Positions 1 through 64,000 of a DNA stretch of 64,000 nucleotides are shown here, one piece after another (position 1 is the first letter of the stretch; every line of letters begins with the position of its first letter). The notes beneath the pieces are model-generated. The model saw only the letters and a program-made list of their open reading frames with translations, did no database searches and had not been told where the DNA came from. The stretch covers positions 1,860,001 to 1,924,000 of the forward strand of contig NZ_CP062946.1 of assembly GCF_014898095.1 (NCBI RefSeq), written 5' to 3'. The translations under genes were made by a program, and so were the position numbers. This stretch comes from Thalassotalea sp. LPB0316 (GTDB lineage Bacteria > Pseudomonadota > Gammaproteobacteria > Enterobacterales > Alteromonadaceae).

Positions 1-256
1 GGCGTTGAACCCTATTAGGGCTTGCTTGATAGCCTTCAGCAAGTAATTGCTCATGAATCTGCCGGTAGCCAAATGCCCCTTCAGATATTTGAATTATCTT
101 GTCTATTGCACGTAATAACTCAGCGTTGCTTGCATCTCTTTTCGATGTGCCACGCTTAAAGTACGCATAAAAACCAGAGCTTGATACATCTAGCAGTTTA
201 CACAAGTGAAGAGTATCTCCAGGCGTTCGAATTTGCTCTATGAACTCGAATTTTTC
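1..256 (-). CDS. IS3-family transposase OrfB, N-terminal fragment (cut by window edge)
   Basis: The frame is open from the frameshift region to the window edge and encodes EFIEQIRTPGDTLHLCKLLD, then SSGFYAYFKRG and GAFGYRQIHEQLLAEGY, the N-terminal helix-turn-helix segment typical of IS3 OrfB. The catalytic DDE core (rve domain) would lie beyond position 1. It has no obvious start codon of its own. A run of A residues in the mRNA at about 249-256 is a plausible -1 slippage site joining OrfA to OrfB, as is known for this family. The frameshift is inferred. Confidence 0.8.
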
Positions 257-579
257 TGCCGTTTTTCCTTGAAGAACTCTTCCGCCTTTTTTAGGATTTC
301 AATATCTTCATTCGCACGTTCAAGTTGTTTCTTTAAACGTTCATTTTCTTTTTCAAGTTGTTTGTAGCTTTTATCAGGACCTTTCAATTTTTTTAACTCC
401 ACTGGAACTATTGGATCTGATGAAAGGTATTTTTTACGCCACCGCTGTATCATGTGAACATTTATGCCAACTCGCTTGGCAAACTCTGGGAGAGTTTCAA
501 TGCTTTCAACAGATTGTCTTACAACATCCATCTTATAGCATTCACTGTATTGTTTTCGAGATTTGTATCGCATAGACAC
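238..579 (-). CDS. IS3-family transposase OrfA
   Basis: This 113-residue basic protein has an N-terminal helix-turn-helix (about residues 14-50, with SIETLPEFAKRVGINVHMIQ and RWRKKYL) and a C-terminal leucine-zipper-like coiled coil (about 65-105, KQLEKENERLKKQLERANED). Both are standard for HTH_Tnp_1/OrfA proteins that bind the IS ends and regulate the OrfAB transposase. It overlaps the OrfB frame downstream, which fits programmed frameshifting. The start ATG at 579 lies just inside the IS end. Confidence 0.85.
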   Translation of the reverse strand: MSMRYKSRKQYSECYKMDVVRQSVESIETLPEFAKRVGINVHMIQRWRKKYLSSDPIVPVELKKLKGPDKSYKQLEKENERLKKQLERANEDIEILKKAEEFFKEKRQKNSSS

Positions 580-640
580 CTCTAAATATTAAATTTAAAA
601 AGGTGTCCACTAAAACGGGGTCACTCTAGTTCCAACAATC

Positions 641-750
641 AAGCTTTCCAGCTTTCGAGCTTTCCAGCTTTCCAACCTTCAAACATTCCAACCTTCAAAC
701 ATTCCAACCTTCAAACATTCCAACATTCCAACATTCCAACATTCCAACCC
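641..750. repeat. degenerate 8-bp tandem repeat tract
   Basis: The tract can be read in steps of eight: agctttcc, agctttcg, agctttcc, agctttcc, aaccttca, aacattcc and so on, ending in three or four aacattcc units. It begins directly outside the IS3 end. No coding potential is seen. The period of eight with drifting unit sequence recurs elsewhere in the window (7133-7230, 8442-8497, 18478-18513, 18622-18836, 29163-29200). Confidence 0.8.
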
Positions 751-767
751 TCACCATTTCTCTAGGC

Positions 768-797
768 AAAAAAAAACCGCATTTAAAAAATGCGGTT
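768..797 (-). terminator. rho-independent terminator of the candidate small RNA
   Basis: A 10-bp stem AACCGCATTT/AAATGCGGTT (775-797) is followed on the minus strand by nine T residues. No protein gene on this strand ends just upstream, which is why a small RNA is suggested. Confidence 0.75.
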
Positions 798-927
798 CAA
801 CTAATCAAGTTGTAGAAGGAAATAAAATTCCAGGAAACATGTCAGAGAGAAGAGATAATTACTCATTATCTATTCAATAAAGTATCTGGCTATTGGTCGT
901 CAGACCAGTGCGCTAGCTCAGAAGATG
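768..927 (-). ncRNA. candidate small RNA or leader transcript
   Basis: On the minus strand a TTGTCG (955-960) and a perfect TATAAT (933-938), 16 bp apart, are followed about 150 nt later by a strong hairpin with a long T run (768-797). Between them is only a 21-codon frame (801-866), MSNYLFSLTCFLEFYFLLQL plus D, with no clear ribosome-binding site. The unit is therefore either a trans-acting small RNA or an orphan attenuator leader whose downstream gene was displaced by the IS3 element. I do not recognise a known RNA family. Confidence 0.45.
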
Positions 928-932
928 TGTGT

Positions 933-960
933 ATTATAGTAGCGTTTTAACATTCGACAA
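933..960 (-). promoter_or_regulatory. sigma-70-type promoter of the candidate small RNA
   Basis: The -35 box TTGTCG (955-960) and -10 box TATAAT (933-938) are separated by 16 bp. The start would be near 926, reading toward the IS3 element. Confidence 0.5.
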
Positions 961-1275
961 GAAAAAAAAATTGTCAATTCGCATTAGAAAAACTAATGTA
1001 TAAAGTGTTGTTTGGCGCACTCGGAAATAAAAGTGAATAAATATGCGTTGTTTTGGTCAAACATCCGTTAAATACGCATCAATAGCTGCATAATCATGAC
1101 AAGTCGAGACAGTGTGTGAAGGCTCCTAATGCTAACGTTTGGTGAAAAATTACCTAATAAACTGATGAAAATAATTTTATTTGTTACTTTTTGATGCAAT
1201 ATTTCACTAATGCTTGTCGATGATATAGCTAATCTATTAAGATAGGCGTCACTTGAATAATAACTATAACTGTTG

Positions 1276-1686
1276 ATGTCTGATTCCTGTTTTCAATTCC
1301 CTATCAGAGTGTATTACGAAGACACTGACGCGGGTGGGATTGTCTATTACGCTAACTATTTAAAATTTTGTGAAAGGGCGCGCACTGAATGGCTGCGTGC
1401 GCTAGGTGTAAACCAAATAAAGTTTTTAGAACAAAACATAGGTTTTGTTGTCACAAAAGTAGCGATGAATAATATTGCATCTGCGCGACTGGACGATTTA
1501 TTAACAGTGACGACTCAAATTAAGCAACTAAAACGCGCTTCGATTATTTTTACACAGCAAATTATCAATCAAAACGACACAAAGCTGTGTGAAGTCGAAG
1601 TAAATGTCGCCTGTGTTGACTTTAATAAAAATAAGCCTGTTGCAATTCCATCTTTTATCTTAGGAGCTTTAGAAAGTGTCAGCTGA
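1276..1686 (+). CDS. ybgC: YbgC-type acyl-CoA thioesterase of the tol-pal operon
   Basis: A hot-dog-fold thioesterase of 136 residues. The 4HBT active-site block [20 protein letters not shown] sits near residue 15, with the conserved Asp that acts in hydrolysis, followed by [12 protein letters not shown]. Homologues hydrolyse short-chain acyl-CoA or act on acyl-ACP and are linked to phospholipid metabolism at the inner membrane. ATG 1276 is chosen over the TTG just before it. The stop codon lies inside the tolQ start region (11-bp overlap), so it is the first gene of the tol-pal operon. Confidence 0.93.
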
Positions 1687-2353
1687 ACTGTCAATTTTTG
1701 ATCTGTTTTTACAAGCCAGTTTATTAGTTAAAACCGTTATGCTTATTTTATTAGGCTTTTCTGTGGTGTGCTGGGCGATGATCTTTCAACGCCGAGCGGC
1801 GCTAAACAAAGCGCAAGCCAAGCTTCACGAATTTGAAGATACTTTTTGGAGTGGTGCTGATCTCAGTAAGTTATACAGCGAAGTGAGTTCAAAACAGGAC
1901 ATTCAGGGCATTGAAAGTCTATTTGTTGCCGGCTTTAAAGAGTTTGTTCGCTTGCGCAAGTCTAATAGCAAGACACCAAGCTTGATTGTCGATGGTACGC
2001 ATAGATCTATGCGAGTAGCGTTATCACGTGAAGTGGACCAATTAGAAAAGCATTTACCGTTTATGGCAACCGTTGGCTCGATTAGCCCGTACATCGGCTT
2101 ATTCGGCACAGTCTGGGGTATCATGAATTCATTTATTGCCTTAGGTGCGGTAAAGCAAGCAACCTTAGCCATGGTTGCCCCCGGTATTGCCGAAGCCTTA
2201 GTTGCTACTGCAATGGGCTTATTTGCCGCTATTCCAGCAGTAATGGCCTACAACCGCTTTAGCCATAAAGTAGAAAAGCTTGAAAATTCATACGCAAACT
2301 TTATGGAAGAATTCTCAAGTATTCTACAACGTCAAGTGATGACCGACGAGTAG
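1676..2353 (+). CDS. tolQ: Tol-Pal system proton channel subunit TolQ
   Basis: A 225-residue MotA/TolQ/ExbB family protein. A first membrane helix is at about residues 17-38, followed by a cytoplasmic stretch. Two further helices are at about 132-155 ([20 protein letters not shown]) and 167-190 ([20 protein letters not shown]). With TolR it forms the proton-motive-force-driven motor that energises TolA for outer-membrane constriction at division. The GTG start at 1676 overlaps ybgC by 11 bp, which suggests translational coupling. Confidence 0.97.
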
Positions 2354-2362
2354 GGCGTAACA

Positions 2363-2788
2363 ATGTACCAAAGAGTAAGACGACGCAAAGTCGCAGAAAT
2401 CAACGTAGTACCATACATTGATGTTATGTTGGTACTTTTGATTATCTTTATGGTGACGGCGCCTTTAATTACACAAGGCGTCAAAGTTGATTTGCCAAAG
2501 GCTGAAGCTGAACCTTTAGATAAAGACAGCAAAACCCCACTAGTTGCATCAGTTGATGCTGATGGTAATTATTATTTAGCGAACGGCGTAGGTGAAAATA
2601 TCCCTATGTCGGTGCAGGAGTTAGCAGAAGAAGTCGCTGCTCGACTTGTGGTTGAACCCGATCGCCCAGTTGTAGTAAACGGAGATGGCAACGTCAGTTA
2701 TGATGCAGTCGTTCAACTGATGGTGATGTTGCAAAAACAAGCCGGTGTGCCATCGGTGGGTTTAATGACAGATACGCCGGAGAAATAA
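2363..2788 (+). CDS. tolR: Tol-Pal system motor subunit TolR
   Basis: A 141-residue ExbD/TolR family protein with one N-terminal membrane helix (about residues 15-36). The helix contains the conserved proton-relay Asp in INVVPYIDVMLVLLIIFMV. A periplasmic domain follows, with the typical end VMVMLQKQAGVPSVGLMT. It pairs with TolQ in the inner membrane. It lies 9 bp after tolQ and 7 bp before tolA in the same operon. Confidence 0.97.
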   Translation: MYQRVRRRKVAEINVVPYIDVMLVLLIIFMVTAPLITQGVKVDLPKAEAEPLDKDSKTPLVASVDADGNYYLANGVGENIPMSVQELAEEVAARLVVEPDRPVVVNGDGNVSYDAVVQLMVMLQKQAGVPSVGLMTDTPEK

Positions 2789-2795
2789 CGTCATT

Positions 2796-3728
2796 ATGAA
2801 GTACTCTACTGCGTTAGTGATTAGTCTGGTATTGCACCTTGTATTAGCCGTTGTGTTGTTTTTTGGCGACTTTTCAATGTCACATGACAAACCAACACCA
2901 ACAATACAAGCCTCAGCGGTCGAGCAAAATCAAGATAAGATCGAGCCGATCAAAGCGGTAACGGTTGATAAAGCAAAGCTCGAAGCTCGGGTAAAGGAAA
3001 TTCGCAAGCAAAAAGCTGACGAGCAAGCCGCACAAGATAAGCGTATTCGCGATCTAGAGCGCCGAGCCGCCGATGCGCAAAAGAAACGCGCCAAAGAGCA
3101 AGCACGTATTAAAGCTTTAGAAGAGCAGCGCAAACAAAAAGAGCAAGATAAAAAACGCGCCGACGAAGCGGCGAGAAAAGCTAAGGCGAAAGCCGACCAA
3201 GCAGAAAAACTGCGTCAAGCGAAAGAGCAAGAGCAAAAGCGTGCTGAAGAAGCTGCCGCTGCCGCCAAAGCCAAGCGCATAAAAGAAGAAGCAGAAGCGA
3301 AAAAAGCGGAAGAATCACGCAAGCAAAAAGAAGAAGAGCGCAAGCGCAAAGAGCGTGAAGCGAAAGAGCGAGCGTTACAAGAGCAGATGCTTGCCGAGCA
3401 AATGGCGCAAGAAATGGCCCAGCGAGAGCAAGCAAGACGGGCCCAAATGCAGACTGAATTACAAAAATATCAAGCGTTAATCTACCAGACTATTGACAGG
3501 AACTTCATAAAAGATAGAGCAACTATGGAAGGAAAGTCTTGTAAATTAAAGATTAGTCTTGCAACATCAGGCTTTGTAACTAACGTTCAAATATTGTCTG
3601 GTGATGCAGCCGTTTGTAATGCGGCTAGAACAGCTGTATACAAGGCAGGTACCTTACCTGTTTCGCAAGACCCTGATGTTTTCAATGAAATGAAAAACAT
3701 AAACTTAATTTTTGAACCTAAATTTTAA
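2796..3728 (+). CDS. tolA: Tol-Pal system spanning protein TolA
   Basis: A 310-residue protein with the three-domain TolA plan. An N-terminal anchor helix is at about 5-24 (ALVISLVLHLVLAVVLFFGD). A long Lys/Glu/Ala-rich helical domain at about 50-225 would cross the periplasm. The C-terminal domain at about 225-310 contains CKLKISLATSGFVTNVQILS and two Cys residues likely to form a disulfide. It couples the TolQR motor to TolB/Pal. The repetitive Lys/Ala/Glu region opens long artefactual frames on the other strand. Confidence 0.96.
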   Translation: MKYSTALVISLVLHLVLAVVLFFGDFSMSHDKPTPTIQASAVEQNQDKIEPIKAVTVDKAKLEARVKEIRKQKADEQAAQDKRIRDLERRAADAQKKRAKEQARIKALEEQRKQKEQDKKRADEAARKAKAKADQAEKLRQAKEQEQKRAEEAAAAAKAKRIKEEAEAKKAEESRKQKEEERKRKEREAKERALQEQMLAEQMAQEMAQREQARRAQMQTELQKYQALIYQTIDRNFIKDRATMEGKSCKLKISLATSGFVTNVQILSGDAAVCNAARTAVYKAGTLPVSQDPDVFNEMKNINLIFEPKF

Positions 3729-3770
3729 CTTGTGAAATAAACGAAATAGAGAGTATTTTATAAAAACGTT

Positions 3771-5117
3771 ATGAAGCATTTATATCGACTCGTTGTCTTA
3801 ATCGCGGTGCTTGTGTCTACCCAGGCACGTGCAACACTTGAAATTATTATTACCGAAGGGATTGATAGCGCACGCCCAATTGCGGTTTTGCCGTTTAAAT
3901 ACACTGGTATTAACCCGCTACCAGAAAACATTGCTGATGTCGTTAGCTTTGATTTGTTAGTCAGTGGTAAATTTAGCCCTATCGATGCGTCAAAGTATCC
4001 TCAATTGCCATCAAAAGACAGCGAAGTTGATTATGCCGCTTGGGCATCAACCGGGGTTGAAGCCATTGTTATTGGCGAAATTCAAGAAACGACAATCGGC
4101 CGATACCAAGTTGATTTTCAATTAGTTGACGTAATTAGAGGCCAAGTAACTGGCGGTGAAACACAAATGTTATCTGGCGGTAAATTAATCGCTTCAGAAG
4201 ATCACATTCTGGCTGAGTCACGTGTCGAAATAGGCGCTGATCAATTCAGACGTTACGCCCATACCATTTCAAATAAAGTCTACCAGCAGCTAACGGGGAC
4301 ACGTGGCGCGTTTTTAACTAAAATTGCTTATGTTATTGTTCGCGATGAAGGTGAATTTCCCTACCAATTAGTGATTGCAGATTACGACGGCGCTAATGAG
4401 CACGTGTTATTGAGCTCGAAAGAGCCGCTGATGTCGCCTAATTGGCACCCTAATGGCGAGCAATTAGCCTTTGTTACTTTTGAGAATCATCAGGCACAAA
4501 TATTTACCATTGATATCTACACTGGCCAACGTCAGCTGATCAGTTCGTTTAAAGGCATTAACAGCGCCCCCATCTTTTCACCAGACGGCACTAAGCTCGC
4601 TATGGTCCTGTCAAAAGACGGCAATCCAGAAATTTATATCATGGATGTGGCGACTAAGCGTTTGCGCCGTGTAACTCGTCATCGTGCGATAGATACAGAG
4701 CCAAGTTGGTCACCAGATGGCAAATCATTAGTATTTACTTCAGAACGGGGTGGAAAAGCGCAGCTATATCGCGTAAATTTACTCGATGGAAAAATTCGTC
4801 GTTTAACATTCGACGGAGAAATGAACTTAGGTGGTTCAATTACCCCAGACGGTCGCCAATTAATTATGGTTAACCGTACTCAGGGACAATACCACTTAGC
4901 AAAACAAGAATTTGATACGGGTGTATTCCAAGTTTTAACAAAAACAAGACTAGATGAATCACCGAGTGTGTCGCCTAACGGTGGCATTATTATTTACTCA
5001 ACCTTGCACAATAATCGTCAGGTGTTGAGTTTAGTGTCTGTTGATGGTCGCTTCAAAGCGCGTTTACCTGCATTAAATGGTCAAGTAAAATCACCATCAT
5101 GGTCGCCATTTTTATAA
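3771..5117 (+). CDS. tolB: Tol-Pal system periplasmic beta-propeller protein TolB
   Basis: A 448-residue protein with a signal peptide ([20 protein letters not shown], cleaved after ARA). An N-terminal alpha/beta domain is at about 25-165 and a six-bladed propeller at about 195-445. WD40-like PD40 repeats are visible as [39 protein letters not shown] and [13 protein letters not shown]. TolB binds Pal and TolA in the periplasm. It is separated from tolA by 42 bp and followed by pal. Confidence 0.97.
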
Positions 5118-5157
5118 TTAACAGTTAATTTTAAAATTAATAAAAAAGGAAAATGAA

Positions 5158-5709
5158 ATGCGCTTAAACAAAACGGTTAAAGCCCTTGCAATCGCTCTGC
5201 CTATGTTCACATTAGCTGCATGTAGCTCAAATGATGAAACACAAACGCAAAGCACAGTCGATACTAATGCCGAAGCTCAAGCACAAGCTCAAGCAGAACG
5301 CGAAGCTGAAGCAGTGCGCATTGCTGCTGCAAAACGCGCGGCTGAAATTGAAGAGCAAAAGCGTCAAGAACTTGCAAAGTTGCGCTCTGAGCATATCGTA
5401 TACTTCGATTTTGATAAGTCGACAGTTAGCTCAACGTTTGCTGCTGTGCTAGAAGCTCACGCACAATTTTTATCAGCAAATCCAAATACTACGGTATTAA
5501 TTGAAGGACATGCTGATGAGCGTGGTACGCCAGAGTACAACATCGCGTTAGGTGAACGTCGTGCAAAAGCAGTAGCGACTTACTTAGAAACGTTAGGCGT
5601 ATCTTCTTCGCAAATTAACATCGTTAGCTACGGTGAAGAAAAGCCTATGGTTAAAGATCGCAGCGAAAGCGCGTTTGCTAAAAACCGTCGTGCAGTATTA
5701 GTTTACTAA
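5158..5709 (+). CDS. pal: Peptidoglycan-associated lipoprotein Pal
   Basis: A 183-residue outer-membrane lipoprotein. The lipobox is LAAC at residues 19-22. A Gln/Ala/Glu-rich linker (about 27-75) leads to an OmpA-like peptidoglycan-binding domain (about 78-183), with [12 protein letters not shown], the ligand motif [20 protein letters not shown] and RRAKAV. It is held at the outer membrane and bound by TolB. A good ribosome-binding site (AAAAAGGAAA) precedes the ATG. The linker is longer and more Gln/Ala-rich than in E. coli. Confidence 0.97.
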
Positions 5710-5721
5710 TCAGGTTAATCA

Positions 5722-6513
5722 ATGAATCTTAATAAAATCGTATTAGGTGTTTCATTGGCAGTTAGCGCAAACGCGCTAGCTGCACCGCCAGCGCCGGTAA
5801 TTGACGCTAGTGGACAATCATCTACGTCGTCATCATCGAGTTACTCATCGCTATCAGTTGAGCAGCGATTACAAAACCTTGAGCGTCAGCTTAGTGTTCG
5901 TAATAAAACTCAAGTGATGATGCAACAACAACTTAATGAATTGCAAAATGAAGTTAACGAACTTCGTGGTGTCACCGAGTTACATTCGCATAAGCTTAAT
6001 CAAATTCTTGAACGTCAACGCGACTTATATCAAGAGTTAGATAAACGCGTATCTGCAGCGATGCAACCGGCTACTCCTCCTGCCGTTATCACAGCGCCAG
6101 AGGCCAGTGCGCCAGCGATAAATTACAGCTCAGACTTAACCGAGAATGAAGCTTATGATCGCGCAGTAAATATGGTGCTTAAAGACAAGCGCTACGATGA
6201 AGCAATTCCTGAATTTGAAGCCTTTAATAACAAGTACCCGAATTCTACCTATGCGCCCAATGCCCATTATTGGTTAGGTCAGTTATTATTTAATAAAGGT
6301 GAGCTAGAAAGAGCGAAAACTGAGTTTTCGATTGTCGTAAACCAGCATGAAGGGTCAAGTAAGCGCAGCGATGCATTACTTAAACTCGGTATGGTGGCAC
6401 AAAAGCAAAACGACAATGCTAGAGCCGTGGTTTTATATCAGCAATTATTGTCTGAATATCCAAACTCATCAGCTGCTCAATTAGCCAAACCACGACTAGA
6501 AAGTTTGCAGTAA
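5722..6513 (+). CDS. cpoB: Cell division coordinator CpoB (YbgF)
   Basis: A 263-residue periplasmic protein. It has a signal peptide (MNLNKIVLGVSLAVSANALA), a Ser-rich linker, a trimerising coiled coil (about 45-112, starting SVEQRLQNLERQLSVRNKTQ) and a C-terminal TPR domain (about 140-263, with AYDRAVNMVLKDKRYDEAIP). The known role is to link PBP1B/LpoB peptidoglycan synthesis to Tol energy state. It lies 12 bp after pal and is the last gene of the operon. Confidence 0.95.
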   Translation: MNLNKIVLGVSLAVSANALAAPPAPVIDASGQSSTSSSSSYSSLSVEQRLQNLERQLSVRNKTQVMMQQQLNELQNEVNELRGVTELHSHKLNQILERQRDLYQELDKRVSAAMQPATPPAVITAPEASAPAINYSSDLTENEAYDRAVNMVLKDKRYDEAIPEFEAFNNKYPNSTYAPNAHYWLGQLLFNKGELERAKTEFSIVVNQHEGSSKRSDALLKLGMVAQKQNDNARAVVLYQQLLSEYPNSSAAQLAKPRLESLQ

Positions 6514-6598
6514 TTAGCTATTATTGTTGATATTGTAATCAGTTTGTGGTCTTTTTGTGCGAACGCATGATTAAATTCAAAAAAAGCGAATTTTATTG

Positions 6599-6626
6599 TT
6601 GCACTGAAGGAAATTATCAGTATCAT
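6599..6626 (+). promoter_or_regulatory. promoter of the tRNA-Lys cluster
   Basis: TTGCAC (6599-6604) and TATCAT (6621-6626) are 16 bp apart, about 40 bp upstream of the first tRNA-Lys. The region after the -10 box is GC-rich (atgcctcgc), as in stringently controlled stable-RNA promoters. Confidence 0.5.
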
Positions 6627-6667
6627 ATGCCTCGCTTTGAACGAGTAGGGCAAAGCAAGATGGATAT

Positions 6668-6743
6668 CGGTCGTTAGCTCAGTTGGTAGAGCAGTTGGCT
6701 TTTAACCAATTTGTCGAAGGTTCAAATCCTTCACGACCGACCA
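6668..6743 (+). tRNA. tRNA-Lys (anticodon TTT), copy 1
   Basis: A complete 76-nt cloverleaf with encoded CCA. The acceptor pairs CGGTCGT with ACGACCG, the anticodon loop is CTTTTAA, and the T arm is GAAGG-TTCAAAT-CCTTC. It is identical to copies 2 and 3. Confidence 0.97.
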
Positions 6744-6786
6744 CTTCCACCAAGTAGTTGGTTTCCATCAAAAAGTAATTAGTAAT

Positions 6787-6862
6787 CGGTCGTTAGCTCA
6801 GTTGGTAGAGCAGTTGGCTTTTAACCAATTTGTCGAAGGTTCAAATCCTTCACGACCGACCA
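6787..6862 (+). tRNA. tRNA-Lys (anticodon TTT), copy 2
   Basis: Identical in sequence to copy 1 over all 76 nt including CCA. It is 43 bp downstream of copy 1 and probably co-transcribed with it. Confidence 0.97.
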
Positions 6863-6895
6863 CTTTCTTCAACTAATTACTCTTACAATATATAT

Positions 6896-6971
6896 CGGTC
6901 GTTAGCTCAGTTGGTAGAGCAGTTGGCTTTTAACCAATTTGTCGAAGGTTCAAATCCTTCACGACCGACCA
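6896..6971 (+). tRNA. tRNA-Lys (anticodon TTT), copy 3
   Basis: Identical to copies 1 and 2. Its 3' flank (ccaccttttct) resembles the flank after the tRNA-Lys fragment at 7114-7135, so that fragment looks like a decayed fourth copy. Confidence 0.97.
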
Positions 6972-7034
6972 CCTTTTCTTAACATCAAAATATCTCAAGT
7001 AATAACTACTAGTCAGGCAGAACCTGAGAAGAAG

Positions 7035-7135
7035 GTTCACAAAATTGTCTGGAACAATTTTGAACGCGCTTGCGCGGCCCGCAGGGTGAAGTACAGGATG
7101 TACGGAATAAATCCTTCACGACCGACCACCTTTCT
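7035..7135 (+). pseudogene. tRNA-Lys 3' remnant carrying a three-hairpin element in its T loop
   Basis: The sequence gaaggttca (T-arm 5' side) is followed by a roughly 70-bp structured element, then by AAATCCTTCACGACCGACCA, the exact 3' end of tRNA-Lys. The element can fold into CAAAATTGT-CTGGA-ACAATTTTG, GCGC-TT-GCGC, CCC-GCA-GGG and GTAC-AGGAT-GTAC. It is a diverged copy of the 72-bp repeat at 8687-9046, with paired base changes that keep the stems. The 5' two-thirds of this tRNA copy is missing, so it cannot make a tRNA. Confidence 0.75.
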
Positions 7136-7230
7136 AAAAGGTTTTAAGGTTTGAAAGTTATAAGGTTTTAAGGTTGACACACCAATAACACCTATTGAAA
7201 GTAGCAACATTCCAACATTCCGACATTCCA
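7133..7230. repeat. degenerate 8-bp tandem repeat tracts
   Basis: Two short tracts read in steps of eight: aaggtttt, aaggtttg, aaagttat, aaggtttt, aaggttga near 7139-7178, then aacattcc-type units at about 7204-7231. They directly follow the tRNA-Lys remnant. No gene is visible here. Confidence 0.65.
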
Positions 7231-7335
7231 ACCTAGCTTTCATTAAAGCTGATTATTGATAGACGAATATATACACTTTATACAACTGATCACGTATAAT
7301 TGGCGCCGTTTCATTTCCATGTGGTAGTTAGTTTT

Positions 7336-8376
7336 ATGAGCCAGAGCAATTTAGCTGTTAATATCGACTTTCAATTCCCGGCAAAGCCTGCGACTTTGTC
7401 AGCTGATGAAAAAGTAGCGTACAAGTCACGTATCAAATCGCTACTAAAAGAAAAAAATGCTGTTTTGATTGCTCACTATTACACCGATCCTGAAATTCAA
7501 GCACTTGCAGAAGAGACCGGCGGCTGTGTTGCCGACTCTCTAGAAATGGCTCGCTTTGGTAATCAGCATGAAGCCGATGTGTTAATCATCGCTGGTGTTA
7601 AGTTTATGGGTGAAACCGCAAAGGTATTAACGCCGGAAAAAACCGTAGTTATGCCAACGCTTGAAGCGACCTGTTCACTTGATTTAGGCTGTCCTATTGA
7701 ACAGTTTGACGCATTTTGTAATGAACACCCTGATCGCACCGTTGTCGTTTATGCCAATACTTCACCTGCTGTAAAAGCTCGTGCTGACTGGATTGTGACT
7801 TCATCATGTGCACTGGAAATTGTTGAACACTTGGATGAGCAAGGTGAAAAGATTTTGTGGGGGCCTGATCGCCATTTAGGTCATTACATTCAGAAGCAAA
7901 CGGGTGCCGATATGTTAATGTGGCAGGGCGCTTGTATTGTTCATGATGAATTTAAAACCAAAGCGCTAATCGATATGAAGAAGCTTCATCCTGATGCCGC
8001 TGTGTTAGTTCACCCTGAATCACCAGCAGAAATTGTTGAACTCGCAGATGCGGTTGGCTCTACTTCTATGCTTATTAAGGCTGCACAAGAATTACCCCAT
8101 AACAAGTTTATCGTCGCAACCGATCGCGGTATCTTTTATAAGATGCAACAACTTTGCCCTGAGAAAGAGTTTTTTGAAGCGCCAACCGCTGGCGAGGGGG
8201 CTACTTGTCGCAGCTGTGCACATTGTCCTTGGATGGCAATGAATGGCCTTAAGGCGATTGAAGAAGCGCTTATCGATCCAAAGGGTAAAGAAGTCTTTGT
8301 TAGCGATGAAGTAAGAATTGGCGCGCTTAAATCAACCAATCGCATGTTGGCGTTTACCGCGTCATTGAAAAAATAA
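7336..8376 (+). CDS. nadA: Quinolinate synthase NadA
   Basis: A 346-residue [4Fe-4S] enzyme that condenses iminoaspartate with dihydroxyacetone phosphate to quinolinate in de novo NAD synthesis. Visible family marks are [60 protein letters not shown], the PE pair in VHPES, and a C-terminal [14 protein letters not shown], which supplies cluster Cys. ATG 7336 (MSQSNLAVN) is preferred over an upstream in-frame start because it matches the family's usual start. A TATAAT lies upstream near 7286-7291. The gene is followed by a terminator. Confidence 0.96.
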
Positions 8377-8400
8377 CCAAATCAACTTATTGATAGAATA

Positions 8401-8429
8401 AAGCCTTGCTTAGCCAAGGCTTTTTTTTT
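8401..8429 (+). terminator. rho-independent terminator of nadA
   Basis: Stem AAGCCTTG/CAAGGCTT with a six-base loop, followed by nine T residues. Confidence 0.85.
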
Positions 8430-8441
8430 ACCATAGCCGCC

Positions 8442-8497
8442 CTGTAAAGCTGTAAAGTTTTTATATTTGACCTTATAGCGTTATAGCCTTATCGCAC
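8442..8497. repeat. degenerate period-8 tract upstream of tRNA-Ser
   Basis: Reading in eights gives ctgtaaag, ctgtaaag, tttttata, tttgacct, tatagcgt, tatagcct, tatcgcac. A possible TTGACC -35 box (8467-8472) for tRNA-Ser lies inside it, so the tract may carry the promoter. Confidence 0.5.
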
Positions 8498-8521
8498 TAA
8501 TACTGTATTGCAATATATTCT

Positions 8522-8612
8522 GGTGAGTTGGCTGAGTGGTTGAAGGCGCACGACTGGAACTCGTGTAAGGGTTTATAGCCCTTCGAGGATTCGAATTCCT
8601 CACTCACCGCCA
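8522..8612 (+). tRNA. tRNA-Ser (anticodon GGA)
   Basis: A 91-nt class II tRNA with a long variable arm (GTAAGGGTTTATAGCCCTTC). The acceptor pairs GGTGAGT with ACTCACC, the anticodon loop is CTGGAAC, and CCA is encoded. A terminator follows at once. A second copy of its 3' end is at 9046-9065. Confidence 0.96.
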
Positions 8613-8618
8613 TATCTT

Positions 8619-8651
8619 AAAAGCCCATGTAATTTTTACATGGGCTTTTTT
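8619..8651 (+). terminator. terminator after tRNA-Ser
   Basis: Stem AAAAGCCCATGTAA/TTACATGGGCTTTT with a T run. A similar but diverged hairpin at 9069-9102 follows the second tRNA-Ser 3' end. Confidence 0.85.
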
Positions 8652-8680
8652 ATCGGTGAACAAAAAGGAATGAGAATCAG

Positions 8681-9046
8681 ATTCGACAAAAATGTCTGGA
8701 ACATTTTTGAACGCGCTTGCGCGGCCCCAAAAGGGTGGAGGGCAGGACGCCCGGCATACAAAAATGTCTGGAACATTTTTGAACGCGCTTGCGCGGCCCC
8801 AAAAGGGTGGAGGGCAGGACGCCCGGCATACAAAAATGTCTGGAACATTTTTGAACGCGCTTGCGCGGCCCCAAAAGGGTGGAGGGCAGGACGCCCGGCA
8901 TACAAAAATGTCTGGAACATTTTTGAACGCGCTTGCGCGGCCCCAAAAGGGTGGAGGGCAGGACGCCCGGCATACAAAAATGTCTGGAACATTTTTGAAC
9001 GCGCTTGCGCGGCCCCAAAAGGGTGGAGGGCAGGACGCCCGGCATA
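8681..9046. repeat. five tandem copies of a 72-bp structured repeat
   Basis: The motif ATGTCTGGAACATTTTTGAA begins at 8692, 8764, 8836, 8908 and 8980, exactly 72 bp apart, with near-perfect identity. Each unit can form CAAAAATGT-CTGGA-ACATTTTTG, GCGC-TT-GCGC, CCC-AAAA-GGG and GGGC-AGGAC-GCCC. Because 72 is a multiple of three, several frames stay open on both strands; these are artefacts. The array starts after gattcga and ends at aattcctc, which are the two sides of the tRNA-Ser T loop. It is a tandem expansion of the single element at 7044-7114. Confidence 0.9.
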
Positions 9047-9065
9047 ATTCCTCACTCACCGCCAT
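9046..9065 (+). pseudogene. tRNA-Ser 3'-end remnant
   Basis: AATTCCTCACTCACCGCCA repeats the 3' end of the tRNA-Ser gene. Similarity continues into the flank and its terminator, so this looks like the tail of a second tRNA-Ser gene whose 5' part has been replaced by the 72-bp repeat array. Confidence 0.75.
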
Positions 9066-9068
9066 ATT

Positions 9069-9102
9069 AAAAGCCCGTGCAAATATTACGCGGGCTTTTT
9101 TG
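9069..9102 (+). terminator. second tRNA-Ser-type terminator
   Basis: Stem AAAGCCCGTG/ACGCGGGCTTT (one imperfect pair) with a T run. It is a diverged duplicate of 8619-8651. Confidence 0.75.
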
Positions 9103-9144
9103 TTGGCAACTCGGTAGAATGAGAACTAGGCTAACCACTGCAGC

Positions 9145-10080
9145 TTACTCAAGATTAACAGGATTATATTCGCTACAAACCTCTAGTACGAGCTCTCTGA
9201 TCCAGCGGTTTGATTTCAAGTGTTCAACACTCCAATGCCAGTTGATATAGGCATGCGTTTTATCGAGTTTAAACGGAGGTTTAAACCAAATGTAATCGCT
9301 TTGATTATTCAGTGTTTTGATCGTAATCCCCGGAACAATACACAAATGATCAGTCGCTTTAACGATATCAACAATATTGTCGAAATTTGAACTGGTATAT
9401 TTTATCTCTCTGTCGAGCGTCATTTCTTTTATTGCGTATTGAATTGGGTAAACATTATTTTCTCTAGGTCTTAATACTGCATGTGTTTCACCGAGAAAAT
9501 CAGATAGGGTTATATGAGACTTACCAGCAAGTCTAGGGTGATCTTTACGGGCAAGAATATACATATCGTCGGTAAACAAGATTTTGTGATAACAGTCCTC
9601 TGATTCAATAGGCACATAGTCCAGGTGCAAATCATATTCCTTTTCTCGCAGTGCTCTTTCTGGGTGGGTTAATACATCATTGCTAATCGTTAAGGAAGCA
9701 TGAGGTGCTAATTGTGCAACTTTAACTGCTAACTGTCTTAAAAAATAAGAATTTTCGACACCCGTAATATTTAATTTGTAATTAAGTTTTGCTTTATTTG
9801 GATCAAATGTATGCATGTCGGGCAAAGTTAAAGAGACATTATTAAGCATGTCTTCAATAACCGGGGCTATTGCCATGGCTTTCAACGTCGGCATCATTTG
9901 GCCTGACTTTCTTTCAAATAACGGGTCGTTGTATACCGAGCGCAGGCGCTTTAAGGCTTGCGATACCGCAGGTTGAGACATTCCTAAGTTTTCAGCTGCA
10001 TGGCTTAAGTTTCGCTCGTGCATTAGTGCCGTAAAAATAGACAATAAATTTAAATCTATATTTCTTAAGTATTGTTTCAT
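9145..10080 (-). CDS. LysR-family transcriptional regulator
   Basis: A 311-residue regulator. The N-terminal winged HTH (about 6-65) reads NLLSIFTALMHERNLSHAAE then MSQPAVSQALKRLRSVYNDP, typical of LysR proteins. An effector-binding domain follows at about 92-300. It is divergent from the sulfatase gene, with about 130 bp between the starts and a palindrome at 10103-10119 near its own start. LysR proteins often control a divergent neighbour, so it may regulate the sulfatase. The ligand is unknown. Confidence 0.9.
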   Translation of the reverse strand: MKQYLRNIDLNLLSIFTALMHERNLSHAAENLGMSQPAVSQALKRLRSVYNDPLFERKSGQMMPTLKAMAIAPVIEDMLNNVSLTLPDMHTFDPNKAKLNYKLNITGVENSYFLRQLAVKVAQLAPHASLTISNDVLTHPERALREKEYDLHLDYVPIESEDCYHKILFTDDMYILARKDHPRLAGKSHITLSDFLGETHAVLRPRENNVYPIQYAIKEMTLDREIKYTSSNFDNIVDIVKATDHLCIVPGITIKTLNNQSDYIWFKPPFKLDKTHAYINWHWSVEHLKSNRWIRELVLEVCSEYNPVNLE

Positions 10081-10102
10081 AAATGTAACATTTAAACTTT
10101 AT

Positions 10103-10119
10103 TATAAGCTTGGCTTATA
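10103..10119. promoter_or_regulatory. palindromic candidate LysR operator
   Basis: TATAAGC-TTG-GCTTATA is a perfect 7-bp inverted repeat 23 bp upstream of the LysR start and about 90 bp upstream of the sulfatase. Its position and symmetry fit an autoregulatory LysR site. Binding is inferred. Confidence 0.45.
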
Positions 10120-10211
10120 GTACTGGTATTTTAATTGATTTCAAAGTCGATTTTTTCTGACTTAATATTTGCTCCAGTTATTTAGTTGAAATCAAATTGA
10201 AAGGGGCTTTT

Positions 10212-11777
10212 ATGTCTTTTAGTTCAGCATTATCAAAAGTTGCAATGGCATTCGGCGTGGTTTCTGTGTCAATGTCTGCAATGGCAACAACCAATCCAGA
10301 CAAACCAAACATCCTTGCTATTTGGGGTGACGATATTGGTATTTATAACATCAGTGCCTATAACCACGGTATGATGGGCTATCAAACACCAAACATCGAC
10401 CGTTTAGCAAATGAAGGTGCATTATTTACCGATCACTACGCCCAACAAAGTTGTACGGCGGGCCGTGCATCTTTCATCTTAGGTCAAGAGCCATTTCGCA
10501 CAGGATTAATGACCATCGGTATGCCAGGCTCTAGTCACGGTATTCCTGACTGGGCACCTACACTGGGCGATGTTGCAAAACACAACGGTTATATGACGGG
10601 CCAATTTGGTAAAAACCACTTAGGTGATCAAGATGAGCACTTACCTACTAAGCACGGATTTGACGAGTTCTTTGGTAACTTATATCACCTAAATGCTGAG
10701 GAAGAGCCAGAAACTTACTACTACCCACAAGATCCAGAGTTTGCACAGAAATACGGCCCACGCGGCGTACTTCATGCCTATGCTGATGGTCGTGTTGAAG
10801 ATACGGGTCCATTAACACGTAAGCGCATGGAAACAGCTGATGAAGAATTTTTAGCGGCAACGTTAAAGTTCATCGACAAAGCACACAAAGCGGATAAGCC
10901 TTTCTTTATTTGGTACAACAGTACTCGTATGCACATCCACACCCGTTTACAAGAGAAGTGGAAAGGTAAATCGGGCGTAAGTATCTACGCTGATGGTATG
11001 TTAGAGCACGATGAGCATATTGGTGTATTACTTGATAAATTAGATGAGTTAAAGATCGCTGACAATACGATTGTTATCTATACAACTGATAACGGTGCAG
11101 AGACTTTTACTTGGCCTGACGGCGGTAATACGCCTTTCCACGGTGAAAAAGGTACAACATACGAAGGCGGTATGCGCGTCCCTCAGCTAGTGAGATGGCC
11201 GGGTACCATCAAGCCAGGTACTAAAGAAAATGCCATGATGTCACACCTTGACTGGATGCCAACACTTGCTGCTGCGATGGGTGATAAGAACCTAGTTGAT
11301 GACTTAAAGGTTGGTCGCAAGGTTAACGATAAAAAATGGCGCGTACACTTAGATGGTCATAACTTCAAACCTTACTTTGAAGGCAAAGAAGAAACATCAC
11401 CACGTGATACGCTAATGTACTTCAGTCAAACAGGTCAGCTAAACGCGATTCGTTGGAACGACTGGAAAGCAAGTTTTGCCTTAGTTAAAGGTGACATGGC
11501 AAGTGGCGTACGTGAAGTACCAGCATGGCCACAACTAGTTAACTTACGTGCTGACCCATTTGAAAAAGCACCTGTTGAATCGGCTATGTATGTTCGTTGG
11601 ATGATTGACAACATGTGGGCATTCGTACCAGTAAGCAACAAAGTTCAAGAATTCATGGACTCGTTACAAGGCTATCCAATGCAATCAGGCAAAAGCTTTG
11701 GCGCCGCAGACATTGATTACACTACGCTTCAAATGCAAGCGTTTGTAGACAAAGTTCAAACGGAATTGAAAAAATAA
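10212..11777 (+). CDS. Secreted sulfatase (arylsulfatase family, formylglycine type)
   Basis: A 521-residue alkaline-phosphatase-superfamily sulfatase with a signal peptide ending near ASMAMA-type residues (MSAMA, about residue 25). The sulfatase signature SCTAGRASF has Cys81, to be converted to formylglycine, with Arg85. Asp40-Asp41 in WGDDIG and DN in YTTDNGAETF are metal ligands. It would hydrolyse sulfate esters in the periplasm or outside; the substrate cannot be told. ATG 10212 follows AAAGGGG and is preferred to the TTG at 10197. It is divergent from lysR. No anaerobic maturase is seen nearby. Confidence 0.92.
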   Translation: MSFSSALSKVAMAFGVVSVSMSAMATTNPDKPNILAIWGDDIGIYNISAYNHGMMGYQTPNIDRLANEGALFTDHYAQQSCTAGRASFILGQEPFRTGLMTIGMPGSSHGIPDWAPTLGDVAKHNGYMTGQFGKNHLGDQDEHLPTKHGFDEFFGNLYHLNAEEEPETYYYPQDPEFAQKYGPRGVLHAYADGRVEDTGPLTRKRMETADEEFLAATLKFIDKAHKADKPFFIWYNSTRMHIHTRLQEKWKGKSGVSIYADGMLEHDEHIGVLLDKLDELKIADNTIVIYTTDNGAETFTWPDGGNTPFHGEKGTTYEGGMRVPQLVRWPGTIKPGTKENAMMSHLDWMPTLAAAMGDKNLVDDLKVGRKVNDKKWRVHLDGHNFKPYFEGKEETSPRDTLMYFSQTGQLNAIRWNDWKASFALVKGDMASGVREVPAWPQLVNLRADPFEKAPVESAMYVRWMIDNMWAFVPVSNKVQEFMDSLQGYPMQSGKSFGAADIDYTTLQMQAFVDKVQTELKK

Positions 11778-11783
11778 TAAACT

Positions 11784-11843
11784 CTTTGGTAAATCCAATA
11801 ACTCAATAAATCACTTTGGTAAATCCAAAAACTCAATAAATCA
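11784..11843. repeat. 30-bp direct repeat, two copies
   Basis: ctttggtaaatccaa followed by a/t and aactcaataaatca occurs twice back to back after the sulfatase stop, just before its terminator. It is probably a slippage duplication with no coding content. Confidence 0.8.
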
Positions 11844-11847
11844 CTTT

Positions 11848-11876
11848 AGCCACATCAATTGATGTGGCTTTTTTTA
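11848..11876 (+). terminator. terminator of the sulfatase gene
   Basis: AGCCACATCAA/TTGATGTGGCT, a perfect 11-bp stem, followed by seven T residues. Confidence 0.85.
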
Positions 11877-11996
11877 TTTGCCACACAAGTAAAGTTAAAA
11901 TGTCTAAGCCACTTTTTTGATTGGTTTTTATCTATTAATTTTTAGCTATTAGTTTAGTTGATAGTTTAGGTAATAGTTCTAAGAACAATCAGTCAC

Positions 11997-12743
11997 CTAA
12001 ACAAATGGTGAATTCGTCAACGTCATCTCGGTTGGGGTGACTTTTAGCCAAGCACCTTGTTCGTACCAGTCGCCCAAGACGATTCGTTTTGCTGCTTTGC
12101 CATTGGCTTGATGTTGATGAATGTCAGGTCTGTGAGTATGGCCGTGGATCAATAATTGGCATTGATGCGCTTCAAGCTCCTTCACCACTTCACTTGGTGT
12201 TACATCCATAATATCGAGCGATTTCATTTGCTGCGCGCTTTTGCTCTTTTCGCGATAGCCTTCAGCTAAGCGCTTGCGATACCACAGTGGCAAGTTCGTG
12301 ACTAAGCCCATCCACCACCAAGTACGCGATTTTTTGCGAAACTTTTGATAATCAACATCACGGGTACAAAGGGTATCGCCATGCATGATCAAGGCCTTTT
12401 GGCCGTATAAATCAATCGTTGTTTTTTCGGGAAGTAACTGCATTGATGAACGCTTGGCGTAATCTTTACCTAAAACAAAGTCACGATTACCGTGAATAAA
12501 GAATATCTCGGTACCTGTATTAGCTAGTTGTGTTAAGGCATTGGCAATATCATCGTTTAACGGTGATTGAAAGTCGTCGCCAAACCAAAGCTCAAACAAA
12601 TCGCCAAGGATATAAAGTTTCTCAGCCAAGATTGCATCGTTTTTTAAAAACGATAAAAAACAGGCCGTAATATCAGGCCTGTTTTGCGCTAAATGCAAGT
12701 CAGCGATAAAGTAGGTGACTTGCTGTTTAACTGCTTTTGTCAT
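11997..12743 (-). CDS. lpxH: UDP-2,3-diacylglucosamine diphosphatase LpxH
   Basis: A 248-residue calcineurin-like metallophosphoesterase that cleaves UDP-2,3-diacylglucosamine to lipid X in lipid A synthesis. Metal-binding motifs are visible in order: FIADLHL, ILGDLFELWFGDD, GNRDFVLG, MHGDTLCT and the C-terminal HGHTHRP. It is cytoplasmic and membrane-associated. It sits 5 bp after ppiB on the same strand, so the two are co-transcribed, the common arrangement in gammaproteobacteria. Confidence 0.95.
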   Translation of the reverse strand: MTKAVKQQVTYFIADLHLAQNRPDITACFLSFLKNDAILAEKLYILGDLFELWFGDDFQSPLNDDIANALTQLANTGTEIFFIHGNRDFVLGKDYAKRSSMQLLPEKTTIDLYGQKALIMHGDTLCTRDVDYQKFRKKSRTWWWMGLVTNLPLWYRKRLAEGYREKSKSAQQMKSLDIMDVTPSEVVKELEAHQCQLLIHGHTHRPDIHQHQANGKAAKRIVLGDWYEQGAWLKVTPTEMTLTNSPFV

Positions 12744-12748
12744 CTAAA

Positions 12749-13240
12749 TTATTCAACAATCGTGTTGTTAATAATGATTTCGTCTTTTGGTACATCGTCG
12801 TGGAAACCAAAACGACCTGTTTCTACTAGTGTCATTTTGTCGACAATATCCATACCTTCAACGACTTGACCAAATACACAGTAGCCCCAGCCATGCATAT
12901 CTTCAGATTTGAAGTTTAAGAAGTCGTTATCAACTAAGTTGATGAAAAATTGTGCCGATGCAGAGTGAGGCGCTTGAGTGCGAGCCATTGCTAATGTGCC
13001 GCGTTTGTTTTCTAAGCCGTTATTGGCTTCGTTTTGAATTGGATCACGGGTATCTTTTTCTTCCATACCAGAAGCAAAACCGCCACCTTGCGCCATAAAG
13101 CCTTTAATAACACGGTGGAAAATCGTACCGTTGTAGAAGCCGTCTTTTGCGTATTGTGCGAAGTTTTCCGCAGTAATTGGTGCTTTTTCAAAATCTAATT
13201 CAATTTTGATGTCACCTAAGTTTGTTTGAAAAGTAATCAT
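12749..13240 (-). CDS. ppiB: Peptidyl-prolyl cis-trans isomerase B (cyclophilin)
   Basis: A 163-residue single-domain cyclophilin without a signal peptide, so cytoplasmic. Active-site marks are [20 protein letters not shown], with the catalytic Arg in FHRV, and [17 protein letters not shown]. It catalyses proline isomerisation during folding. It is divergent from cysS and leads lpxH in a two-gene operon. Confidence 0.96.
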
Positions 13241-13306
13241 TTTAATTTCTCACACTAAATAGTTGCAAGAATTGTAACTTAAAACATCGAAGTGTAAAGG
13301 GAAGTG

Positions 13307-13335
13307 GTGACCGAATTCATTTGTTCGGGTACAAT
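13307..13335 (+). promoter_or_regulatory. candidate cysS promoter
   Basis: GTGACC (13307-13312) and TACAAT (13330-13335) are 17 bp apart, about 60 bp upstream of cysS. Confidence 0.45.
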
Positions 13336-13397
13336 GCGTCCCCTAATTTATCGAGATATTCGAGTTTTTATTTAACCAGTCGACGGAAAAGCAACTG

Positions 13398-14783
13398 ATG
13401 TTACAAATTTATAATACCCTGACACGAAAGAAAGAAGCATTTAAACCCCTTGTTGAAGGCAAGGTGGGTTTATACGTTTGTGGTGTGACGGTTTACGATT
13501 TGTGTCATATCGGCCATGCGAGAACATATATTGGTTTTGACAACATTGTTCGCTATTTGCGCTTTTCAGGTTACGACGTGACTTACGTTCGTAATATCAC
13601 GGATGTAGAAGATAAAATCATCAAGCGCGCTAATGAAAATGGCGAAGATCCTATGGCATTAGTTGAGCGTAATATTAGTGAAATGTATCACGACTTTGAT
13701 ACTTTGAGTTTGTTACACCCTGATATCGAGCCACGTGTAACAACCCATATGCAAGAAATCATCGATATGATTGTCACCTTGGTTGAAAAAGAGCACGCCT
13801 ATGTCGCTTCAAGTGGCGATGTATTATTTGATGTTACCAGCTTTAAAGAATACGGTCAGTTAAGTGGTCAAAACCTTAAACAATTGCAAGCTGGCTCGCG
13901 TGTTGAAGTAGATGATACCAAACGCAACCCGCTTGATTTCGTATTGTGGAAAATGGCAAAACCAGGTGAGCCAAGCTGGACGTCGCCATGGGGTGAAGGT
14001 CGCCCAGGCTGGCATATCGAATGTTCAGCAATGAACGCAAAAGAGCTAGGTGCCCATTTTGATATTCACGGTGGTGGCTCTGACTTAGCCTTTCCACACC
14101 ATGAAAATGAAGTAGCACAAAGCTGTTGTGCACTTGATACGCCATACGTGAATTACTGGATCCACACGGGCATGGTACAGGTTGATCAAGAAAAAATGTC
14201 TAAGTCATTAGGTAATTTCTTTACCATTCGCGAGGTATTACAAAAATACGATGCGGAAACGACGCGTTATTTCTTAACCTCTGGTCAATACCGTAGCCAG
14301 CTGAACTACTCAACAGATAATTTAGATCAGGCTAAATCATCGTTAGAGCGCATTTATACCGCGTTACGTGATGTCGAAGTTGCAGAAGATTTTGCTTTAG
14401 ATAAAGAAAACCCATTTGTTGTTGAGTTTTGTAAAGCAATGGATGACGATTTCAACACACCACAAGCTTTATCTGTCTTGTTTGAGGTTGCTAAACAGCT
14501 CAATGTTGCCAAACAAGAACAAACAGACAATATCGCTGAACTTGCCGGTACACTAAAAGCACTAGGTGGCTTATTAGGGCTGTTACAACAATCACCTGAG
14601 AGCTTTTTACAAGGCGCTGGCGATAGTGATGAAGTTGCCGAAATTGAAGCGTTAATAGCACAACGTAACCAAGCACGCGCAGATAAAAACTGGGCGCTAG
14701 CTGATGAAGCCCGTGATAAGTTAAACGCGATGAATATTGTTTTAGAAGACAGCGCTGGCAAAACAACCTGGCGTAAGAAGTAA
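13398..14783 (+). CDS. cysS: Cysteinyl-tRNA synthetase
   Basis: A 461-residue class I aminoacyl-tRNA synthetase. The HIGH-type motif is [13 protein letters not shown] and the KMSKS motif is [10 protein letters not shown]. Zinc-binding residues occur in [16 protein letters not shown] and [11 protein letters not shown]. It charges tRNA-Cys in the cytosol. Length and motif order are normal for the family. It is divergent from ppiB and followed by a terminator. Confidence 0.97.
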
Positions 14784-14804
14784 GTTCTCCGCTTTGGAAC
14801 GAGT

Positions 14805-14834
14805 AAGGGCTAAGTCTAACTTAGCCCTTTTTTT
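14805..14834 (+). terminator. terminator of cysS
   Basis: AAGGGCTAAG/CTTAGCCCTT stem with a five-base loop and a run of seven T residues. Confidence 0.88.
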
Positions 14835-14909
14835 ATCCTTGAAAATTAACCTCAGTGACGCCATCAATTAATTAATACCAAAGTTAACCATAGTCATGGA
14901 TCGATTATT

Positions 14910-15896
14910 GTGAATCGAATAGTTCTCAACGTTATTTTATCAATTTATTTCCTCTGGCAAGGCGTTGCGTTAGCGATTGCAGACGAGCTTACACTAAGTA
15001 AAACCGAGATAAATAATACCGTAATGCAAATTGCTCAAACCATTGAGCAACAATATTACGACGAGGATAAAGCCACTGTTATTGCGAGAAATCTATTAAA
15101 TACCCTAGATAAGGGGGATTTCTACGCGAGCTATCGACAAGATGAATTGATAACTCTGATAAATAGCGTATTTGCCTCACCTGATGGCGATGGCTTTATC
15201 AGTTTAAATGAGCAGGCATTAGATGATAGTTTTACGCTGTCTAGTGGGCAAAGTGCTGATGTTGGTTATCAAATTGAATACCAAAAACTAGATAACAATA
15301 TTGGCTATATTCACTTTTCAGGTAATTTTCAAAATATCTCAAGCATTGAACAGTTAACACTGATCTTAGCAAAACTTGACGGCTCAAGTGCTTATATAAT
15401 AGATACGCTAGATGCAAGCGACGCCAGTTTTACCGTCATTCATCACTTTATCAGTTGTTTTGTTAAACCAGATATCCACCTTGCCAATTTAAAACGTACC
15501 GATAGTGAAAACTTAACGCCTGTATTGTCCCTAAGTTCACCGCAAACACCTCAAACTATCAATAGCAACTCTATCAGCACTAAATCGCTTGTGATTTTAC
15601 AATCTGCATTTGCTCAACAAGCATGGGAGTTTTTTAATCTTGCCTTGCAGCAACAAGGCGCTTTGATCATTGGCGAAGAATCAATTGGTAATGCAAGTTT
15701 GAACAAGACATTTATTATCGATAAATATTTTGAATTAAGTGTCCCGTTCGCGTTATTTCAAGCACCGGATAGTGATAGAAGTTGGAAAAATAGTGGAATT
15801 ACACCTGACTATTTTGCATCGGAGGCTGATGCGTTAGCGCTGGCGAAAGAAAAGATTCAGTTATTGAAAACAGGTCACTATCAGTTGAAAAATTAA
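14910..15896 (+). CDS. S41-peptidase-like exported protein, probably catalytically dead
   Basis: A 328-residue protein with a signal peptide (about 1-24) starting at GTG 14910. An N-terminal helical segment resembles the IRBP-type S41 lead domain (about 27-90), followed by a core at about 115-310. Family-like parts are IGYIHFSGNF, KSLVILQSAFAQQAWEFFNL and GALIIGEESIGNASLNKTFI. Where active S41 enzymes have Ser in a SAAE-like motif, this protein has AQQAWE, so the nucleophile seems lost. The assignment rests on overall pattern; a noncatalytic binding role is possible. It stands alone between cysS and a BASS transporter. Confidence 0.55.
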   Translation: MNRIVLNVILSIYFLWQGVALAIADELTLSKTEINNTVMQIAQTIEQQYYDEDKATVIARNLLNTLDKGDFYASYRQDELITLINSVFASPDGDGFISLNEQALDDSFTLSSGQSADVGYQIEYQKLDNNIGYIHFSGNFQNISSIEQLTLILAKLDGSSAYIIDTLDASDASFTVIHHFISCFVKPDIHLANLKRTDSENLTPVLSLSSPQTPQTINSNSISTKSLVILQSAFAQQAWEFFNLALQQQGALIIGEESIGNASLNKTFIIDKYFELSVPFALFQAPDSDRSWKNSGITPDYFASEADALALAKEKIQLLKTGHYQLKN

Positions 15897-15968
15897 ATTA
15901 TTGCTGACCTTTTACTTATATTTAGTGGTATAAAAATCAAACATAAGAACAATAATTAAGGTGAATAT

Positions 15969-16868
15969 GTGGCTGAACTTTATATCGAGTATGAGTATGC
16001 CATCGCAGCATTTCAGTTAATTTGTGCGATGTTGGGTATGGGAGCAACACTAACGCTTGATGATTTCAAAGATCTTGCACGAGAGCCTAAGGCGGTATTT
16101 ACGGGAACTTGTATACAGTTTTTACTACCACCATTACTTGCTTATTTTTTTATTACAGCGTTAGCGCTCAATATCGGAGTTGCCATCGGCCTTGCGTTAA
16201 TTGCTGCTATTCCTGGCGGTACAACCTCTAATGTTTTTACCCATTTTGCTAAAGGCAATGTACCTTTGTCGATTTCAATAACTGGAGTAACAACAATCGC
16301 GTGTCTATTCTTTACCCCTTTTATTCTTGGTCTACTTATTATTGATTATTTACCGGAAGATTTTGTCATGCCAACAGCTAGGATCATTAGTGACATTAGC
16401 TTCACGCTATTACTGCCACTGATTATTGGTATGCTGCTCCACAAGTATTTATCTCAGATTGCTCAGGTGTTATCTGCGTGGTTTATCCGCGCGTCACTTG
16501 TCGGTATTTTGCTCATCGTCATTGGTAGTGCGAGTGCTGGGCGTTTAGATATCGCCGCGTTTGGTCAAGATAATCTGGTTATTGTGCTGGCGTTTATTAT
16601 CAGTTTATGGGCTCTAACGGCATTAATTACTGAAGTATTGAAGTTAAAGAAAGCAGATAAAACTGCCATAGAAATCGAAGTGGTGGTGAGAAACATAAAT
16701 TTAGCTGTACTGATCAAAGTTTCGTTATTTCCGGCAGCACTAGGTGTTAATCAATCGATTGGCGATATGGTGTTATTTTGCGCCCTGTTATTTGGAGGGG
16801 TTCAGATGTTGATTGCCTTTTTCATTATTTCTTTCAGAAGAAAGACTACAAAGAGCGTTGTGGTATAG
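15969..16868 (+). CDS. BASS-family (bile acid:Na+ symporter-like) transporter
   Basis: A 299-residue integral membrane protein with nine or ten hydrophobic helices. BASS/SBF features are LICAMLGMGATLTLDDFKDL near the N-terminus, the loop AAIPGGTTSNVFTHFAKGNV (about 79-98) and a later VRNINLAVLIKVSLFPAALG. Relatives carry organic anions, such as steroids, pyruvate or pantoate, with sodium; the substrate here is unknown. The GTG start follows AAGGTG. It is convergent with folD. Confidence 0.85.
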   Translation: MAELYIEYEYAIAAFQLICAMLGMGATLTLDDFKDLAREPKAVFTGTCIQFLLPPLLAYFFITALALNIGVAIGLALIAAIPGGTTSNVFTHFAKGNVPLSISITGVTTIACLFFTPFILGLLIIDYLPEDFVMPTARIISDISFTLLLPLIIGMLLHKYLSQIAQVLSAWFIRASLVGILLIVIGSASAGRLDIAAFGQDNLVIVLAFIISLWALTALITEVLKLKKADKTAIEIEVVVRNINLAVLIKVSLFPAALGVNQSIGDMVLFCALLFGGVQMLIAFFIISFRRKTTKSVVV

Positions 16869-16871
16869 CAA

Positions 16872-16898
16872 TAAAAAAGCCCTCAACAATGAGGGCTT
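16872..16898 (-). terminator. terminator of folD
   Basis: AAGCCCTCA/TGAGGGCTT stem with a T run on the minus strand, between the convergent BASS gene and folD. The plus strand lacks a T run, so it serves mainly folD. Confidence 0.8.
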
Positions 16899-16918
16899 AA
16901 TGAGGTAGTGCTTAATCG

Positions 16919-17776
16919 TTAAATATCGTTAAACTCTTCACAAGCAATTAACGTATTTTCAATTAAACTTGCTACTGTCATTGGGCCTACACCACCTGGA
17001 ACGGGTGTAATGTAGCTGGCTCTGTCTTTTGCGATGTCAAATTCAACGTCACCGACAAGCTTGCCCGTGTCTAAGCGATTAATACCTACATCAATCACAA
17101 TCGCACCTTCTTTAATCCACTCACCCGGAATAAATTCTGGTTTACCAACCGCAACGACAATTAAGTCTGCTTGGCGCACTTTACTCTCTAGGTCTTTAGT
17201 GAAGCGATGTGTTGTAGTCGTTGTACAACCGGCAAGTAATAGCTCTAAAGTCATTGGTCGGCCAACGATATTTGATGCGCCAACAACAAGCGCATCTAAG
17301 CCATGAGTTTTTACACCGGTTGACTCGATTAACGAGATAATACCTTTAGGCGTGCAAGGGCGTAACCCCGGTTGACGCAGTGCGAGCTTACCAACGTTTG
17401 AAGGATGAAAGCCATCAACGTCTTTATTCGGGTTGATGTGCTCGATCACAAGATTGGCATTTAACCCTTCAGGCAAAGGTAGTTGCACTAAAATACCATC
17501 AACGTCGTTGTCGTTGTTTAACTCATCGATAAGTTCAAGCAGTTGTTGTTCGGTAGTATCTGCTGGCAAATCGTATGATTTAGAGATGAAGCCGACTTCT
17601 TCACAGGCTTTTCTTTTACTACCGACATAAACTTGTGAAGCCGGATCACTGCCGACTAATACTACGGCTAATCCCGGTGCTCTTTTACCTGCTTCAATGC
17701 GTTTTGCAACGCGCTCTTTTACTGAGTTACGGATCTGTTGGGCGATTGCTTTACCATCAATAAGTTGTGCTGTCAT
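16919..17776 (-). CDS. folD: Bifunctional methylene-THF dehydrogenase / methenyl-THF cyclohydrolase FolD
   Basis: A 285-residue enzyme interconverting 5,10-methylene- and 10-formyl-tetrahydrofolate with NADP. Motifs are the active-site Lys in [13 protein letters not shown], the substrate-binding [10 protein letters not shown], the Rossmann segment [20 protein letters not shown] and [15 protein letters not shown] 17776 ([14 protein letters not shown]) is chosen over an upstream ATG because family members start there. It is a single-gene unit. Confidence 0.96.
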
Positions 17777-18022
17777 AATCTCGTGAAATGTTGTCAATGA
17801 ATCGCGGCTATTTTCTCACAAATAAAACTTAGCTTGTAGCTTTTATCACGTAATCTTGGTAAAAATAATGAAATTGAGGTGATCTAAATTCACTTGGTTT
17901 ACCTACTGATAGATAAGCAAGCCATAGATGATGTTCAAACGGCTGATTTTTACCCGAAAGTGCGCTAATTTGAGCAAGGTGGTGTAAAAGTGAGCGAACA
18001 AACATTTTTTTATAAAAAAGGT

Positions 18023-18051
18023 TTGACGAGTAGGGTGCAACTCGGTAATAT
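18023..18051 (+). promoter_or_regulatory. promoter of the Pro-Arg-His-Pro tRNA operon
   Basis: TTGACG (18023-18028), 17 bp, TAATAT (18046-18051), then a GC-rich discriminator (ccgcatccg). The start would be about 35 bp before the first tRNA. Confidence 0.65.
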
Positions 18052-18091
18052 CCGCATCCGTTGAAACGACGCACTGTTTCAACATTTGTGT

Positions 18092-18168
18092 CGGTGATTA
18101 GCGCAGCTTGGTAGCGCACTTGGTTTGGGTCCAAGGGGTCGTAGGTTCAAATCCTACATCACCGACCA
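18092..18168 (+). tRNA. tRNA-Pro (anticodon TGG), copy 1
   Basis: 77 nt with encoded CCA. The acceptor is CGGTGAT/ATCACCG and the anticodon loop TTTGGGT. It is identical to copy 2 at 18378-18454. Confidence 0.96.
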
Positions 18169-18208
18169 CTTTCTTTCTAGTTTGAAAGAAGCACCTTGTA
18201 GGTAATGT

Positions 18209-18285
<77 letters not shown>

Positions 18286-18292
18286 TTTCTGT

Positions 18293-18369
18293 GGTGGCTA
18301 TAGCTCAGTTGGTAGAGCCCCGGATTGTGATTCCGGTTGTCGTGGGTTCAAGTCCCATTAGCCACCCCA
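18293..18369 (+). tRNA. tRNA-His (anticodon GTG)
   Basis: 77 nt including the extra 5' G that pairs with C73, a hallmark of tRNA-His. The anticodon loop is TTGTGAT and CCA is encoded. Confidence 0.96.
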
Positions 18370-18377
18370 TCTTTCGT

Positions 18378-18454
18378 CGGTGATTAGCGCAGCTTGGTAG
18401 CGCACTTGGTTTGGGTCCAAGGGGTCGTAGGTTCAAATCCTACATCACCGACCA
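18378..18454 (+). tRNA. tRNA-Pro (anticodon TGG), copy 2
   Basis: Exact duplicate of copy 1 over 77 nt; the immediate 3' flanks (ctttct) also match. It ends the tRNA operon; no clear terminator follows. Confidence 0.96.
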
Positions 18455-18477
18455 CTTTCTCTAAAAATATATGCTAC

Positions 18478-18590
18478 AAAGCTATAACGATTTAATGCTA
18501 GAACGTTGTCACAATTAATGTGAAGGCGAAGGATGCTTCGTCATTCCCGAATGTTTCTATCGGGAATCTCCTGATATCTACTGATGACTT
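18478..18590. repeat. degenerate octamers and a hairpin repeat after the tRNA operon
   Basis: Steps of eight (gctataac, gatttaat, gctagaac, gttgtcac) lie at 18481-18512. A hairpin of the attcccg...cgggaat type follows at about 18541-18572, related to the dispersed palindromic repeats elsewhere in the window. Confidence 0.5.
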
Positions 18591-18621
18591 GTTGACTTGA
18601 AGAAAATACTTGGCAACCATC

Positions 18622-18836
18622 TTACAGCATTACAGCATTACAGCATTACAGCATTACAGCATTACAGCATTACAGCATTACAGCATTACAGCATTACAGC
18701 ATTACAGCATTACAGCATTACAGCATTACAGCATTACAGCATTACAGCATTACAGCATTACAGCATTACAGCATTACAGCATTACAGCATTACAGCATTA
18801 CAGCATTACAGCATTACAGCATTACAGCATTACAGC
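18622..18836. repeat. perfect 8-bp tandem repeat (ttacagca), about 27 copies
   Basis: Twenty-six full units plus seven bases of a next one, without a single mismatch. Eight is not a multiple of three, so all frames read through and give spurious proteins with an ITALQHYS period. Perfect identity implies recent slippage expansion; copy number is likely to vary between strains or to be mis-assembled. Confidence 0.97.
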
Positions 18837-18935
18837 CTTCATCCCCAACCCCTCATAAAACCCATTAAAACTAACGCACCCAAGCAAATTTTCTTTTATT
18901 CCATTTTTATACTCGACTCTTGTCCAAAGCATGGC

Positions 18936-19055
18936 TATAATTCGGCGTCATTATTTTAAACTAACCATCGTTTTATGGTTTTTATATGTACAAAAATAAT
19001 GCGCTGAACGGGCTTGAAAGTTGGTTTTAGTGTCCCTATCTAGGTTGTACATATA
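18936..19055 (+). promoter_or_regulatory. candidate tig promoter and structured leader
   Basis: A TATAAT at 18936-18941 has a weak TCGACT 17 bp upstream. The leader then holds a small hairpin AACCAT/ATGGTT with a T run (18963-18985) and an 11-bp inverted repeat TATATGTACAA / TTGTACATATA (18983-18993 and 19045-19055). The leader before tig is about 170 nt, long for a housekeeping gene. Confidence 0.4.
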
Positions 19056-19115
19056 AAGCATAAGTATTAGATGCGTTAATCGACGCGTATAAACGCAAAT
19101 TTTTGAGGTATATAA

Positions 19116-20423
19116 ATGCAAGTTTCAGTTGAGACTACAGAAGGTTTGGAACGTCGCCTTACAATTACAGTTCCTGCCGAAACTGTTGACGTAGAAGTTA
19201 AGAACCGTTTACGCCAAATTGGTAAAACGCAACGTATTAATGGTTTCCGCCCGGGTAAAGTTCCACCAACAGTTCTTCAAAAGCGTTATGGCAAGTCTGT
19301 ACGTCAAGAAGTTGCTGGCGAATTAATGCAACGCAACTTCTTCGAAGCGATTATGGCTGAGAAATTAAATCCAGCAGGTCGCCCTGAATTCATCGCAAAA
19401 AGCAATGAAGAAGGTAAAGAGTTAGAGTTTGAAGCCGTTTTCGAAATCTACCCTGAAGTAGAAGTAAAAGACATCGAAAAAATTACGGTTGAAGCGCCAA
19501 AAGCTGAAGTAACAGAAGCTGACTTAGACGAAATGTTTGTTACTTTACAAAACCAACACAAAACGTGGAAAGAGAACAAGCGTAAGACCAAGAAAGGCGA
19601 TAAGTTAACAATCGATTTCTTAGGCCGTGTTGATGGCGAAGAATTCGAAGGCGGCAAAGCTGAAGGTTTCGAATTAGAGCTTGGTTCTGGTCGCATGATC
19701 CCTGGTTTCGAAAAAGAAATTACAGGCATGAAAGTTGGTGAAGAGAAAACTATTACAGTAACTTTCCCTGAAGACTACCACGCAGAAAACCTTAAAGGTA
19801 AAGAAGCTGAGTTCGACATTAAAGTGCACAAAACTGAAGGTCCAGTATTGCCAGAAATCGATGAAGAATTCGCTAAATTATTCGGTATCGAAGAAGGCGG
19901 TGTTGACGCACTACGTGAAGAAGTAAGCAAAAACATGAGCCGTGAGTTAAACCAAGCGGTTAAAGCTAAGATCAAAGATCAAGTTATCGAAGCGTTATTA
20001 GAAGCTAACGAAGTTGATTTACCTAAAGCGTTAATCAGCCAAGAAGTTGATGTATTACGTCAACAAGCGCTACAGCGCTTTGGTGGTCAAATTGATCCGA
20101 AGAACATGCCTAACCTGCCTGCAGAAATGTTCGAAGAGCAAGCTAAGCGTCGCGTAAAAGTTGGTTTATTACTTGGTGAAGTGATCAAAGTAAACGAAAT
20201 CAAAGTTGACGATGCAAAAGTTCAAGAGTTAATTGAAACAGCTGCTTCTGCTTATGAAGATCCACAAGAAGTGATCAATTACTACAACAGCAACAAAGAA
20301 ATGCTTCAACAAATGCAAAACGTTGCATTAGAAGAGCAAGCTGTTGAGTTTGTTTTAGACAAAGCAAAAGTTAAAAACAAAAAAGCTAGCTTTAAAGAAA
20401 TCATGAATCCAGAAGCTAAGTAA
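19116..20423 (+). CDS. tig: Trigger factor
   Basis: A 435-residue ribosome-associated chaperone. The N-terminal ribosome-binding domain (about 1-145) has the signature [16 protein letters not shown], where the GFRxGxxP loop docks on L23. An FKBP-type PPIase domain (about 155-240) includes [20 protein letters not shown] and [10 protein letters not shown], and the C-terminal helical arms follow (about 250-420). It assists nascent chains. It is followed by clpP-clpX-lon, the standard proteostasis order. Confidence 0.97.
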
Positions 20424-20432
20424 GCTTTTTGA

Positions 20433-20461
20433 TTGACATTAACTAGTTCAGTAGCTTAAAT
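20433..20461 (+). promoter_or_regulatory. candidate clpP promoter
   Basis: TTGACA (20433-20438), 17 bp, TTAAAT (20456-20461). It lies in the tig-clpP gap and overlaps the hairpin at 20458-20496, so clpP transcripts would start inside that hairpin. Confidence 0.5.
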
Positions 20462-20496
20462 GGCTTATATGTTTTCATATAAGCCATTTTTATTTT
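20458..20496 (+). terminator. terminator between tig and clpP
   Basis: A perfect 14-bp stem AAATGGCTTATATG/CATATAAGCCATTT with a TTTT loop and a T-rich tail. It should end tig transcription and separate it from clpP. Confidence 0.8.
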
Positions 20497-20510
20497 AAAA
20501 GGAACCGCTG

Positions 20511-21149
20511 TTGTTTAATTCTCATCCAAAAATGTCAGATATTACCAGTATGACTGAAAATGCGTTAGTACCTATGGTTGTTGAGCAAACTGCTAAAGGT
20601 GAGCGCTCATACGATATTTATTCTCGTTTACTTAAAGAGCGTGTTATTTTCTTATGCGGTCAAGTTGAAGACCATATGGCGAACTTGATTGTTGCTCAAA
20701 TGCTATTTTTAGAATCAGAGAACCCAGAAAAAGATATTTATCTTTATATCAATTCTCCAGGCGGTTCAGTAACAGCTGGTATGGCAATTTACGATACCAT
20801 GAAATTTATCAAGCCAAATGTAAGTACTGTTTGTATTGGCCAAGCGGCAAGTATGGGCGCGTTCTTATTATCAGGTGGCGAAAAGGGTAAGCGCTACTGT
20901 TTGCCTAACGCTCGTGTGATGATCCATCAACCATTAGGTGGTTTCCAAGGTCAAGCATCAGACTTTGAAATTCACGCTAAAGAAATTTTACATATTAAAG
21001 AAAAACTTAATACCTTGATTGCTGAACACACGGGTCAGCCAATTGAAAAGGTCACTGAAGATACTGATCGCGATAACTTCTTGAGTGCACAAGCTGCCGT
21101 GGAATATGGTTTAGTCGACTCAATTTTAGAGAAACGTGTCGATCAATAA
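20511..21149 (+). CDS. clpP: ATP-dependent Clp protease proteolytic subunit
   Basis: A 212-residue serine protease. Catalytic Ser is in [12 protein letters not shown] and His in [12 protein letters not shown]; the Asp lies in the ETDRD-like region. It forms the tetradecameric barrel fed by ClpX. The start is taken as TTG 20511 because AAGGA lies seven bases upstream; an in-frame ATG at 20532 ([15 protein letters not shown]) is the alternative. clpX follows 112 bp downstream. Confidence 0.96.
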
Positions 21150-21261
21150 GCTATAGTTATCATAGATTGACTTAGCGAAGGCGTTAATCGCCTTCCATTG
21201 CCAGAAAAAGCTTTTGCTCTAAGAGTGAAAATTAAGTTTAAAAGATAGTTAGAGGTACCCT

Positions 21262-22542
21262 ATGACCGATATTACAAAGGGTGACGGCGATAACGGCAAA
21301 TTACTATATTGCTCGTTTTGCGGTAAAAGCCAGCACGAAGTGCGCAAGTTAATTGCTGGCCCTTCGGTTTATGTATGTGACGAATGTGTTGAGCTATGTA
21401 ACGACATTATTCGCGAAGAAATCAAAGAGATTTCACCAAAAGAAGAAAAAGAAGCGCTACCAACACCTATCGAAATTCGCGAGAGTTTAGATGATTACGT
21501 TATTGGCCAAGAGCATGCCAAAAAGGTGTTGTCGGTAGCGGTTTACAATCACTACAAGCGTTTGCGAAATGGCGACTCTCACAACGGTGTTGAATTAAGT
21601 AAAAGTAACATTTTGCTCATTGGCCCAACGGGTAGTGGTAAAACCTTACTTGCGGAAACGTTAGCCCGTCTATTAGATGTGCCATTTACCATGGCTGATG
21701 CCACAACATTAACTGAAGCCGGTTATGTTGGTGAAGACGTTGAAAACATTATTCAAAAGTTACTGCAAAAATGTGATTACGACGTAGAAAAAGCACAACG
21801 CGGTATTGTTTATATTGATGAGATTGACAAGATTTCACGTAAATCTGATAACCCATCAATTACGCGTGATGTATCAGGTGAAGGTGTACAGCAAGCACTA
21901 TTAAAGTTGATTGAAGGTACTGTCGCGTCAGTGCCACCTCAAGGTGGACGTAAGCACCCGCAACAAGAATTTTTGCAAGTAGATACGTCAAAAATCTTAT
22001 TCATTTGTGGTGGTGCATTCGCAGGTTTAGATAAAGTTATTGAGCAACGCTGTGCAACAGGTACAGGCATTGGTTTTGGCGCAGAAGTGCGTTCAGACGA
22101 GTCAAATAAATCATTAACGGAGCGCTTCCAAGAAGTTGAACCTGAAGATTTAGTGAAATACGGCTTAATCCCTGAATTCATTGGTCGTTTACCTGTAGTG
22201 GCAACACTAAGTGAGCTTGATGAGTCAGCACTTATTCAGATCTTGCAAGAGCCTAAAAATGCATTGACTAAGCAATTTACGGCATTGTTTGATATGGAAG
22301 GCGTTGAACTAGAGTTTAGGGAAGATGCATTAATCGCAATCGCCAAGAAGGCGATGGAGCGTAAAACGGGTGCCCGTGGCTTGCGTTCAATCGTTGAAGC
22401 TGTGTTACTTGATACCATGTACGAATTACCATCGATGGAAAATGTAGCCAAAGTGGTGATTGACGAAACAGTGATCAAAGGCGAATCTAAGCCGATTATT
22501 ATTTATCAAGCGACCAGTGATAAAGCGGCTTCTGAAGGCTAG
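21262..22542 (+). CDS. clpX: ATP-dependent Clp protease ATPase subunit ClpX
   Basis: A 426-residue AAA+ unfoldase. An N-terminal zinc-binding domain has four Cys (CSFCGK and VCDECVELC), followed by Walker A GPTGSGKT, Walker [12 protein letters not shown], and a ClpP-contact loop IGF in [10 protein letters not shown]. It selects substrates and threads them into ClpP. Its terminator is at 22620-22650. Confidence 0.97.
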
Positions 22543-22619
22543 TTAGCAACAGATAAAGCTAAAGTGAAGTTAGCTTTATATAGCGTTAAAATCGCTAAAG
22601 TGCTAATTGAATACCGAGC

Positions 22620-22650
22620 AAAATACCGACGTAATGTCGGTATTTTTTTG
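22620..22650 (+). terminator. terminator of clpX
   Basis: AAATACCGAC/GTCGGTATTT with a GTAAT-type loop and seven T residues. Confidence 0.85.
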
Positions 22651-22683
22651 TCCGTATGTTGGATGAATATCATTATGCTTGAG

Positions 22684-23052
22684 CTTTAAATAGAACGTCA
22701 TATCCGAAAAGGAGATTCCCGCTAACAACATGCGGGAATGACGGGAAAAACCGAGCACTAAATAATAAATCGTCATACCCGATTAGTCAGGTATCTATCA
22801 ATAGTAACGTCATACCCGAGCAGTCGGGTATCTCTATGCCGCATATCCCCCACAGGGAGATTCCCGCTAACAGCATGCGGGAATGACGGGAAAAACCGAG
22901 CACTAAATAATAAATCGTCATACCCGAGTAGTCGGGTATCTCTATGCCGTATATCCCCCGCAGGGAGATTCCCGCTAACAGCATGCGGGAATGACGCGAA
23001 AAACCGAGCACTACATAATAAATCGTCATACCCGAGTAGTCGGGTATCTTTA
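22684..23052. repeat. array of two alternating palindromic repeats between clpX and lon
   Basis: Hairpin A (tacccgagtagtcgggta type) occurs four times and hairpin D (attcccgctaacagcatgcgggaat) three times, joined by conserved linkers such as accgagcactaaataataaa. The main unit repeats with a period of about 108 bp (gggaga at 22855 and 22963). No protein gene is seen; frames here are artefacts. Confidence 0.88.
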
Positions 23053-23076
23053 ACATAGCATCTCAATCAGTTGTTT

Positions 23077-23105
23077 AAAAAAGAGCCGATTAAGCTCTTT
23101 TTTTG
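23077..23105. terminator. hairpin terminator upstream of lon
   Basis: AAAAGAGC-CGATTA-GCTCTTTT with T runs on both strands. It isolates lon from the repeat array. Confidence 0.7.
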
Positions 23106-23113
23106 ATCCCTTT

Positions 23114-23142
23114 GTTGAATCCTAAACTATTATCCCCATATA
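23114..23142 (+). promoter_or_regulatory. sigma-32 (heat-shock) type promoter of lon
   Basis: GTTGAAT (23114-23120), 13 bp, CCCCATATA (23134-23142), close to the known sigma-32 consensus CTTGAAA-N13/14-CCCCATNTA. It lies about 80 bp before the lon start, as expected for a heat-shock protease. Confidence 0.75.
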
Positions 23143-23222
23143 CTTTTTAAATACATAATGACAACAGCTCATTTGAAGTTGTTCGCATGTCCCATTGATT
23201 CGAATTCATGAAGAGAGTACCT

Positions 23223-25571
23223 ATGAGCAAAACGCTATCTGGTGTTGTTGAGATCCCGGTTCTTGCCTTAAGAGATGTCGTAGTTTATCCGCAAATGGTT
23301 ATTCCATTATTTGTTGGTCGTGAAAAGTCTATCCGTTGTTTAGACATCGCCATGGAGCAAGACAAACAAATATTTTTAGTCGCCCAAAAAGATGCTGCGG
23401 TTGATGATCCAACGGCTGAAGATGTTTATCAAACAGGTACCGTTGCTACCATCTTACAAATGCTCAAACTACCCGACGGTACAGTTAAAGTACTTGTTGA
23501 AGGTGTCCAGCGGGCAAATATTAAAGAGTTTGTTGAAACCGATCCGCAATTTATCGCTAGTATTGAGTACTTATCATCACTGCCAGCTGATCAAGACAGT
23601 GAAGAAGTCTTGGTGCGCTCTGCGATTTCTCAATTTGAAGGCTACGTTAAACTCAACAAAAAAATCCCGCCAGAGGTATTAACCTCAGTATCGGGCATCG
23701 ATGATGCGGAGCAACTTGCTGATACTATGGCTGCTCATATGCCATTAAAGCTTGTTGATAAGCAAAAAGTACTCGAGATAAACGATATTACTGAGCGTTT
23801 AGAGTTTTTAATGGCACAAATGGAAGGCGAGATTGACCTACTTCAGGTCGAGAAGAAAATCCGTGGCCGTGTTAAAAAGCAAATGGAAAAAAGCCAACGC
23901 GAATACTATTTGAATGAGCAAATGAAAGCCATTCAAAAAGAATTGGGTGAAATGGATGAAGTGCCAGATGAAGCTGAGCAAATCACCAAAAAGATTGAAG
24001 ACGCTAAAATGCCTGCTGAGGCTAAAGAAAAGACCTTGGCTGAGTTGCAAAAATTAAAAATGATGTCGCCAATGTCGGCTGAAGCAACGGTTGTTCGCTC
24101 ATACATCGATTGGATGACGAGTGTACCGTGGAAAAAACGCAGCAAGTTAAAGAAAAACTTGAAATTAGCCGAAGAAGTACTGAACAAAGATCACTACGGC
24201 TTAGACAAAGTCAAAGAGCGCATTATTGAATACCTCGCAGTACAACAACGAGTAAGCCAATTAAAAGGGCCGATCCTTTGTTTAGTTGGGCCTCCTGGTG
24301 TGGGTAAAACCTCTCTTGGTCAGTCAATAGCTAAATCAACCGGTCGTAAGTACGTCCGTATGGCACTTGGTGGCGTGCGTGATGAAGCTGAAATTCGCGG
24401 TCATCGCCGTACTTATATCGGCTCATTGCCGGGTAAGCTGATTCAGAAAATGGCGAAAGTGGGTGTTAAAAACCCATTATTCCTATTAGATGAAATCGAC
24501 AAAATGTCGTCAGATATGCGTGGTGATCCAGCATCGGCATTACTTGAAGTACTCGACCCTGAGCAAAATACTAGCTTTAACGATCACTACTTAGAAGTCG
24601 ATTACGATTTATCAGATGTGATGTTCGTTGCTACGTCAAACTCAATGGATATTCCTGGACCGTTATTAGACCGTATGGAAGTGATCCGCTTATCGGGCTA
24701 TACCGAAGATGAAAAGCTAAACATCGCTAAGCAACATTTAGTGACCAAGCAAATTGGTCGCAATGGCTTAAAAGAGCATGAGATAGAAATCGACGATAGC
24801 GCCATTATCGGTATTATTCGTTACTACACACGTGAAGCTGGTGTTCGTGGTTTAGAGCGTGAAATTTCTAAACTGTGCCGCAAAGCCGTGAAAGCGATTT
24901 TACTCGATAAAGATCTCAAGAAAGTCGTGATCAACCAAGATAACTTATCAGAATACTTAGGTGTTCAGCGCCATGACTACGGTAAAGCTGATGATGAAAA
25001 TCGCGTTGGTTTAGTTACTGGCCTTGCTTGGACGCAAGTCGGTGGTGAATTGCTCACCATTGAAACAGCATCAGTGCCAGGCAAAGGCAAGTTAACTTAT
25101 ACCGGCTCACTCGGTGATGTGATGCAAGAGTCAATACAAGCAGCGATGACTGTTGTTCGCAGTCGCACGGAAAAATTGCGTATTAATGATGATTTTCATG
25201 AAAAACGCGATATTCATGTACACGTGCCAGAAGGCGCGACACCAAAAGACGGCCCAAGTGCCGGTATTGGGATGTGTACAGCGCTAGTATCGAGCTTAAC
25301 GGGTAACCCGGTCAAAGCTGATGTGGCAATGACAGGTGAAATTACCTTAAGAGGTGAAGTATTGGCTATTGGTGGTTTAAAAGAAAAACTACTAGCGGCC
25401 CATCGAGGTGGTATTAAAACTGTCGTTATTCCAAAAGACAACGAACGTGATTTAGCCGAAATCCCTGATAATGTGAAAGCAGATTTAGCGATTCATCCGG
25501 TCAAGTGGATTGATGAAGTACTACAAATCGCCCTCGAACATCCGTTTGAAAAATGGTCAATTACCAAGTAA
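23223..25571 (+). CDS. lon: ATP-dependent protease Lon
   Basis: A 782-residue LonA protease. The N-terminal substrate-binding domain (about 5-205) begins VEIPVLALRDVVVYPQMVIP. The AAA+ domain has Walker A GPPGVGKTSLG and Walker B PLFLLDEIDKM. The C-terminal peptidase has the catalytic Ser in KDGPSAGIGM and Lys in GGLKEKLLAAHRGG. It degrades misfolded and regulatory proteins in the cytosol. ATG 23223 is chosen over 23208, which lacks a ribosome-binding site. A heat-shock-like promoter lies upstream. Confidence 0.97.
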   Translation: MSKTLSGVVEIPVLALRDVVVYPQMVIPLFVGREKSIRCLDIAMEQDKQIFLVAQKDAAVDDPTAEDVYQTGTVATILQMLKLPDGTVKVLVEGVQRANIKEFVETDPQFIASIEYLSSLPADQDSEEVLVRSAISQFEGYVKLNKKIPPEVLTSVSGIDDAEQLADTMAAHMPLKLVDKQKVLEINDITERLEFLMAQMEGEIDLLQVEKKIRGRVKKQMEKSQREYYLNEQMKAIQKELGEMDEVPDEAEQITKKIEDAKMPAEAKEKTLAELQKLKMMSPMSAEATVVRSYIDWMTSVPWKKRSKLKKNLKLAEEVLNKDHYGLDKVKERIIEYLAVQQRVSQLKGPILCLVGPPGVGKTSLGQSIAKSTGRKYVRMALGGVRDEAEIRGHRRTYIGSLPGKLIQKMAKVGVKNPLFLLDEIDKMSSDMRGDPASALLEVLDPEQNTSFNDHYLEVDYDLSDVMFVATSNSMDIPGPLLDRMEVIRLSGYTEDEKLNIAKQHLVTKQIGRNGLKEHEIEIDDSAIIGIIRYYTREAGVRGLEREISKLCRKAVKAILLDKDLKKVVINQDNLSEYLGVQRHDYGKADDENRVGLVTGLAWTQVGGELLTIETASVPGKGKLTYTGSLGDVMQESIQAAMTVVRSRTEKLRINDDFHEKRDIHVHVPEGATPKDGPSAGIGMCTALVSSLTGNPVKADVAMTGEITLRGEVLAIGGLKEKLLAAHRGGIKTVVIPKDNERDLAEIPDNVKADLAIHPVKWIDEVLQIALEHPFEKWSITK

Positions 25572-25600
25572 AACCGGCTTTTAGCGGAAAAATATCAAAA

Positions 25601-25640
25601 AAAAGCAAAAAATTCGCAAAAAAGTGAATTTTTTGCTTTT
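25601..25640. terminator. long hairpin after lon
   Basis: A perfect 15-bp stem AAAAGCAAAAAATTC/GAATTTTTTGCTTTT. The T run is within the stem, so it could act as a bidirectional terminator. Confidence 0.65.
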
Positions 25641-25856
25641 CAAACGCTGAAACTGTGGTAAGTTAAGTACGACTAAAGCGCTAGAGCTCAATATAAATAG
25701 GGCTTCTAGTAAAGATAAGAATAATTATCTTAATTTATTTTTCTTAACAACAGCGCTTGATGTTCTAAAAGAAGCTTGATATAAAAATGTTTCCAAGGAA
25801 CGCTAACAAATAATAAATGATAGCGCTGAATAATAACAAATGAAGGGGAAGACACT

Positions 25857-26129
25857 GTGAATAAGTCTCAACTAATCGAGAAAATTGCTGCTGGTGCTGA
25901 TATTTCTAAAGCTGCTGCTGGTCGCGCATTAGATTCATTCATCGAAGCTGTAACTGAAGAATTAAAAGCTGGTGAGCAAGTTGCGTTAGTTGGTTTTGGT
26001 ACATTCTCTGTACGTGACCGTGCTGCACGCACTGGCCGTAACCCACAAACTGGTGCCACAATCGAAATCGCTGCTGCAAAGATCCCATCTTTCAAAGCAG
26101 GTAAAGCATTAAAAGACGCTTGTAACTAA
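25857..26129 (+). CDS. hupB: DNA-binding protein HU-beta
   Basis: A 90-residue histone-like protein. The N-terminal helical body is [20 protein letters not shown] and the DNA-binding arm contains [20 protein letters not shown] and ending [15 protein letters not shown]. It bends and compacts DNA as a dimer. The start is GTG 25857 after AAGGGGAAG. A leader of nearly 290 bp upstream is AT-rich. It is placed after lon and before ppiD, as in many gammaproteobacteria. Confidence 0.97.
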
Positions 26130-26151
26130 TCACAGTTTAAGTAGTTTTGTA

Positions 26152-26179
26152 AAAAGCCACCTTAGGGTGGTTTTTTTGT
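26152..26179 (+). terminator. terminator of hupB
   Basis: CCACC/GGTGG stem flanked by A and T runs, with seven T residues at the end. Confidence 0.8.
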
Positions 26180-26307
26180 TATCAAATCTGCCATTTTACG
26201 ATTTGATAACTATCATCAACGAGTCTATTTCTGGTAGAATCGCGCGTAAGGAAAACCTATTAACAAACAAATAGGGTAAAATACGTAATCGTGTTAAAGA
26301 GAATAAG

Positions 26308-28218
26308 ATGTTAGAAAGAATTAGAGAAAACGCTCAAGGAATGACAGCGAAGATTATCCTTGGCTTCATTATCTTAACCTTTGCTATTGCCGGTATTGGT
26401 AGTTACACCAATAACGTAGATACTTCGGTAGCAGAAGTTAACGGTGAAAAGATTTCGCTACAAGAATTTGAGCAAGCCTATCAAGCTCAACGCAACAGAA
26501 TGGCACAACAATTTGGTGATATGTTTGATACCTTGGCATCAAATCCAGCCTACCTTGCTAACCTGAGAAACGGCGTTTTAGATAACTTAATTAATGAAAA
26601 GTTATTAGATCAAGCTGCACGTGATTTGGCGATTCGTATTTCAGATGAAAAGCTCAAAGAAACTATCCGTAATATGACCGAATTCCAAGTCGACGGTCAG
26701 TTTGATAACAACCGATATTTAGCCGTTATCAACCAAAGCGGTTTCTACCAATCAAGTGACTTTCGCGATTATTTGCGCGTAGAAATGGCCCGTCGTCAAT
26801 TAGGTATGGCATTGGTCTCTGGTGAGTTTGGCTTGCCATACCAAGCCGAGCAACAAGAAAAGCTTCGCAACCAAACACGTGACATTAAATACGCGATTGT
26901 TGATACCGAGCAGTTTAAGTCGCAAGTAGAAGTTACTGATGAAGAGATTACTGCGTTCTATCAAGACAACGAAGATCGCTTCCAAACACAAGAAAAAGTT
27001 AAAGTAGATTACGTGCTACTTGACGTTTTCGATATCGCACGCGAAATCGAAGTGACGGAAGCAGACGCTAAAGCTTACTACGATGAAAACATCGCTAGCT
27101 TCACAAAAGACGAGCAACGCCGTATTTCACATATCTTAATTGAATTTGGTGATGACAAAGGTGCTGCCGAACAAGAAATTCGCACGTTAGCAAACCGTAT
27201 TGCCGGTGGTGATGACTTTGCTGAGTTAGCAAAAGAGTTTTCAGCTGACACCTTCAGTGGTGAAAATGGCGGTGATCTTGAGTACCTTGAGTTAGGTGTA
27301 ATGGATGAAGCGTTTGAAGAAGCTGCACTAGCACTTGAAAATGTTAATGACGTGACTGATGTGGTTGAGTCAGAGTTTGGTTATCACTTAATCAAATTAA
27401 CCGAATTAAAAGCGGCTGAAACACAAGCCTTTGACGATGTTAAAGAAGAGTTGATGGCGCAAGTAAGTGAAAGCGAAGCACAAAACAAGTTCTATGAGCT
27501 TCAACAAGAACTTGCGCGCTTGAGCTTTGAATTTCCTGATTCTCTAGAAGATGCGGCGGGTGCGGTAAACGCACAAGTGAAAACGTCTGACTGGTTAGGT
27601 CGTAATAATCAACAGCCTCCTTTCAATGAAGCGAGTGTTATTGACGCGATGTTCTCAGATATCGTGTTAAAAGAGAATTTAAACTCAGACATTATCGAAG
27701 TAAACGAAAACTTAGCTATGGTTGTTCGTTTGAACGAGTACCAAGAAGCTAAAACTCGCCCGTTAGCTGAGGTTTCTGAAACGATCAAAGCACAACTTGT
27801 TGCTCAAAAAGCCTCTGAAAAAGCAGAAGAAGCTGTAGCTGCAATTTTAGCAAGTTACAAATCAGGTGAAGATGTTACTGAGCAAGCAACGGCATTAGGC
27901 GCAAGCTTTATTGAAAAAGAGGCTATCACACGCTTTAGCGCTGATGTTGATAGCGCGATTTCTCGTTTAGCCTTTACTTTACCTCATCCTGTTGAAGGTA
28001 AAGTTTCTGCTGACACAGTAGCATTGCGCAATGGTCAAGTAGCGGTTGTTGAGGTTACAGGTGTTTATGAAGGCCTAGTTAGCCCAGCATTAGACAATAT
28101 GATTGAACAACAAGGCGCGAGCTTATCACAAGCATCGTATATCGCTTATGTTGAATCGTTACGAGCGAAAGCAAAAATTACGCGTAAAACGCTGACTGAG
28201 CCAGCCAACGTATTCTAA
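26308..28218 (+). CDS. ppiD: Periplasmic folding chaperone PpiD (SurA_N/parvulin)
   Basis: A 636-residue protein anchored by one N-terminal helix (about 15-34, IILGFIILTFAIAGIGSYTN). SurA-like helical domains at about 35-255 are followed by a parvulin rotamase domain at about 265-360 (RRISHILIEFGDD and SADTFSGENGGDLEYLELGV) and a C-terminal helical part. It acts in the periplasm near the Sec translocon on emerging proteins. It is a single gene with its own terminator. Confidence 0.95.
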   Translation: MLERIRENAQGMTAKIILGFIILTFAIAGIGSYTNNVDTSVAEVNGEKISLQEFEQAYQAQRNRMAQQFGDMFDTLASNPAYLANLRNGVLDNLINEKLLDQAARDLAIRISDEKLKETIRNMTEFQVDGQFDNNRYLAVINQSGFYQSSDFRDYLRVEMARRQLGMALVSGEFGLPYQAEQQEKLRNQTRDIKYAIVDTEQFKSQVEVTDEEITAFYQDNEDRFQTQEKVKVDYVLLDVFDIAREIEVTEADAKAYYDENIASFTKDEQRRISHILIEFGDDKGAAEQEIRTLANRIAGGDDFAELAKEFSADTFSGENGGDLEYLELGVMDEAFEEAALALENVNDVTDVVESEFGYHLIKLTELKAAETQAFDDVKEELMAQVSESEAQNKFYELQQELARLSFEFPDSLEDAAGAVNAQVKTSDWLGRNNQQPPFNEASVIDAMFSDIVLKENLNSDIIEVNENLAMVVRLNEYQEAKTRPLAEVSETIKAQLVAQKASEKAEEAVAAILASYKSGEDVTEQATALGASFIEKEAITRFSADVDSAISRLAFTLPHPVEGKVSADTVALRNGQVAVVEVTGVYEGLVSPALDNMIEQQGASLSQASYIAYVESLRAKAKITRKTLTEPANVF

Positions 28219-28238
28219 TCGCTGGTTAATGGTATATT

Positions 28239-28269
28239 AAAACGCCGCTTTTAAAGCGGCGTTTTTTTT
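28239..28269 (+). terminator. terminator of ppiD
   Basis: AAACGCCGCTTTTAAAGCGGCGTTTTTTTT: perfect GC-rich stem and T run. Confidence 0.88.
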
Positions 28270-28454
28270 AGCTAAATTACGTTGTTATTTAATATCTAAC
28301 GGGGTCAAATTTAGTTAAAGCTACCCCAATTATAATGCCATTGAGCGTCATTCATAGAAGCAGTTAAAAAAGTGGAATAGGGAATGGAAAGATAACCTAA
28401 TATCTAGTGTTAATCCTGATTGGCGTGATTTATATCTAGATATTCTGTAGATAC

Positions 28455-28765
28455 TTCCTAGAGATACCCGACTGCTCGGGTATGACGCGTTCAATTTACA
28501 GTCATTACCGCGTATGCCTACATGGATGTAGGTAAGTAAAATAATGCAGGAGCAATTATCGAGGCGGCAATCTCTGACCCTTCACCGTCATTGCCGCGAA
28601 GGCGGTAATCTCTGTGTTGGTATAACGTAACCTTAAAAAAGATACCCGACTTCTCGGGTATGACGCGTTCAATTTACAGTCATTATCGCGTATGCCTACA
28701 TGGATGTAGGTAAGTAGAATAATGCAGGAGCAATTATCGAGGCGGCAATCTCTGACCTATTAACA
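28455..28765. repeat. palindromic repeat block between ppiD and the DUF6170-like gene
   Basis: Two copies, 178 bp apart (gatacccg at 28463 and 28641), of a composite made of hairpin A (tacccgac...gtcgggta type) followed by a long composite hairpin C. C has outer arms attaccgc/gcggcaat, an inner hairpin CCTACATGGATGTAGG and a conserved middle taatgcaggagcaattatcg. A short version (hairpin B) is near 28589. The 28270-28454 stretch holds nothing recognisable. Confidence 0.85.
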
Positions 28766-28771
28766 GTTCGA

Positions 28772-29095
28772 TTATGCTTCTTTATTCAACGCGCTTTGTC
28801 TTTCAAATTGCTTGATCGCTCCATCTAAGTGCTTATCAATAAACCAGAAAGAAACGGGGCGCATAATGAAAAAGTAACCTATTAATAACGCGAATACCGG
28901 TAGTAGTAACCACCAACTATCGATACGGGCGAGGGCGATAAACGGAGGAATTAAGATAAGTAATTTTAAGAGGTTAATAACCAGCTTTTCTGGGGCTTGC
29001 AGTTTGTTATTAGCCATTTCAATAATCATGCGTCGCTCTGCTAAGGTATAAGGCTGTAGTTTTTCAATTTGTGCAGTTGAGAAATAGATGGTCAT
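28772..29095 (-). CDS. Small two-helix membrane protein, DUF6170-like
   Basis: A 107-residue protein. It has an N-terminal soluble part (MTIYFSTAQIEKLQPYTLAE then RRMIIEMANNKLQAPEKLV) and two hydrophobic helices at about 45-60 and 65-85 with a C-terminal basic/acidic tail. It resembles proteins called DUF6170 in Alteromonadales; no function is known to me. The start is placed at ATG 29095, since the longer frame upstream runs into a period-8 repeat tract. It is alone on the minus strand. Confidence 0.6.
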   Translation of the reverse strand: MTIYFSTAQIEKLQPYTLAERRMIIEMANNKLQAPEKLVINLLKLLILIPPFIALARIDSWWLLLPVFALLIGYFFIMRPVSFWFIDKHLDGAIKQFERQSALNKEA

Positions 29096-29162
29096 GAATA
29101 AAATTGTATCAAGGTTAAAGGTACACAGTTTAAAGGAGGTAGTTGTTGACGTGTTGAGTTTG

Positions 29163-29200
29163 ATCCTTACAACGTTACCACATTCCAACCTTAAAACTTT
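29163..29200. repeat. short degenerate period-8 tract
   Basis: aacgttac, cacattcc, aaccttaa, aacttttt in steps of eight, related to the tracts at 641-750 and 7204-7231. Confidence 0.45.
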
Positions 29201-29367
29201 TTTCATATCATACCGAAAAAAACGACTAATATTAACTTTTAACCGCAGTTATTGAATTAAATGATTATTAACTATGGTATTACTTGCGTTTTATTTTGAT
29301 AAACGTGTATCGAAAATCACAACTCTTTGGTAGAATTGCGGCAATTTTTTTTATAGGTATTTTACAC

Positions 29368-29832
29368 ATGAAAGTCATTGAAGGTTCATTTGTTGCCACT
29401 GGCAAAAAGTTTGCAATCGTAGTTTCTCGCTTTAACAGCTTTATCGTAGAAAGCTTATTAGAAGGCGCAGTTGATGCATTAAAACGCCATGGTAACGTAT
29501 CTGAAGACGACATCACGGTAATTCGTGTTCCAGGTGCATATGAATTACCTGTAGCGGCTAAACGCATCGCACAAAAAGGCGAGTACGATGCAATTATTGC
29601 CATTGGTGCTGTTATTCGCGGTGGTACACCTCACTTTGATTTTGTTGCTGGCGAATGTAACAAAGGCTTAGCGCAAGTAGCTATGGAATACACAACACCC
29701 GTTGCTTTTGGTGTGATCACAACAGACTCTATCGAACAAGCAATTGAGCGTGCAGGCACGAAAGCAGGCAATAAAGGCGGTGAAGCTGCACTTAGTGCCT
29801 TAGAAATGGTTAATGTATTAGACCAACTATAA
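29368..29832 (+). CDS. ribE: 6,7-dimethyl-8-ribityllumazine synthase
   Basis: A 154-residue lumazine synthase (also called RibH), the penultimate step of riboflavin synthesis. Active-site pieces are [31 protein letters not shown] and [20 protein letters not shown] with the catalytic His. ATG 29368 ([12 protein letters not shown]) gives the family length; the longer upstream frame lacks homology. It is 13 bp ahead of nusB, the usual ribE-nusB-thiL-pgpA order. Confidence 0.96.
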
Positions 29833-29845
29833 TCAGGAATTTTTT

Positions 29846-30262
29846 GTGAAACCATCTGCAAGAAGAAAAGCTCGTGAATTTGCTACACAGGCAATTTATT
29901 CATGGCAAATCAGCGGCAACAATGTCGCTGATATTGAAGCACACTTTTTAACTGAGAATGCGAAGCGCCGCTTCGATATAGAATATTTTCAAACGCTATT
30001 TCGCGGCGTAACCGCTTCTGTGGCAGAGCTCGACCTAGCGATTGAGCCGCATGTTGATCGCCCTCTAGACGATATTGATCAAGTCGAAAAGGCGATTTTA
30101 CGCATGGCAATGTTTGAATTAAGCCACAATCAGGAAGTGCCTTACAAAGTTGTTATTAACGAAGCAATTGAACTTGGTAAAGCATTTGGCGCAGATGACA
30201 GCCACAAATTTATCAATGGCGTACTTGATAAAGCGGTTAAATTAATTCGTCCACAAGATTAA
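29846..30262 (+). CDS. nusB: Transcription antitermination protein NusB
   Basis: A 138-residue all-helical protein that binds boxA RNA with S10 (NusE) in rRNA antitermination. Family marks are [20 protein letters not shown] at the start and [13 protein letters not shown] plus [20 protein letters not shown] near the end. The start is GTG 29846. It is 9 bp ahead of thiL. Confidence 0.96.
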
Positions 30263-30271
30263 GCGACTCCA

Positions 30272-31228
30272 ATGAAAGAGTTTGAATTAATCAAACGCTA
30301 CTTTACCGAGCAAGTAGTCAAACGCAAAGAGGTGACACTAGGGATAGGCGACGATTGTGCGCTTATCCTGCCACCTCAAAATCAAGAAATTGCGATAACC
30401 ACAGACACCCTTGTTAGTGGCGTTCACTTCCCTGAAAATACTTCTCCTCGTGCTATTGGCCATAAAGCGATAGCAGTAAATTTATCTGATCTTGCTGCGA
30501 TGGGCGCAGAGCCTAGTTGGGTTTCGATTGCTATCACCTTGCCGACAATTGACCAAGCTTGGGTTGAAGAGTTCTGTCAAGGCGTGTTTGAGTTATGTGA
30601 ATATTTCAACGTGCAACTTATCGGCGGGGATACCACCCAAGGACCATTGAGTATTACAGTAACAGCACAAGGGCTATGCCCAGAAGGCAATGCGTTAAAA
30701 AGAAGTGGAGCAGCGCCTGGGCAGTGGATATATGTAACAGGTCAAATTGGTGATGCCGCATTAGCACTTAAGCATATAAAGGGTGAAGTCGTCATTGAAC
30801 CAGCTTTTAGAGAAAGTATTTTAGAACGCTTAGAGTACCCAAAACCTCGTGTGTTAGCAGGTCAAACAATTAGACTTTACGCCTCAGCGGCCATTGATAT
30901 TTCTGATGGTTTACTTGCTGATTTAACCCATATCTGCGAACAATCAAATGTTGGTGCAAATATCGTTTTAGAAAACATACCTTTATCCAAAGGGATGCTA
31001 GCAACTATGGGCGATGAAGCCGCTAATCTTGCGCTTAATGGCGGTGATGATTATGAACTGCTATTTGTTGTCGCTGAAGCAAACAAGGGCGGGATGGAAA
31101 CTGCCTTGCAGCAACTTGGTATCCCTTTTAGCTGTATTGGCCAAACTAATCACACTAATAAAGTAACAACAACAATCAATGAGCAAGCGATAGATATTAA
31201 ATCGGCTGGCTTCGAGCATTTTAGTTAA
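30272..31228 (+). CDS. thiL: Thiamine-monophosphate kinase
   Basis: A 318-residue PurM-like ATP-binding kinase that makes thiamine diphosphate. Visible motifs are LGIGDDCALI (metal-binding Asp pair), TDTLVSGVHFP, NLSDLAAMGAEPSW and IGGDTTQGP, then AIDISDGLLADLTHI and NGGDDYELLFV. It is cytosolic. It sits between nusB and pgpA in one operon. Confidence 0.96.
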   Translation: MKEFELIKRYFTEQVVKRKEVTLGIGDDCALILPPQNQEIAITTDTLVSGVHFPENTSPRAIGHKAIAVNLSDLAAMGAEPSWVSIAITLPTIDQAWVEEFCQGVFELCEYFNVQLIGGDTTQGPLSITVTAQGLCPEGNALKRSGAAPGQWIYVTGQIGDAALALKHIKGEVVIEPAFRESILERLEYPKPRVLAGQTIRLYASAAIDISDGLLADLTHICEQSNVGANIVLENIPLSKGMLATMGDEAANLALNGGDDYELLFVVAEANKGGMETALQQLGIPFSCIGQTNHTNKVTTTINEQAIDIKSAGFEHFS

Positions 31229-31242
31229 TTTGAGGGAATGTT

Positions 31243-31713
31243 ATGTCAGGTAAGTTCAAAATAAGTGATCCCGTACAATTCCTCGCTTTGGGGTTTGGCA
31301 CTGGCTTAGCGCCTAAAGCGCCTGGTACGTTCGGTACGCTCGCGGCTATTCCTATATTTATCTTAATTGCCGATTTACCTTTGTCACAATATTTAGCTGT
31401 ACTATCGGTGATGGCACTATTTGGCGTTCATATTTGTGGTTATGCAGCTAAAGCAGTAGGTGTTAAAGATCACCCAGCAATCGTTTGGGATGAGATCGTG
31501 GGTTACATGATCACCATGATTATGATGCCGATTAATGCTACTACGATTATTGTTGGCTTTTTACTGTTTAGATTCTTTGATGTCTTAAAACCTTGGCCTA
31601 TCTCTGCAGTTGATAAAAAGCTTCACAGCGGCCTTGGCATTATGCTCGATGATATGATTGCCGGGCTAATGGCATTTGCGGTAATGCAGCTTATCTTTAA
31701 CGTAAACTGGTAA
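31243..31713 (+). CDS. pgpA: Phosphatidylglycerophosphatase A
   Basis: A 156-residue inner-membrane phosphatase that dephosphorylates PGP to phosphatidylglycerol. Family features are GFGTGLAPKAPGTFGTLAAI near the N-terminus, VWDEIVGYMITMIMMP, and FRFFDVLKPWPI with the DD pair in IMLDDMIAG. Four hydrophobic segments are visible. It is the last gene of the ribE operon; a repeat array follows. Confidence 0.95.
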   Translation: MSGKFKISDPVQFLALGFGTGLAPKAPGTFGTLAAIPIFILIADLPLSQYLAVLSVMALFGVHICGYAAKAVGVKDHPAIVWDEIVGYMITMIMMPINATTIIVGFLLFRFFDVLKPWPISAVDKKLHSGLGIMLDDMIAGLMAFAVMQLIFNVNW

Positions 31714-31734
31714 TATACCTATTGGAAAATCAAA

Positions 31735-32175
31735 AGCCGTCGTTTCCAGAGTTTACGTCATTACCGCGAATACCTACATGGATGTAGCTAAGTAGAATCA
31801 TGCAGGGAGCAATTATCGAGGCGGTAATATCTGACCCTTCACCGTCATTACCGCGGAGGCGGTAATCTCAAAACAAGGCACTAAACGCTTAAAGATACCC
31901 GACTTCTCGGGTATGACGTGTTTAATTTCCCGTCATTACCGCGGAGGCGGTAATCTCAAAACAAGGCACTAAACGCTTAAAAATACCCGACTTCTCGGGT
32001 ATGACGTGTTTAATTTCCCGTCATTACCGCGGAGGCGGTAATCTCAAAAGCAAGGCGCTAAACGCATAAAGATACCCGACTTCTCGGGTATGACGTGTTT
32101 AATTTCCCGTCATTACCGCGGAGGCGGTAATCTCAAAAGCAAGGCGCTAAACGCATAAAGATACCCGACTTCTCG
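31735..32175. repeat. palindromic repeat array, 88-bp units, left part
   Basis: One long composite hairpin C (about 31757-31832) is followed by four tandem units starting gtcatta at 31844, 31932, 32020 and 32109. Each unit has hairpin B (attaccgcggaggcggtaat) and hairpin A (tacccgacttctcgggta). The fourth unit is cut in the middle of hairpin A by the IS110 element. The array resumes at about 33537. Confidence 0.92.
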
Positions 32176-32246
32176 ATGTATGGACTCCCTCCCTCTGGGG
32201 GAGTAACGTAATAAGTGCCTAAACTTTTACCTTGGAGTCCATACAA

Positions 32247-33287
32247 ATGAATAATAACGTTATTGCCATCGATTTAGCAAAGTCTTCTTTTCATGCCTGT
32301 GTTATAACAGATAAAAACAAAGTGCTCACAGATAGAAGTTTTACTAGGGCATCATTAACTAATTGGTTAATTAAGCAGAAACCAGCGACCGTTGTCATGG
32401 AAGCCTGTGGCTCTTCACATTACTGGGCTAGATTTGCAGAGCAACACGGTCACAAGGCAAAAATCATCCCGACCAAATCCGTTACCCCCTTTCGCCAGGG
32501 CCATAAAACCGATAAGAACGACGCCTTGGCAATAGGCGTAGCTTCAAAACAACCGAGAGTAAAGTCTGTAGCCATCAAAACCGTTGAGCAACAAGGTTTA
32601 CAGTCGATAGAAAGAATGCGTCAACATCTGAGTGACCAGTTAACAGCAATGAGTAATATGCTTAGGGCGTTAATATCTGAATTTGGCATCACCATCCCCA
32701 AAGGTATTTCGGCATTTAAAAAGCGCATTCCTGAAATACTCGAGGATGGAGAAAACGAGCTGCCTTTTGCTTTTCGAGAGCAAATAAGCAATATGTATCA
32801 ACTGTATTTAGTTATCGAAGCGCAAGAGCAACACATTGAAAAACAACTAGGCTTACTGATTAAACAGCAAGCGCAATGCCAGTCTCTAATGGCACTAGAA
32901 GGTGTCGGGCCGGTTAATGCGCTTGGCCTTTATATTGCCCTTGGAAATCAAGGTAGTAGTTTTAAAAATGGGCGAGAAGCCTCGGCTTGTATAGGCCTTA
33001 CACCGAAGCAATATAGTACCGGAGGAAATATTGTACTCGGTACCATAGGTAAAAAGTGTGGTAACAAACGGCTACGCTCAACGTTAATCCAAGGTGCTTT
33101 GGCTTATGTGAAAGTCGTGGATAAACGGCAACCTAAAAACAACAAAGAAATATGGATTAAACAGTTGATAGCAAAAGGTAGTCTTAAAAAAGCGGCGGTA
33201 GCATTAGCCAACAAAACGGTTCGAACCGCTTGGGCGATGTTAAGCCATGATAGTCAATATCAAAAACCAGCTGAGCTACACCACTAA
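32247..33287 (+). CDS. IS110/IS1111-type transposase (DEDD recombinase)
   Basis: A 346-residue recombinase. The N-terminal RuvC-like DEDD domain has NNVIAIDLAKSSFHA (first Asp), VVMEACGSSHYWARF (Glu) and GHKTDKNDALAIGVA (two Asp). A coiled linker leads to the C-terminal Transposase_20 domain with LMALEGVGPVNALGLYIALG and the probable catalytic Ser in GLTPKQYSTGGN. Members are guided by a bridge/seek RNA encoded in the element. ATG 32247 follows TTGGAG. The gene appears intact. Confidence 0.93.
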   Translation: MNNNVIAIDLAKSSFHACVITDKNKVLTDRSFTRASLTNWLIKQKPATVVMEACGSSHYWARFAEQHGHKAKIIPTKSVTPFRQGHKTDKNDALAIGVASKQPRVKSVAIKTVEQQGLQSIERMRQHLSDQLTAMSNMLRALISEFGITIPKGISAFKKRIPEILEDGENELPFAFREQISNMYQLYLVIEAQEQHIEKQLGLLIKQQAQCQSLMALEGVGPVNALGLYIALGNQGSSFKNGREASACIGLTPKQYSTGGNIVLGTIGKKCGNKRLRSTLIQGALAYVKVVDKRQPKNNKEIWIKQLIAKGSLKKAAVALANKTVRTAWAMLSHDSQYQKPAELHH

Positions 33288-33309
33288 ATTAGACAACCCA
33301 TCAATTAAG

Positions 33310-33520
33310 TTATAGGAAATTACATCTTTATTTAATGCGATTAAAAAATAGGTAAGACCGACCTCCAAGAGCCTGCTCATTCCCTCGGTATAAAATACCG
33401 TCACCTCGATGAGGCATGGAGGTGCGAATACATCAGGGGCCAGAGTTCGCTACTCAAATAGAGCCCGAATATACGGACGCACCTTTCCTACTTAACATTG
33501 CAAAAAATAGGTTGTAATTA
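33310..33520 (+). ncRNA. candidate guide (bridge/seek) RNA of the IS1111-type element
   Basis: The 3' non-coding part of the element is about 240 bp and can fold: GGTAT-AAA-ATACC, GCGAA...TTCGC and an enclosing AGGTGCG...CGCACCT. In IS1111-group elements the guide RNA is known to come from this side of the transposase gene. The stretch ctcggtat near 33394 resembles the target ctcgggtat. Boundaries and function are inferred. Confidence 0.5.
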
Positions 33521-33536
33521 TCCGGGAGTCCATATA

Positions 33537-33672
33537 CGGGAATGACGTGTTTAATTTCCCGTTATTACCGCGGAGGCGGTAATCTCAAAAACAAGGCACT
33601 AAAGGCTTAAAGATACCCGATTGCTCGGGTATGACTCACAAATAGGAAAGATACCCGACCTCTCGGGTATAA
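33537..33672. repeat. palindromic repeat array, right part
   Basis: The array continues after the IS with the rest of hairpin A, one hairpin B unit (about 33561-33585) and two more hairpin A copies (about 33613 and 33651), ending just before the serA stop codon. Confidence 0.85.
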
Positions 33673-33695
33673 CACCGGGCTTACTCAGGCGGTAA

Positions 33696-34925
33696 CTAGT
33701 GCAAAATACGAGCGCGAATAGTGCCGTCGATTTGTTTTAACTTAGCCAGTGCTTTTTCACTGTTTTCGGTTTCTACATCAATAACAACATAACCAATTTT
33801 ATCGTCTGTTTGTAGATACTGAGCAGCAATGTTGACATCATTCTCAGCAAAGATGGTATTGATTTGCGTAATAATACCTGGTCTGTTGGCGTGGATGTGT
33901 AACAGGCGGCTTGTGCCAGCGTGTTCCGGTAAAGATACTTCAGGGAAGTTTACTGCAGATAACGTAGAGCCGTTATCTGAGTATTTGGCCATTTTACTAG
34001 CGACTTCCAGGCCGATATTTTCTTGTGCTTCTTTAGTAGAGCCGCCAATGTGTGGTGTCAAAATCACATTGTCAAAGGCGCGAAGTGGTGACGTGAACTC
34101 TTCATCATTACTCTTAGGCTCTACAGGGAATACGTCAATGGCAGCACCACCAACTTTCTTACTCTCTAATGCACCTGCTAAAGCATCGATATCTACTACC
34201 GTGCCGCGAGATGCATTAATAAATATGGCGCCGTCTTTCATTGCATCAAATTCAGCAACGCCAATCATGTTTTGTGTTTGAGCAGTTTCAGGTACATGCA
34301 GGCTGATAACATCGGCTTCTTTGAAAAGTTGGCTCAAGCTATCTGCTTGGCTAGCGTTACCTAGTGGTAGCTTTGTTTCGATATCGTAAAAGCGAATTTT
34401 CATACCGATGGTTTCAGCTAGAATTCCTAGTTGAGTCCCAATATGGCCGTAGCCAATAATACCAAGGGTTTTACCACGAGCTTCTACACTGCCAGCTGCT
34501 GATTTGTTCCAGACGCCTCTGTGTGCCTGAGCGTTTTTTTCAGGAATACCACGTAACAATAATAAGATTTCACCTAAAACTAGTTCAGCAACTGAACGGG
34601 TATTTGAAAACGGTGCATTAAATACTGGAATACCTAGAACTTGTGCGGCAGGTAATTCGACTTGGTTAGTTCCAATACAAAAACAGCCTATGGCAACGAG
34701 CTTCGATGCATGTGCTAGCACACGCTCAGTTAATTGAGTACGAGAGCGGATACCAATAAAGTGAACATCTTTGATTTTTTTGATCAAATCTTGCTCACTC
34801 AAAGAGGTTTTTAAATACTCAATATTGGTATAGCCTTTTGACTTTAACTCTTCTACTGCGCTTTGATGAACGCCTTCAAGCAATAAGATTTTAATTTTTT
34901 CTTTTGCCAGTGATACTTTGCTCAT
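33696..34925 (-). CDS. serA: D-3-phosphoglycerate dehydrogenase
   Basis: A 409-residue enzyme oxidising 3-phosphoglycerate to 3-phosphohydroxypyruvate, the first step of serine synthesis. The NAD-binding domain shows GKTLGIIGYGHIGTQLGILA and the catalytic block NASRGTVVDIDALAGAL, then TPHIGGSTKEAQENIG. A C-terminal ACT domain (about 335-409, RPGIITQINTIFAENDVNIA) is the usual site of serine feedback inhibition. It is separated from rpiA by a repeat array, unlike the compact serA-rpiA arrangement seen in many relatives. Confidence 0.96.
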   Translation of the reverse strand: MSKVSLAKEKIKILLLEGVHQSAVEELKSKGYTNIEYLKTSLSEQDLIKKIKDVHFIGIRSRTQLTERVLAHASKLVAIGCFCIGTNQVELPAAQVLGIPVFNAPFSNTRSVAELVLGEILLLLRGIPEKNAQAHRGVWNKSAAGSVEARGKTLGIIGYGHIGTQLGILAETIGMKIRFYDIETKLPLGNASQADSLSQLFKEADVISLHVPETAQTQNMIGVAEFDAMKDGAIFINASRGTVVDIDALAGALESKKVGGAAIDVFPVEPKSNDEEFTSPLRAFDNVILTPHIGGSTKEAQENIGLEVASKMAKYSDNGSTLSAVNFPEVSLPEHAGTSRLLHIHANRPGIITQINTIFAENDVNIAAQYLQTDDKIGYVVIDVETENSEKALAKLKQIDGTIRARILH

Positions 34926-35084
34926 GTTTTGACTAACTTCTTGTTTGGATGGCTAGAATGCTAACTTAGCATATAGTGTTAAAACTCTAAAGTTGTTTTT
35001 TTACACGATTGTAAAAAATAAACCTAGTGCAGAGTTATAGTCGAAATTTAAACAATTGAGAATTACTAGTTACTACAAGATTGC

Positions 35085-35790
35085 GGCCTTCGCCGCAATG
35101 ACGGGAGGTAGGTATGGATTCTACCGTCATTAACGCGTATACCTATATGGCTATAGGTAAGTAGAATAATGCAGGAGCAATTATCGAGGCGGCAATCTCC
35201 AGACCTTACCGTCATTACCGCGTAGGCGGTAATCTCCTCTTTTACAGCACAAAGATACCCGACTACTCGGGTATGACTCACTTATCAGCGCACAAAGATA
35301 CCCGACTACTCGGGTATGACTCATTTATCAGCGCACAAAGATACCCGACTACTCGGGTATGACTCACTTATCAGCGCACAAAGATACCCGACTACTCGGG
35401 TATGACTCACTTTTTAGGGCACAAAGATACCCGACTACTCGGGTATGACTCATTTATCAGCGCACAAAGATACCCGACTACTCGGGTATGACTCACTTAT
35501 CAGCGCACAAAGATACCCGACTACTCGGGTATGACTCACTTTTTAGGGCACAAAGATACCCGACTACTCGGGTATGACTCACTTATCAGCGCACAAAGAT
35601 ACCCGACTACTCGGGTATGACTCACTTTTTTGGATACAAAGATACCCGACTACTCGGGTACGACTCACTTTTTAGGACACAAAAATACCCGATTGCTCGG
35701 GTATGACTAAAATATTATTACCAGCGAATACCTGTATGAATGCAGGGAAGTAAAACAATCTAGGAGCAACTGTCGAGGCGGGTATCTATT
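35085..35790. repeat. exact 43-bp tandem array of a palindrome between serA and rpiA
   Basis: Hairpin A (gatacccgactactcgggta) starts at 35254, 35297, 35340, 35383, 35426, 35469, 35512, 35555, 35598, 35641 and 35684: eleven copies at an exact 43-bp period. Linkers are of a few types (cttatcagcgcacaaa, cttttTagggcacaaa). Upstream lie a composite hairpin C (about 35127-35200) and hairpin B, and downstream a degraded C copy (about 35714-35785). Spacers are conserved, so it is not CRISPR. Confidence 0.95.
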
Positions 35791-35808
35791 GCTTAAGTTA
35801 TTTAGGAA

Positions 35809-36465
35809 CTAGCTAATAACCTTTGCGCCTTCTGGCGTACCTAATATCAATACGTCTGCACCACGGCAGGCGAATAAACCATTAGTTACCACGCCAACAA
35901 TGGCGTTAATATCAATTTCAAGTTGTTTCGGGTTGAGGATCTTTAAATTGTGAACATCTAAAATTACATTGCCGTTATCAGTAATAACCCCTTCTCGATA
36001 GACCGGATCACCACCTAGTTTTACTAACTCTCGGGCAACATAGCTTCGCGCCATAGGGATCACTTCGACAGGGAGCGGGAAGTCACCTAATACGCCAACT
36101 TGTTTCGAACTGTCAGCGATACAAATAAACTCTTTCGCCACCGCTGCGACAATTTTTTCACGCGTTAATGCCGCACCACCGCCTTTGATCATTGCAAAAT
36201 GCTCGGTAATTTCATCGGCGCCGTCAACATATACATCAAGGCTATCAACTGAGTTTAAATCAAATACCTCGATACCGTGCGCTTCTAGGCGCTTAGTCGA
36301 CGCATCAGAGCTTGAAACTGCACCAACAATTTGATGTTTAATCGTCGCTAGTGCATCGATAAAGTGGTTAACAGTCGAGCCAGTGCCAACACCAACAATT
36401 GTATCAGGCTTGATAAATTCCAGTGCTTTGAGCGCCGCGGCTTTTTTCATTTCATCTTGAGTCAT
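35809..36465 (-). CDS. rpiA: Ribose-5-phosphate isomerase A
   Basis: A 218-residue enzyme interconverting ribose-5-phosphate and ribulose-5-phosphate in the pentose phosphate pathway. Motifs are [15 protein letters not shown] (phosphate loop), DGADEI with active-site Asp, and [14 protein letters not shown] with the catalytic Glu/Lys region. Length is normal. It lies downstream of fau on the same strand with an 81-bp gap. Confidence 0.96.
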
Positions 36466-36546
36466 AGGAAGTCCTGTCGCAAATCTTTCTGTAATCTTGT
36501 ATTGGGCGCTATTATAGCCATAGATTGGATGTTAAACGAGCCCAAT

Positions 36547-37140
36547 TTACTGGCAATTTATTCGCTGAGTTGGTGTGATAATTTGCGATAAAGGAATATC
36601 CCATGGCTCAGTCGGAATCGACTCTACTTGCTGGCAATCGTGTGCCAAACCAATCACTTGTGTATGAGCATTGTTCAGATGTGCAAGCGTTCTATCGTAA
36701 AAGCCTCCGCCCATACCCATGCGATTGCCCATGGCATCAAAGGCGACTAATGGTGTAAACAATACATCTAATTGCGTTGGCGCTATCACTTGCTGTACGT
36801 TAAGCATCGGTTCGCGAATGCCGAACCTATTAGTTTGCATTTCGGTTTCAGGACTATAGTGTAAAAACAATAAATGATGTTTGCTAAATGGGTGGATAAC
36901 CGGCAAGTAAACATTAACGTTATGTTGCCAACACCACGAGATAAATGCATCGGTTTGCAACTCTCCGTCATTAGCCAAATAAATAGCCACTGATTTAACT
37001 TGATGTTGAGTACAGTAGGATGAAAGTTGCGAGAGTAATTGTTGTTCAGCTTTTATTTGAAAAGCTCTTGAGAGGTCGTTACGACGTTGCCTTATCGAGC
37101 TGCGCAATTTTTGTCGTTGTTGTGTTTGATAAAGGCTCAT
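36547..37140 (-). CDS. fau: 5-formyltetrahydrofolate cyclo-ligase
   Basis: A 197-residue enzyme (also YgfA) converting 5-formyl-THF to 5,10-methenyl-THF with ATP. The N-terminal QKLRSSIRQRRNDLS, the middle NRFGIREP and C-terminal GNRMGMGGGFYDRTLAHL are family motifs. In many gammaproteobacteria zapA and 6S RNA lie just upstream; here a perfect palindrome and the POT transporter do instead, so local order is rearranged. Confidence 0.92.
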   Translation of the reverse strand: MSLYQTQQRQKLRSSIRQRRNDLSRAFQIKAEQQLLSQLSSYCTQHQVKSVAIYLANDGELQTDAFISWCWQHNVNVYLPVIHPFSKHHLLFLHYSPETEMQTNRFGIREPMLNVQQVIAPTQLDVLFTPLVAFDAMGNRMGMGGGFYDRTLAHLNNAHTQVIGLAHDCQQVESIPTEPWDIPLSQIITPTQRINCQ

Positions 37141-37152
37141 AGGCTCAAATAA

Positions 37153-37188
37153 AAATGGGGTCAGAGTAAATTTACTCTGACCCCATTT
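37153..37188 (-). terminator. 36-bp perfect palindrome, likely POT gene terminator
   Basis: AAATGGGGTCAGAGTAAA followed directly by its reverse complement. On the minus strand it is followed by TTTATTT, so it can end transcription of the POT gene before fau. Similar GGGGTCAGAGTAAA palindromes are, to my knowledge, dispersed in marine gammaproteobacteria; that is recollection. Confidence 0.7.
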
Positions 37189-37205
37189 ATTAAATCAAGT
37201 ACTAA

Positions 37206-38693
37206 TTACTTAGTACGCTCTTCTTGCATACCTTCGTGAGTACCCGTAACTGCCATTTCTTCTTCTAAACGGCCGTCCAAATCTTGTGGGTGTGAATCTT
37301 CAGCGCCGTGCATCCAGTCAACTAGCTTGTCGCTCATTAACCATAAAATGATACCTGCGATAAACGCCATAATTGCTACACCACCAAATGTTGATAGTGG
37401 GCCTGCTTCACCTACTAACTTGCCGATTTCAGCCGCTGCTTTGTTACCTAAACCTGAGAATAGGAACCAAACACCCATCAGTAATGAAGAGTATTTCAAT
37501 GGTGCTAGCTTAGATACCATAGATAAACCGATTGGCGATAAACATAATTCACCCATCGTATGGAAAATATAGGCCATTACTAACCAAATGACGTGTGCTT
37601 TAAGGTTAGGATCGTCACCGATTTGAAGTGCCGCACCAACCATAGACACGAAGCCTAGGCCCAAGAAGAACATACCTAAGGCAAACTTCTTCGGCGAATT
37701 AGGCTCAGCCTCACCCATACGTAACCAAAGCGCAGCAAACATTGGCGCCATGATAATAATAAATAATGGGTTTACTGATTGTAACCAAGATGCCGGCATT
37801 TCCCAGCCAAAGAACACTAAGTCAGTTTTGTACTTAGCGAATAAGTTCATTGAACCCGCCGCTTGTTCAAAACCAGCCCAGAATACAATCGTGAAGAACG
37901 ACATAATTAAAATAACTTTAACGCGGTCGCGCTCTTCTGGCGTTAGCGGCTTATTAGAAGCAATTTCGTCACCAGACTGTTGCTTGGCAGAAGGCTCAAC
38001 ACCGATGTCACCTAAGTATTTGTTTGACATCGCAAGTTGTAAAATAACACCTGCTAGCATACCAACACCTGCGGCTAAGAAACCGTATTGGTAATCAACT
38101 TTCTCACCAATGGTACCAACAACCATGTAGCCCAAGATTGAACCTAAGTTGATACCCATGTAGAAGATGGTAAATGCCGCATCACGACGTTTGTCACCGT
38201 CTTCGTATAAGTCACCAACCATCGTTGAAATGTTTGGCTTGAAGAAACCGTTACCCACAATCATTAGGCCTAAACCTAACCATAAGAAAGTAACTTCTAG
38301 GCCTTTGATCATGTCATGCGGTGTACCTAGGGCAAATTGACCTAGCATCATTAATACACCACCAACGATAATTGATTTACGCTGGCCCCAGTAGTTGTCA
38401 GCTACCCAACCACCAATGACTGGTGTGATATAAACTAACATTGCATAAGTACCTAAAATACCTAATGCGTTTGATTGTAGTGCTTTTGAGTAATCGTCAG
38501 CAGCAGTTGGTGACGTAGGGTCAATACCGAAGTACGACATATCCCAACCAAAATTGCTTGCAAAGGCTACTAAGTAAAGAACGAAAATACCACGCATACC
38601 GTAGTAACTCATACGTTCCCACATTTCAGTACCAAATAAGAGGAAGAGTCCTTTCGGGTGACCAAGCATGGTTCCCGTCGCAGGTTTATTCAT
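37206..38693 (-). CDS. POT-family proton-coupled peptide transporter
   Basis: A 495-residue membrane protein with about 14 hydrophobic helices. The POT signature GTEMWERMSYYGMRGIFVLY (about 22-41) contains the ExxER-type proton motif, and FYMGINLGSILGYMVVG is the second family signature. It imports di- and tripeptides with protons. The start follows GGAAAGGATAATTAC. The C-terminal tail is acidic. A divergent gap of about 280 bp separates it from the tviB-like gene. Confidence 0.93.
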   Translation of the reverse strand: MNKPATGTMLGHPKGLFLLFGTEMWERMSYYGMRGIFVLYLVAFASNFGWDMSYFGIDPTSPTAADDYSKALQSNALGILGTYAMLVYITPVIGGWVADNYWGQRKSIIVGGVLMMLGQFALGTPHDMIKGLEVTFLWLGLGLMIVGNGFFKPNISTMVGDLYEDGDKRRDAAFTIFYMGINLGSILGYMVVGTIGEKVDYQYGFLAAGVGMLAGVILQLAMSNKYLGDIGVEPSAKQQSGDEIASNKPLTPEERDRVKVILIMSFFTIVFWAGFEQAAGSMNLFAKYKTDLVFFGWEMPASWLQSVNPLFIIIMAPMFAALWLRMGEAEPNSPKKFALGMFFLGLGFVSMVGAALQIGDDPNLKAHVIWLVMAYIFHTMGELCLSPIGLSMVSKLAPLKYSSLLMGVWFLFSGLGNKAAAEIGKLVGEAGPLSTFGGVAIMAFIAGIILWLMSDKLVDWMHGAEDSHPQDLDGRLEEEMAVTGTHEGMQEERTK

Positions 38694-38977
38694 GTAATTA
38701 TCCTTTCCAGTATTCTTGAAAATTGTAGTTAAATTTTTTTTACCACCCGTGTTATACCTGCGCCATTAGGTAAAGGCAAGCTAATTGCGGTTAGGATATG
38801 TAATTGCGCGCCCAAGTGCGTGTAAATTAATCAGTGCATTTTACTTAAATTGAATTATTTTTGAGCAACGAAAGAAATAGCACAGGTTTAAGTGGTTAAT
38901 ATGTTGCAAAACTGTAATTTAGACGGTTAAATAGTGACATTATTTAAATATTATCACCTAATTGGAACTTCATTAGC

Positions 38978-40258
38978 ATGCACGCTTCGTTAACAAATTT
39001 AAAAATAGGTATTATTGGCTTAGGCTACGTTGGTTTGCCACTTGCAGTTGAATTTGGAAAGAAATATAAAACACTAGGCTTTGACATCAATCAAAAAAGG
39101 GTTGAAGAACTTAAAGCCGGTGAGGACTTCACCCTTGAAGTTTCGAAAGAAGAACTCGCAGATTCTCCGTTAATTGAATATTCATGTAATGTTGACGACT
39201 TAAAGTCGTGTAATTTTTATATCGTTACTGTGCCAACACCAATTGATGAATATAAGCAGCCTGATTTAACACCGCTGATTAAAGCAAGCCAAATGTTAGG
39301 TAGTGTGGTTTCACAAGGTGATATTATCGTTTACGAGTCAACGGTTTACCCAGGTGCAACAGAAGAAGCTTGTTTACCAGAAGTTGAAAAAGTATCTGGC
39401 TTAACGTTTAACCAAGACTTTTTTGCAGGTTACAGCCCTGAACGAATTAACCCAGGTGATAAAGAGCACAGAGTAACGAATATTTTAAAAGTAACCTCTG
39501 GCTCAAATGAAGAAATCGCTGAATTTATTGACTCAGTGTATGCGTCAATTATTACAGCAGGTACCTACAAAGCCTCATCAATTAAGGTAGCAGAGGCTGC
39601 CAAAGTCATTGAAAATACCCAACGTGATTTAAATATTGCACTCGTTAACGAATTAGCCGTAATTTTCAATAAACTGGGTATAGATACCGAAGAAGTATTA
39701 AAAGCGGCAGGTACTAAATGGAATTTCTTGCCATTCCGCCCTGGCTTAGTTGGTGGCCACTGTATTGGTGTTGACCCATACTATTTAACCCATAAAGCGC
39801 AAGCCATTGGTTACAACCCTGAAGTTATTTTAGCGGGTCGCCGTATCAATGACGCCATGGGCGAATATGTGGTATCGCAGCTCACCAAAGCGATGATCAA
39901 GAAAAAGATTCAGGTAAACGACGCCAACGTACTGGTTATGGGATTAACCTTTAAAGAAAACTGCCCTGATGTTCGCAACACTAAAGTTGTGGATATTTTA
40001 ACTGAACTTGCCGATTACGATATCAATGCTCACGTTTACGATCCTTGGGTAAACCCAGAAGAGGCGATGCATGAGTATGGTGTATCACTTATTGAAAAGC
40101 CTGAAGTAAATAAGTACGACGCAGTGATTTTTGCCGTTGCTCATAACGAATTTAAAGCAATGACTATTGAAGAAATCAAAGCATTGATGAAACCACAACA
40201 TGTTATTTATGATTTGAAATACATGTTAGATCAAAGCGCGGCTGATATTCGGTTGTAA
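38978..40258 (+). CDS. tviB: UDP-N-acetylhexosamine 6-dehydrogenase (TviB/WbpO-like)
   Basis: A 426-residue UDP-glucose/GDP-mannose dehydrogenase family enzyme. An N-terminal Rossmann fold ([20 protein letters not shown]), the central [20 protein letters not shown], the catalytic Cys in [17 protein letters not shown] and the C-terminal [18 protein letters not shown] are visible. It oxidises UDP-GlcNAc or UDP-GalNAc to the uronic acid. Its partner epimerase (wbpP-like) follows after a repeat block. Together they point to UDP-GalNAcA for a surface polysaccharide. Confidence 0.9.
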
Positions 40259-40265
40259 ACTCTGA

Positions 40266-40615
40266 ATCTATTGTCATTCCCGCGAATGCCTACATGGATG
40301 TAGGTAAGTAGAATAATGCAGGAGCAATTATCGAGGCGGGAATCTCTGAACCCTTATCGTCATTGCCGCGCAGGCGGGAATCTCTGACCCCTTGTCGTCA
40401 TTGCCGCGCAGGCGGTAATCTCCTCTTTCACAATATAAAGATACCCGACTACTAGGGTATGACTCGTAACATCATTACCACGTATTCATCCACGACTGTC
40501 ATTACCGCGAAGGCGGTAATCTCCTCTTTCACAATATAAAGATACCCGACTACTCGGGTATGACTCACTTATCAGCGCACAAAGATACCCGACTACTCAG
40601 GTGCGGCTCGTAACG
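40266..40615. repeat. palindromic repeat block inside the polysaccharide locus
   Basis: A composite hairpin C (about 40272-40350) whose outer arms are attcccgc/gcgggaat, then B hairpins (about 40360-40385, 40396-40420 and 40500-40522) and A hairpins (about 40438-40462, 40538-40562 and 40583). It splits tviB from wbpP. No gene is seen here. Confidence 0.85.
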
Positions 40616-40735
40616 TTAGTTCAACAAAATGTTAATACGGTCATTGACCTAAGCAAATCCTAGCCATTAAACTAATAAACACCGTATGGATATCAAGTCC
40701 AATTGTCTGACAATTATTTAACCGAAGCATTTACA

Positions 40736-41761
40736 ATGACCCGTTACCAAGAAGTAAAACAACAACTTTTATCGACTCAATATACATGGCTTGTTACAGG
40801 CTGCGCTGGCTTTATCGGCTCAAATTTACTTGAACATTTATTAAAGCTAAATCAAAAGGTTATCGGGCTTGATAACTTCGCTACAGGGTATCAAAAAAAC
40901 CTTGACGAAGTGCAAGGTGAAGTCACTGGCGAGCAATGGAATAACTTCACCTTTTATCAAGGTGATATTCGCAACTACGATGATTGTGTTAAAGCCATCG
41001 CAGGCGTTGATTTTATTTTACATCAAGCGGCTTTGGGTAGTGTGCCGCGTTCAATCGCTGATCCCATTACCTCAAACAGTGCTAACGTTACAGGCTTTTT
41101 AAATATGTTAACGGCCGCGAAAGAAGCACAAGTTAAAACCTTTGTTTATGCGGCTTCTAGCTCTACTTATGGCGATCATCCTGCGCTGCCCAAAGTAGAA
41201 GAAAACATTGGTAAACCATTATCACCCTATGCGGTAACAAAATACGTTAACGAATTATACGCCGATGTGTTTGCTAAAACCTATGGTATGAAATCAGTTG
41301 GTTTACGTTACTTTAATGTCTTTGGTAAACGACAAGATCCAGACGGCGCTTACGCTGCAGTAATTCCTAAGTGGACAGCTGCAATGATCAAAAATGAAGA
41401 TTTATTCATTAACGGAGACGGTGAAACGAGCCGAGATTTTTGCTTTATTGAAAATGCAGTACAAGCCAATATTTTAGCTGCAATGGCCGATGAAGATGCC
41501 AAAAACAACGTTTTCAATGTTGCAGTAGGTGACAGAACAACCTTAAATACGTTGTTTTCAAGTATTCAATCAGCCCTTGCTGAAAATGTTATTGAATATA
41601 GTAAAGAAGCTATTTATCGCGACTTTAGAGCTGGTGATGTTAGACACTCACAAGCCGATATCTCAAAGATAAACTCATTACTCGGTTATGAACCTGAATA
41701 CCGAATCCTTGATGGTATCTCTAAAGCTATGCCTTGGTATGTCAACTCGTTAAACAACTAA
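40736..41761 (+). CDS. wbpP: UDP-N-acetylglucosamine 4-epimerase (WbpP/TviC-like)
   Basis: A 341-residue extended short-chain dehydrogenase. The NAD-binding [17 protein letters not shown], substrate/active-site [20 protein letters not shown] and [13 protein letters not shown] with catalytic Tyr/Lys are visible. The sequence follows Pseudomonas WbpP very closely as I recall it. It epimerises UDP-GlcNAc(A) to UDP-GalNAc(A). ATG 40736 ([11 protein letters not shown]) matches family starts; the TTG 33 bp earlier is less likely. Confidence 0.92.
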
Positions 41762-41818
41762 ACAAGAGTTCTCTGTAATAATAATGTAATTTAATTACGC
41801 TTTTTTTCGTACAAACTG

Positions 41819-41856
41819 TTCATTTGGTTATAAAAACGGGCTATAATAAGGCCCGT
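41819..41856 (+). promoter_or_regulatory. promoter of the capsule operon with overlapping inverted repeat
   Basis: TTCATT (41819-41824), 17 bp, TATAAT (41842-41847). The inverted repeat ACGGGC (41836-41841) / GCCCGT (41851-41856) brackets the -10 box exactly, so a repressor could compete with polymerase there. No RfaH-type ops element (GCGGTAGC) was seen nearby. Confidence 0.5.
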
Positions 41857-41910
41857 TAACCTATACAACTGATATTTTATCACTAAAGCATGCTCAAAGG
41901 AGTTGAAGTA

Positions 41911-41991
41911 ATGGCTTTAAAAATAACTGATTATTTTTCTGCTCAAGATACATCTCAGGTTGTTATTTTCCCAAGTTTATTTTGTATTTAA
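41911..41991 (+). CDS. 26-residue small ORF leading the capsule operon
   Basis: ATG 41911 to TAA 41991 encodes MALKITDYFSAQDTSQVVIF then PSLFCI. A strong Shine-Dalgarno AAAGGAG stands 8-14 bp before the ATG, and it sits between the operon promoter and wecA, whose start is 12 bp after this stop. It may be a translated leader or a coupling peptide for wecA. I recognise no homologue. Confidence 0.5.
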   Translation: MALKITDYFSAQDTSQVVIFPSLFCI

Positions 41992-42003
41992 GGTGTAGTT
42001 AAG

Positions 42004-43068
42004 ATGGAGCTTAATCAGCTTTTACCAATAGTCTTTACCTCTTTTATCTGTGCCCTTTTGTCGATCAAAATTATGGAGCCTCTGGCTGAAGGCTTTGGCT
42101 TAGTTGATAAACCGTGTTCGCGCAAAAAACACAGTGGTCATATTCCCCTTATCGGTGGTCTTTCAATTTATGTTGCCGTACTTGTTTGTAGCTCTGTTTG
42201 GTTACAAGAATCTAGAACACTTCAACTTTATTTAATCGCCTCTACGCTCACCGTTTTTATCGGCATGATTGATGATAAATACGATCTAAGCGTTAGAGTG
42301 CGTATTTTTGGTCAAGTGATCATCGCTAGTATTATTGTTAACGGGGCAGGGGTGAATATATCTCAGCTCGGGAATTTATTTGGTTGGGGTGATATTGAAC
42401 TTGGTGTACTTGGTATTTTATTTACCTACCTAGCCGTTATGGTATTAATGAACGCCTTTAACATGATCGACGGCATAGATGGCTTATTAGGGATGTTATC
42501 GCTTAATACGTTTTTAGCTATTGCTATATTGTTTTATTTAAATGGGCAATATCAAAACGTTACTTTCCCTCTTATTGTTTGTGTTGCTCTATTACCGTAT
42601 TTAGCGTTTAACATGAAATTGTTAAAACACAAAGCCAATAAAATATACATGGGCGATGCTGGCAGCATGTTTATAGGCCTTACCATTATCGTTTTATTAT
42701 CTTTAGGAACACAAGAGCCAGGCGCAGCATTTCACCCTGTTACAGCATTATGGATAGTCGCAGTACCGCTTATGGATATGCTAGCGATTATCATTCGTCG
42801 CGTTAAAAAAGGTAACTCACCCTTTAAACCTGATAGAGATCATTTACACCATATTTTATTAAAAGCCGGGTTATCATCAACCCAAGCGCTCGTTACTATT
42901 ACGCTAATCTCAGTTGTATTTTGTATTATTGGCATACTCGGCCAGGTAAATCAGTGGCCAGAGTCAGTTATGTTGTGGGCTTTCATTTTTCTCTTCATCG
43001 TTTATAGTAGAGTGTTGAAGTTTGTCAGCCCTAAAGTTAATAAGCGCCGAGTTAATCTGAAAAAATAA
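42004..43068 (+). CDS. wecA: Undecaprenyl-phosphate N-acetylglucosaminyl 1-phosphate transferase (WecA-like)
   Basis: A 354-residue polyprenyl-phosphate sugar-phosphate transferase with about eleven membrane helices. Key family motifs are KKHSGHIPLIGGL, MIDDKYDLSVRVR (Asp-Asp), NAFNMIDGIDGLLGM, YMGDAGSMFIGL and the cytosolic HLHHILLKAG. It attaches GlcNAc-1-P to undecaprenyl phosphate and begins a lipid-linked glycan. A 26-residue leader ORF precedes it; a lipoprotein gene follows 2 bp downstream. Confidence 0.92.
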   Translation: MELNQLLPIVFTSFICALLSIKIMEPLAEGFGLVDKPCSRKKHSGHIPLIGGLSIYVAVLVCSSVWLQESRTLQLYLIASTLTVFIGMIDDKYDLSVRVRIFGQVIIASIIVNGAGVNISQLGNLFGWGDIELGVLGILFTYLAVMVLMNAFNMIDGIDGLLGMLSLNTFLAIAILFYLNGQYQNVTFPLIVCVALLPYLAFNMKLLKHKANKIYMGDAGSMFIGLTIIVLLSLGTQEPGAAFHPVTALWIVAVPLMDMLAIIIRRVKKGNSPFKPDRDHLHHILLKAGLSSTQALVTITLISVVFCIIGILGQVNQWPESVMLWAFIFLFIVYSRVLKFVSPKVNKRRVNLKK

Positions 43069-43070
43069 TA

Positions 43071-43457
43071 ATGAGCAAAATTAAATTTTTATCGACTATT
43101 TGTACGGCTATTTTAATCAGTGCCTGTTCAAGTAAACCTCCGGTAGTATATTCATCACAACCTTTAGTCTCCGAAATCAAGACAGAGCCTAATGTTATCT
43201 CAAAACAACAAGCTTCAGTGCTAGATGGCTTAAACATAGGTGATTCGCGAACAGTTAATAATTACAGTTTTGTGGTAGAAGCTAAGTATTTATCGGCCTT
43301 AGGTGAAGAGTGCATGAGGTTGAGTATCAATCACTCGAACGTCAATAAACGCATCGTATGTAAAGCGCCGCTTGATGGTTGGAAGTTAGTGCCTCATATT
43401 GTGGTTGAGCAGTCACCTAGCGTTTTATTCGAAACGGAGGCTCAATATGCGCAATAA
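43071..43457 (+). CDS. Small lipoprotein of the polysaccharide export operon
   Basis: A 128-residue protein. A signal peptide ends in a lipobox ISAC (about residues 16-19), then a short linker and a beta-rich domain with two Cys (EECMRLSINH and KRIVCKAPLDGW). It overlaps the export-protein gene by 11 bp and lies between wecA and it, so it may be an outer-membrane partner of the exporter. I do not recognise a named family. It is not a KpsD or Wza by length. Confidence 0.7.
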   Translation: MSKIKFLSTICTAILISACSSKPPVVYSSQPLVSEIKTEPNVISKQQASVLDGLNIGDSRTVNNYSFVVEAKYLSALGEECMRLSINHSNVNKRIVCKAPLDGWKLVPHIVVEQSPSVLFETEAQYAQ

Positions 43458-45252
43458 AGCTTACTTGTTTATTCTCTCAACATTGTTTTGTGGCGCTGTA
43501 AATGGCCAAAGCGTTGAAGAGCTGCTTCAACTGCAGGAACAGCAAAAAGCAAATGAACAGGCTGGAAGACAAATTAATGTACCTCAGTCTCAAATATTTG
43601 CTAATGCCGATGCCAATGTCATAGGTAGTCAACAAGCTAGTGGCTTGCCTTCACAAGGGCAGTACAATTTGCAAGCAAGACAAGGCATTTTATTACCGGG
43701 TGAAGCGGATATTCGCCAACTACTTCCTCAGATTGACGACGAATTGTCTCCTCCTTATGGTGCTAATATTTTTGCCGGCGGTTATGAAACGGAGCGCAGC
43801 GATGGCTTGAACGACAATTACCTCATTGCTGCGGGCGATAAAATAAATATCTGGATGTGGGGGGCGGTTAGTTTCTCAAATGTGGTAACCGTTGATAATC
43901 AGGGCAATATATTTATCCCCAATATTGGCCCTGTTAATGTACTCAATGTACCGGCAAGCCAAGTTAATGCCTTAGTTACCTCAAAAATTAAATCGGTTTA
44001 TAAGAAAAACGTACAAGTTTACGTTAACTTACTTACTGCAACACCTGTTTCGGTGTTTATTGCTGGCTCAGTCATAAGACCTGGTCAGTATGCAGGCATG
44101 GCTTCCGACAGTATTCTTTACTATTTAAAACGCGCTGGCGGTATTGACTCAGATCGCGGCAGTTACCGTGAAATCAATGTGATCAGAAACGGTGAAACAA
44201 TCCATAGTGTTGATTTATACGATTTTGTAAAAAATGGCCGACTAGCTAACATCAGTTTTAAAGATCAAGACGTGATTTTTGTCTCTGAACAAAAGGCGGT
44301 GATCAGCGTGTCGGGTAAAGTTCGCAACCCGTTTAGGTTCGAATTTGGTGATAACACTATCACCGGTGAGCAACTCATCGACTACGCTAAGCCACTCACT
44401 ATAACGAGTCACGTAGCGGTAATGGGTAAACGCAACAACGAGCCATTTTCAATATATTTACCATTAGCTGATTTTACTAATTACCAATTAGCAGATGGCG
44501 ACAAACTATTTTTTAACGATGATCTACACGCTCAAATTTACGACATTGAAATTATGGGCAGTTATTTAGGGCCATCATATTTTGCCGTTAATAAATCAAC
44601 AAAACTTCACGATTTGCTGAGCCATGTAGAAATAGATGAAGCATTAGCTGATTTTGAAAACATTTATATCTTGCGTGAAAGCGTAAAGCTAGAGCAAAAA
44701 GAAATCTTAGATAAGTCGCTTGATAGACTAGAGCGTTCAGTATTTTTCGCACCAACAGGATCAACAGGTGAAGCAAGTATCCGCACCCAAGAAGCGCGAC
44801 TAGTTTCAGAGTTTGTTGAGCGCGCGCGTGAAGTTGAGCCACTAGGGCGGGTAGTTGTTGCCGACAATGGCAAAATCGCCAATATCGCACTTGAGCAGGG
44901 CGATAAAATCGTTATTCCGGCAAAAACAGACTTAATTCAAATCGGTGGTGAAGTATTAATGCCACAAGCGGTAGTTTACAACGCACAAGCAACGTTAGAA
45001 GATTATATTGCCTGGGCAGGTGGCTATTCAGATAGAGCCGATTATGAAAAGCTGGTTGTTATTCACGCCAATGGTTTGTCAGAGTTTATCGACTTAGAAA
45101 GCAACTGGTATGGCTCTTCAGGAGAAACAAAACTGGTTGCTGGTGATAAAATTCTCGTACTACCGAAAATAGAAACCAAAACCATGCAAACGGTTAAAGA
45201 CATCACTCAGATATTATACCAAATTGCAGTAACGGCAAACGCGATTAACTAA
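43447..45252 (+). CDS. Polysaccharide export protein with SLBB domains (KpsD/Wza-type)
   Basis: A 601-residue exported protein. Signal peptide MRNKAYLFILSTLFCGAVNG, a Gln-rich helical lead, then a Poly_export domain (about 125-210, YLIAAGDKINIWMWGAVSFS and VDNQGNIFIPNIGPV) and repeated SLBB-like domains (VFIAGSVIRPGQYAGM, ISVSGKVRNPFRFEFG, IQIGGEVLMPQAVVYN). It would form the periplasmic/outer-membrane conduit of an ABC-dependent capsule. ATG 43447 follows GGAGG. It directly precedes kpsM/kpsT-like genes, which argues for KpsD rather than Wza function. Confidence 0.85.
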   Translation: MRNKAYLFILSTLFCGAVNGQSVEELLQLQEQQKANEQAGRQINVPQSQIFANADANVIGSQQASGLPSQGQYNLQARQGILLPGEADIRQLLPQIDDELSPPYGANIFAGGYETERSDGLNDNYLIAAGDKINIWMWGAVSFSNVVTVDNQGNIFIPNIGPVNVLNVPASQVNALVTSKIKSVYKKNVQVYVNLLTATPVSVFIAGSVIRPGQYAGMASDSILYYLKRAGGIDSDRGSYREINVIRNGETIHSVDLYDFVKNGRLANISFKDQDVIFVSEQKAVISVSGKVRNPFRFEFGDNTITGEQLIDYAKPLTITSHVAVMGKRNNEPFSIYLPLADFTNYQLADGDKLFFNDDLHAQIYDIEIMGSYLGPSYFAVNKSTKLHDLLSHVEIDEALADFENIYILRESVKLEQKEILDKSLDRLERSVFFAPTGSTGEASIRTQEARLVSEFVERAREVEPLGRVVVADNGKIANIALEQGDKIVIPAKTDLIQIGGEVLMPQAVVYNAQATLEDYIAWAGGYSDRADYEKLVVIHANGLSEFIDLESNWYGSSGETKLVAGDKILVLPKIETKTMQTVKDITQILYQIAVTANAIN

Positions 45253-46037
45253 TGGCTTCGGTTCAGCGCAGAAATAACTTCCAAATATGGTGTGATGTTG
45301 TTTTCGCTTTATTTGTTCGAGAAATAAAAAGTCAATTTAATGACAAAGTGGGTATTAGTTGGGCGGTGATAAACCCATTAATATTTATTTTCTTTTTATC
45401 TTACTTTCGAAGCTTAATTAGTGGAAATATTACCCATTACATGCCAACACTGGTGTTTATGATTTATGGCATGTTAATGGTGAGGATGTTCTTATCAGTT
45501 TTTGATAGTACAGCAAGTGCAATAAATAAAAATAAGGCTCTATTTGCGTTTAGACAAGTCCAACCTATCAGCACTATTATTGCAACAGCTGTTTTTGAAC
45601 TGTTAACAATCGTCTTTGTTGTAATCGTCTTAATGTTAATATTGTACTTATTAAATATTGGTATTCACATATCAGATCCGATAACTATTTTGCTCTGTAT
45701 AGTAAATGTATGGTTGTTAGCAGTAGGTTTAGGTTTGGCTTTTGCTGTAGCAAGAGCCTTTGTTCCTGAAATAGAAAAGTTGAGAGCATTAATTCAACGA
45801 CCGTTATTCTTTATGTCAGGTATTTTCTTTAGCTTAAAAGACATCCCCAAAGAATATTGGTATATCTTTGATTGGAATCCAATTTTACATGCGGTTGAAT
45901 TATCTCGTGATGCCGCATATCCGATGTTTAATGCACAAGGTGTTTCTCTGAGTTATATGTACTTATGTACGCTCGTCTTAGTAGCTTTTTCACTGTTTGC
46001 CTACCAAGCCTGCTGGAAAAGGGTGCTAAGTAGATGA
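45252..46037 (+). CDS. kpsM: Capsule ABC transporter permease (KpsM-like)
   Basis: A 261-residue ABC-2 type membrane subunit with six hydrophobic helices. It begins with a basic cytosolic helix (FALFVREIKSQFNDKVGISW), and the C-terminal part has PLFFMSGIFFSLKDIPKEYW and NPILHAVELSRDA, typical of polysaccharide permeases. It moves lipid-linked polysaccharide across the inner membrane. Its start overlaps the previous stop by one base and its end overlaps kpsT by 4 bp. Confidence 0.9.
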   Translation: MASVQRRNNFQIWCDVVFALFVREIKSQFNDKVGISWAVINPLIFIFFLSYFRSLISGNITHYMPTLVFMIYGMLMVRMFLSVFDSTASAINKNKALFAFRQVQPISTIIATAVFELLTIVFVVIVLMLILYLLNIGIHISDPITILLCIVNVWLLAVGLGLAFAVARAFVPEIEKLRALIQRPLFFMSGIFFSLKDIPKEYWYIFDWNPILHAVELSRDAAYPMFNAQGVSLSYMYLCTLVLVAFSLFAYQACWKRVLSR

Positions 46038-46684
46038 TTAGGTTGAATAATATTACTAAATATTACCCTTCTAAACTCGGTAATCAGTATGTATTTGAAA
46101 ACCTTTCTTTTGATATACCATCTAAAAGAAATATCGCTATTCTTGGTAAAAACGGAGCCGGTAAGTCGACACTTTTTCGTCTCATCGCTGGCAGTGAATA
46201 TCCAGAAAAGGGCAACATTATTTCAGAAGTTAGTATTTCATGGCCTGTAGCTTTAGCTACTGGTATTCATCCTGAAATGACAGGTAGAGAAAACACGCGG
46301 TTTATTGGGCGTGTTAATGGTGTTAAAGAACTGGCACGCTATGAGCGCAAAGTAGAGTTGTTCTCAGAGCTCGGTATTAAGTTTAACTTACCGGTAAAGA
46401 GTTACTCGAGTGGGATGCGTTCTCGTTTAGCGTTTGCTTGCTGTATGGCTATTGATTTTGATATCTACTTAATTGATGAGGTCACTTCCGTTGGTGACCC
46501 TAAGTTTAAAAGAAAAGCCAAACAAGCACTCACGGAAAAGAGCCAAAGTGCTAATGTGATTATGGTGAGCCATGATATGATAGAAATTCGAGAGTTTTGC
46601 GACAGTGCGATTATTCTGGATAATGGCCAACTTAGCTATATCGATGACATTGAAGAAGCGATTAAAGTTTACCAAGAATTATAA
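46034..46684 (+). CDS. kpsT: Capsule ABC transporter ATPase (KpsT-like)
   Basis: A 216-residue ABC ATPase. Walker A ILGKNGAGKSTLFRLIAG, the signature YSSGMRSRLAFACCMA, Walker B FDIYLIDEV and the switch His in IMVSHDM are visible. It matches short KpsT/CtrD-type ATPases without the C-terminal carbohydrate-binding domain of Wzt. It pairs with the adjacent permease. Confidence 0.92.
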   Translation: MIRLNNITKYYPSKLGNQYVFENLSFDIPSKRNIAILGKNGAGKSTLFRLIAGSEYPEKGNIISEVSISWPVALATGIHPEMTGRENTRFIGRVNGVKELARYERKVELFSELGIKFNLPVKSYSSGMRSRLAFACCMAIDFDIYLIDEVTSVGDPKFKRKAKQALTEKSQSANVIMVSHDMIEIREFCDSAIILDNGQLSYIDDIEEAIKVYQEL

Positions 46685-46686
46685 AA

Positions 46687-48138
46687 ATGACAGATAAAAA
46701 AGCTGAATTAATAGAACAAAAGTTTAACCGCATAAAGGCGGGGTTAACGGCTAGCCAAATCAAAGATCCGTATTACTTTATTGAATTGTCGAAAACCTAT
46801 GAAGGCGATGACCTTGATTTAGCCTATAGGTTGGCTCTTCATGCATATCGCTTAGATAACAAATCTGTATCAATCAAAGCAAGAATGACTCAATTAAGAA
46901 GACTAATTAATGATGGAGATAACCAGCTATCGCTTTCAAAAATTGACTCTATTATTGAACAAGAAGAGCAACAAAATTCGACTGAAGAGCTTATCGTTAA
47001 AACTAACGTTACAGAAGCTGATAAAAGCGATAACAGTATACTGGATACGCTAAAGGCATATAGTAAACAACCCATATTCCTCTTTGTTTTTTTTCCATGG
47101 CTCTTATATGCTTTTTACTTAAGTGTATGGGCTAGCCCTAGGTATGAGAGTCATGCAAAAGTAATAATCGAGCAACCTAATGGTATGGCGACAATGGATC
47201 CAGCTATGGCTATGCTAACAGGGTTAGGAGTTCCAGGGGGAAGTACAGATAATCATTTGGTGAGAGCATATATATTATCTGCTGATATGCTCAATTATTT
47301 AGATGAAAACCTAAGGTTAAGGGAACATTATACGTCTACCAATGTTGATATATTTAGTCGCTTGGCAAGTGACAATACAGCAGAAGAATTTTTAGAGTAC
47401 TATCAAAACCATGTAAGCGTTGAGGTTGATGATCTCTCCACTATTATTAGTATCAATATTCAGGCTTTCGAACCACAGTACGCACAACAATTGAGTACGT
47501 TACTCATTAAACGTTCAGAGTGGTTTATTAACAGTATTGGGCATAAATTAGCCAAAGAACAAATGGCTTTTATTAACGGTGAGCACGATATAGTTGTCAC
47601 TAAATTACAAGATGCAAAGAAAAACTTGCTTGATTTTCAGCGCGAAAATAAGTTACTTGACCCTGCCGCTGAAGGGGCTGCCTTACAACAAATAGCCTAT
47701 TCATTAGAAAGTAATATTTCGGTAAAAAAAGCTGAGCTAAAATCGTTGCAACTTACAATGGCAGAAAACTCACCAGAGATTATCGCCACAAAAGATATGA
47801 TTGCAGCACTAGAGAAGCAACTGGTCGAAGAAAACAAAAGAATATCAGGTGATTATAGTGCAGATAATGTCGCCACTAAATTAGCTGCGTTTTCTGATTA
47901 TAAGATAGAGCTAGAGCTTGCTTTACAAGCTTATAGTTCTTCTTTAATATCCCTCGAAAAATCACGGATAGAGGCCTATAGAAAGCTACAGTATTTAGTA
48001 ACTGTCGAGTCGTCGACACTGCCCGATGATAATCAGTATCCCAAGGTTGTGTACAACCTAACATTATTTGCGATTATCTTATTACTACTTTTCGGTATTG
48101 TTAAAATATTAATCGCTACCATTAAAGAATTAAATTAA
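46687..48138 (+). CDS. kpsE: Capsule export inner-membrane/periplasmic protein (KpsE-like, PCP-3)
   Basis: A 483-residue protein. A cytosolic N-terminal part rich in helices (about 1-120) is longer than in classic KpsE. Then a membrane helix (about 130-150, IFLFVFFPWLLYAFYLSVWA), a periplasmic coiled-coil domain (about 155-455) and a final membrane helix (about 458-477) match the polysaccharide co-polymerase plan. It links the ABC transporter to the outer export protein. It lies 2 bp after kpsT. Confidence 0.87.
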   Translation: MTDKKAELIEQKFNRIKAGLTASQIKDPYYFIELSKTYEGDDLDLAYRLALHAYRLDNKSVSIKARMTQLRRLINDGDNQLSLSKIDSIIEQEEQQNSTEELIVKTNVTEADKSDNSILDTLKAYSKQPIFLFVFFPWLLYAFYLSVWASPRYESHAKVIIEQPNGMATMDPAMAMLTGLGVPGGSTDNHLVRAYILSADMLNYLDENLRLREHYTSTNVDIFSRLASDNTAEEFLEYYQNHVSVEVDDLSTIISINIQAFEPQYAQQLSTLLIKRSEWFINSIGHKLAKEQMAFINGEHDIVVTKLQDAKKNLLDFQRENKLLDPAAEGAALQQIAYSLESNISVKKAELKSLQLTMAENSPEIIATKDMIAALEKQLVEENKRISGDYSADNVATKLAAFSDYKIELELALQAYSSSLISLEKSRIEAYRKLQYLVTVESSTLPDDNQYPKVVYNLTLFAIILLLLFGIVKILIATIKELN

Positions 48139-48155
48139 TTTTAGGACTTATTTAA

Positions 48156-49280
48156 ATGAAAGTACTTAGTGTATTTGGTACTAGACCAGAAGCCATTAAA
48201 ATGGCGCCATTAGCTATTGCTCTTAACAATGACGAGCGCTTTGAACATAAAGTTTGTGTAACAGGCCAGCATAGAGAGATGCTTGATCAAGTTCTAGAGT
48301 TATTTAAATTAACACCTGATTTTGATTTGAATATTATGAAAGCAGGGCAAGATCTATACGATGTTACTAGCCGTATTTTACTAGGGTTACGCGATGTATT
48401 TAATGAGTTCACCCCAGATATGGTGCTCGTGCATGGCGATACAGCAACAACGATCTCTACAAGTTTGGCCGCATATTACAAGCAAGTACCTGTTGGCCAT
48501 GTTGAAGCTGGATTGCGTACTGGTAATTTACTCTCTCCTTGGCCAGAAGAAGGCAACCGCAAACTAACAGGAGCGATTGCAAACTTGCACTTTGCACCCA
48601 CACAAACATCAGCCAACAACTTGTTACAAGAAAATGTAGCACAAAGCTCTATTGTTATTACAGGTAATACAGTCATCGATGCATTGCTTAACGTTGTTGA
48701 CTCAATAAGTAATAACGATGAACTTAGTGCTGAAATTTCTAAAAAATTCGAATTCCTTTCACCACACCGAAAAATTGTGCTGGTAACAGGCCATAGACGA
48801 GAAAGTTTTGGTGGTGGTTTTGAACGCATTTGTGAAGCTTTAGCAAAAGTTGCGAGAGAATTCCCTGATATTGATGTGGTTTACCCTGTTCACCTTAACC
48901 CTAATGTAAGGGAGCCAGTTGAAAGGTTATTGTCAGAAACCTTAAACGTACATTTAATTGAACCACTTGAGTACTTACCATTTGTTTATTTAATGAATCG
49001 CTCAAATATTATCTTAACTGATTCTGGTGGCATTCAAGAAGAAGCACCATCATTAGGTAAGCCAGTACTTGTTATGAGGAATACAACCGAGCGACCTGAA
49101 GCATTAGAAGCCGGTACGGTTAAGCTCGTTGGCACAGATGTTGAAGTTATTTTTAATGAAATATCAACATTATTAACGAACCAAGAGGCATATGATGCAA
49201 TGAGTTTTGCACATAACCCTTATGGTGACGGTAATGCTTGTCAGCGTATTATCGACGCACTTATCCGGTTTAATAAGTAA
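48156..49280 (+). CDS. wecB: UDP-N-acetylglucosamine 2-epimerase (non-hydrolysing)
   Basis: A 374-residue enzyme converting UDP-GlcNAc to UDP-ManNAc. Family features are [72 protein letters not shown] and [20 protein letters not shown]. It is followed 26 bp later by wecC, completing the pathway to UDP-ManNAcA. Confidence 0.96.
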
Positions 49281-49306
49281 GTTTTAAAAGTTTAGTAGGA
49301 AAGAAA

Positions 49307-50575
49307 ATGAGTTTTAACACTATATCTGTAGTTGGTTTAGGTTATATAGGCTTACCAACGGCCGCTGTATTTGCATCGCGCAAAGTTAACGTAATAGGCG
49401 TGGATGTAAATGAACATGCAGTAAAAACGATTAATAATGGTGATATTCATATCGTTGAGCCTGAATTGGATATTGTTGTACATGCTGCTGTTACCGAAGG
49501 GTATTTAAAAGCAACGACCACACCAGAACCTGCAGACGCATTTTTAATTGCCGTTCCTACCCCCTTTAAAGGCGATAATCATGAGCCTGACTTGTCTTAT
49601 ATTCAAGCCGCTTCAAATGCAATAGCACCCGTATTAAAAAAAGGCGATTTAGTTATTCTTGAATCTACATCACCTGTTGGTGCAACAGAGCAAATGGCTG
49701 AATGGTTAGCGCAAGCTCGGACAGATTTAACATTCCCACAAAATGCTGGTGAAGAATCAGATATTCGTATAGCACACTGTCCGGAGCGAGTGTTGCCGGG
49801 CCATGTTATTCGTGAGTTGGTTGAAAATGACCGCATCATTGGTGGCATGACGGTTAAATGTTCTCAAGCTGCTGTTGAGCTTTATAAAATCTTTGTTGAA
49901 GGTGAGTGTGTTATTACGAATGCTCGCACGGCTGAAATGGCTAAACTTACAGAAAATAGCTCTCGTGATGTCAGTATTGCTTTTGCTAATGAGCTATCTG
50001 TTATTTGTGATAAATTAGACATTAATGTTTGGGAGCTGATTCGACTAGCTAACCGCCATCCTAGAGTTAATATTCTTGAACCTGGTTGTGGTGTTGGTGG
50101 TCACTGTATCGCGGTTGATCCTTGGTTTATCGTGAGTAAAACACCCGAAGAAGCACGCATTATTCGCACTGCGCGAGAAGTGAATGATAACAAGCCGAAA
50201 TGGGTGGTTGAACAAGTTAAGCTAAAACTTGCTGAATACTTGTTAGCACATCCTGAAAAGTCAGCTTCGGATGTCACCATTGCTTGTTTTGGTATCGCCT
50301 TTAAGCCTGATATCGACGATTTACGAGAAAGCCCAGCATTGCAAATTGCGAAAGATATTGAAACGCTGCATGCAGGCAATTTGCTCATCGTTGAGCCAAA
50401 TATTGAAGCATTGCCAACTAACGTTCTTAAAAAAAGTGATTTAGTCTCTTTTGATAGTGCAATTATGCAGGCAGATATTTTAGTGCAGTTAGTAAACCAT
50501 AAAGAATTTGCCAGTAACGTAGTTACAGACAACCCGAGTAAGTTGGTTATTGATACCAAAGGTACTTGGGGCTAA
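49307..50575 (+). CDS. wecC: UDP-N-acetyl-D-mannosamine dehydrogenase
   Basis: A 422-residue UDP-sugar dehydrogenase. The NAD site is VVGLGYIGLPTAAVFASRKV, the central TAEMAKLTENSSRDVSIAFA, the catalytic Cys in GCGVGGHCIAVDPWFIVSKT and the C-terminal IACFGIAFKPDIDDLRESPA. It oxidises UDP-ManNAc to UDP-ManNAcA with two NAD+. It is distinct from the TviB-like paralogue upstream. After it comes a 154-bp gap without a clear terminator. Confidence 0.96.
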   Translation: MSFNTISVVGLGYIGLPTAAVFASRKVNVIGVDVNEHAVKTINNGDIHIVEPELDIVVHAAVTEGYLKATTTPEPADAFLIAVPTPFKGDNHEPDLSYIQAASNAIAPVLKKGDLVILESTSPVGATEQMAEWLAQARTDLTFPQNAGEESDIRIAHCPERVLPGHVIRELVENDRIIGGMTVKCSQAAVELYKIFVEGECVITNARTAEMAKLTENSSRDVSIAFANELSVICDKLDINVWELIRLANRHPRVNILEPGCGVGGHCIAVDPWFIVSKTPEEARIIRTAREVNDNKPKWVVEQVKLKLAEYLLAHPEKSASDVTIACFGIAFKPDIDDLRESPALQIAKDIETLHAGNLLIVEPNIEALPTNVLKKSDLVSFDSAIMQADILVQLVNHKEFASNVVTDNPSKLVIDTKGTWG

Positions 50576-50729
50576 GTCCCCCTCAATACTTTAAAAACTT
50601 CTGTATTAAATTTGTTATTGATGCAGGAGTTTTTGTTCTGCTTTGAGGAGGAAAAGTAGTAACACTCTCCTTAAATTAATTTAGATTACAAAACAAAAAA
50701 AGCACAAAGATAGAAGAATTGCAAACCTT

Positions 50730-53700
50730 ATGAAATCTTTACTCAACAAGCCTAATTTGGCTTCAGTTCGAATGGCAGTAATAATGGACGACTTTACTTA
50801 CCATTCATATTCTCCTGAATGTCGTTTAATGCAGTTATCCCCAGAAAACTGGCAGAAAGAGCTTGAGGATTTTGAGCCCGATTTATTATTTATAGAATCA
50901 GCTTGGCGCGGTAAAGATGAAAAGTGGAAAAATAAAATTGGCCATATTTCTAGAGAGTTAGTCGGGATTGTTAATTGGTGCAAAAATAATAGTATCCCCA
51001 CGTGCTTTTGGAATAAAGAAGATCCTGTTCATTTCTCTACTTTTTTGAATGTAGCGACACTGTTTGACTTTATTTTTACAACAGATATCGATTGTGTTTC
51101 TCAATATAAAAAGCAATTAAAGCATGATAACGTGTTTCTTCTCCCGTTTGCATGTCAACCACTCGTAAATAATCCTATTGAACTTCCTGATGAACGAAAA
51201 GATGCTGTGTGTTTCGCAGGGGCATATTACGAGCAATACCCAGAGAGAAATGCTAACTTCAATAGCATGATTGACAATTTACAGTCGTTCAAATCTATCG
51301 ATATTTTTGATCGTAATTTTGGCAAAGATATGCCCGGTTACATGTTTCCAGATGAATATTCTCACCTTATTAGAGGTACATTGCCGTTCGATCAAATCGA
51401 TAAAGCTTATAAGGGATATTATTATTCTATCAACCTTAATTCAGTTAAAAACTCTCAATCTATGTTTGCTCGAAGAGCATATGAATTAATGGCGTCAAAC
51501 ACCTTAGTATTGAGCAACTTCTCTAAAGGATTAAGGCTGATGTTCGGTGATATAGTGGTTTGCTCCGATAGTGGTGAAGGTATTGCTGATAAGGTCAAGT
51601 CTTTTGATCGTGATTCTGATTATAGGGATAAAGTAAGATTGCTTGGATTGCGCAAAGCCATAGAGCAACATACATATAAAGAAAGATTACGGTTTATCGT
51701 TGAAAAACTAACTAATAAAGCCTGTGAAATAGAAAAGCCTGAGGTTGTTGTTATCTCAGTTACAAGTAATGAGCTAGAGACAAGAACTATAATGGATATG
51801 TTTGCGGCTCAAGTTTATCGAGACAAAAAGCTCATTATATTTGCAAACTATCGCTCTACAATTCCCAATACCGATAGAGTTTCAATAATATCTAAAGGTC
51901 GTTTTTCACTTAAAAATCATGATACTAAGCTAATAGCAAACTACGTTAATCAAGAGCAATGGCTTGCAATTTTTGATGTGAATGATTTTTATGGGGGTAA
52001 TTATCTAAGAGATCTGATGAATGCGACACATTATTCGAGCGCTAATGTCATTGGAAAGGGGACAATGTATCAATATGATAATGGTACGCTAGCGTTGTCA
52101 AACACTGGGCTTGAATATCGATATATCAATTCAATTTCATTACGTCAGGCTATCGTTAAATGCAGTTATTTAAGTGCTAACAATTTAAAGGAGCTACTTT
52201 TACTTCCTCAGTATTTATCTGAAAATAAACAAGATATACTTTCGATTGATCGGTTCAATTATTGCCAAAACGGTCGCTTAGCAGCCCCTGAAAAATTAGC
52301 AAAAATACAAGACCCTCAACAATATAATATTGGTCTTTCTTTAGATGAAATCTTAAGTATTGACTGCCCAGGTGGAGATGCAAATAAACACTCAATAAGC
52401 GCAAAAAATCTATGTAGTTCGTTTGCACACCATCGTACAGGTGCGCTTAGGACGCAGAAAACAAATAAAGCATTAATTCTAAACTCAACACTTGACAAAA
52501 ACAGTTACAAATATATTCACGCCGACAAGCCGTATTTGATCTCTGAATTTGCTCTTCAGCAAAATACTCTAAATAAGGTGTTGTTAAATGGAGCAAGTCA
52601 AGGAGACTGTAGAGTTGTAATTTCGCTTTTAAACAAAGAAGAACAAGAAATTTCTAAAAGTATTATAGTGTTAAATGAGGAATCTACTATAGATATCCCT
52701 TTTGGGACTGAATATATTGATTTAAGTATACGAGTAAGGCACCCAGGTAAGACTACAATTTTTTCTATTGACTTTGAGCCTCTTTTTAATCGCACATTAG
52801 AGTCAGAGGATAGTAAAAATGAAATCAGTTTGGCAACTTTGTTTAAAAGTAAAAAAGAAGGTGAGCTTTCTCTTTCGTCATGTGATGGAGTAGTTTATTT
52901 AAAATCGACACTACCAAGTGATAAACATCAATACATATATTCAAATGAACTAATTAAACGCTCTGAATTTTTTGCTAAAAATAAACAAACCCATTGCGTA
53001 TTTGTTAAAGCTTCAGAAGCAAGTGATAACGCAAACTTAGTGCTGATTTATTTAGACGATGATAATAATCGTTTAGACCATGACATTTTAACTTGTAACC
53101 AAAATAATTCGATTAGTATACCTGAATATACAGAGAATATTCGACTAGGTTATAGAATGAGAGGCCCTGGTGGCGCTAGTTTTGAATATATCAGAACGAA
53201 AGTTAAACAAACTTATAATAAGTCATCCGAAGCGATTATCGATATTTCGGCATTAAAGAACATGTTTGCTAAATGCAAAACGACCAATGTAGAGCTATAT
53301 TTTGAGGATGATAAACTGCGATTAGTGTCTTCATTGTCAGATCAAAAACATGAATATGTAAACTCTCCTATAAAACAAGACATTTCGTTATTAAAAGATA
53401 ATTGTTTGCAAGATTCAAACGAACTTGATATTTACCTTCAAACAACTTCTGGACTCTACCTTAATCTAGTTGTTTATTATTACGCTAGTGACAATGCCAG
53501 AATTGCACATGATATGGTACCGACAAACAAAAACTTCAAATTAACAATTCCCGATAGCGCATCGAGTTTCTCCTTAGGTTTTAGAGCTTTAAATAGCGGA
53601 AATTGTACAATTGAAGAGATCGCTTTTGCTAAACGAATCCTGCTTCCTTCCAAAATTATTGGCAGATCAGATACGTTAGTACTGACAAATCATTACCCTT

Positions 53701-54788
53701 CATACGACAATCTTTACCGAAACGGATTTGTACACAGTCGAGTGAACTCGTATAGAGAAAAAAATGTTAATGTTGATGTCTTTAGGTTTTGGCCTGATAC
53801 TAATATATCACATCATGAATATGACAATGTTGACGTAGTGACTGGTGGTGGGGATGTTTTAGAACACTTATTGAAGTATCACAAATACAGCAATGTTTTA
53901 GTCCATTTTTTAGATGCAAAAATGTGGGAAGTACTTAAAAATTTTCCTGATATTAACGTTACGGTATGGGTTCATGGTGCTGAAATTCAGCCTTGGTGGA
54001 GGAGGCTTTATAATTATAGTGATGAAGCTTCTTTAGAAATTGGTAAACGTGAAAGCGCCGAACGTATGGCTTTTTGGCAACCATTGTTCAAGGACCTACC
54101 TAAAAACTTGAAGTTTGTTTTTGTATCTCAATATTTTGCTAATGAAGTTATGGAAGATGTAGGTATATCGTTGCCTTCGAAATCCTATGTAATAATTCAC
54201 AACCCTGTAGACACTCAGCTTTTCTCGTATCAAGAAAAAGGTGAAGATCAGAGGCTGAAAGTATTATCCATTAGACCATATGCATCAGCGAAATATGCGA
54301 ATGATCTGAGTGTGAAAGCTGTTGAATTGTTGTCTAGAAAGTCATATTTTTCTGAGTTTGAATTTCATTTTGTTGGTGACGGTATACTATTTGATGAGCT
54401 GCTGGCTCCACTTAAGAAGTTTAACAACGTAAAGATTTCAAAGGGGTTCTTGAAGCAAAAAGAAATAGCCCAGATGCACAAACAATATGGTGTATTCTTG
54501 TGTCCAACTAGAATGGATGCACAAGGCGTTTCAAAGGACGAAGCGATGTCATCTGGCTTGGTAGTTATTTCCAATGCTGTAACCGCTATACCTGAGTTTG
54601 TCGACGAAAAATCAGGGATGTTAGTTGAAGGAGAGGATTACCAAGGAATGGCTGATTGTTTAAGTAAACTTTACGAAGAAAAAGCTTTATTTAATACACT
54701 TTCAAAAAATGCGTCACAAAGAGTTAGGCGTCAAACAGATTTAAATATTATTGTTGAACAAGAGCTTGCTCTTTTTTCACATAAGTAA
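50730..54788 (+). CDS. Giant multi-domain glycosyltransferase (CgeB-like + GT2-like + GT4, three beta-sandwich repeats)
   Basis: A 1352-residue cytosolic protein. A CgeB/DUF3880-like glycosyltransferase domain (about 12-330, CFWNKEDPVHFSTF, CFAGAYYEQYPER and MFARRAYELMASNTLVLSNF) comes first. A degenerate GT2-like domain follows (about 338-520), then three beta-sandwich repeats of about 110-130 residues (about 590-690, 715-830, 850-970). A GT4 domain ends the protein (about 978-1350) with WVHGAEIQPWW and PTRMDAQGVSKDEAMSSGLV, the retaining E-x7-E-like motif. It probably polymerises the repeat unit. It is a paralogue of the 1189-residue protein downstream. Confidence 0.8.
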   Translation: MKSLLNKPNLASVRMAVIMDDFTYHSYSPECRLMQLSPENWQKELEDFEPDLLFIESAWRGKDEKWKNKIGHISRELVGIVNWCKNNSIPTCFWNKEDPVHFSTFLNVATLFDFIFTTDIDCVSQYKKQLKHDNVFLLPFACQPLVNNPIELPDERKDAVCFAGAYYEQYPERNANFNSMIDNLQSFKSIDIFDRNFGKDMPGYMFPDEYSHLIRGTLPFDQIDKAYKGYYYSINLNSVKNSQSMFARRAYELMASNTLVLSNFSKGLRLMFGDIVVCSDSGEGIADKVKSFDRDSDYRDKVRLLGLRKAIEQHTYKERLRFIVEKLTNKACEIEKPEVVVISVTSNELETRTIMDMFAAQVYRDKKLIIFANYRSTIPNTDRVSIISKGRFSLKNHDTKLIANYVNQEQWLAIFDVNDFYGGNYLRDLMNATHYSSANVIGKGTMYQYDNGTLALSNTGLEYRYINSISLRQAIVKCSYLSANNLKELLLLPQYLSENKQDILSIDRFNYCQNGRLAAPEKLAKIQDPQQYNIGLSLDEILSIDCPGGDANKHSISAKNLCSSFAHHRTGALRTQKTNKALILNSTLDKNSYKYIHADKPYLISEFALQQNTLNKVLLNGASQGDCRVVISLLNKEEQEISKSIIVLNEESTIDIPFGTEYIDLSIRVRHPGKTTIFSIDFEPLFNRTLESEDSKNEISLATLFKSKKEGELSLSSCDGVVYLKSTLPSDKHQYIYSNELIKRSEFFAKNKQTHCVFVKASEASDNANLVLIYLDDDNNRLDHDILTCNQNNSISIPEYTENIRLGYRMRGPGGASFEYIRTKVKQTYNKSSEAIIDISALKNMFAKCKTTNVELYFEDDKLRLVSSLSDQKHEYVNSPIKQDISLLKDNCLQDSNELDIYLQTTSGLYLNLVVYYYASDNARIAHDMVPTNKNFKLTIPDSASSFSLGFRALNSGNCTIEEIAFAKRILLPSKIIGRSDTLVLTNHYPSYDNLYRNGFVHSRVNSYREKNVNVDVFRFWPDTNISHHEYDNVDVVTGGGDVLEHLLKYHKYSNVLVHFLDAKMWEVLKNFPDINVTVWVHGAEIQPWWRRLYNYSDEASLEIGKRESAERMAFWQPLFKDLPKNLKFVFVSQYFANEVMEDVGISLPSKSYVIIHNPVDTQLFSYQEKGEDQRLKVLSIRPYASAKYANDLSVKAVELLSRKSYFSEFEFHFVGDGILFDELLAPLKKFNNVKISKGFLKQKEIAQMHKQYGVFLCPTRMDAQGVSKDEAMSSGLVVISNAVTAIPEFVDEKSGMLVEGEDYQGMADCLSKLYEEKALFNTLSKNASQRVRRQTDLNIIVEQELALFSHK

Positions 54789-54805
54789 CTGTATTTTGGT
54801 TCAAT

Positions 54806-56947
54806 ATGACATTATTCTTTTCTGACACCAACTCTTATCTAACGGATAACTACTGCTATCAGTTATGGGGTTATGCAAAGCAAAACAATACAGAAACGAA
54901 TACCTTTCAAGGGGGAAAATACTTTGATAGGTCAAATTTTATTGGTCATTACGTAACGACCTCACTAGAAGATTCTCTATGCTTTCAGTTTTCAGGGGAG
55001 CTGGGCTCTTATCAAATTAATTTTGATTTAAATAAAGCATATTTGGTTCAAGGACTTTTATTTAACTTGAGGTTAGATGATTGGGAGGAGATCAGTTATT
55101 TAGCTTTAGGTTTTACAGATGAACATGGGTTTGCTCATGTCAAGGTTGAAAATCCATCGCAAGGACTTCAAATCCCCGTTGATCTAAATTTTGAGTCTTT
55201 AGCTTGGAAATTATATCAAACGCACAATGTTGCAAATATTAATGACATTCGTATTTACTTAAGGGGTAAACCTGGACTAAAAGGTGCATCTATAAAACTA
55301 TATGAAATTGGGTATATAGAGTCGATTAAAGTTCTGGAAACAGCAGAAAACACTCATTTAAGTGATAGTACTTCTACCTCATTATTCGAGTATTTAAAGT
55401 ATATTTTTCCTAATTATCACAATCAAGCAAAGATTTTTCTGGCGAGTGGGAAATGCCCATTAATAAATAATGTAAATATAGAATGGGATGAACAGCATGT
55501 TAAGCCCATTTTTGAAGACGAAAACAACACCCTAAGGTATTCCTGGTTTGCCTTACATCCCGCTCTGATTTTATTGTTAGATTACCATTACCATGACAAC
55601 AACAATGCTCTGCAAGCTGCTTTTGATATTTTTCTTCACTGGTATAATGAAAGCTTTATCAAACCAGAGTTAGATATTAAGTATAATTGGTATGATCACG
55701 GTGTCTCGGAACGCCAAATTGCCACAATTTTATTGAAACAAGCACTGATTAGAGCGGATCAATTACCGACTAATCGGCTCAAAAAACTTGATTATGTTAT
55801 TCGTCAGCAGGGTGAGTTACTCGCGAGTGAAGTTTTTTACTGTAGAGATCAAGTCGATAGATATCATAATCATGGCTGTTTTCAAGACTTAGCGTTATTA
55901 ATAAGCTCTGCGCTAAATATTAAAGGCAAAAAAGAGCTTTTTTGGTCAAAGGTGGCATTAACTAGGCTAGAAGATCAAATAACAAATATTGTCTATCAAG
56001 TACCTAATTACGCTATTTCACTAGAAAACTCTCTCGGTTATCAATATGTTTTGTATCGCATTTTAGATATGTTTGCTGGTATTTTGTTTGACAATAAAAA
56101 ATTCTCTGAAATACCTCTTATTGCAAGAGGTATGAAAAACTTTTTAAGGTTGTACAAATATCCAAATGGTGAACTTCCAGCCTTTGGAGACACCTTCAAG
56201 TATCACATGGATGATATAGAACCATTACCGTTTAATTCTGGAGTATACAACTTTACAGAAGCTGGTTATGTTCTGTTAAAAGAACTTTTCTATCAAAAAG
56301 AATTCTATTTCGCATTTTTTGCAACTAGCTTAGGTAAAGTGCATAAGCACCAAGACAATCTTTCATTTACGCTGTTTTTTGATGGGGTAGAATGGTTTAA
56401 TGACCCTAGCTTTTATTCTCATGAGTATAGTGACGATGTACCAAAATACTTAAGAAGTGCAAATGCTCATAATAATGTAGTTGTGTTAGATCGTGACTAC
56501 GACTTAAGTGCTGGTACAGCGAGTATTTCCAATGTTCACTCTGGTGATGCAAAGTTTCATGTATCGGCTTCTCATTCTTGTTACAAACATATTGAAGTAA
56601 AACGCGATGTTGATGTGTGTTACAACAATGCATCGCTATTAATTTCAGATGTAGTGAAACGCCTAAAGCGCTCTATTAAAAATCAACCATATATAGTTTT
56701 TCAATTAGGTATAGGTGTAGAAGCTAGCCATCAGAATAGAGAAATCAAATTAACTCATCCTAGCACTAATTTCACATTAGTGATTGAGATGAATAGCGAA
56801 AATTTCCAAATTGTTAAGGGGCGTGAAAAAAGTTCGCCTTTTCATGGTATATCTGGAGAACGTTTTTTACAGACTAAGGATACCATTTGTATTGTCCATC
56901 CCATTCAATTTGAGAAAAAAATTGAAACAAAAATTTCGATAAGGTAA
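54806..56947 (+). CDS. Heparinase II/III-like protein, paralogue 1
   Basis: A 713-residue protein. An N-terminal beta-sandwich-like region (about 55-175) is followed by an alpha-toroid domain (about 185-460, with YNWYDHGVSERQ at 293-304 and DRYHNHGCFQDLALL at 351-365) and a C-terminal beta domain with KVHKHQDNLSFTLFFDG (H513, H515, D517) and DPSFYSHEY. These features match polysaccharide lyases of the heparinase II/III superfamily, which eliminate at uronic acids. No signal peptide is seen, so it is predicted cytosolic. It is 17 bp after the large glycosyltransferase. Confidence 0.8.
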   Translation: MTLFFSDTNSYLTDNYCYQLWGYAKQNNTETNTFQGGKYFDRSNFIGHYVTTSLEDSLCFQFSGELGSYQINFDLNKAYLVQGLLFNLRLDDWEEISYLALGFTDEHGFAHVKVENPSQGLQIPVDLNFESLAWKLYQTHNVANINDIRIYLRGKPGLKGASIKLYEIGYIESIKVLETAENTHLSDSTSTSLFEYLKYIFPNYHNQAKIFLASGKCPLINNVNIEWDEQHVKPIFEDENNTLRYSWFALHPALILLLDYHYHDNNNALQAAFDIFLHWYNESFIKPELDIKYNWYDHGVSERQIATILLKQALIRADQLPTNRLKKLDYVIRQQGELLASEVFYCRDQVDRYHNHGCFQDLALLISSALNIKGKKELFWSKVALTRLEDQITNIVYQVPNYAISLENSLGYQYVLYRILDMFAGILFDNKKFSEIPLIARGMKNFLRLYKYPNGELPAFGDTFKYHMDDIEPLPFNSGVYNFTEAGYVLLKELFYQKEFYFAFFATSLGKVHKHQDNLSFTLFFDGVEWFNDPSFYSHEYSDDVPKYLRSANAHNNVVVLDRDYDLSAGTASISNVHSGDAKFHVSASHSCYKHIEVKRDVDVCYNNASLLISDVVKRLKRSIKNQPYIVFQLGIGVEASHQNREIKLTHPSTNFTLVIEMNSENFQIVKGREKSSPFHGISGERFLQTKDTICIVHPIQFEKKIETKISIR

Positions 56948-56951
56948 CGCT

Positions 56952-59018
56952 TTGAATAATACAGACTTTAATTCGCTTAAATTACAACACTTTTCAGGGA
57001 ACTGTAAATGTGAGATCTACAGTGACAATGTTTTAGTGAGTTTTTCTGGTGAGGCAGGGGTTCACTCTTTTACTTATAATTTTACTGAATCTAACATTGT
57101 TAATCGGTTTAATATTGAACTAGAGCTAATTGACTGGGAAAGTATCGATTATTTAGCTGTAGGAGTAGAACTTGATGGTAAATTTGAACATATAAAAATT
57201 AATCATGTTAGACAGGAAACAAAGTTTAATGTTTCTTTTTCAACAAGCGACCTGTTCTTTTTAATCCAAAATAAAAAACAAAAAAGTGCATTCGAACTGA
57301 GCAAACTTAAAGTTTTTGTTAAGGGAAAGCTATCTAAACAGGGTAGTCAAATAGTTTGGTCAAATCTAACTGTTTTTGAAAAAGCGCCACATACTCTAAC
57401 GGTCGACCAGTTTGATATGTCAGGGCCTGTAGAAGAGTTTCTTTTTGAGCATATGAAGAAATGCTTCAGAGACTATACAGATTATGCTGAAACTTTATTA
57501 ACACATGGTTGTTATCCAATGCCAGGAGGAAAAAAGCTGAACTGGAAGATCAATGAAAAGTATCCTGAAGGAATCAGTGATGTTAATACGTTTCGCTTTT
57601 CTTGGCATGCAATGCACGCAGCCATTTGTCTAATGATTTATGCACGTGAAAACAGGGATACAGAGGCGCTATATTTAGCCAAGTCTTTGATTACCTCTTG
57701 GCTTAACGACCATTACTTTCAACAAACTGACGATGTGAAGTTTGCATGGTACGACCATGGGACTTCTGAAAGATTAATCAGCTTTTTAATGCTTTTGTCT
57801 TTCGGTTCTGCGGTAAGGTTTGATAAAAGATTTAACGATCAGTTGTTAGATGCGATTTCACAACATTGTGAGTTATTGGCCCATGAAGGCTTTTATGCAT
57901 ACAATCAAAGAGAAATTTACCATAATCACGCATGGTTTCAAGACATCGCGTTAATGCTTTCTTCATTATGCTTTGCTTCAATAAAACAGAGTGAGCACTG
58001 GGAAAAGGTAGCTGTTTTTCGTCTTCAAGATCAAATAGATAAGTTGATAGTTCGCGATAATGGATATTCGATTTTCGTGGAAAACTCTATTGGTTATCAT
58101 CAAGGAATACAGCGTATTTGCTTGTTTGCAGGTCAGTTAGCAAGCCTCTCGAAAATCAAAAATGATATTGCTGATGTGTCGGTGGAACTTGATAAATGGT
58201 CGGCATTCTTAAGATACCCTAATGGAAGAAGTCCATCACAAGGGGATACATTTCGACTTGATTCCCTAATCGGAGAAAATATTTTCCAAGGTAAAGCTTA
58301 CCCTGAAGTAAAAGAAGTAGTTCTACAAAAAGCTGGTTACGCTGTTTCGAAAGGGAATATTGATGAGATACCATATATGTTCTGTTTCTTTTCAACGGCC
58401 TTATCCCAAACTCATAAACATGAGGACAATCTTTCGTTTACTTTTTTCTTTGATGGTATTGAATGGTTTATCGATCCAAGCTTTTATTCTCATGAATATG
58501 AACAACCTATCCCTAAATTTTTAAGAAGTGCTTGGGCACATAATACCGTGGCAATTGAGAATGAAGAGTTTTCTATTGCTCCAGGTAAAACTGCAATAAC
58601 TAAGTTTGTTAACAAAGAACAAGTATTGAAAATAAATGCGTTTAGTGATGGTTATCCTACAAGAGTGGAACGAAGAGTTGAATTAAAATTACAGCAATCT
58701 AAATTTAATCTAGTTGATAAAGTAGATAATAAAGACTGTAATGCTTTTCAGATGTTTCATTTAGGCCATAAAGTCAACTCGGTAGTTGACGGGAAAAAAA
58801 TAACTTTGTCTCATCCAGACTCTAAATACTGTATCGTTATGACAGTTGATAGCATTTCAAAAATTGAAAAAGTTATAGATTTTGATGAAGAACGACTTAT
58901 CAATGCCATTTCTGGTCTTGGTTTTATGGCTACTGAAGAAACTTCAGTTCTAGCAATACCAATAAATGGCACCGAAGCCAAAGTTGAGTTTGAAATCATA
59001 GCCAACGTTAACTTATAG
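56952..59018 (+). CDS. Heparinase II/III-like protein, paralogue 2
   Basis: A 688-residue paralogue of the preceding protein, 4 bp downstream. It shares an N-terminal beta region, toroid motifs FAWYDHGTSERL and EIYHNHAWFQDIALMLSS, and C-terminal THKHEDNLSFTFFFDGIEWF, DPSFYSHEY and LRSAWAHNTVAIENEEF. The catalytic-type His and Asn/Tyr residues are conserved. It also lacks a signal peptide. The start is TTG-like just before 56955 (frame start 56952). It may edit or trim the capsule in the cytosol, or the fold may serve another role. Confidence 0.8.
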   Translation: MNNTDFNSLKLQHFSGNCKCEIYSDNVLVSFSGEAGVHSFTYNFTESNIVNRFNIELELIDWESIDYLAVGVELDGKFEHIKINHVRQETKFNVSFSTSDLFFLIQNKKQKSAFELSKLKVFVKGKLSKQGSQIVWSNLTVFEKAPHTLTVDQFDMSGPVEEFLFEHMKKCFRDYTDYAETLLTHGCYPMPGGKKLNWKINEKYPEGISDVNTFRFSWHAMHAAICLMIYARENRDTEALYLAKSLITSWLNDHYFQQTDDVKFAWYDHGTSERLISFLMLLSFGSAVRFDKRFNDQLLDAISQHCELLAHEGFYAYNQREIYHNHAWFQDIALMLSSLCFASIKQSEHWEKVAVFRLQDQIDKLIVRDNGYSIFVENSIGYHQGIQRICLFAGQLASLSKIKNDIADVSVELDKWSAFLRYPNGRSPSQGDTFRLDSLIGENIFQGKAYPEVKEVVLQKAGYAVSKGNIDEIPYMFCFFSTALSQTHKHEDNLSFTFFFDGIEWFIDPSFYSHEYEQPIPKFLRSAWAHNTVAIENEEFSIAPGKTAITKFVNKEQVLKINAFSDGYPTRVERRVELKLQQSKFNLVDKVDNKDCNAFQMFHLGHKVNSVVDGKKITLSHPDSKYCIVMTVDSISKIEKVIDFDEERLINAISGLGFMATEETSVLAIPINGTEAKVEFEIIANVNL

Positions 59019-59099
59019 ATTATTAATACTAACCTACTGCTCATAAATTAATGGATAAATCTGTTTTACTGATGCAGATGGGTATTCAAGTAAAAAACA

Positions 59100-62000
59100 A
59101 TGACAGACAAAAAACAAGAAACTAGCAAAGAGCAGCTTGAGCAAGAAATTAAACAACTTAAGCTAGAAAACGCTAAATTACGGCACAGTATTAGGTATCA
59201 AATTGGATATCATATTGTTAATGCGAAAACATTAAAGGGCTTTATACGCTTACCTTTAGCTCTATTTCGTGTATACAAACAATATAAAGCGAAACCGAAT
59301 CAACATGACAACAAACAGTCTAAAAAGTTGTCACCAGTTAAGAACACTATTAATCTGAAAACTGTAGGTGAGCTTGCAGTTTTGGATAGCGATAAAGAAT
59401 GTTTAAGAATAAAAACGCTGCAAAGTTTATTTAAACAAGCAGGAAAAAAACTGCAAAGTAAATTAAAAGTTGCAGGGGTTATGGATGAATTTACCTTTCA
59501 TTCATATGCCCCAGAATGCGAGCTTTTAGCTTTAGAACCAAAAAACTTAGCACGCCAATTGAAAACATTTTCACCTGATTTTGTTTTTATAGAGTCTGCT
59601 TGGAAGGGCAAAGATGACTTATGGAAAACAAAAGTTAGTAACTTATCAAGCGAAGTGATCGAACTTATTGAATGGTGTCGAAAAAATAACGTTCCAAGTG
59701 TTTTTTGGAACAAAGAAGATCCTGTACACTTTTCTACGTTTTTGCCTTTGGCTAAGCTTGTTGACTATGTATTTACGACTGATATTGATTGTATTGCGAA
59801 ATACAAAAAAGAAATAGGCCATGAGCGTGCCTATTTATTGCCTTTTGCTGCTCAACCTAAAAAACATAATCCAATCGAAATTTTTGAAAGAAAAGACAAA
59901 TTCTGTTTTGCCGGCTCGTATTACCTGAGGTACCCTGAAAGACAAAGAGACTTTGCTTCAATCATTAACGCGTGCAACGAATTTAAACCTGTAGATATTT
60001 ACGATAGAAATCATAATAACCCTCACCCTCACTATATTTTCCCTGAGCAGTATAAGGACTTTATCTTAGGAGCTTTGCCATTTTCTGAAATTGATAAGGC
60101 ATATAAAGGTTATAACTTTGGTATTAACATGAATACCATTAAGCAATCTCAAACAATGTTTGCTAGGCGTGTTTATGAATTATTAGCATCGAATACTGTT
60201 GTCGTTAGCAATTATTCGCGCGGTGTTAAGTCTACATTTGGGGACTTGGTTGTTTGCTCTGATTCAGAGCAGGAAATAAAGAAGCAGTTAGCATCAATAT
60301 GTTCAAGTGAGCAACGATATAAAAAATATAGATTACTTGGGCTACGTAAAGTAATGCTAGAGCACACCTATGCTCATAGGTTGTCCTTTATCGCAAGTGT
60401 TTTATCTGATAAGGAATATAAATCTCATTCGCCTAACTTACTTGTATTAGCGTCTGTTAAAAACGGTAATGAGCTTGAAAATGTAATTGAAAACTTTGGC
60501 CGTCAGTCCTTTGTTAATCAATCTTTAGTTATACTATGTGAGGAAAAAATTGATAACTGTTCTGTTAAAGGAGTTACGCTTTGTTTATCACATACCGATT
60601 TTATTAAAGAAGTAAAAAAACAGGCCGAGCATAATGACTTTATTAGTGTAATGTCGAGCAAAGATTTTTATGGGAAGCAATATTTTACGGACTTGTTGTT
60701 GGCAACTAACTACTCAAGCTATCATGGTTTTGGAAAAAAGAGCTTTTATTTGGCTGAGGAAAAGAGCGTTAAGCTTATAAGTAACGGTAAACAATACAAA
60801 CAGACATCATCATTGATGCTACGACAGGCTGTTATAAGGTTGTCGGAAGATATTTTGAATTATGTCATATCAAACTTGAGTGAACTAGATGAATTGTCGA
60901 TAGCTAGGCCTACCATGTTAGCTATTGATGAGTTTAATTACTGCCGAAATGGAATGAAGCACTTTGATAGTTCTTTAGTAGAAGAAGTTTCTGATACCCC
61001 TCTTACAACAAAAGGTGTTCACTACATTAAAAATTTGGCCTTGTTATCGAAGAGGATAGAACCTAGCAGTCCAGAGTTTAAAGATAGTGACTCAGTAGTT
61101 ACTATATCAGCAAAGTCCTTTTTCGAATTATTTGAGCAACCAAAAACATCAAAAGTAGATATTTCATTTGATAATAATAAATACCTACTAACCTCAAAAT
61201 ATGCGCCTGATGAATATGCATATTTTTATGCTCGAAAGGCCTTTAATCGAGCAGAACTAAACCTTGAATTGAATAGCTTAGTCAAATTTGTAGCTTATAG
61301 TAACTTGGCCGATGTTCGCACTGTATTTGAATTTCAGGATAAATCAGGTAAAAAAATCTCTCATGCAATGCCAAAAGGGGTTGGTGAGCAACATAGTTTG
61401 GCAATACCTGAAAATTGCTACTTTATAAGAATTGGTTTGCGTATTCAGGGTAAAGGCAGGTTGGTCATTAATAGAGTGACCTTTGGAGCGCAGGTAGAAT
61501 TGCCAACGACTGTAATTGGGCAATCTGATACGCTAGTTTTAACAAAACAGTATCCTTCTTATGCTGATTTATACAAATATGGATTTTTGCACAGCAGAAT
61601 AAGAGCTTATAGAGATCAGGGTACGCAGGTTGATGTATTTCGAATTACAAACGAACCTGGCTGGAATTACAGGGAGTTTGAAGGCGTTGATATTGCTCAA
61701 GGTAATGCCGCTTTACTTGATAGAACATTATCAACAGGTCAATATCGCCACGTTCTTGTGCACTTGCTAGACAAAAATATGTGGCAAGTTCTGAATAAAT
61801 ACCTAGACACGGTAAAAGTGACTATATGGGCTCATGGTGCCGAGATTCAATTGTGGCAACGACGAACCTTTGAATTCGAGCTCATGGAAGATAAAGAAGT
61901 TGAACGCCAAAAAAGGTTGAGCGATCAACGAAAGACATTTTGGCAAGACGTTCTAGAAAAACCACATAAAAACCTGCATATGGTCTTTGTTTCTAAATAC

Positions 62001-62669
62001 TTTAGGGACGAGGTATTTGAGGACTTTGGTATAACCCTGGCTCCTGAACAATACAGTATTATTCCAAACATAATCGACAGTAATGTTTTTCCATATGTTG
62101 AAAAACAGCCGGAAAAACGCCTCAAAATCTTGTCTATAAGACCATATGCAAGTCGAAAATATGCTAACGACTTAACGGTTAAAGCTATCTTGGCATTAAA
62201 AGATAAAGCATTTTTCAATGAGCTCGAGTTTACCTTGGTTGGCGATGGTGTTTTGTTTGAAGAAATTACCAAACCACTATTAGGATTGAAAAACATCAAA
62301 CTCGTTCGAGGGTTTAAGTCTCAGAAGGAAATAGCAGAGCTTCATAAAGAGCATGGAATTTTTCTTACGCCCACAAGAATGGACTCTCAAGGTGTTTCTA
62401 GAGACGAAGCGATGTCTTCTGGTTTGGTACCAATAACAACTAATGTTGCAGCTATACCTGAGTTTGTAGATAACTCATGTGGTTATGTTTCCCCAGCTGA
62501 AGATTTTGAAGCAATGGCAAGCTCAATTGAGGAATTGTATTATTCACCTGAAAAGTTCCTATCTCTATCAAAAGCAGCATCGGCTCGTGTTAAAGCAACA
62601 CTTTCTTTTGAACACACGATTAATAAAGAGTTAAGTCTTATCATGAACGGACTAGGTAATGAAGAGTAA
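59100..62669 (+). CDS. Giant multi-domain glycosyltransferase (CgeB-like + GT2-like + GT4, one beta-sandwich)
   Basis: A 1189-residue paralogue of the 1352-residue protein. It adds an N-terminal coiled coil (about 8-30) and a basic helical segment with RLPLALFRVYKQYK (about 30-75), as seen in peripheral glycosyltransferases. A CgeB-like domain (about 123-440), a GT2-like domain (about 445-620), a single beta-sandwich (about 700-810) and a GT4 domain (about 820-1185) with WAHGAEIQLWQ and PTRMDSQGVSRDEAMSSGLV follow. It overlaps the next gene by 11 bp. It probably adds another sugar of the capsule. Confidence 0.8.
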   Translation: MTDKKQETSKEQLEQEIKQLKLENAKLRHSIRYQIGYHIVNAKTLKGFIRLPLALFRVYKQYKAKPNQHDNKQSKKLSPVKNTINLKTVGELAVLDSDKECLRIKTLQSLFKQAGKKLQSKLKVAGVMDEFTFHSYAPECELLALEPKNLARQLKTFSPDFVFIESAWKGKDDLWKTKVSNLSSEVIELIEWCRKNNVPSVFWNKEDPVHFSTFLPLAKLVDYVFTTDIDCIAKYKKEIGHERAYLLPFAAQPKKHNPIEIFERKDKFCFAGSYYLRYPERQRDFASIINACNEFKPVDIYDRNHNNPHPHYIFPEQYKDFILGALPFSEIDKAYKGYNFGINMNTIKQSQTMFARRVYELLASNTVVVSNYSRGVKSTFGDLVVCSDSEQEIKKQLASICSSEQRYKKYRLLGLRKVMLEHTYAHRLSFIASVLSDKEYKSHSPNLLVLASVKNGNELENVIENFGRQSFVNQSLVILCEEKIDNCSVKGVTLCLSHTDFIKEVKKQAEHNDFISVMSSKDFYGKQYFTDLLLATNYSSYHGFGKKSFYLAEEKSVKLISNGKQYKQTSSLMLRQAVIRLSEDILNYVISNLSELDELSIARPTMLAIDEFNYCRNGMKHFDSSLVEEVSDTPLTTKGVHYIKNLALLSKRIEPSSPEFKDSDSVVTISAKSFFELFEQPKTSKVDISFDNNKYLLTSKYAPDEYAYFYARKAFNRAELNLELNSLVKFVAYSNLADVRTVFEFQDKSGKKISHAMPKGVGEQHSLAIPENCYFIRIGLRIQGKGRLVINRVTFGAQVELPTTVIGQSDTLVLTKQYPSYADLYKYGFLHSRIRAYRDQGTQVDVFRITNEPGWNYREFEGVDIAQGNAALLDRTLSTGQYRHVLVHLLDKNMWQVLNKYLDTVKVTIWAHGAEIQLWQRRTFEFELMEDKEVERQKRLSDQRKTFWQDVLEKPHKNLHMVFVSKYFRDEVFEDFGITLAPEQYSIIPNIIDSNVFPYVEKQPEKRLKILSIRPYASRKYANDLTVKAILALKDKAFFNELEFTLVGDGVLFEEITKPLLGLKNIKLVRGFKSQKEIAELHKEHGIFLTPTRMDSQGVSRDEAMSSGLVPITTNVAAIPEFVDNSCGYVSPAEDFEAMASSIEELYYSPEKFLSLSKAASARVKATLSFEHTINKELSLIMNGLGNEE

Positions 62670-64000
62670 GGTTTTAGTTTTTGGTAGTAATGTATCTGCA
62701 GATATTGTTAATCATCATTCAGGTGAAGGAAAGTTTGAATTAGTTGAGCACTATACTCGCTCTTCTCTTGCCTCAGTTACAAGTGAGCCTATTAGGAAAA
62801 AACCGTCTTTAGAGGGGCTCAGCTCATCGCAAAAACGAGCACTTAAAAGAGACTTCTCTAAGGAGTTTATTCAGCAAGCGGTTTCAAAAGCTAGTTATCA
62901 TTTATTACTTATCGACTTTCTTGATGAAAGGTTTCACCTTTTGGAAAACAATGATTTTATTGCAACTAGAACTGTTGAGTTTGTTTCCTCTAAGTCACGA
63001 TTAAATGGCTTTAAACTCATCGAAGCCTATAGTGAAGAGTACTTTCAAATGTGGCTTAAGGGGTGGCATAAGTTTTTAGAAACTATGAAACGTTTAAAGC
63101 TTTTAAACCGAATAAGGTTAAATAAAATCTTTAGGGTTTTGCCAGAAACGAAAGTTGATGAAGAAAAATCTGCAGTTGTTAAGCATAATCAATTTCTAGC
63201 TCGTCTTTATAAAGAGGCTGAGAAGTCTCTTAATGCCAATCAAGTTTATAATTATCCTGAGAAATTCTTTGATAGAAAAAGCTACGCAAGTGAAAGTCAA
63301 CTTGGGGATTATTCGGAAGAGTTTTACTTAAAAGGAAATAGGCAGTTAGTTCACGATAAAGGTTTAGCGGATTTGTTGGATAATATTATTACGTCAACAC
63401 CTAAATTGAAAATGTCGTTTAAAGAAAAAGTCTTAAAGTACATATCACAGGATCTTCCATTTACTCTGTTAAAAAAAAATGCGATAAAAAAACTAAAAAC
63501 AAGTCACAAAAAAGAGATTGCTACTTTTGTAAAGAGCGAAATATTTAACCCTGGAGTTAATTCACTGTCGTTTGGAACCGGTCAAGTAATAGAGTTTTTG
63601 TACAATAATCCCAACAAACTTAATACAAAAGATAGAAAACTACTGGTTTGTTTTAATGCTGCAGTTGGTCAAAGAGATGTTAAGTGTGGACCTTTTTTTT
63701 CAGGTATAGGTTTATCTGATGAATTAGGATTGCCTATCTTGAGTATTGCTGACCCTTTAGTATCTCAAAATGAGAATATTGGTCTAGCATGGTATGCCGG
63801 AGGAGAGAACTCAAATGGTCTACAATTACAACTGACCGAGTTACTTGAGCAGGTTTATAAGCAACACGGCTTAGAGCTTATTATTTTTGGTGGCTCTGGT
63901 GGTGGTTTTGCGTCATTAGTTCAAGCTACTAGATTAACTATTCCAGCCACTATTGTAGTTTGGAATCCACAGACGTCAATTCTTAATTATTTAAAAGAGC
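62659..64000 (+). CDS. DUF6270-like plus alpha/beta-hydrolase protein (cut by window end)
   Basis: Open for 447 codons to the window edge. The N-terminal part (about 1-115) reads KVLVFGSNVSADIVNHH, HYTRSSLASVTS, RALKRDFSKEF and LLLIDFLDERF, like DUF6270 proteins found in polysaccharide loci. The later part (about 285-447) has an alpha/beta-hydrolase look with FNAAVGQRD, a nucleophile elbow FGGSGGGFASL (Ser about 413) and VVWNPQTSILNY. It may modify or de-esterify the polysaccharide. ATG 62659 overlaps the glycosyltransferase end, so they are co-translated. Confidence 0.65.
   Translation, partial: MKSKVLVFGSNVSADIVNHHSGEGKFELVEHYTRSSLASVTSEPIRKKPSLEGLSSSQKRALKRDFSKEFIQQAVSKASYHLLLIDFLDERFHLLENNDFIATRTVEFVSSKSRLNGFKLIEAYSEEYFQMWLKGWHKFLETMKRLKLLNRIRLNKIFRVLPETKVDEEKSAVVKHNQFLARLYKEAEKSLNANQVYNYPEKFFDRKSYASESQLGDYSEEFYLKGNRQLVHDKGLADLLDNIITSTPKLKMSFKEKVLKYISQDLPFTLLKKNAIKKLKTSHKKEIATFVKSEIFNPGVNSLSFGTGQVIEFLYNNPNKLNTKDRKLLVCFNAAVGQRDVKCGPFFSGIGLSDELGLPILSIADPLVSQNENIGLAWYAGGENSNGLQLQLTELLEQVYKQHGLELIIFGGSGGGFASLVQATRLTIPATIVVWNPQTSILNYLKE

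Follow-up and report, generated by a model that had tools for sequence, protein, structure and literature searches.

Judged from its sequence and predicted structure, the five-copy array that follows a tRNA-Ser(GGA) gene of Thalassotalea sp. LPB0316 belongs, together with RrA/RrB/RrF and rtT of Escherichia coli, to the tRNA-linked repeats (TLRs), here in a tandem form with five copies. One type of TLR has been shown to bind the global regulator CsrA, and by this kinship the array is probably a CsrA-binding RNA. The explanation that we prefer and consider likely is that of a terminator-gated, tRNA-coupled, putative CsrA-binding RNA that has been amplified fivefold.

The array and its flanking tRNA genes

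The window, that is, the whole 64,000-nucleotide stretch of DNA that was analysed, covers positions 1860001-1924000 of a 3.55-Mb one-contig genome, and the features of the tRNA-Ser and tRNA-Lys loci described below all lie on its forward (+) strand. Tandem Repeats Finder reports a repeat at 8686-9046 with a period of 72, 5.0 copies and 100% matches. With the unit borders set by eye, five identical copies, each also recognised by our covariance model, occupy 8686-8757, 8758-8829, 8830-8901, 8902-8973 and 8974-9045, which confirms the five-copy, 72-bp array described in an earlier, sequence-only reading and places the array proper at 8686-9045. The core of each copy consists of four hairpins, which in the first copy are H1 (8687-8709, loop CTGGA), H2 (8712-8723), H3 (8724-8736) and H4 (8740-8752, loop AGGAC).

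The array is preceded by a complete tRNA-Ser(GGA) gene (8522-8612; ARAGORN and Rfam) and followed by a second copy of the last 19 nt of that tRNA (9046-9064, AATTCCTCACTCACCGCCA; BLAST to tRNAs), which is identical to 8594-8612 and starts in the T-loop, a hallmark of TLRs. It had been proposed that the array replaces the 5′ part of a second tRNA-Ser gene; a 3′ part is indeed present, but ARAGORN finds only one tRNA-Ser at the locus, so the ‘second’ gene is a 19-nt 3′ remnant. Two terminator-like hairpins with T runs, both recognised by eye, frame the repeats, one resembling a T1 terminator in the gap between tRNA and array (8620-8652) and one resembling T2 after the remnant (9069-9101). Neither is in the list produced by an automatic terminator scan, in the case of 8620-8652 perhaps because the stem uses part of the T run, and a scan of the + strand of 6500-9250 found no promoter-like site. 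The 5′ flank of the array (8655-8684) contains GGTGA (8655-8659) and AGGAAT (8666-8671), which in predicted folds can pair with TCACC and ATTCCT of the 3′ remnant, and a further predicted hairpin, H0 (GAAT/ATTC, 8674-8684), which appears in folds of 8655-9066 and of the flank plus the last copy.

A single related copy lies upstream, after three tRNA-Lys(TTT) genes (6668-6743, 6787-6862 and 6896-6971, together 6668-6971; ARAGORN). It had been placed at 7044 and is real, although its true span is 7039-7108; it is preceded by GAAGGTTC, has the loops CTGGA in H1 and AGGAT in H4, and is followed by an identical 20-nt copy of the tRNA-Lys 3′ end (7109-7128; BLAST to tRNAs). Searched with the covariance model at E-values up to 5, the window yields exactly six copies, the five of the array and this one. 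Tandem arrays of other kinds are also found in the window: an 8-bp unit (TTACAGCA) that is repeated perfectly about 27 times at 18622-18836, downstream of a tRNA-Pro/Arg/His/Pro cluster, further 8-bp arrays at 630-748 and 7138-7175, and, at 22808-23049, 31842-32175 and 35247-35708, arrays whose units measure 43-108 bp and have inverted repeats of the GGGTA type.

Kinship with rtT and RrB

The covariance model, termed R1, was built from 27 sequences and has 21 pairs. E. coli has ten TLR loci; with filters off, the model was run on two of these and recognised both: RrB is matched with 69.1 bits (E 8e-17), and at the rtT locus of E. coli K-12 the three rtT repeats are the top three matches (20.9, 20.5 and 19.5 bits). 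The Rfam RtT model (RF00391, gathering cut-off 45 bits) gives no match to the copies in the window. In the same genome it has one match at E ≤0.01, the tRNA-Tyr copy, which at 28.0 bits is below the cut-off; it reaches 45.2 bits, just above the cut-off, in a relative (locus L042), and of 114 genomes of the class it matches 24 at E ≤0.01 and five above the cut-off. The R1 matches to RrB and rtT, together with the RtT matches to relatives, place the array in the TLR family by homology of sequence and structure to known members. In addition, H4 of the array (GGGCAGGACGCCC) is identical, letter for letter, to H4 of RrB. The sequence-only reading had noted that the arrangement recalls rtT and had taken the sequences to be unrelated; the shared arrangement stands, but the likeness goes beyond arrangement to homology and the two are therefore not unrelated. 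Plain BLAST of the Lys copy against E. coli matched one of 5426 genomes, on a plasmid, and the covariance model was needed to trace this kinship.

The E. coli TLR set is given as 22 copies at ten loci with 18-19 bp of 3′-end identity (PMC8144298). In rrnB of E. coli K-12 (L291, 289-363), the repeat is located inside the T1-T2 region, which is described as widely used on plasmids (PMC8144298).

Covariation and folding of the hairpins

The stem differences that had been pointed out between the array and the single copy hold on inspection: the first stem reads CAAAAATGT/ACATTTTTG in the array and CAAAATTGT/ACAATTTTG in the Lys copy, with one pair flipped, and the second reads GGGC/GCCC versus GTAC/GTAC, with two pairs altered on both sides and the loops AGGAC and AGGAT. 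Two copies alone are too few to prove covariation, but it is established by a larger alignment. In 141 rows (128 distinct sequences), an alignment that was fitted to the model's own structure and leans towards that structure, 97.0% of 2586 cells pair and 615 cells are changed on both sides, as compared with 166.7 ± 17.5 in 500 shuffles, and control versions in which the structure was slid are paired in 28.0-41.7%. Absence of covariation from a larger alignment had been named beforehand as the outcome that would speak against selection on structure; covariation is present, 20 of the 21 pairs having changed on both sides, and selection on the hairpins, as proposed earlier, is strongly supported.

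Since most of the 27 sequences behind R1 were taken from a list preselected for pairing in H1, H1 pairing is inflated in them. Within the best 109 of the 141 rows (96 distinct sequences), H1 comprises 851 Watson-Crick, 4 G-T, 1 A-C and 8 other cells (864 in all) and H4 comprises 373, 4, 1 and 1 (379 in all), and G-T is found in 4 of 383 cells of H2, 35 of 382 cells of H3 and, for comparison, 15 of 469 cells of tRNA acceptor stems. H1 and H4 are thus strongly kept, yet through fewer G-T steps than in tRNA. The balance of G-T against A-C rests on few cells, namely 4 versus 1 in both H1 and H4 in the best 109 rows and 6 versus 5 (H1) and 4 versus 4 (H4) in all 141 rows. Such a scarcity of G-T pairs is unusual for a constraint acting on RNA only; the CsrB-type loops described below and the published binding of RrB to CsrA favour RNA over single-stranded DNA as the selected form.

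The folding energy is not striking when compared with shuffles (z of -1.59 for a single unit of the array; z of -0.54 for the Lys copy when its tail is included). In folds of the full array, pairing is only 0.19-0.21 for H1, because identical arms pair between copies, and 0.92-0.94 for H4, and H4 is at 0.15 in an isolated single unit and at 0.01 in a 91-nt stretch of a 5S copy. The whole expected shape is obtained when one copy is folded with the 5′ flank and the 3′ remnant (H1 0.95, H4 0.72); the corresponding values are 0.99 and 0.85 for the Lys copy and 0.99 and 1.0 for RrB.

GGA loops and the probable link to CsrA

GGA is present in the H1 loop of 95 and in the H4 loop of 91 of the 96 distinct sequences. 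In H4, C-AGGAT-G (38), C-AGGAA-G (14) and C-AGGAC-G (13) are the most frequent loops, so that H4 is mostly of the form C-AGGAN-G, the loop letters of CsrB hairpins. Hairpins of this H4 type with a stem of at least four pairs number five in the array and two in the rest of the window, one on each strand. The array has ten GGA hairpins in 360 nt, and in the family the GGA motifs of H1 and H4 are spaced 38-51 nt apart; a CsrA dimer is reported to bridge GGA sites 10-63 nt apart (PMC3856055), and, as expected of a CsrB-like RNA, the array carries several GGA hairpin loops at such distances. The genome encodes csrA and also contains a CsrB-like candidate (40 bits, under the Rfam cut-off of 71) with 22 GGA motifs, including C-AGGAT-G and C-AGGAA-G. 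Across 15 CsrB candidates selected from the 39 matches listed, 46 of 93 GGA hairpins have an H4-type loop, and one candidate has none. The array itself is not among the three matches of the Rfam CsrB model (RF00018) in its genome at E ≤1, all of which are below the cut-off.

The two GGA loops tend to be present or absent together. In 20 copies matched by the RtT model, one per genome and scored by eye from 20 of the 44 RtT places listed, ten have GGA in both loops, three have it in H1 alone, none has it in H4 alone and seven are without it in either loop (Fisher p 0.003, not corrected for relatedness). Among copies in tRNA T-loops, 35 of 38 have both GGA loops, in a set chosen with a GGA-favouring model. 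RrB is reported to bind CsrA in vitro with a KD of about 100 nM, and with three GGA motifs changed no CsrA shift was seen in the tested range (PMC8144298). The same source gives the 19 tRNA TLRs of E. coli a CsrA score under 0.01, and this, together with rtT, which is without GGA loops, indicates that CsrA binding is not universal in the family. It also reports only modest effects of RrA/B/F deletion and RrB overexpression in E. coli and suggests that only the rrn copies have affinity for CsrA (PMC8144298); judged by the loops of the tRNA-linked copies described here, the latter looks like a peculiarity of E. coli.

Whether the element is nested within csrA-bearing genomes was considered among 185 sampled genomes, and such nesting was not found: R1 matches occur in 8 of 26 genomes without a csrA match versus 67 of 159 with csrA (Fisher p 0.39). 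The eight are G141, G146, G202, G209, G226, G232, G256 and G296, of which G146 is 100% and the others 73-96% complete. As a separate observation, csrA is followed on its own strand by a copy at a distance of 0.13-1.2 kb in at least 11 of 77 genomes with an R1 or RtT match (G259, G278, G148, G266, G176, G142, G195, G168, G220, G178 and G144), which may only reflect a tRNA-Ser gene after csrA, but could give feedback.

Distribution and insertion sites

R1 has 18 matches in its own genome at E <0.01. All but two of them were assigned to sites after tRNA-Lys, tRNA-Ser(GGA), tRNA-Ser(TGA) or tRNA-Tyr, within three 5S copies judged degenerate by eye, next to 5S on the opposite strand, or antisense to tRNA-Phe copies. 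One site is present in this genome in both an empty and a filled version: AGGGTTC-AAATCCTTCAATTCC is uninterrupted in the middle of locus L023 and has a copy in between in L022. Further afield, R1 matches 89 of 118 genomes in a sample of the family (E ≤0.001) and 75 of 185 in a sample of the gammaproteobacterial class (E ≤1e-4).

When the flanks of the best 115 rows (106 distinct sets) were compared with 68 tRNAs, the right flank aligned to the final 18-20 nt of a tRNA, as far as the tRNA terminus, in at least 30 of the 106 sets, a few of them with mismatches. A tRNA-Ser 5′ end that extends to the D-loop is present in six sets and a tRNA-Glu 5′ part that reaches or nears the T-loop in three; an antisense position relative to tRNA-Phe is seen in three. 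In the 71 of 141 matches listed and the flank sets of the best 115 rows, junctions at the tuf 3′ end read CCGTG before AAC or CAC, and those in 5S mostly GTG before A (both by eye). One copy (L233) adjoins a tmRNA gene and ends in CCACCA, and some copies are without any tRNA in the fetched flanks. Directly adjacent but non-identical copies are seen at L142, L143, L123 and L115, so a tandem arrangement does not always stem from a recent duplication. Other short hairpin insertions, which have ATCC-type loops and may represent a second family in opposite orientation, are also present in the degenerate 5S copies of this genome that carry the repeat (L018, L019 and L020, near 1776748, 513039 and 11929). 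NZ_CP080427.1 and 163 other Salmonella plasmid records contain a partial match to the repeat; in the two records with feature tables consulted, this match is flanked by genes of the yersiniabactin region and is located upstream of ybtA.

Several candidates for the origin or the mobiliser of the repeat were considered and set aside. The repeat has no match among phages. Of 59 family genomes, 33 encode an IS200/IS605 or RAYT Y1 transposase, but a copy is absent from all of the 30 Y1 loci, and the enzyme is missing from copy-rich genomes such as G006, G007, G008, G054 and G068, as it is from the genome studied here (G000). A recent burst of single-element transposition in G255 was dismissed on the grounds that the copies share flanks.

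A proposed mechanism and its alternatives

In the model that we favour, a fraction of the tRNA-Ser transcripts would read through the first terminator, and the trailer RNA, cut free at the copy of the tRNA 3′ end, would bind CsrA dimers via paired GGA loops. The outcome would be a CsrA-sequestering RNA whose amount tracks tRNA transcription, and the fivefold reiteration, with its ten hairpins, would make it resemble CsrB. A wider and more doubtful proposal, offered as a joint reading and tentatively in all its parts, is that RtT, RrA/B/F and many unnamed repeats form a single family of mobile CsrA-binding RNA cassettes that spans the Gammaproteobacteria; these would insert in loops of the most abundant RNA genes (tRNAs, 5S, tuf and perhaps tmRNA) and, across the genome, couple CsrA activity to the output of tRNA and rRNA; tandem reiteration would grow new CsrB-like sponges, as at 8686-9045, and the tRNA-linked copies of E. 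coli would be relics without their former CsrA loops.

The strongest competitor, to which we give somewhat less than even credence, treats the repeat as primarily a mobile DNA element, the hairpins of which would be recognised as DNA by an unknown recombinase; insertion would take place before A-runs in loops of stable RNA genes, spread would be selfish, and any RNA role would be secondary or local. It overlaps with the CsrA explanation, and our confidences in the two are not meant to sum to one. Similar junctions recur at unrelated sites (many tRNA T-loops, the tRNA-Ser D-loop, a tRNA-Gly 5′ part, the tuf 3′ end, 5S and antisense tRNA-Phe), and these junctions and the scatter of copies are better explained by mobile DNA than by CsrA binding. 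The filled and empty versions of one site (L022 and mid-L023), the long tRNA-Glu 5′ parts that reach or near a copy in the T-loop (L119 and L125), the copies without a tRNA in their flanks, the scarcity of G-T pairs and the presence of the element in genomes without a csrA match point in the same direction. However, the genome contains no Y1 transposase (PF01797), R1 has 0 matches in the 30 Y1 loci, and the repeated copies examined in G255 and G123 share flanks and thus spread within bigger repeats, not alone; moreover, neither the CsrB-type loops nor their joint loss would be predicted.

A role in RNA processing or termination, with the 3′-end copy and the hairpins guiding RNase E/P or protecting tRNA 3′ ends and the GGA motifs being of minor importance, appears unlikely to be the main function. 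It would fit the recurrence of the tRNA's last 18-20 nt as right flank, the recognition by RNase E proposed for the copy at the RrB 3′ end (PMC8144298) and the Rfam RtT model, in which the left flank pairs with the 3′ end, but it leaves unexplained why GGA loops are conserved on freely changing stems and why five cores share one 3′-end copy. Pairing between the flanks exceeds that of mismatched pairs in 26 of 38 sets (Wilcoxon p 0.0013); this complementarity is weak in the family, the Lys copy is not above mismatched pairs, and an outer stem common to all tRNA-linked copies was rejected, being better than mismatched pairs in 26 of 38 only and kept as a weak feature. For the array in the window, the test took the preceding copy as left flank and is uninformative. 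Finally, five identical copies suggest a recent and possibly neutral amplification, and the flanking tRNA copy is a remnant, so that the array might be decaying duplication debris kept by chance; we regard this as very improbable, and for the family it is contradicted by the pairing kept in 97.0% of cells over 128 distinct sequences.

Significance and comparison with known systems

Our literature search found only PMC8144298 as later work on tRNA-linked repeats and, for the family outside enteric bacteria, nothing beyond PMC4986893, which in the parts covered describes RtT-family RNAs beside tRNA genes in Pasteurellaceae that are visible on northern blots; Rudd 1999 and Bosl and Kersten are outside this scope. 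Within it, four features appear to be undescribed: the class-wide extent of the family (75 of the 185 sampled gammaproteobacterial genomes), CsrB-type GGA loops on tRNA-linked copies (those of E. coli score as non-binders), the junctions that recur in the T- and D-loops of tRNAs, in tuf and in 5S, and a tandem array of five cores. The findings unite rtT with the small RNAs located between the terminators of rrnB, E. coli features that Rfam keeps apart, in one widespread sequence family. If the array is expressed, it offers a natural test of the growth coupling of CsrA control via tRNA transcription and of the way in which a CsrB-like RNA can arise by the copying of one small module.

The array shares with RrA/RrB/RrF the four-hairpin core, GGA in H1 and H4, a position between two terminators and an end formed by a copy of the 3′ end of the upstream RNA, and its layout of tRNA, terminator-like hairpin, repeat, 3′-end copy and second terminator-like hairpin (both hairpins read by eye) matches the E. 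coli order 5S-T1-rrB-T2. In contrast to RrB, a single copy after 5S rRNA for which CsrA binding has been measured, it consists of five tandem cores after tRNA-Ser and is a putative CsrA binder. The rtT repeats (RttR) of tyrT-tyrV have the same order of parts (GATGAGAA..GGTTCG, hairpins, CCCGAAGGGCGAAG, GAGTAATCC and a 19-nt tRNA 3′ end), whereas they are without GGA loops and each unit, reportedly 178 bp long according to the title of a 1978 reference, has its own 3′-end copy. CsrB/CsrC and, according to PMC5864184, Aln1a-c of Alteromonas likewise carry many GGA motifs in one RNA, and the CsrB candidates have C-AGGAN-G hairpin loops as well; these, however, are separate sRNA genes and not tRNA trailers, and the array has no match to the Rfam CsrB model. 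As a regulatory RNA that would be cut from a tRNA operon transcript, the array is also akin to the tRNA trailer sponge 3′ETS-leuZ, which, unlike the activity proposed here, sponges other sRNAs by base pairing and not CsrA (PMC8144298).
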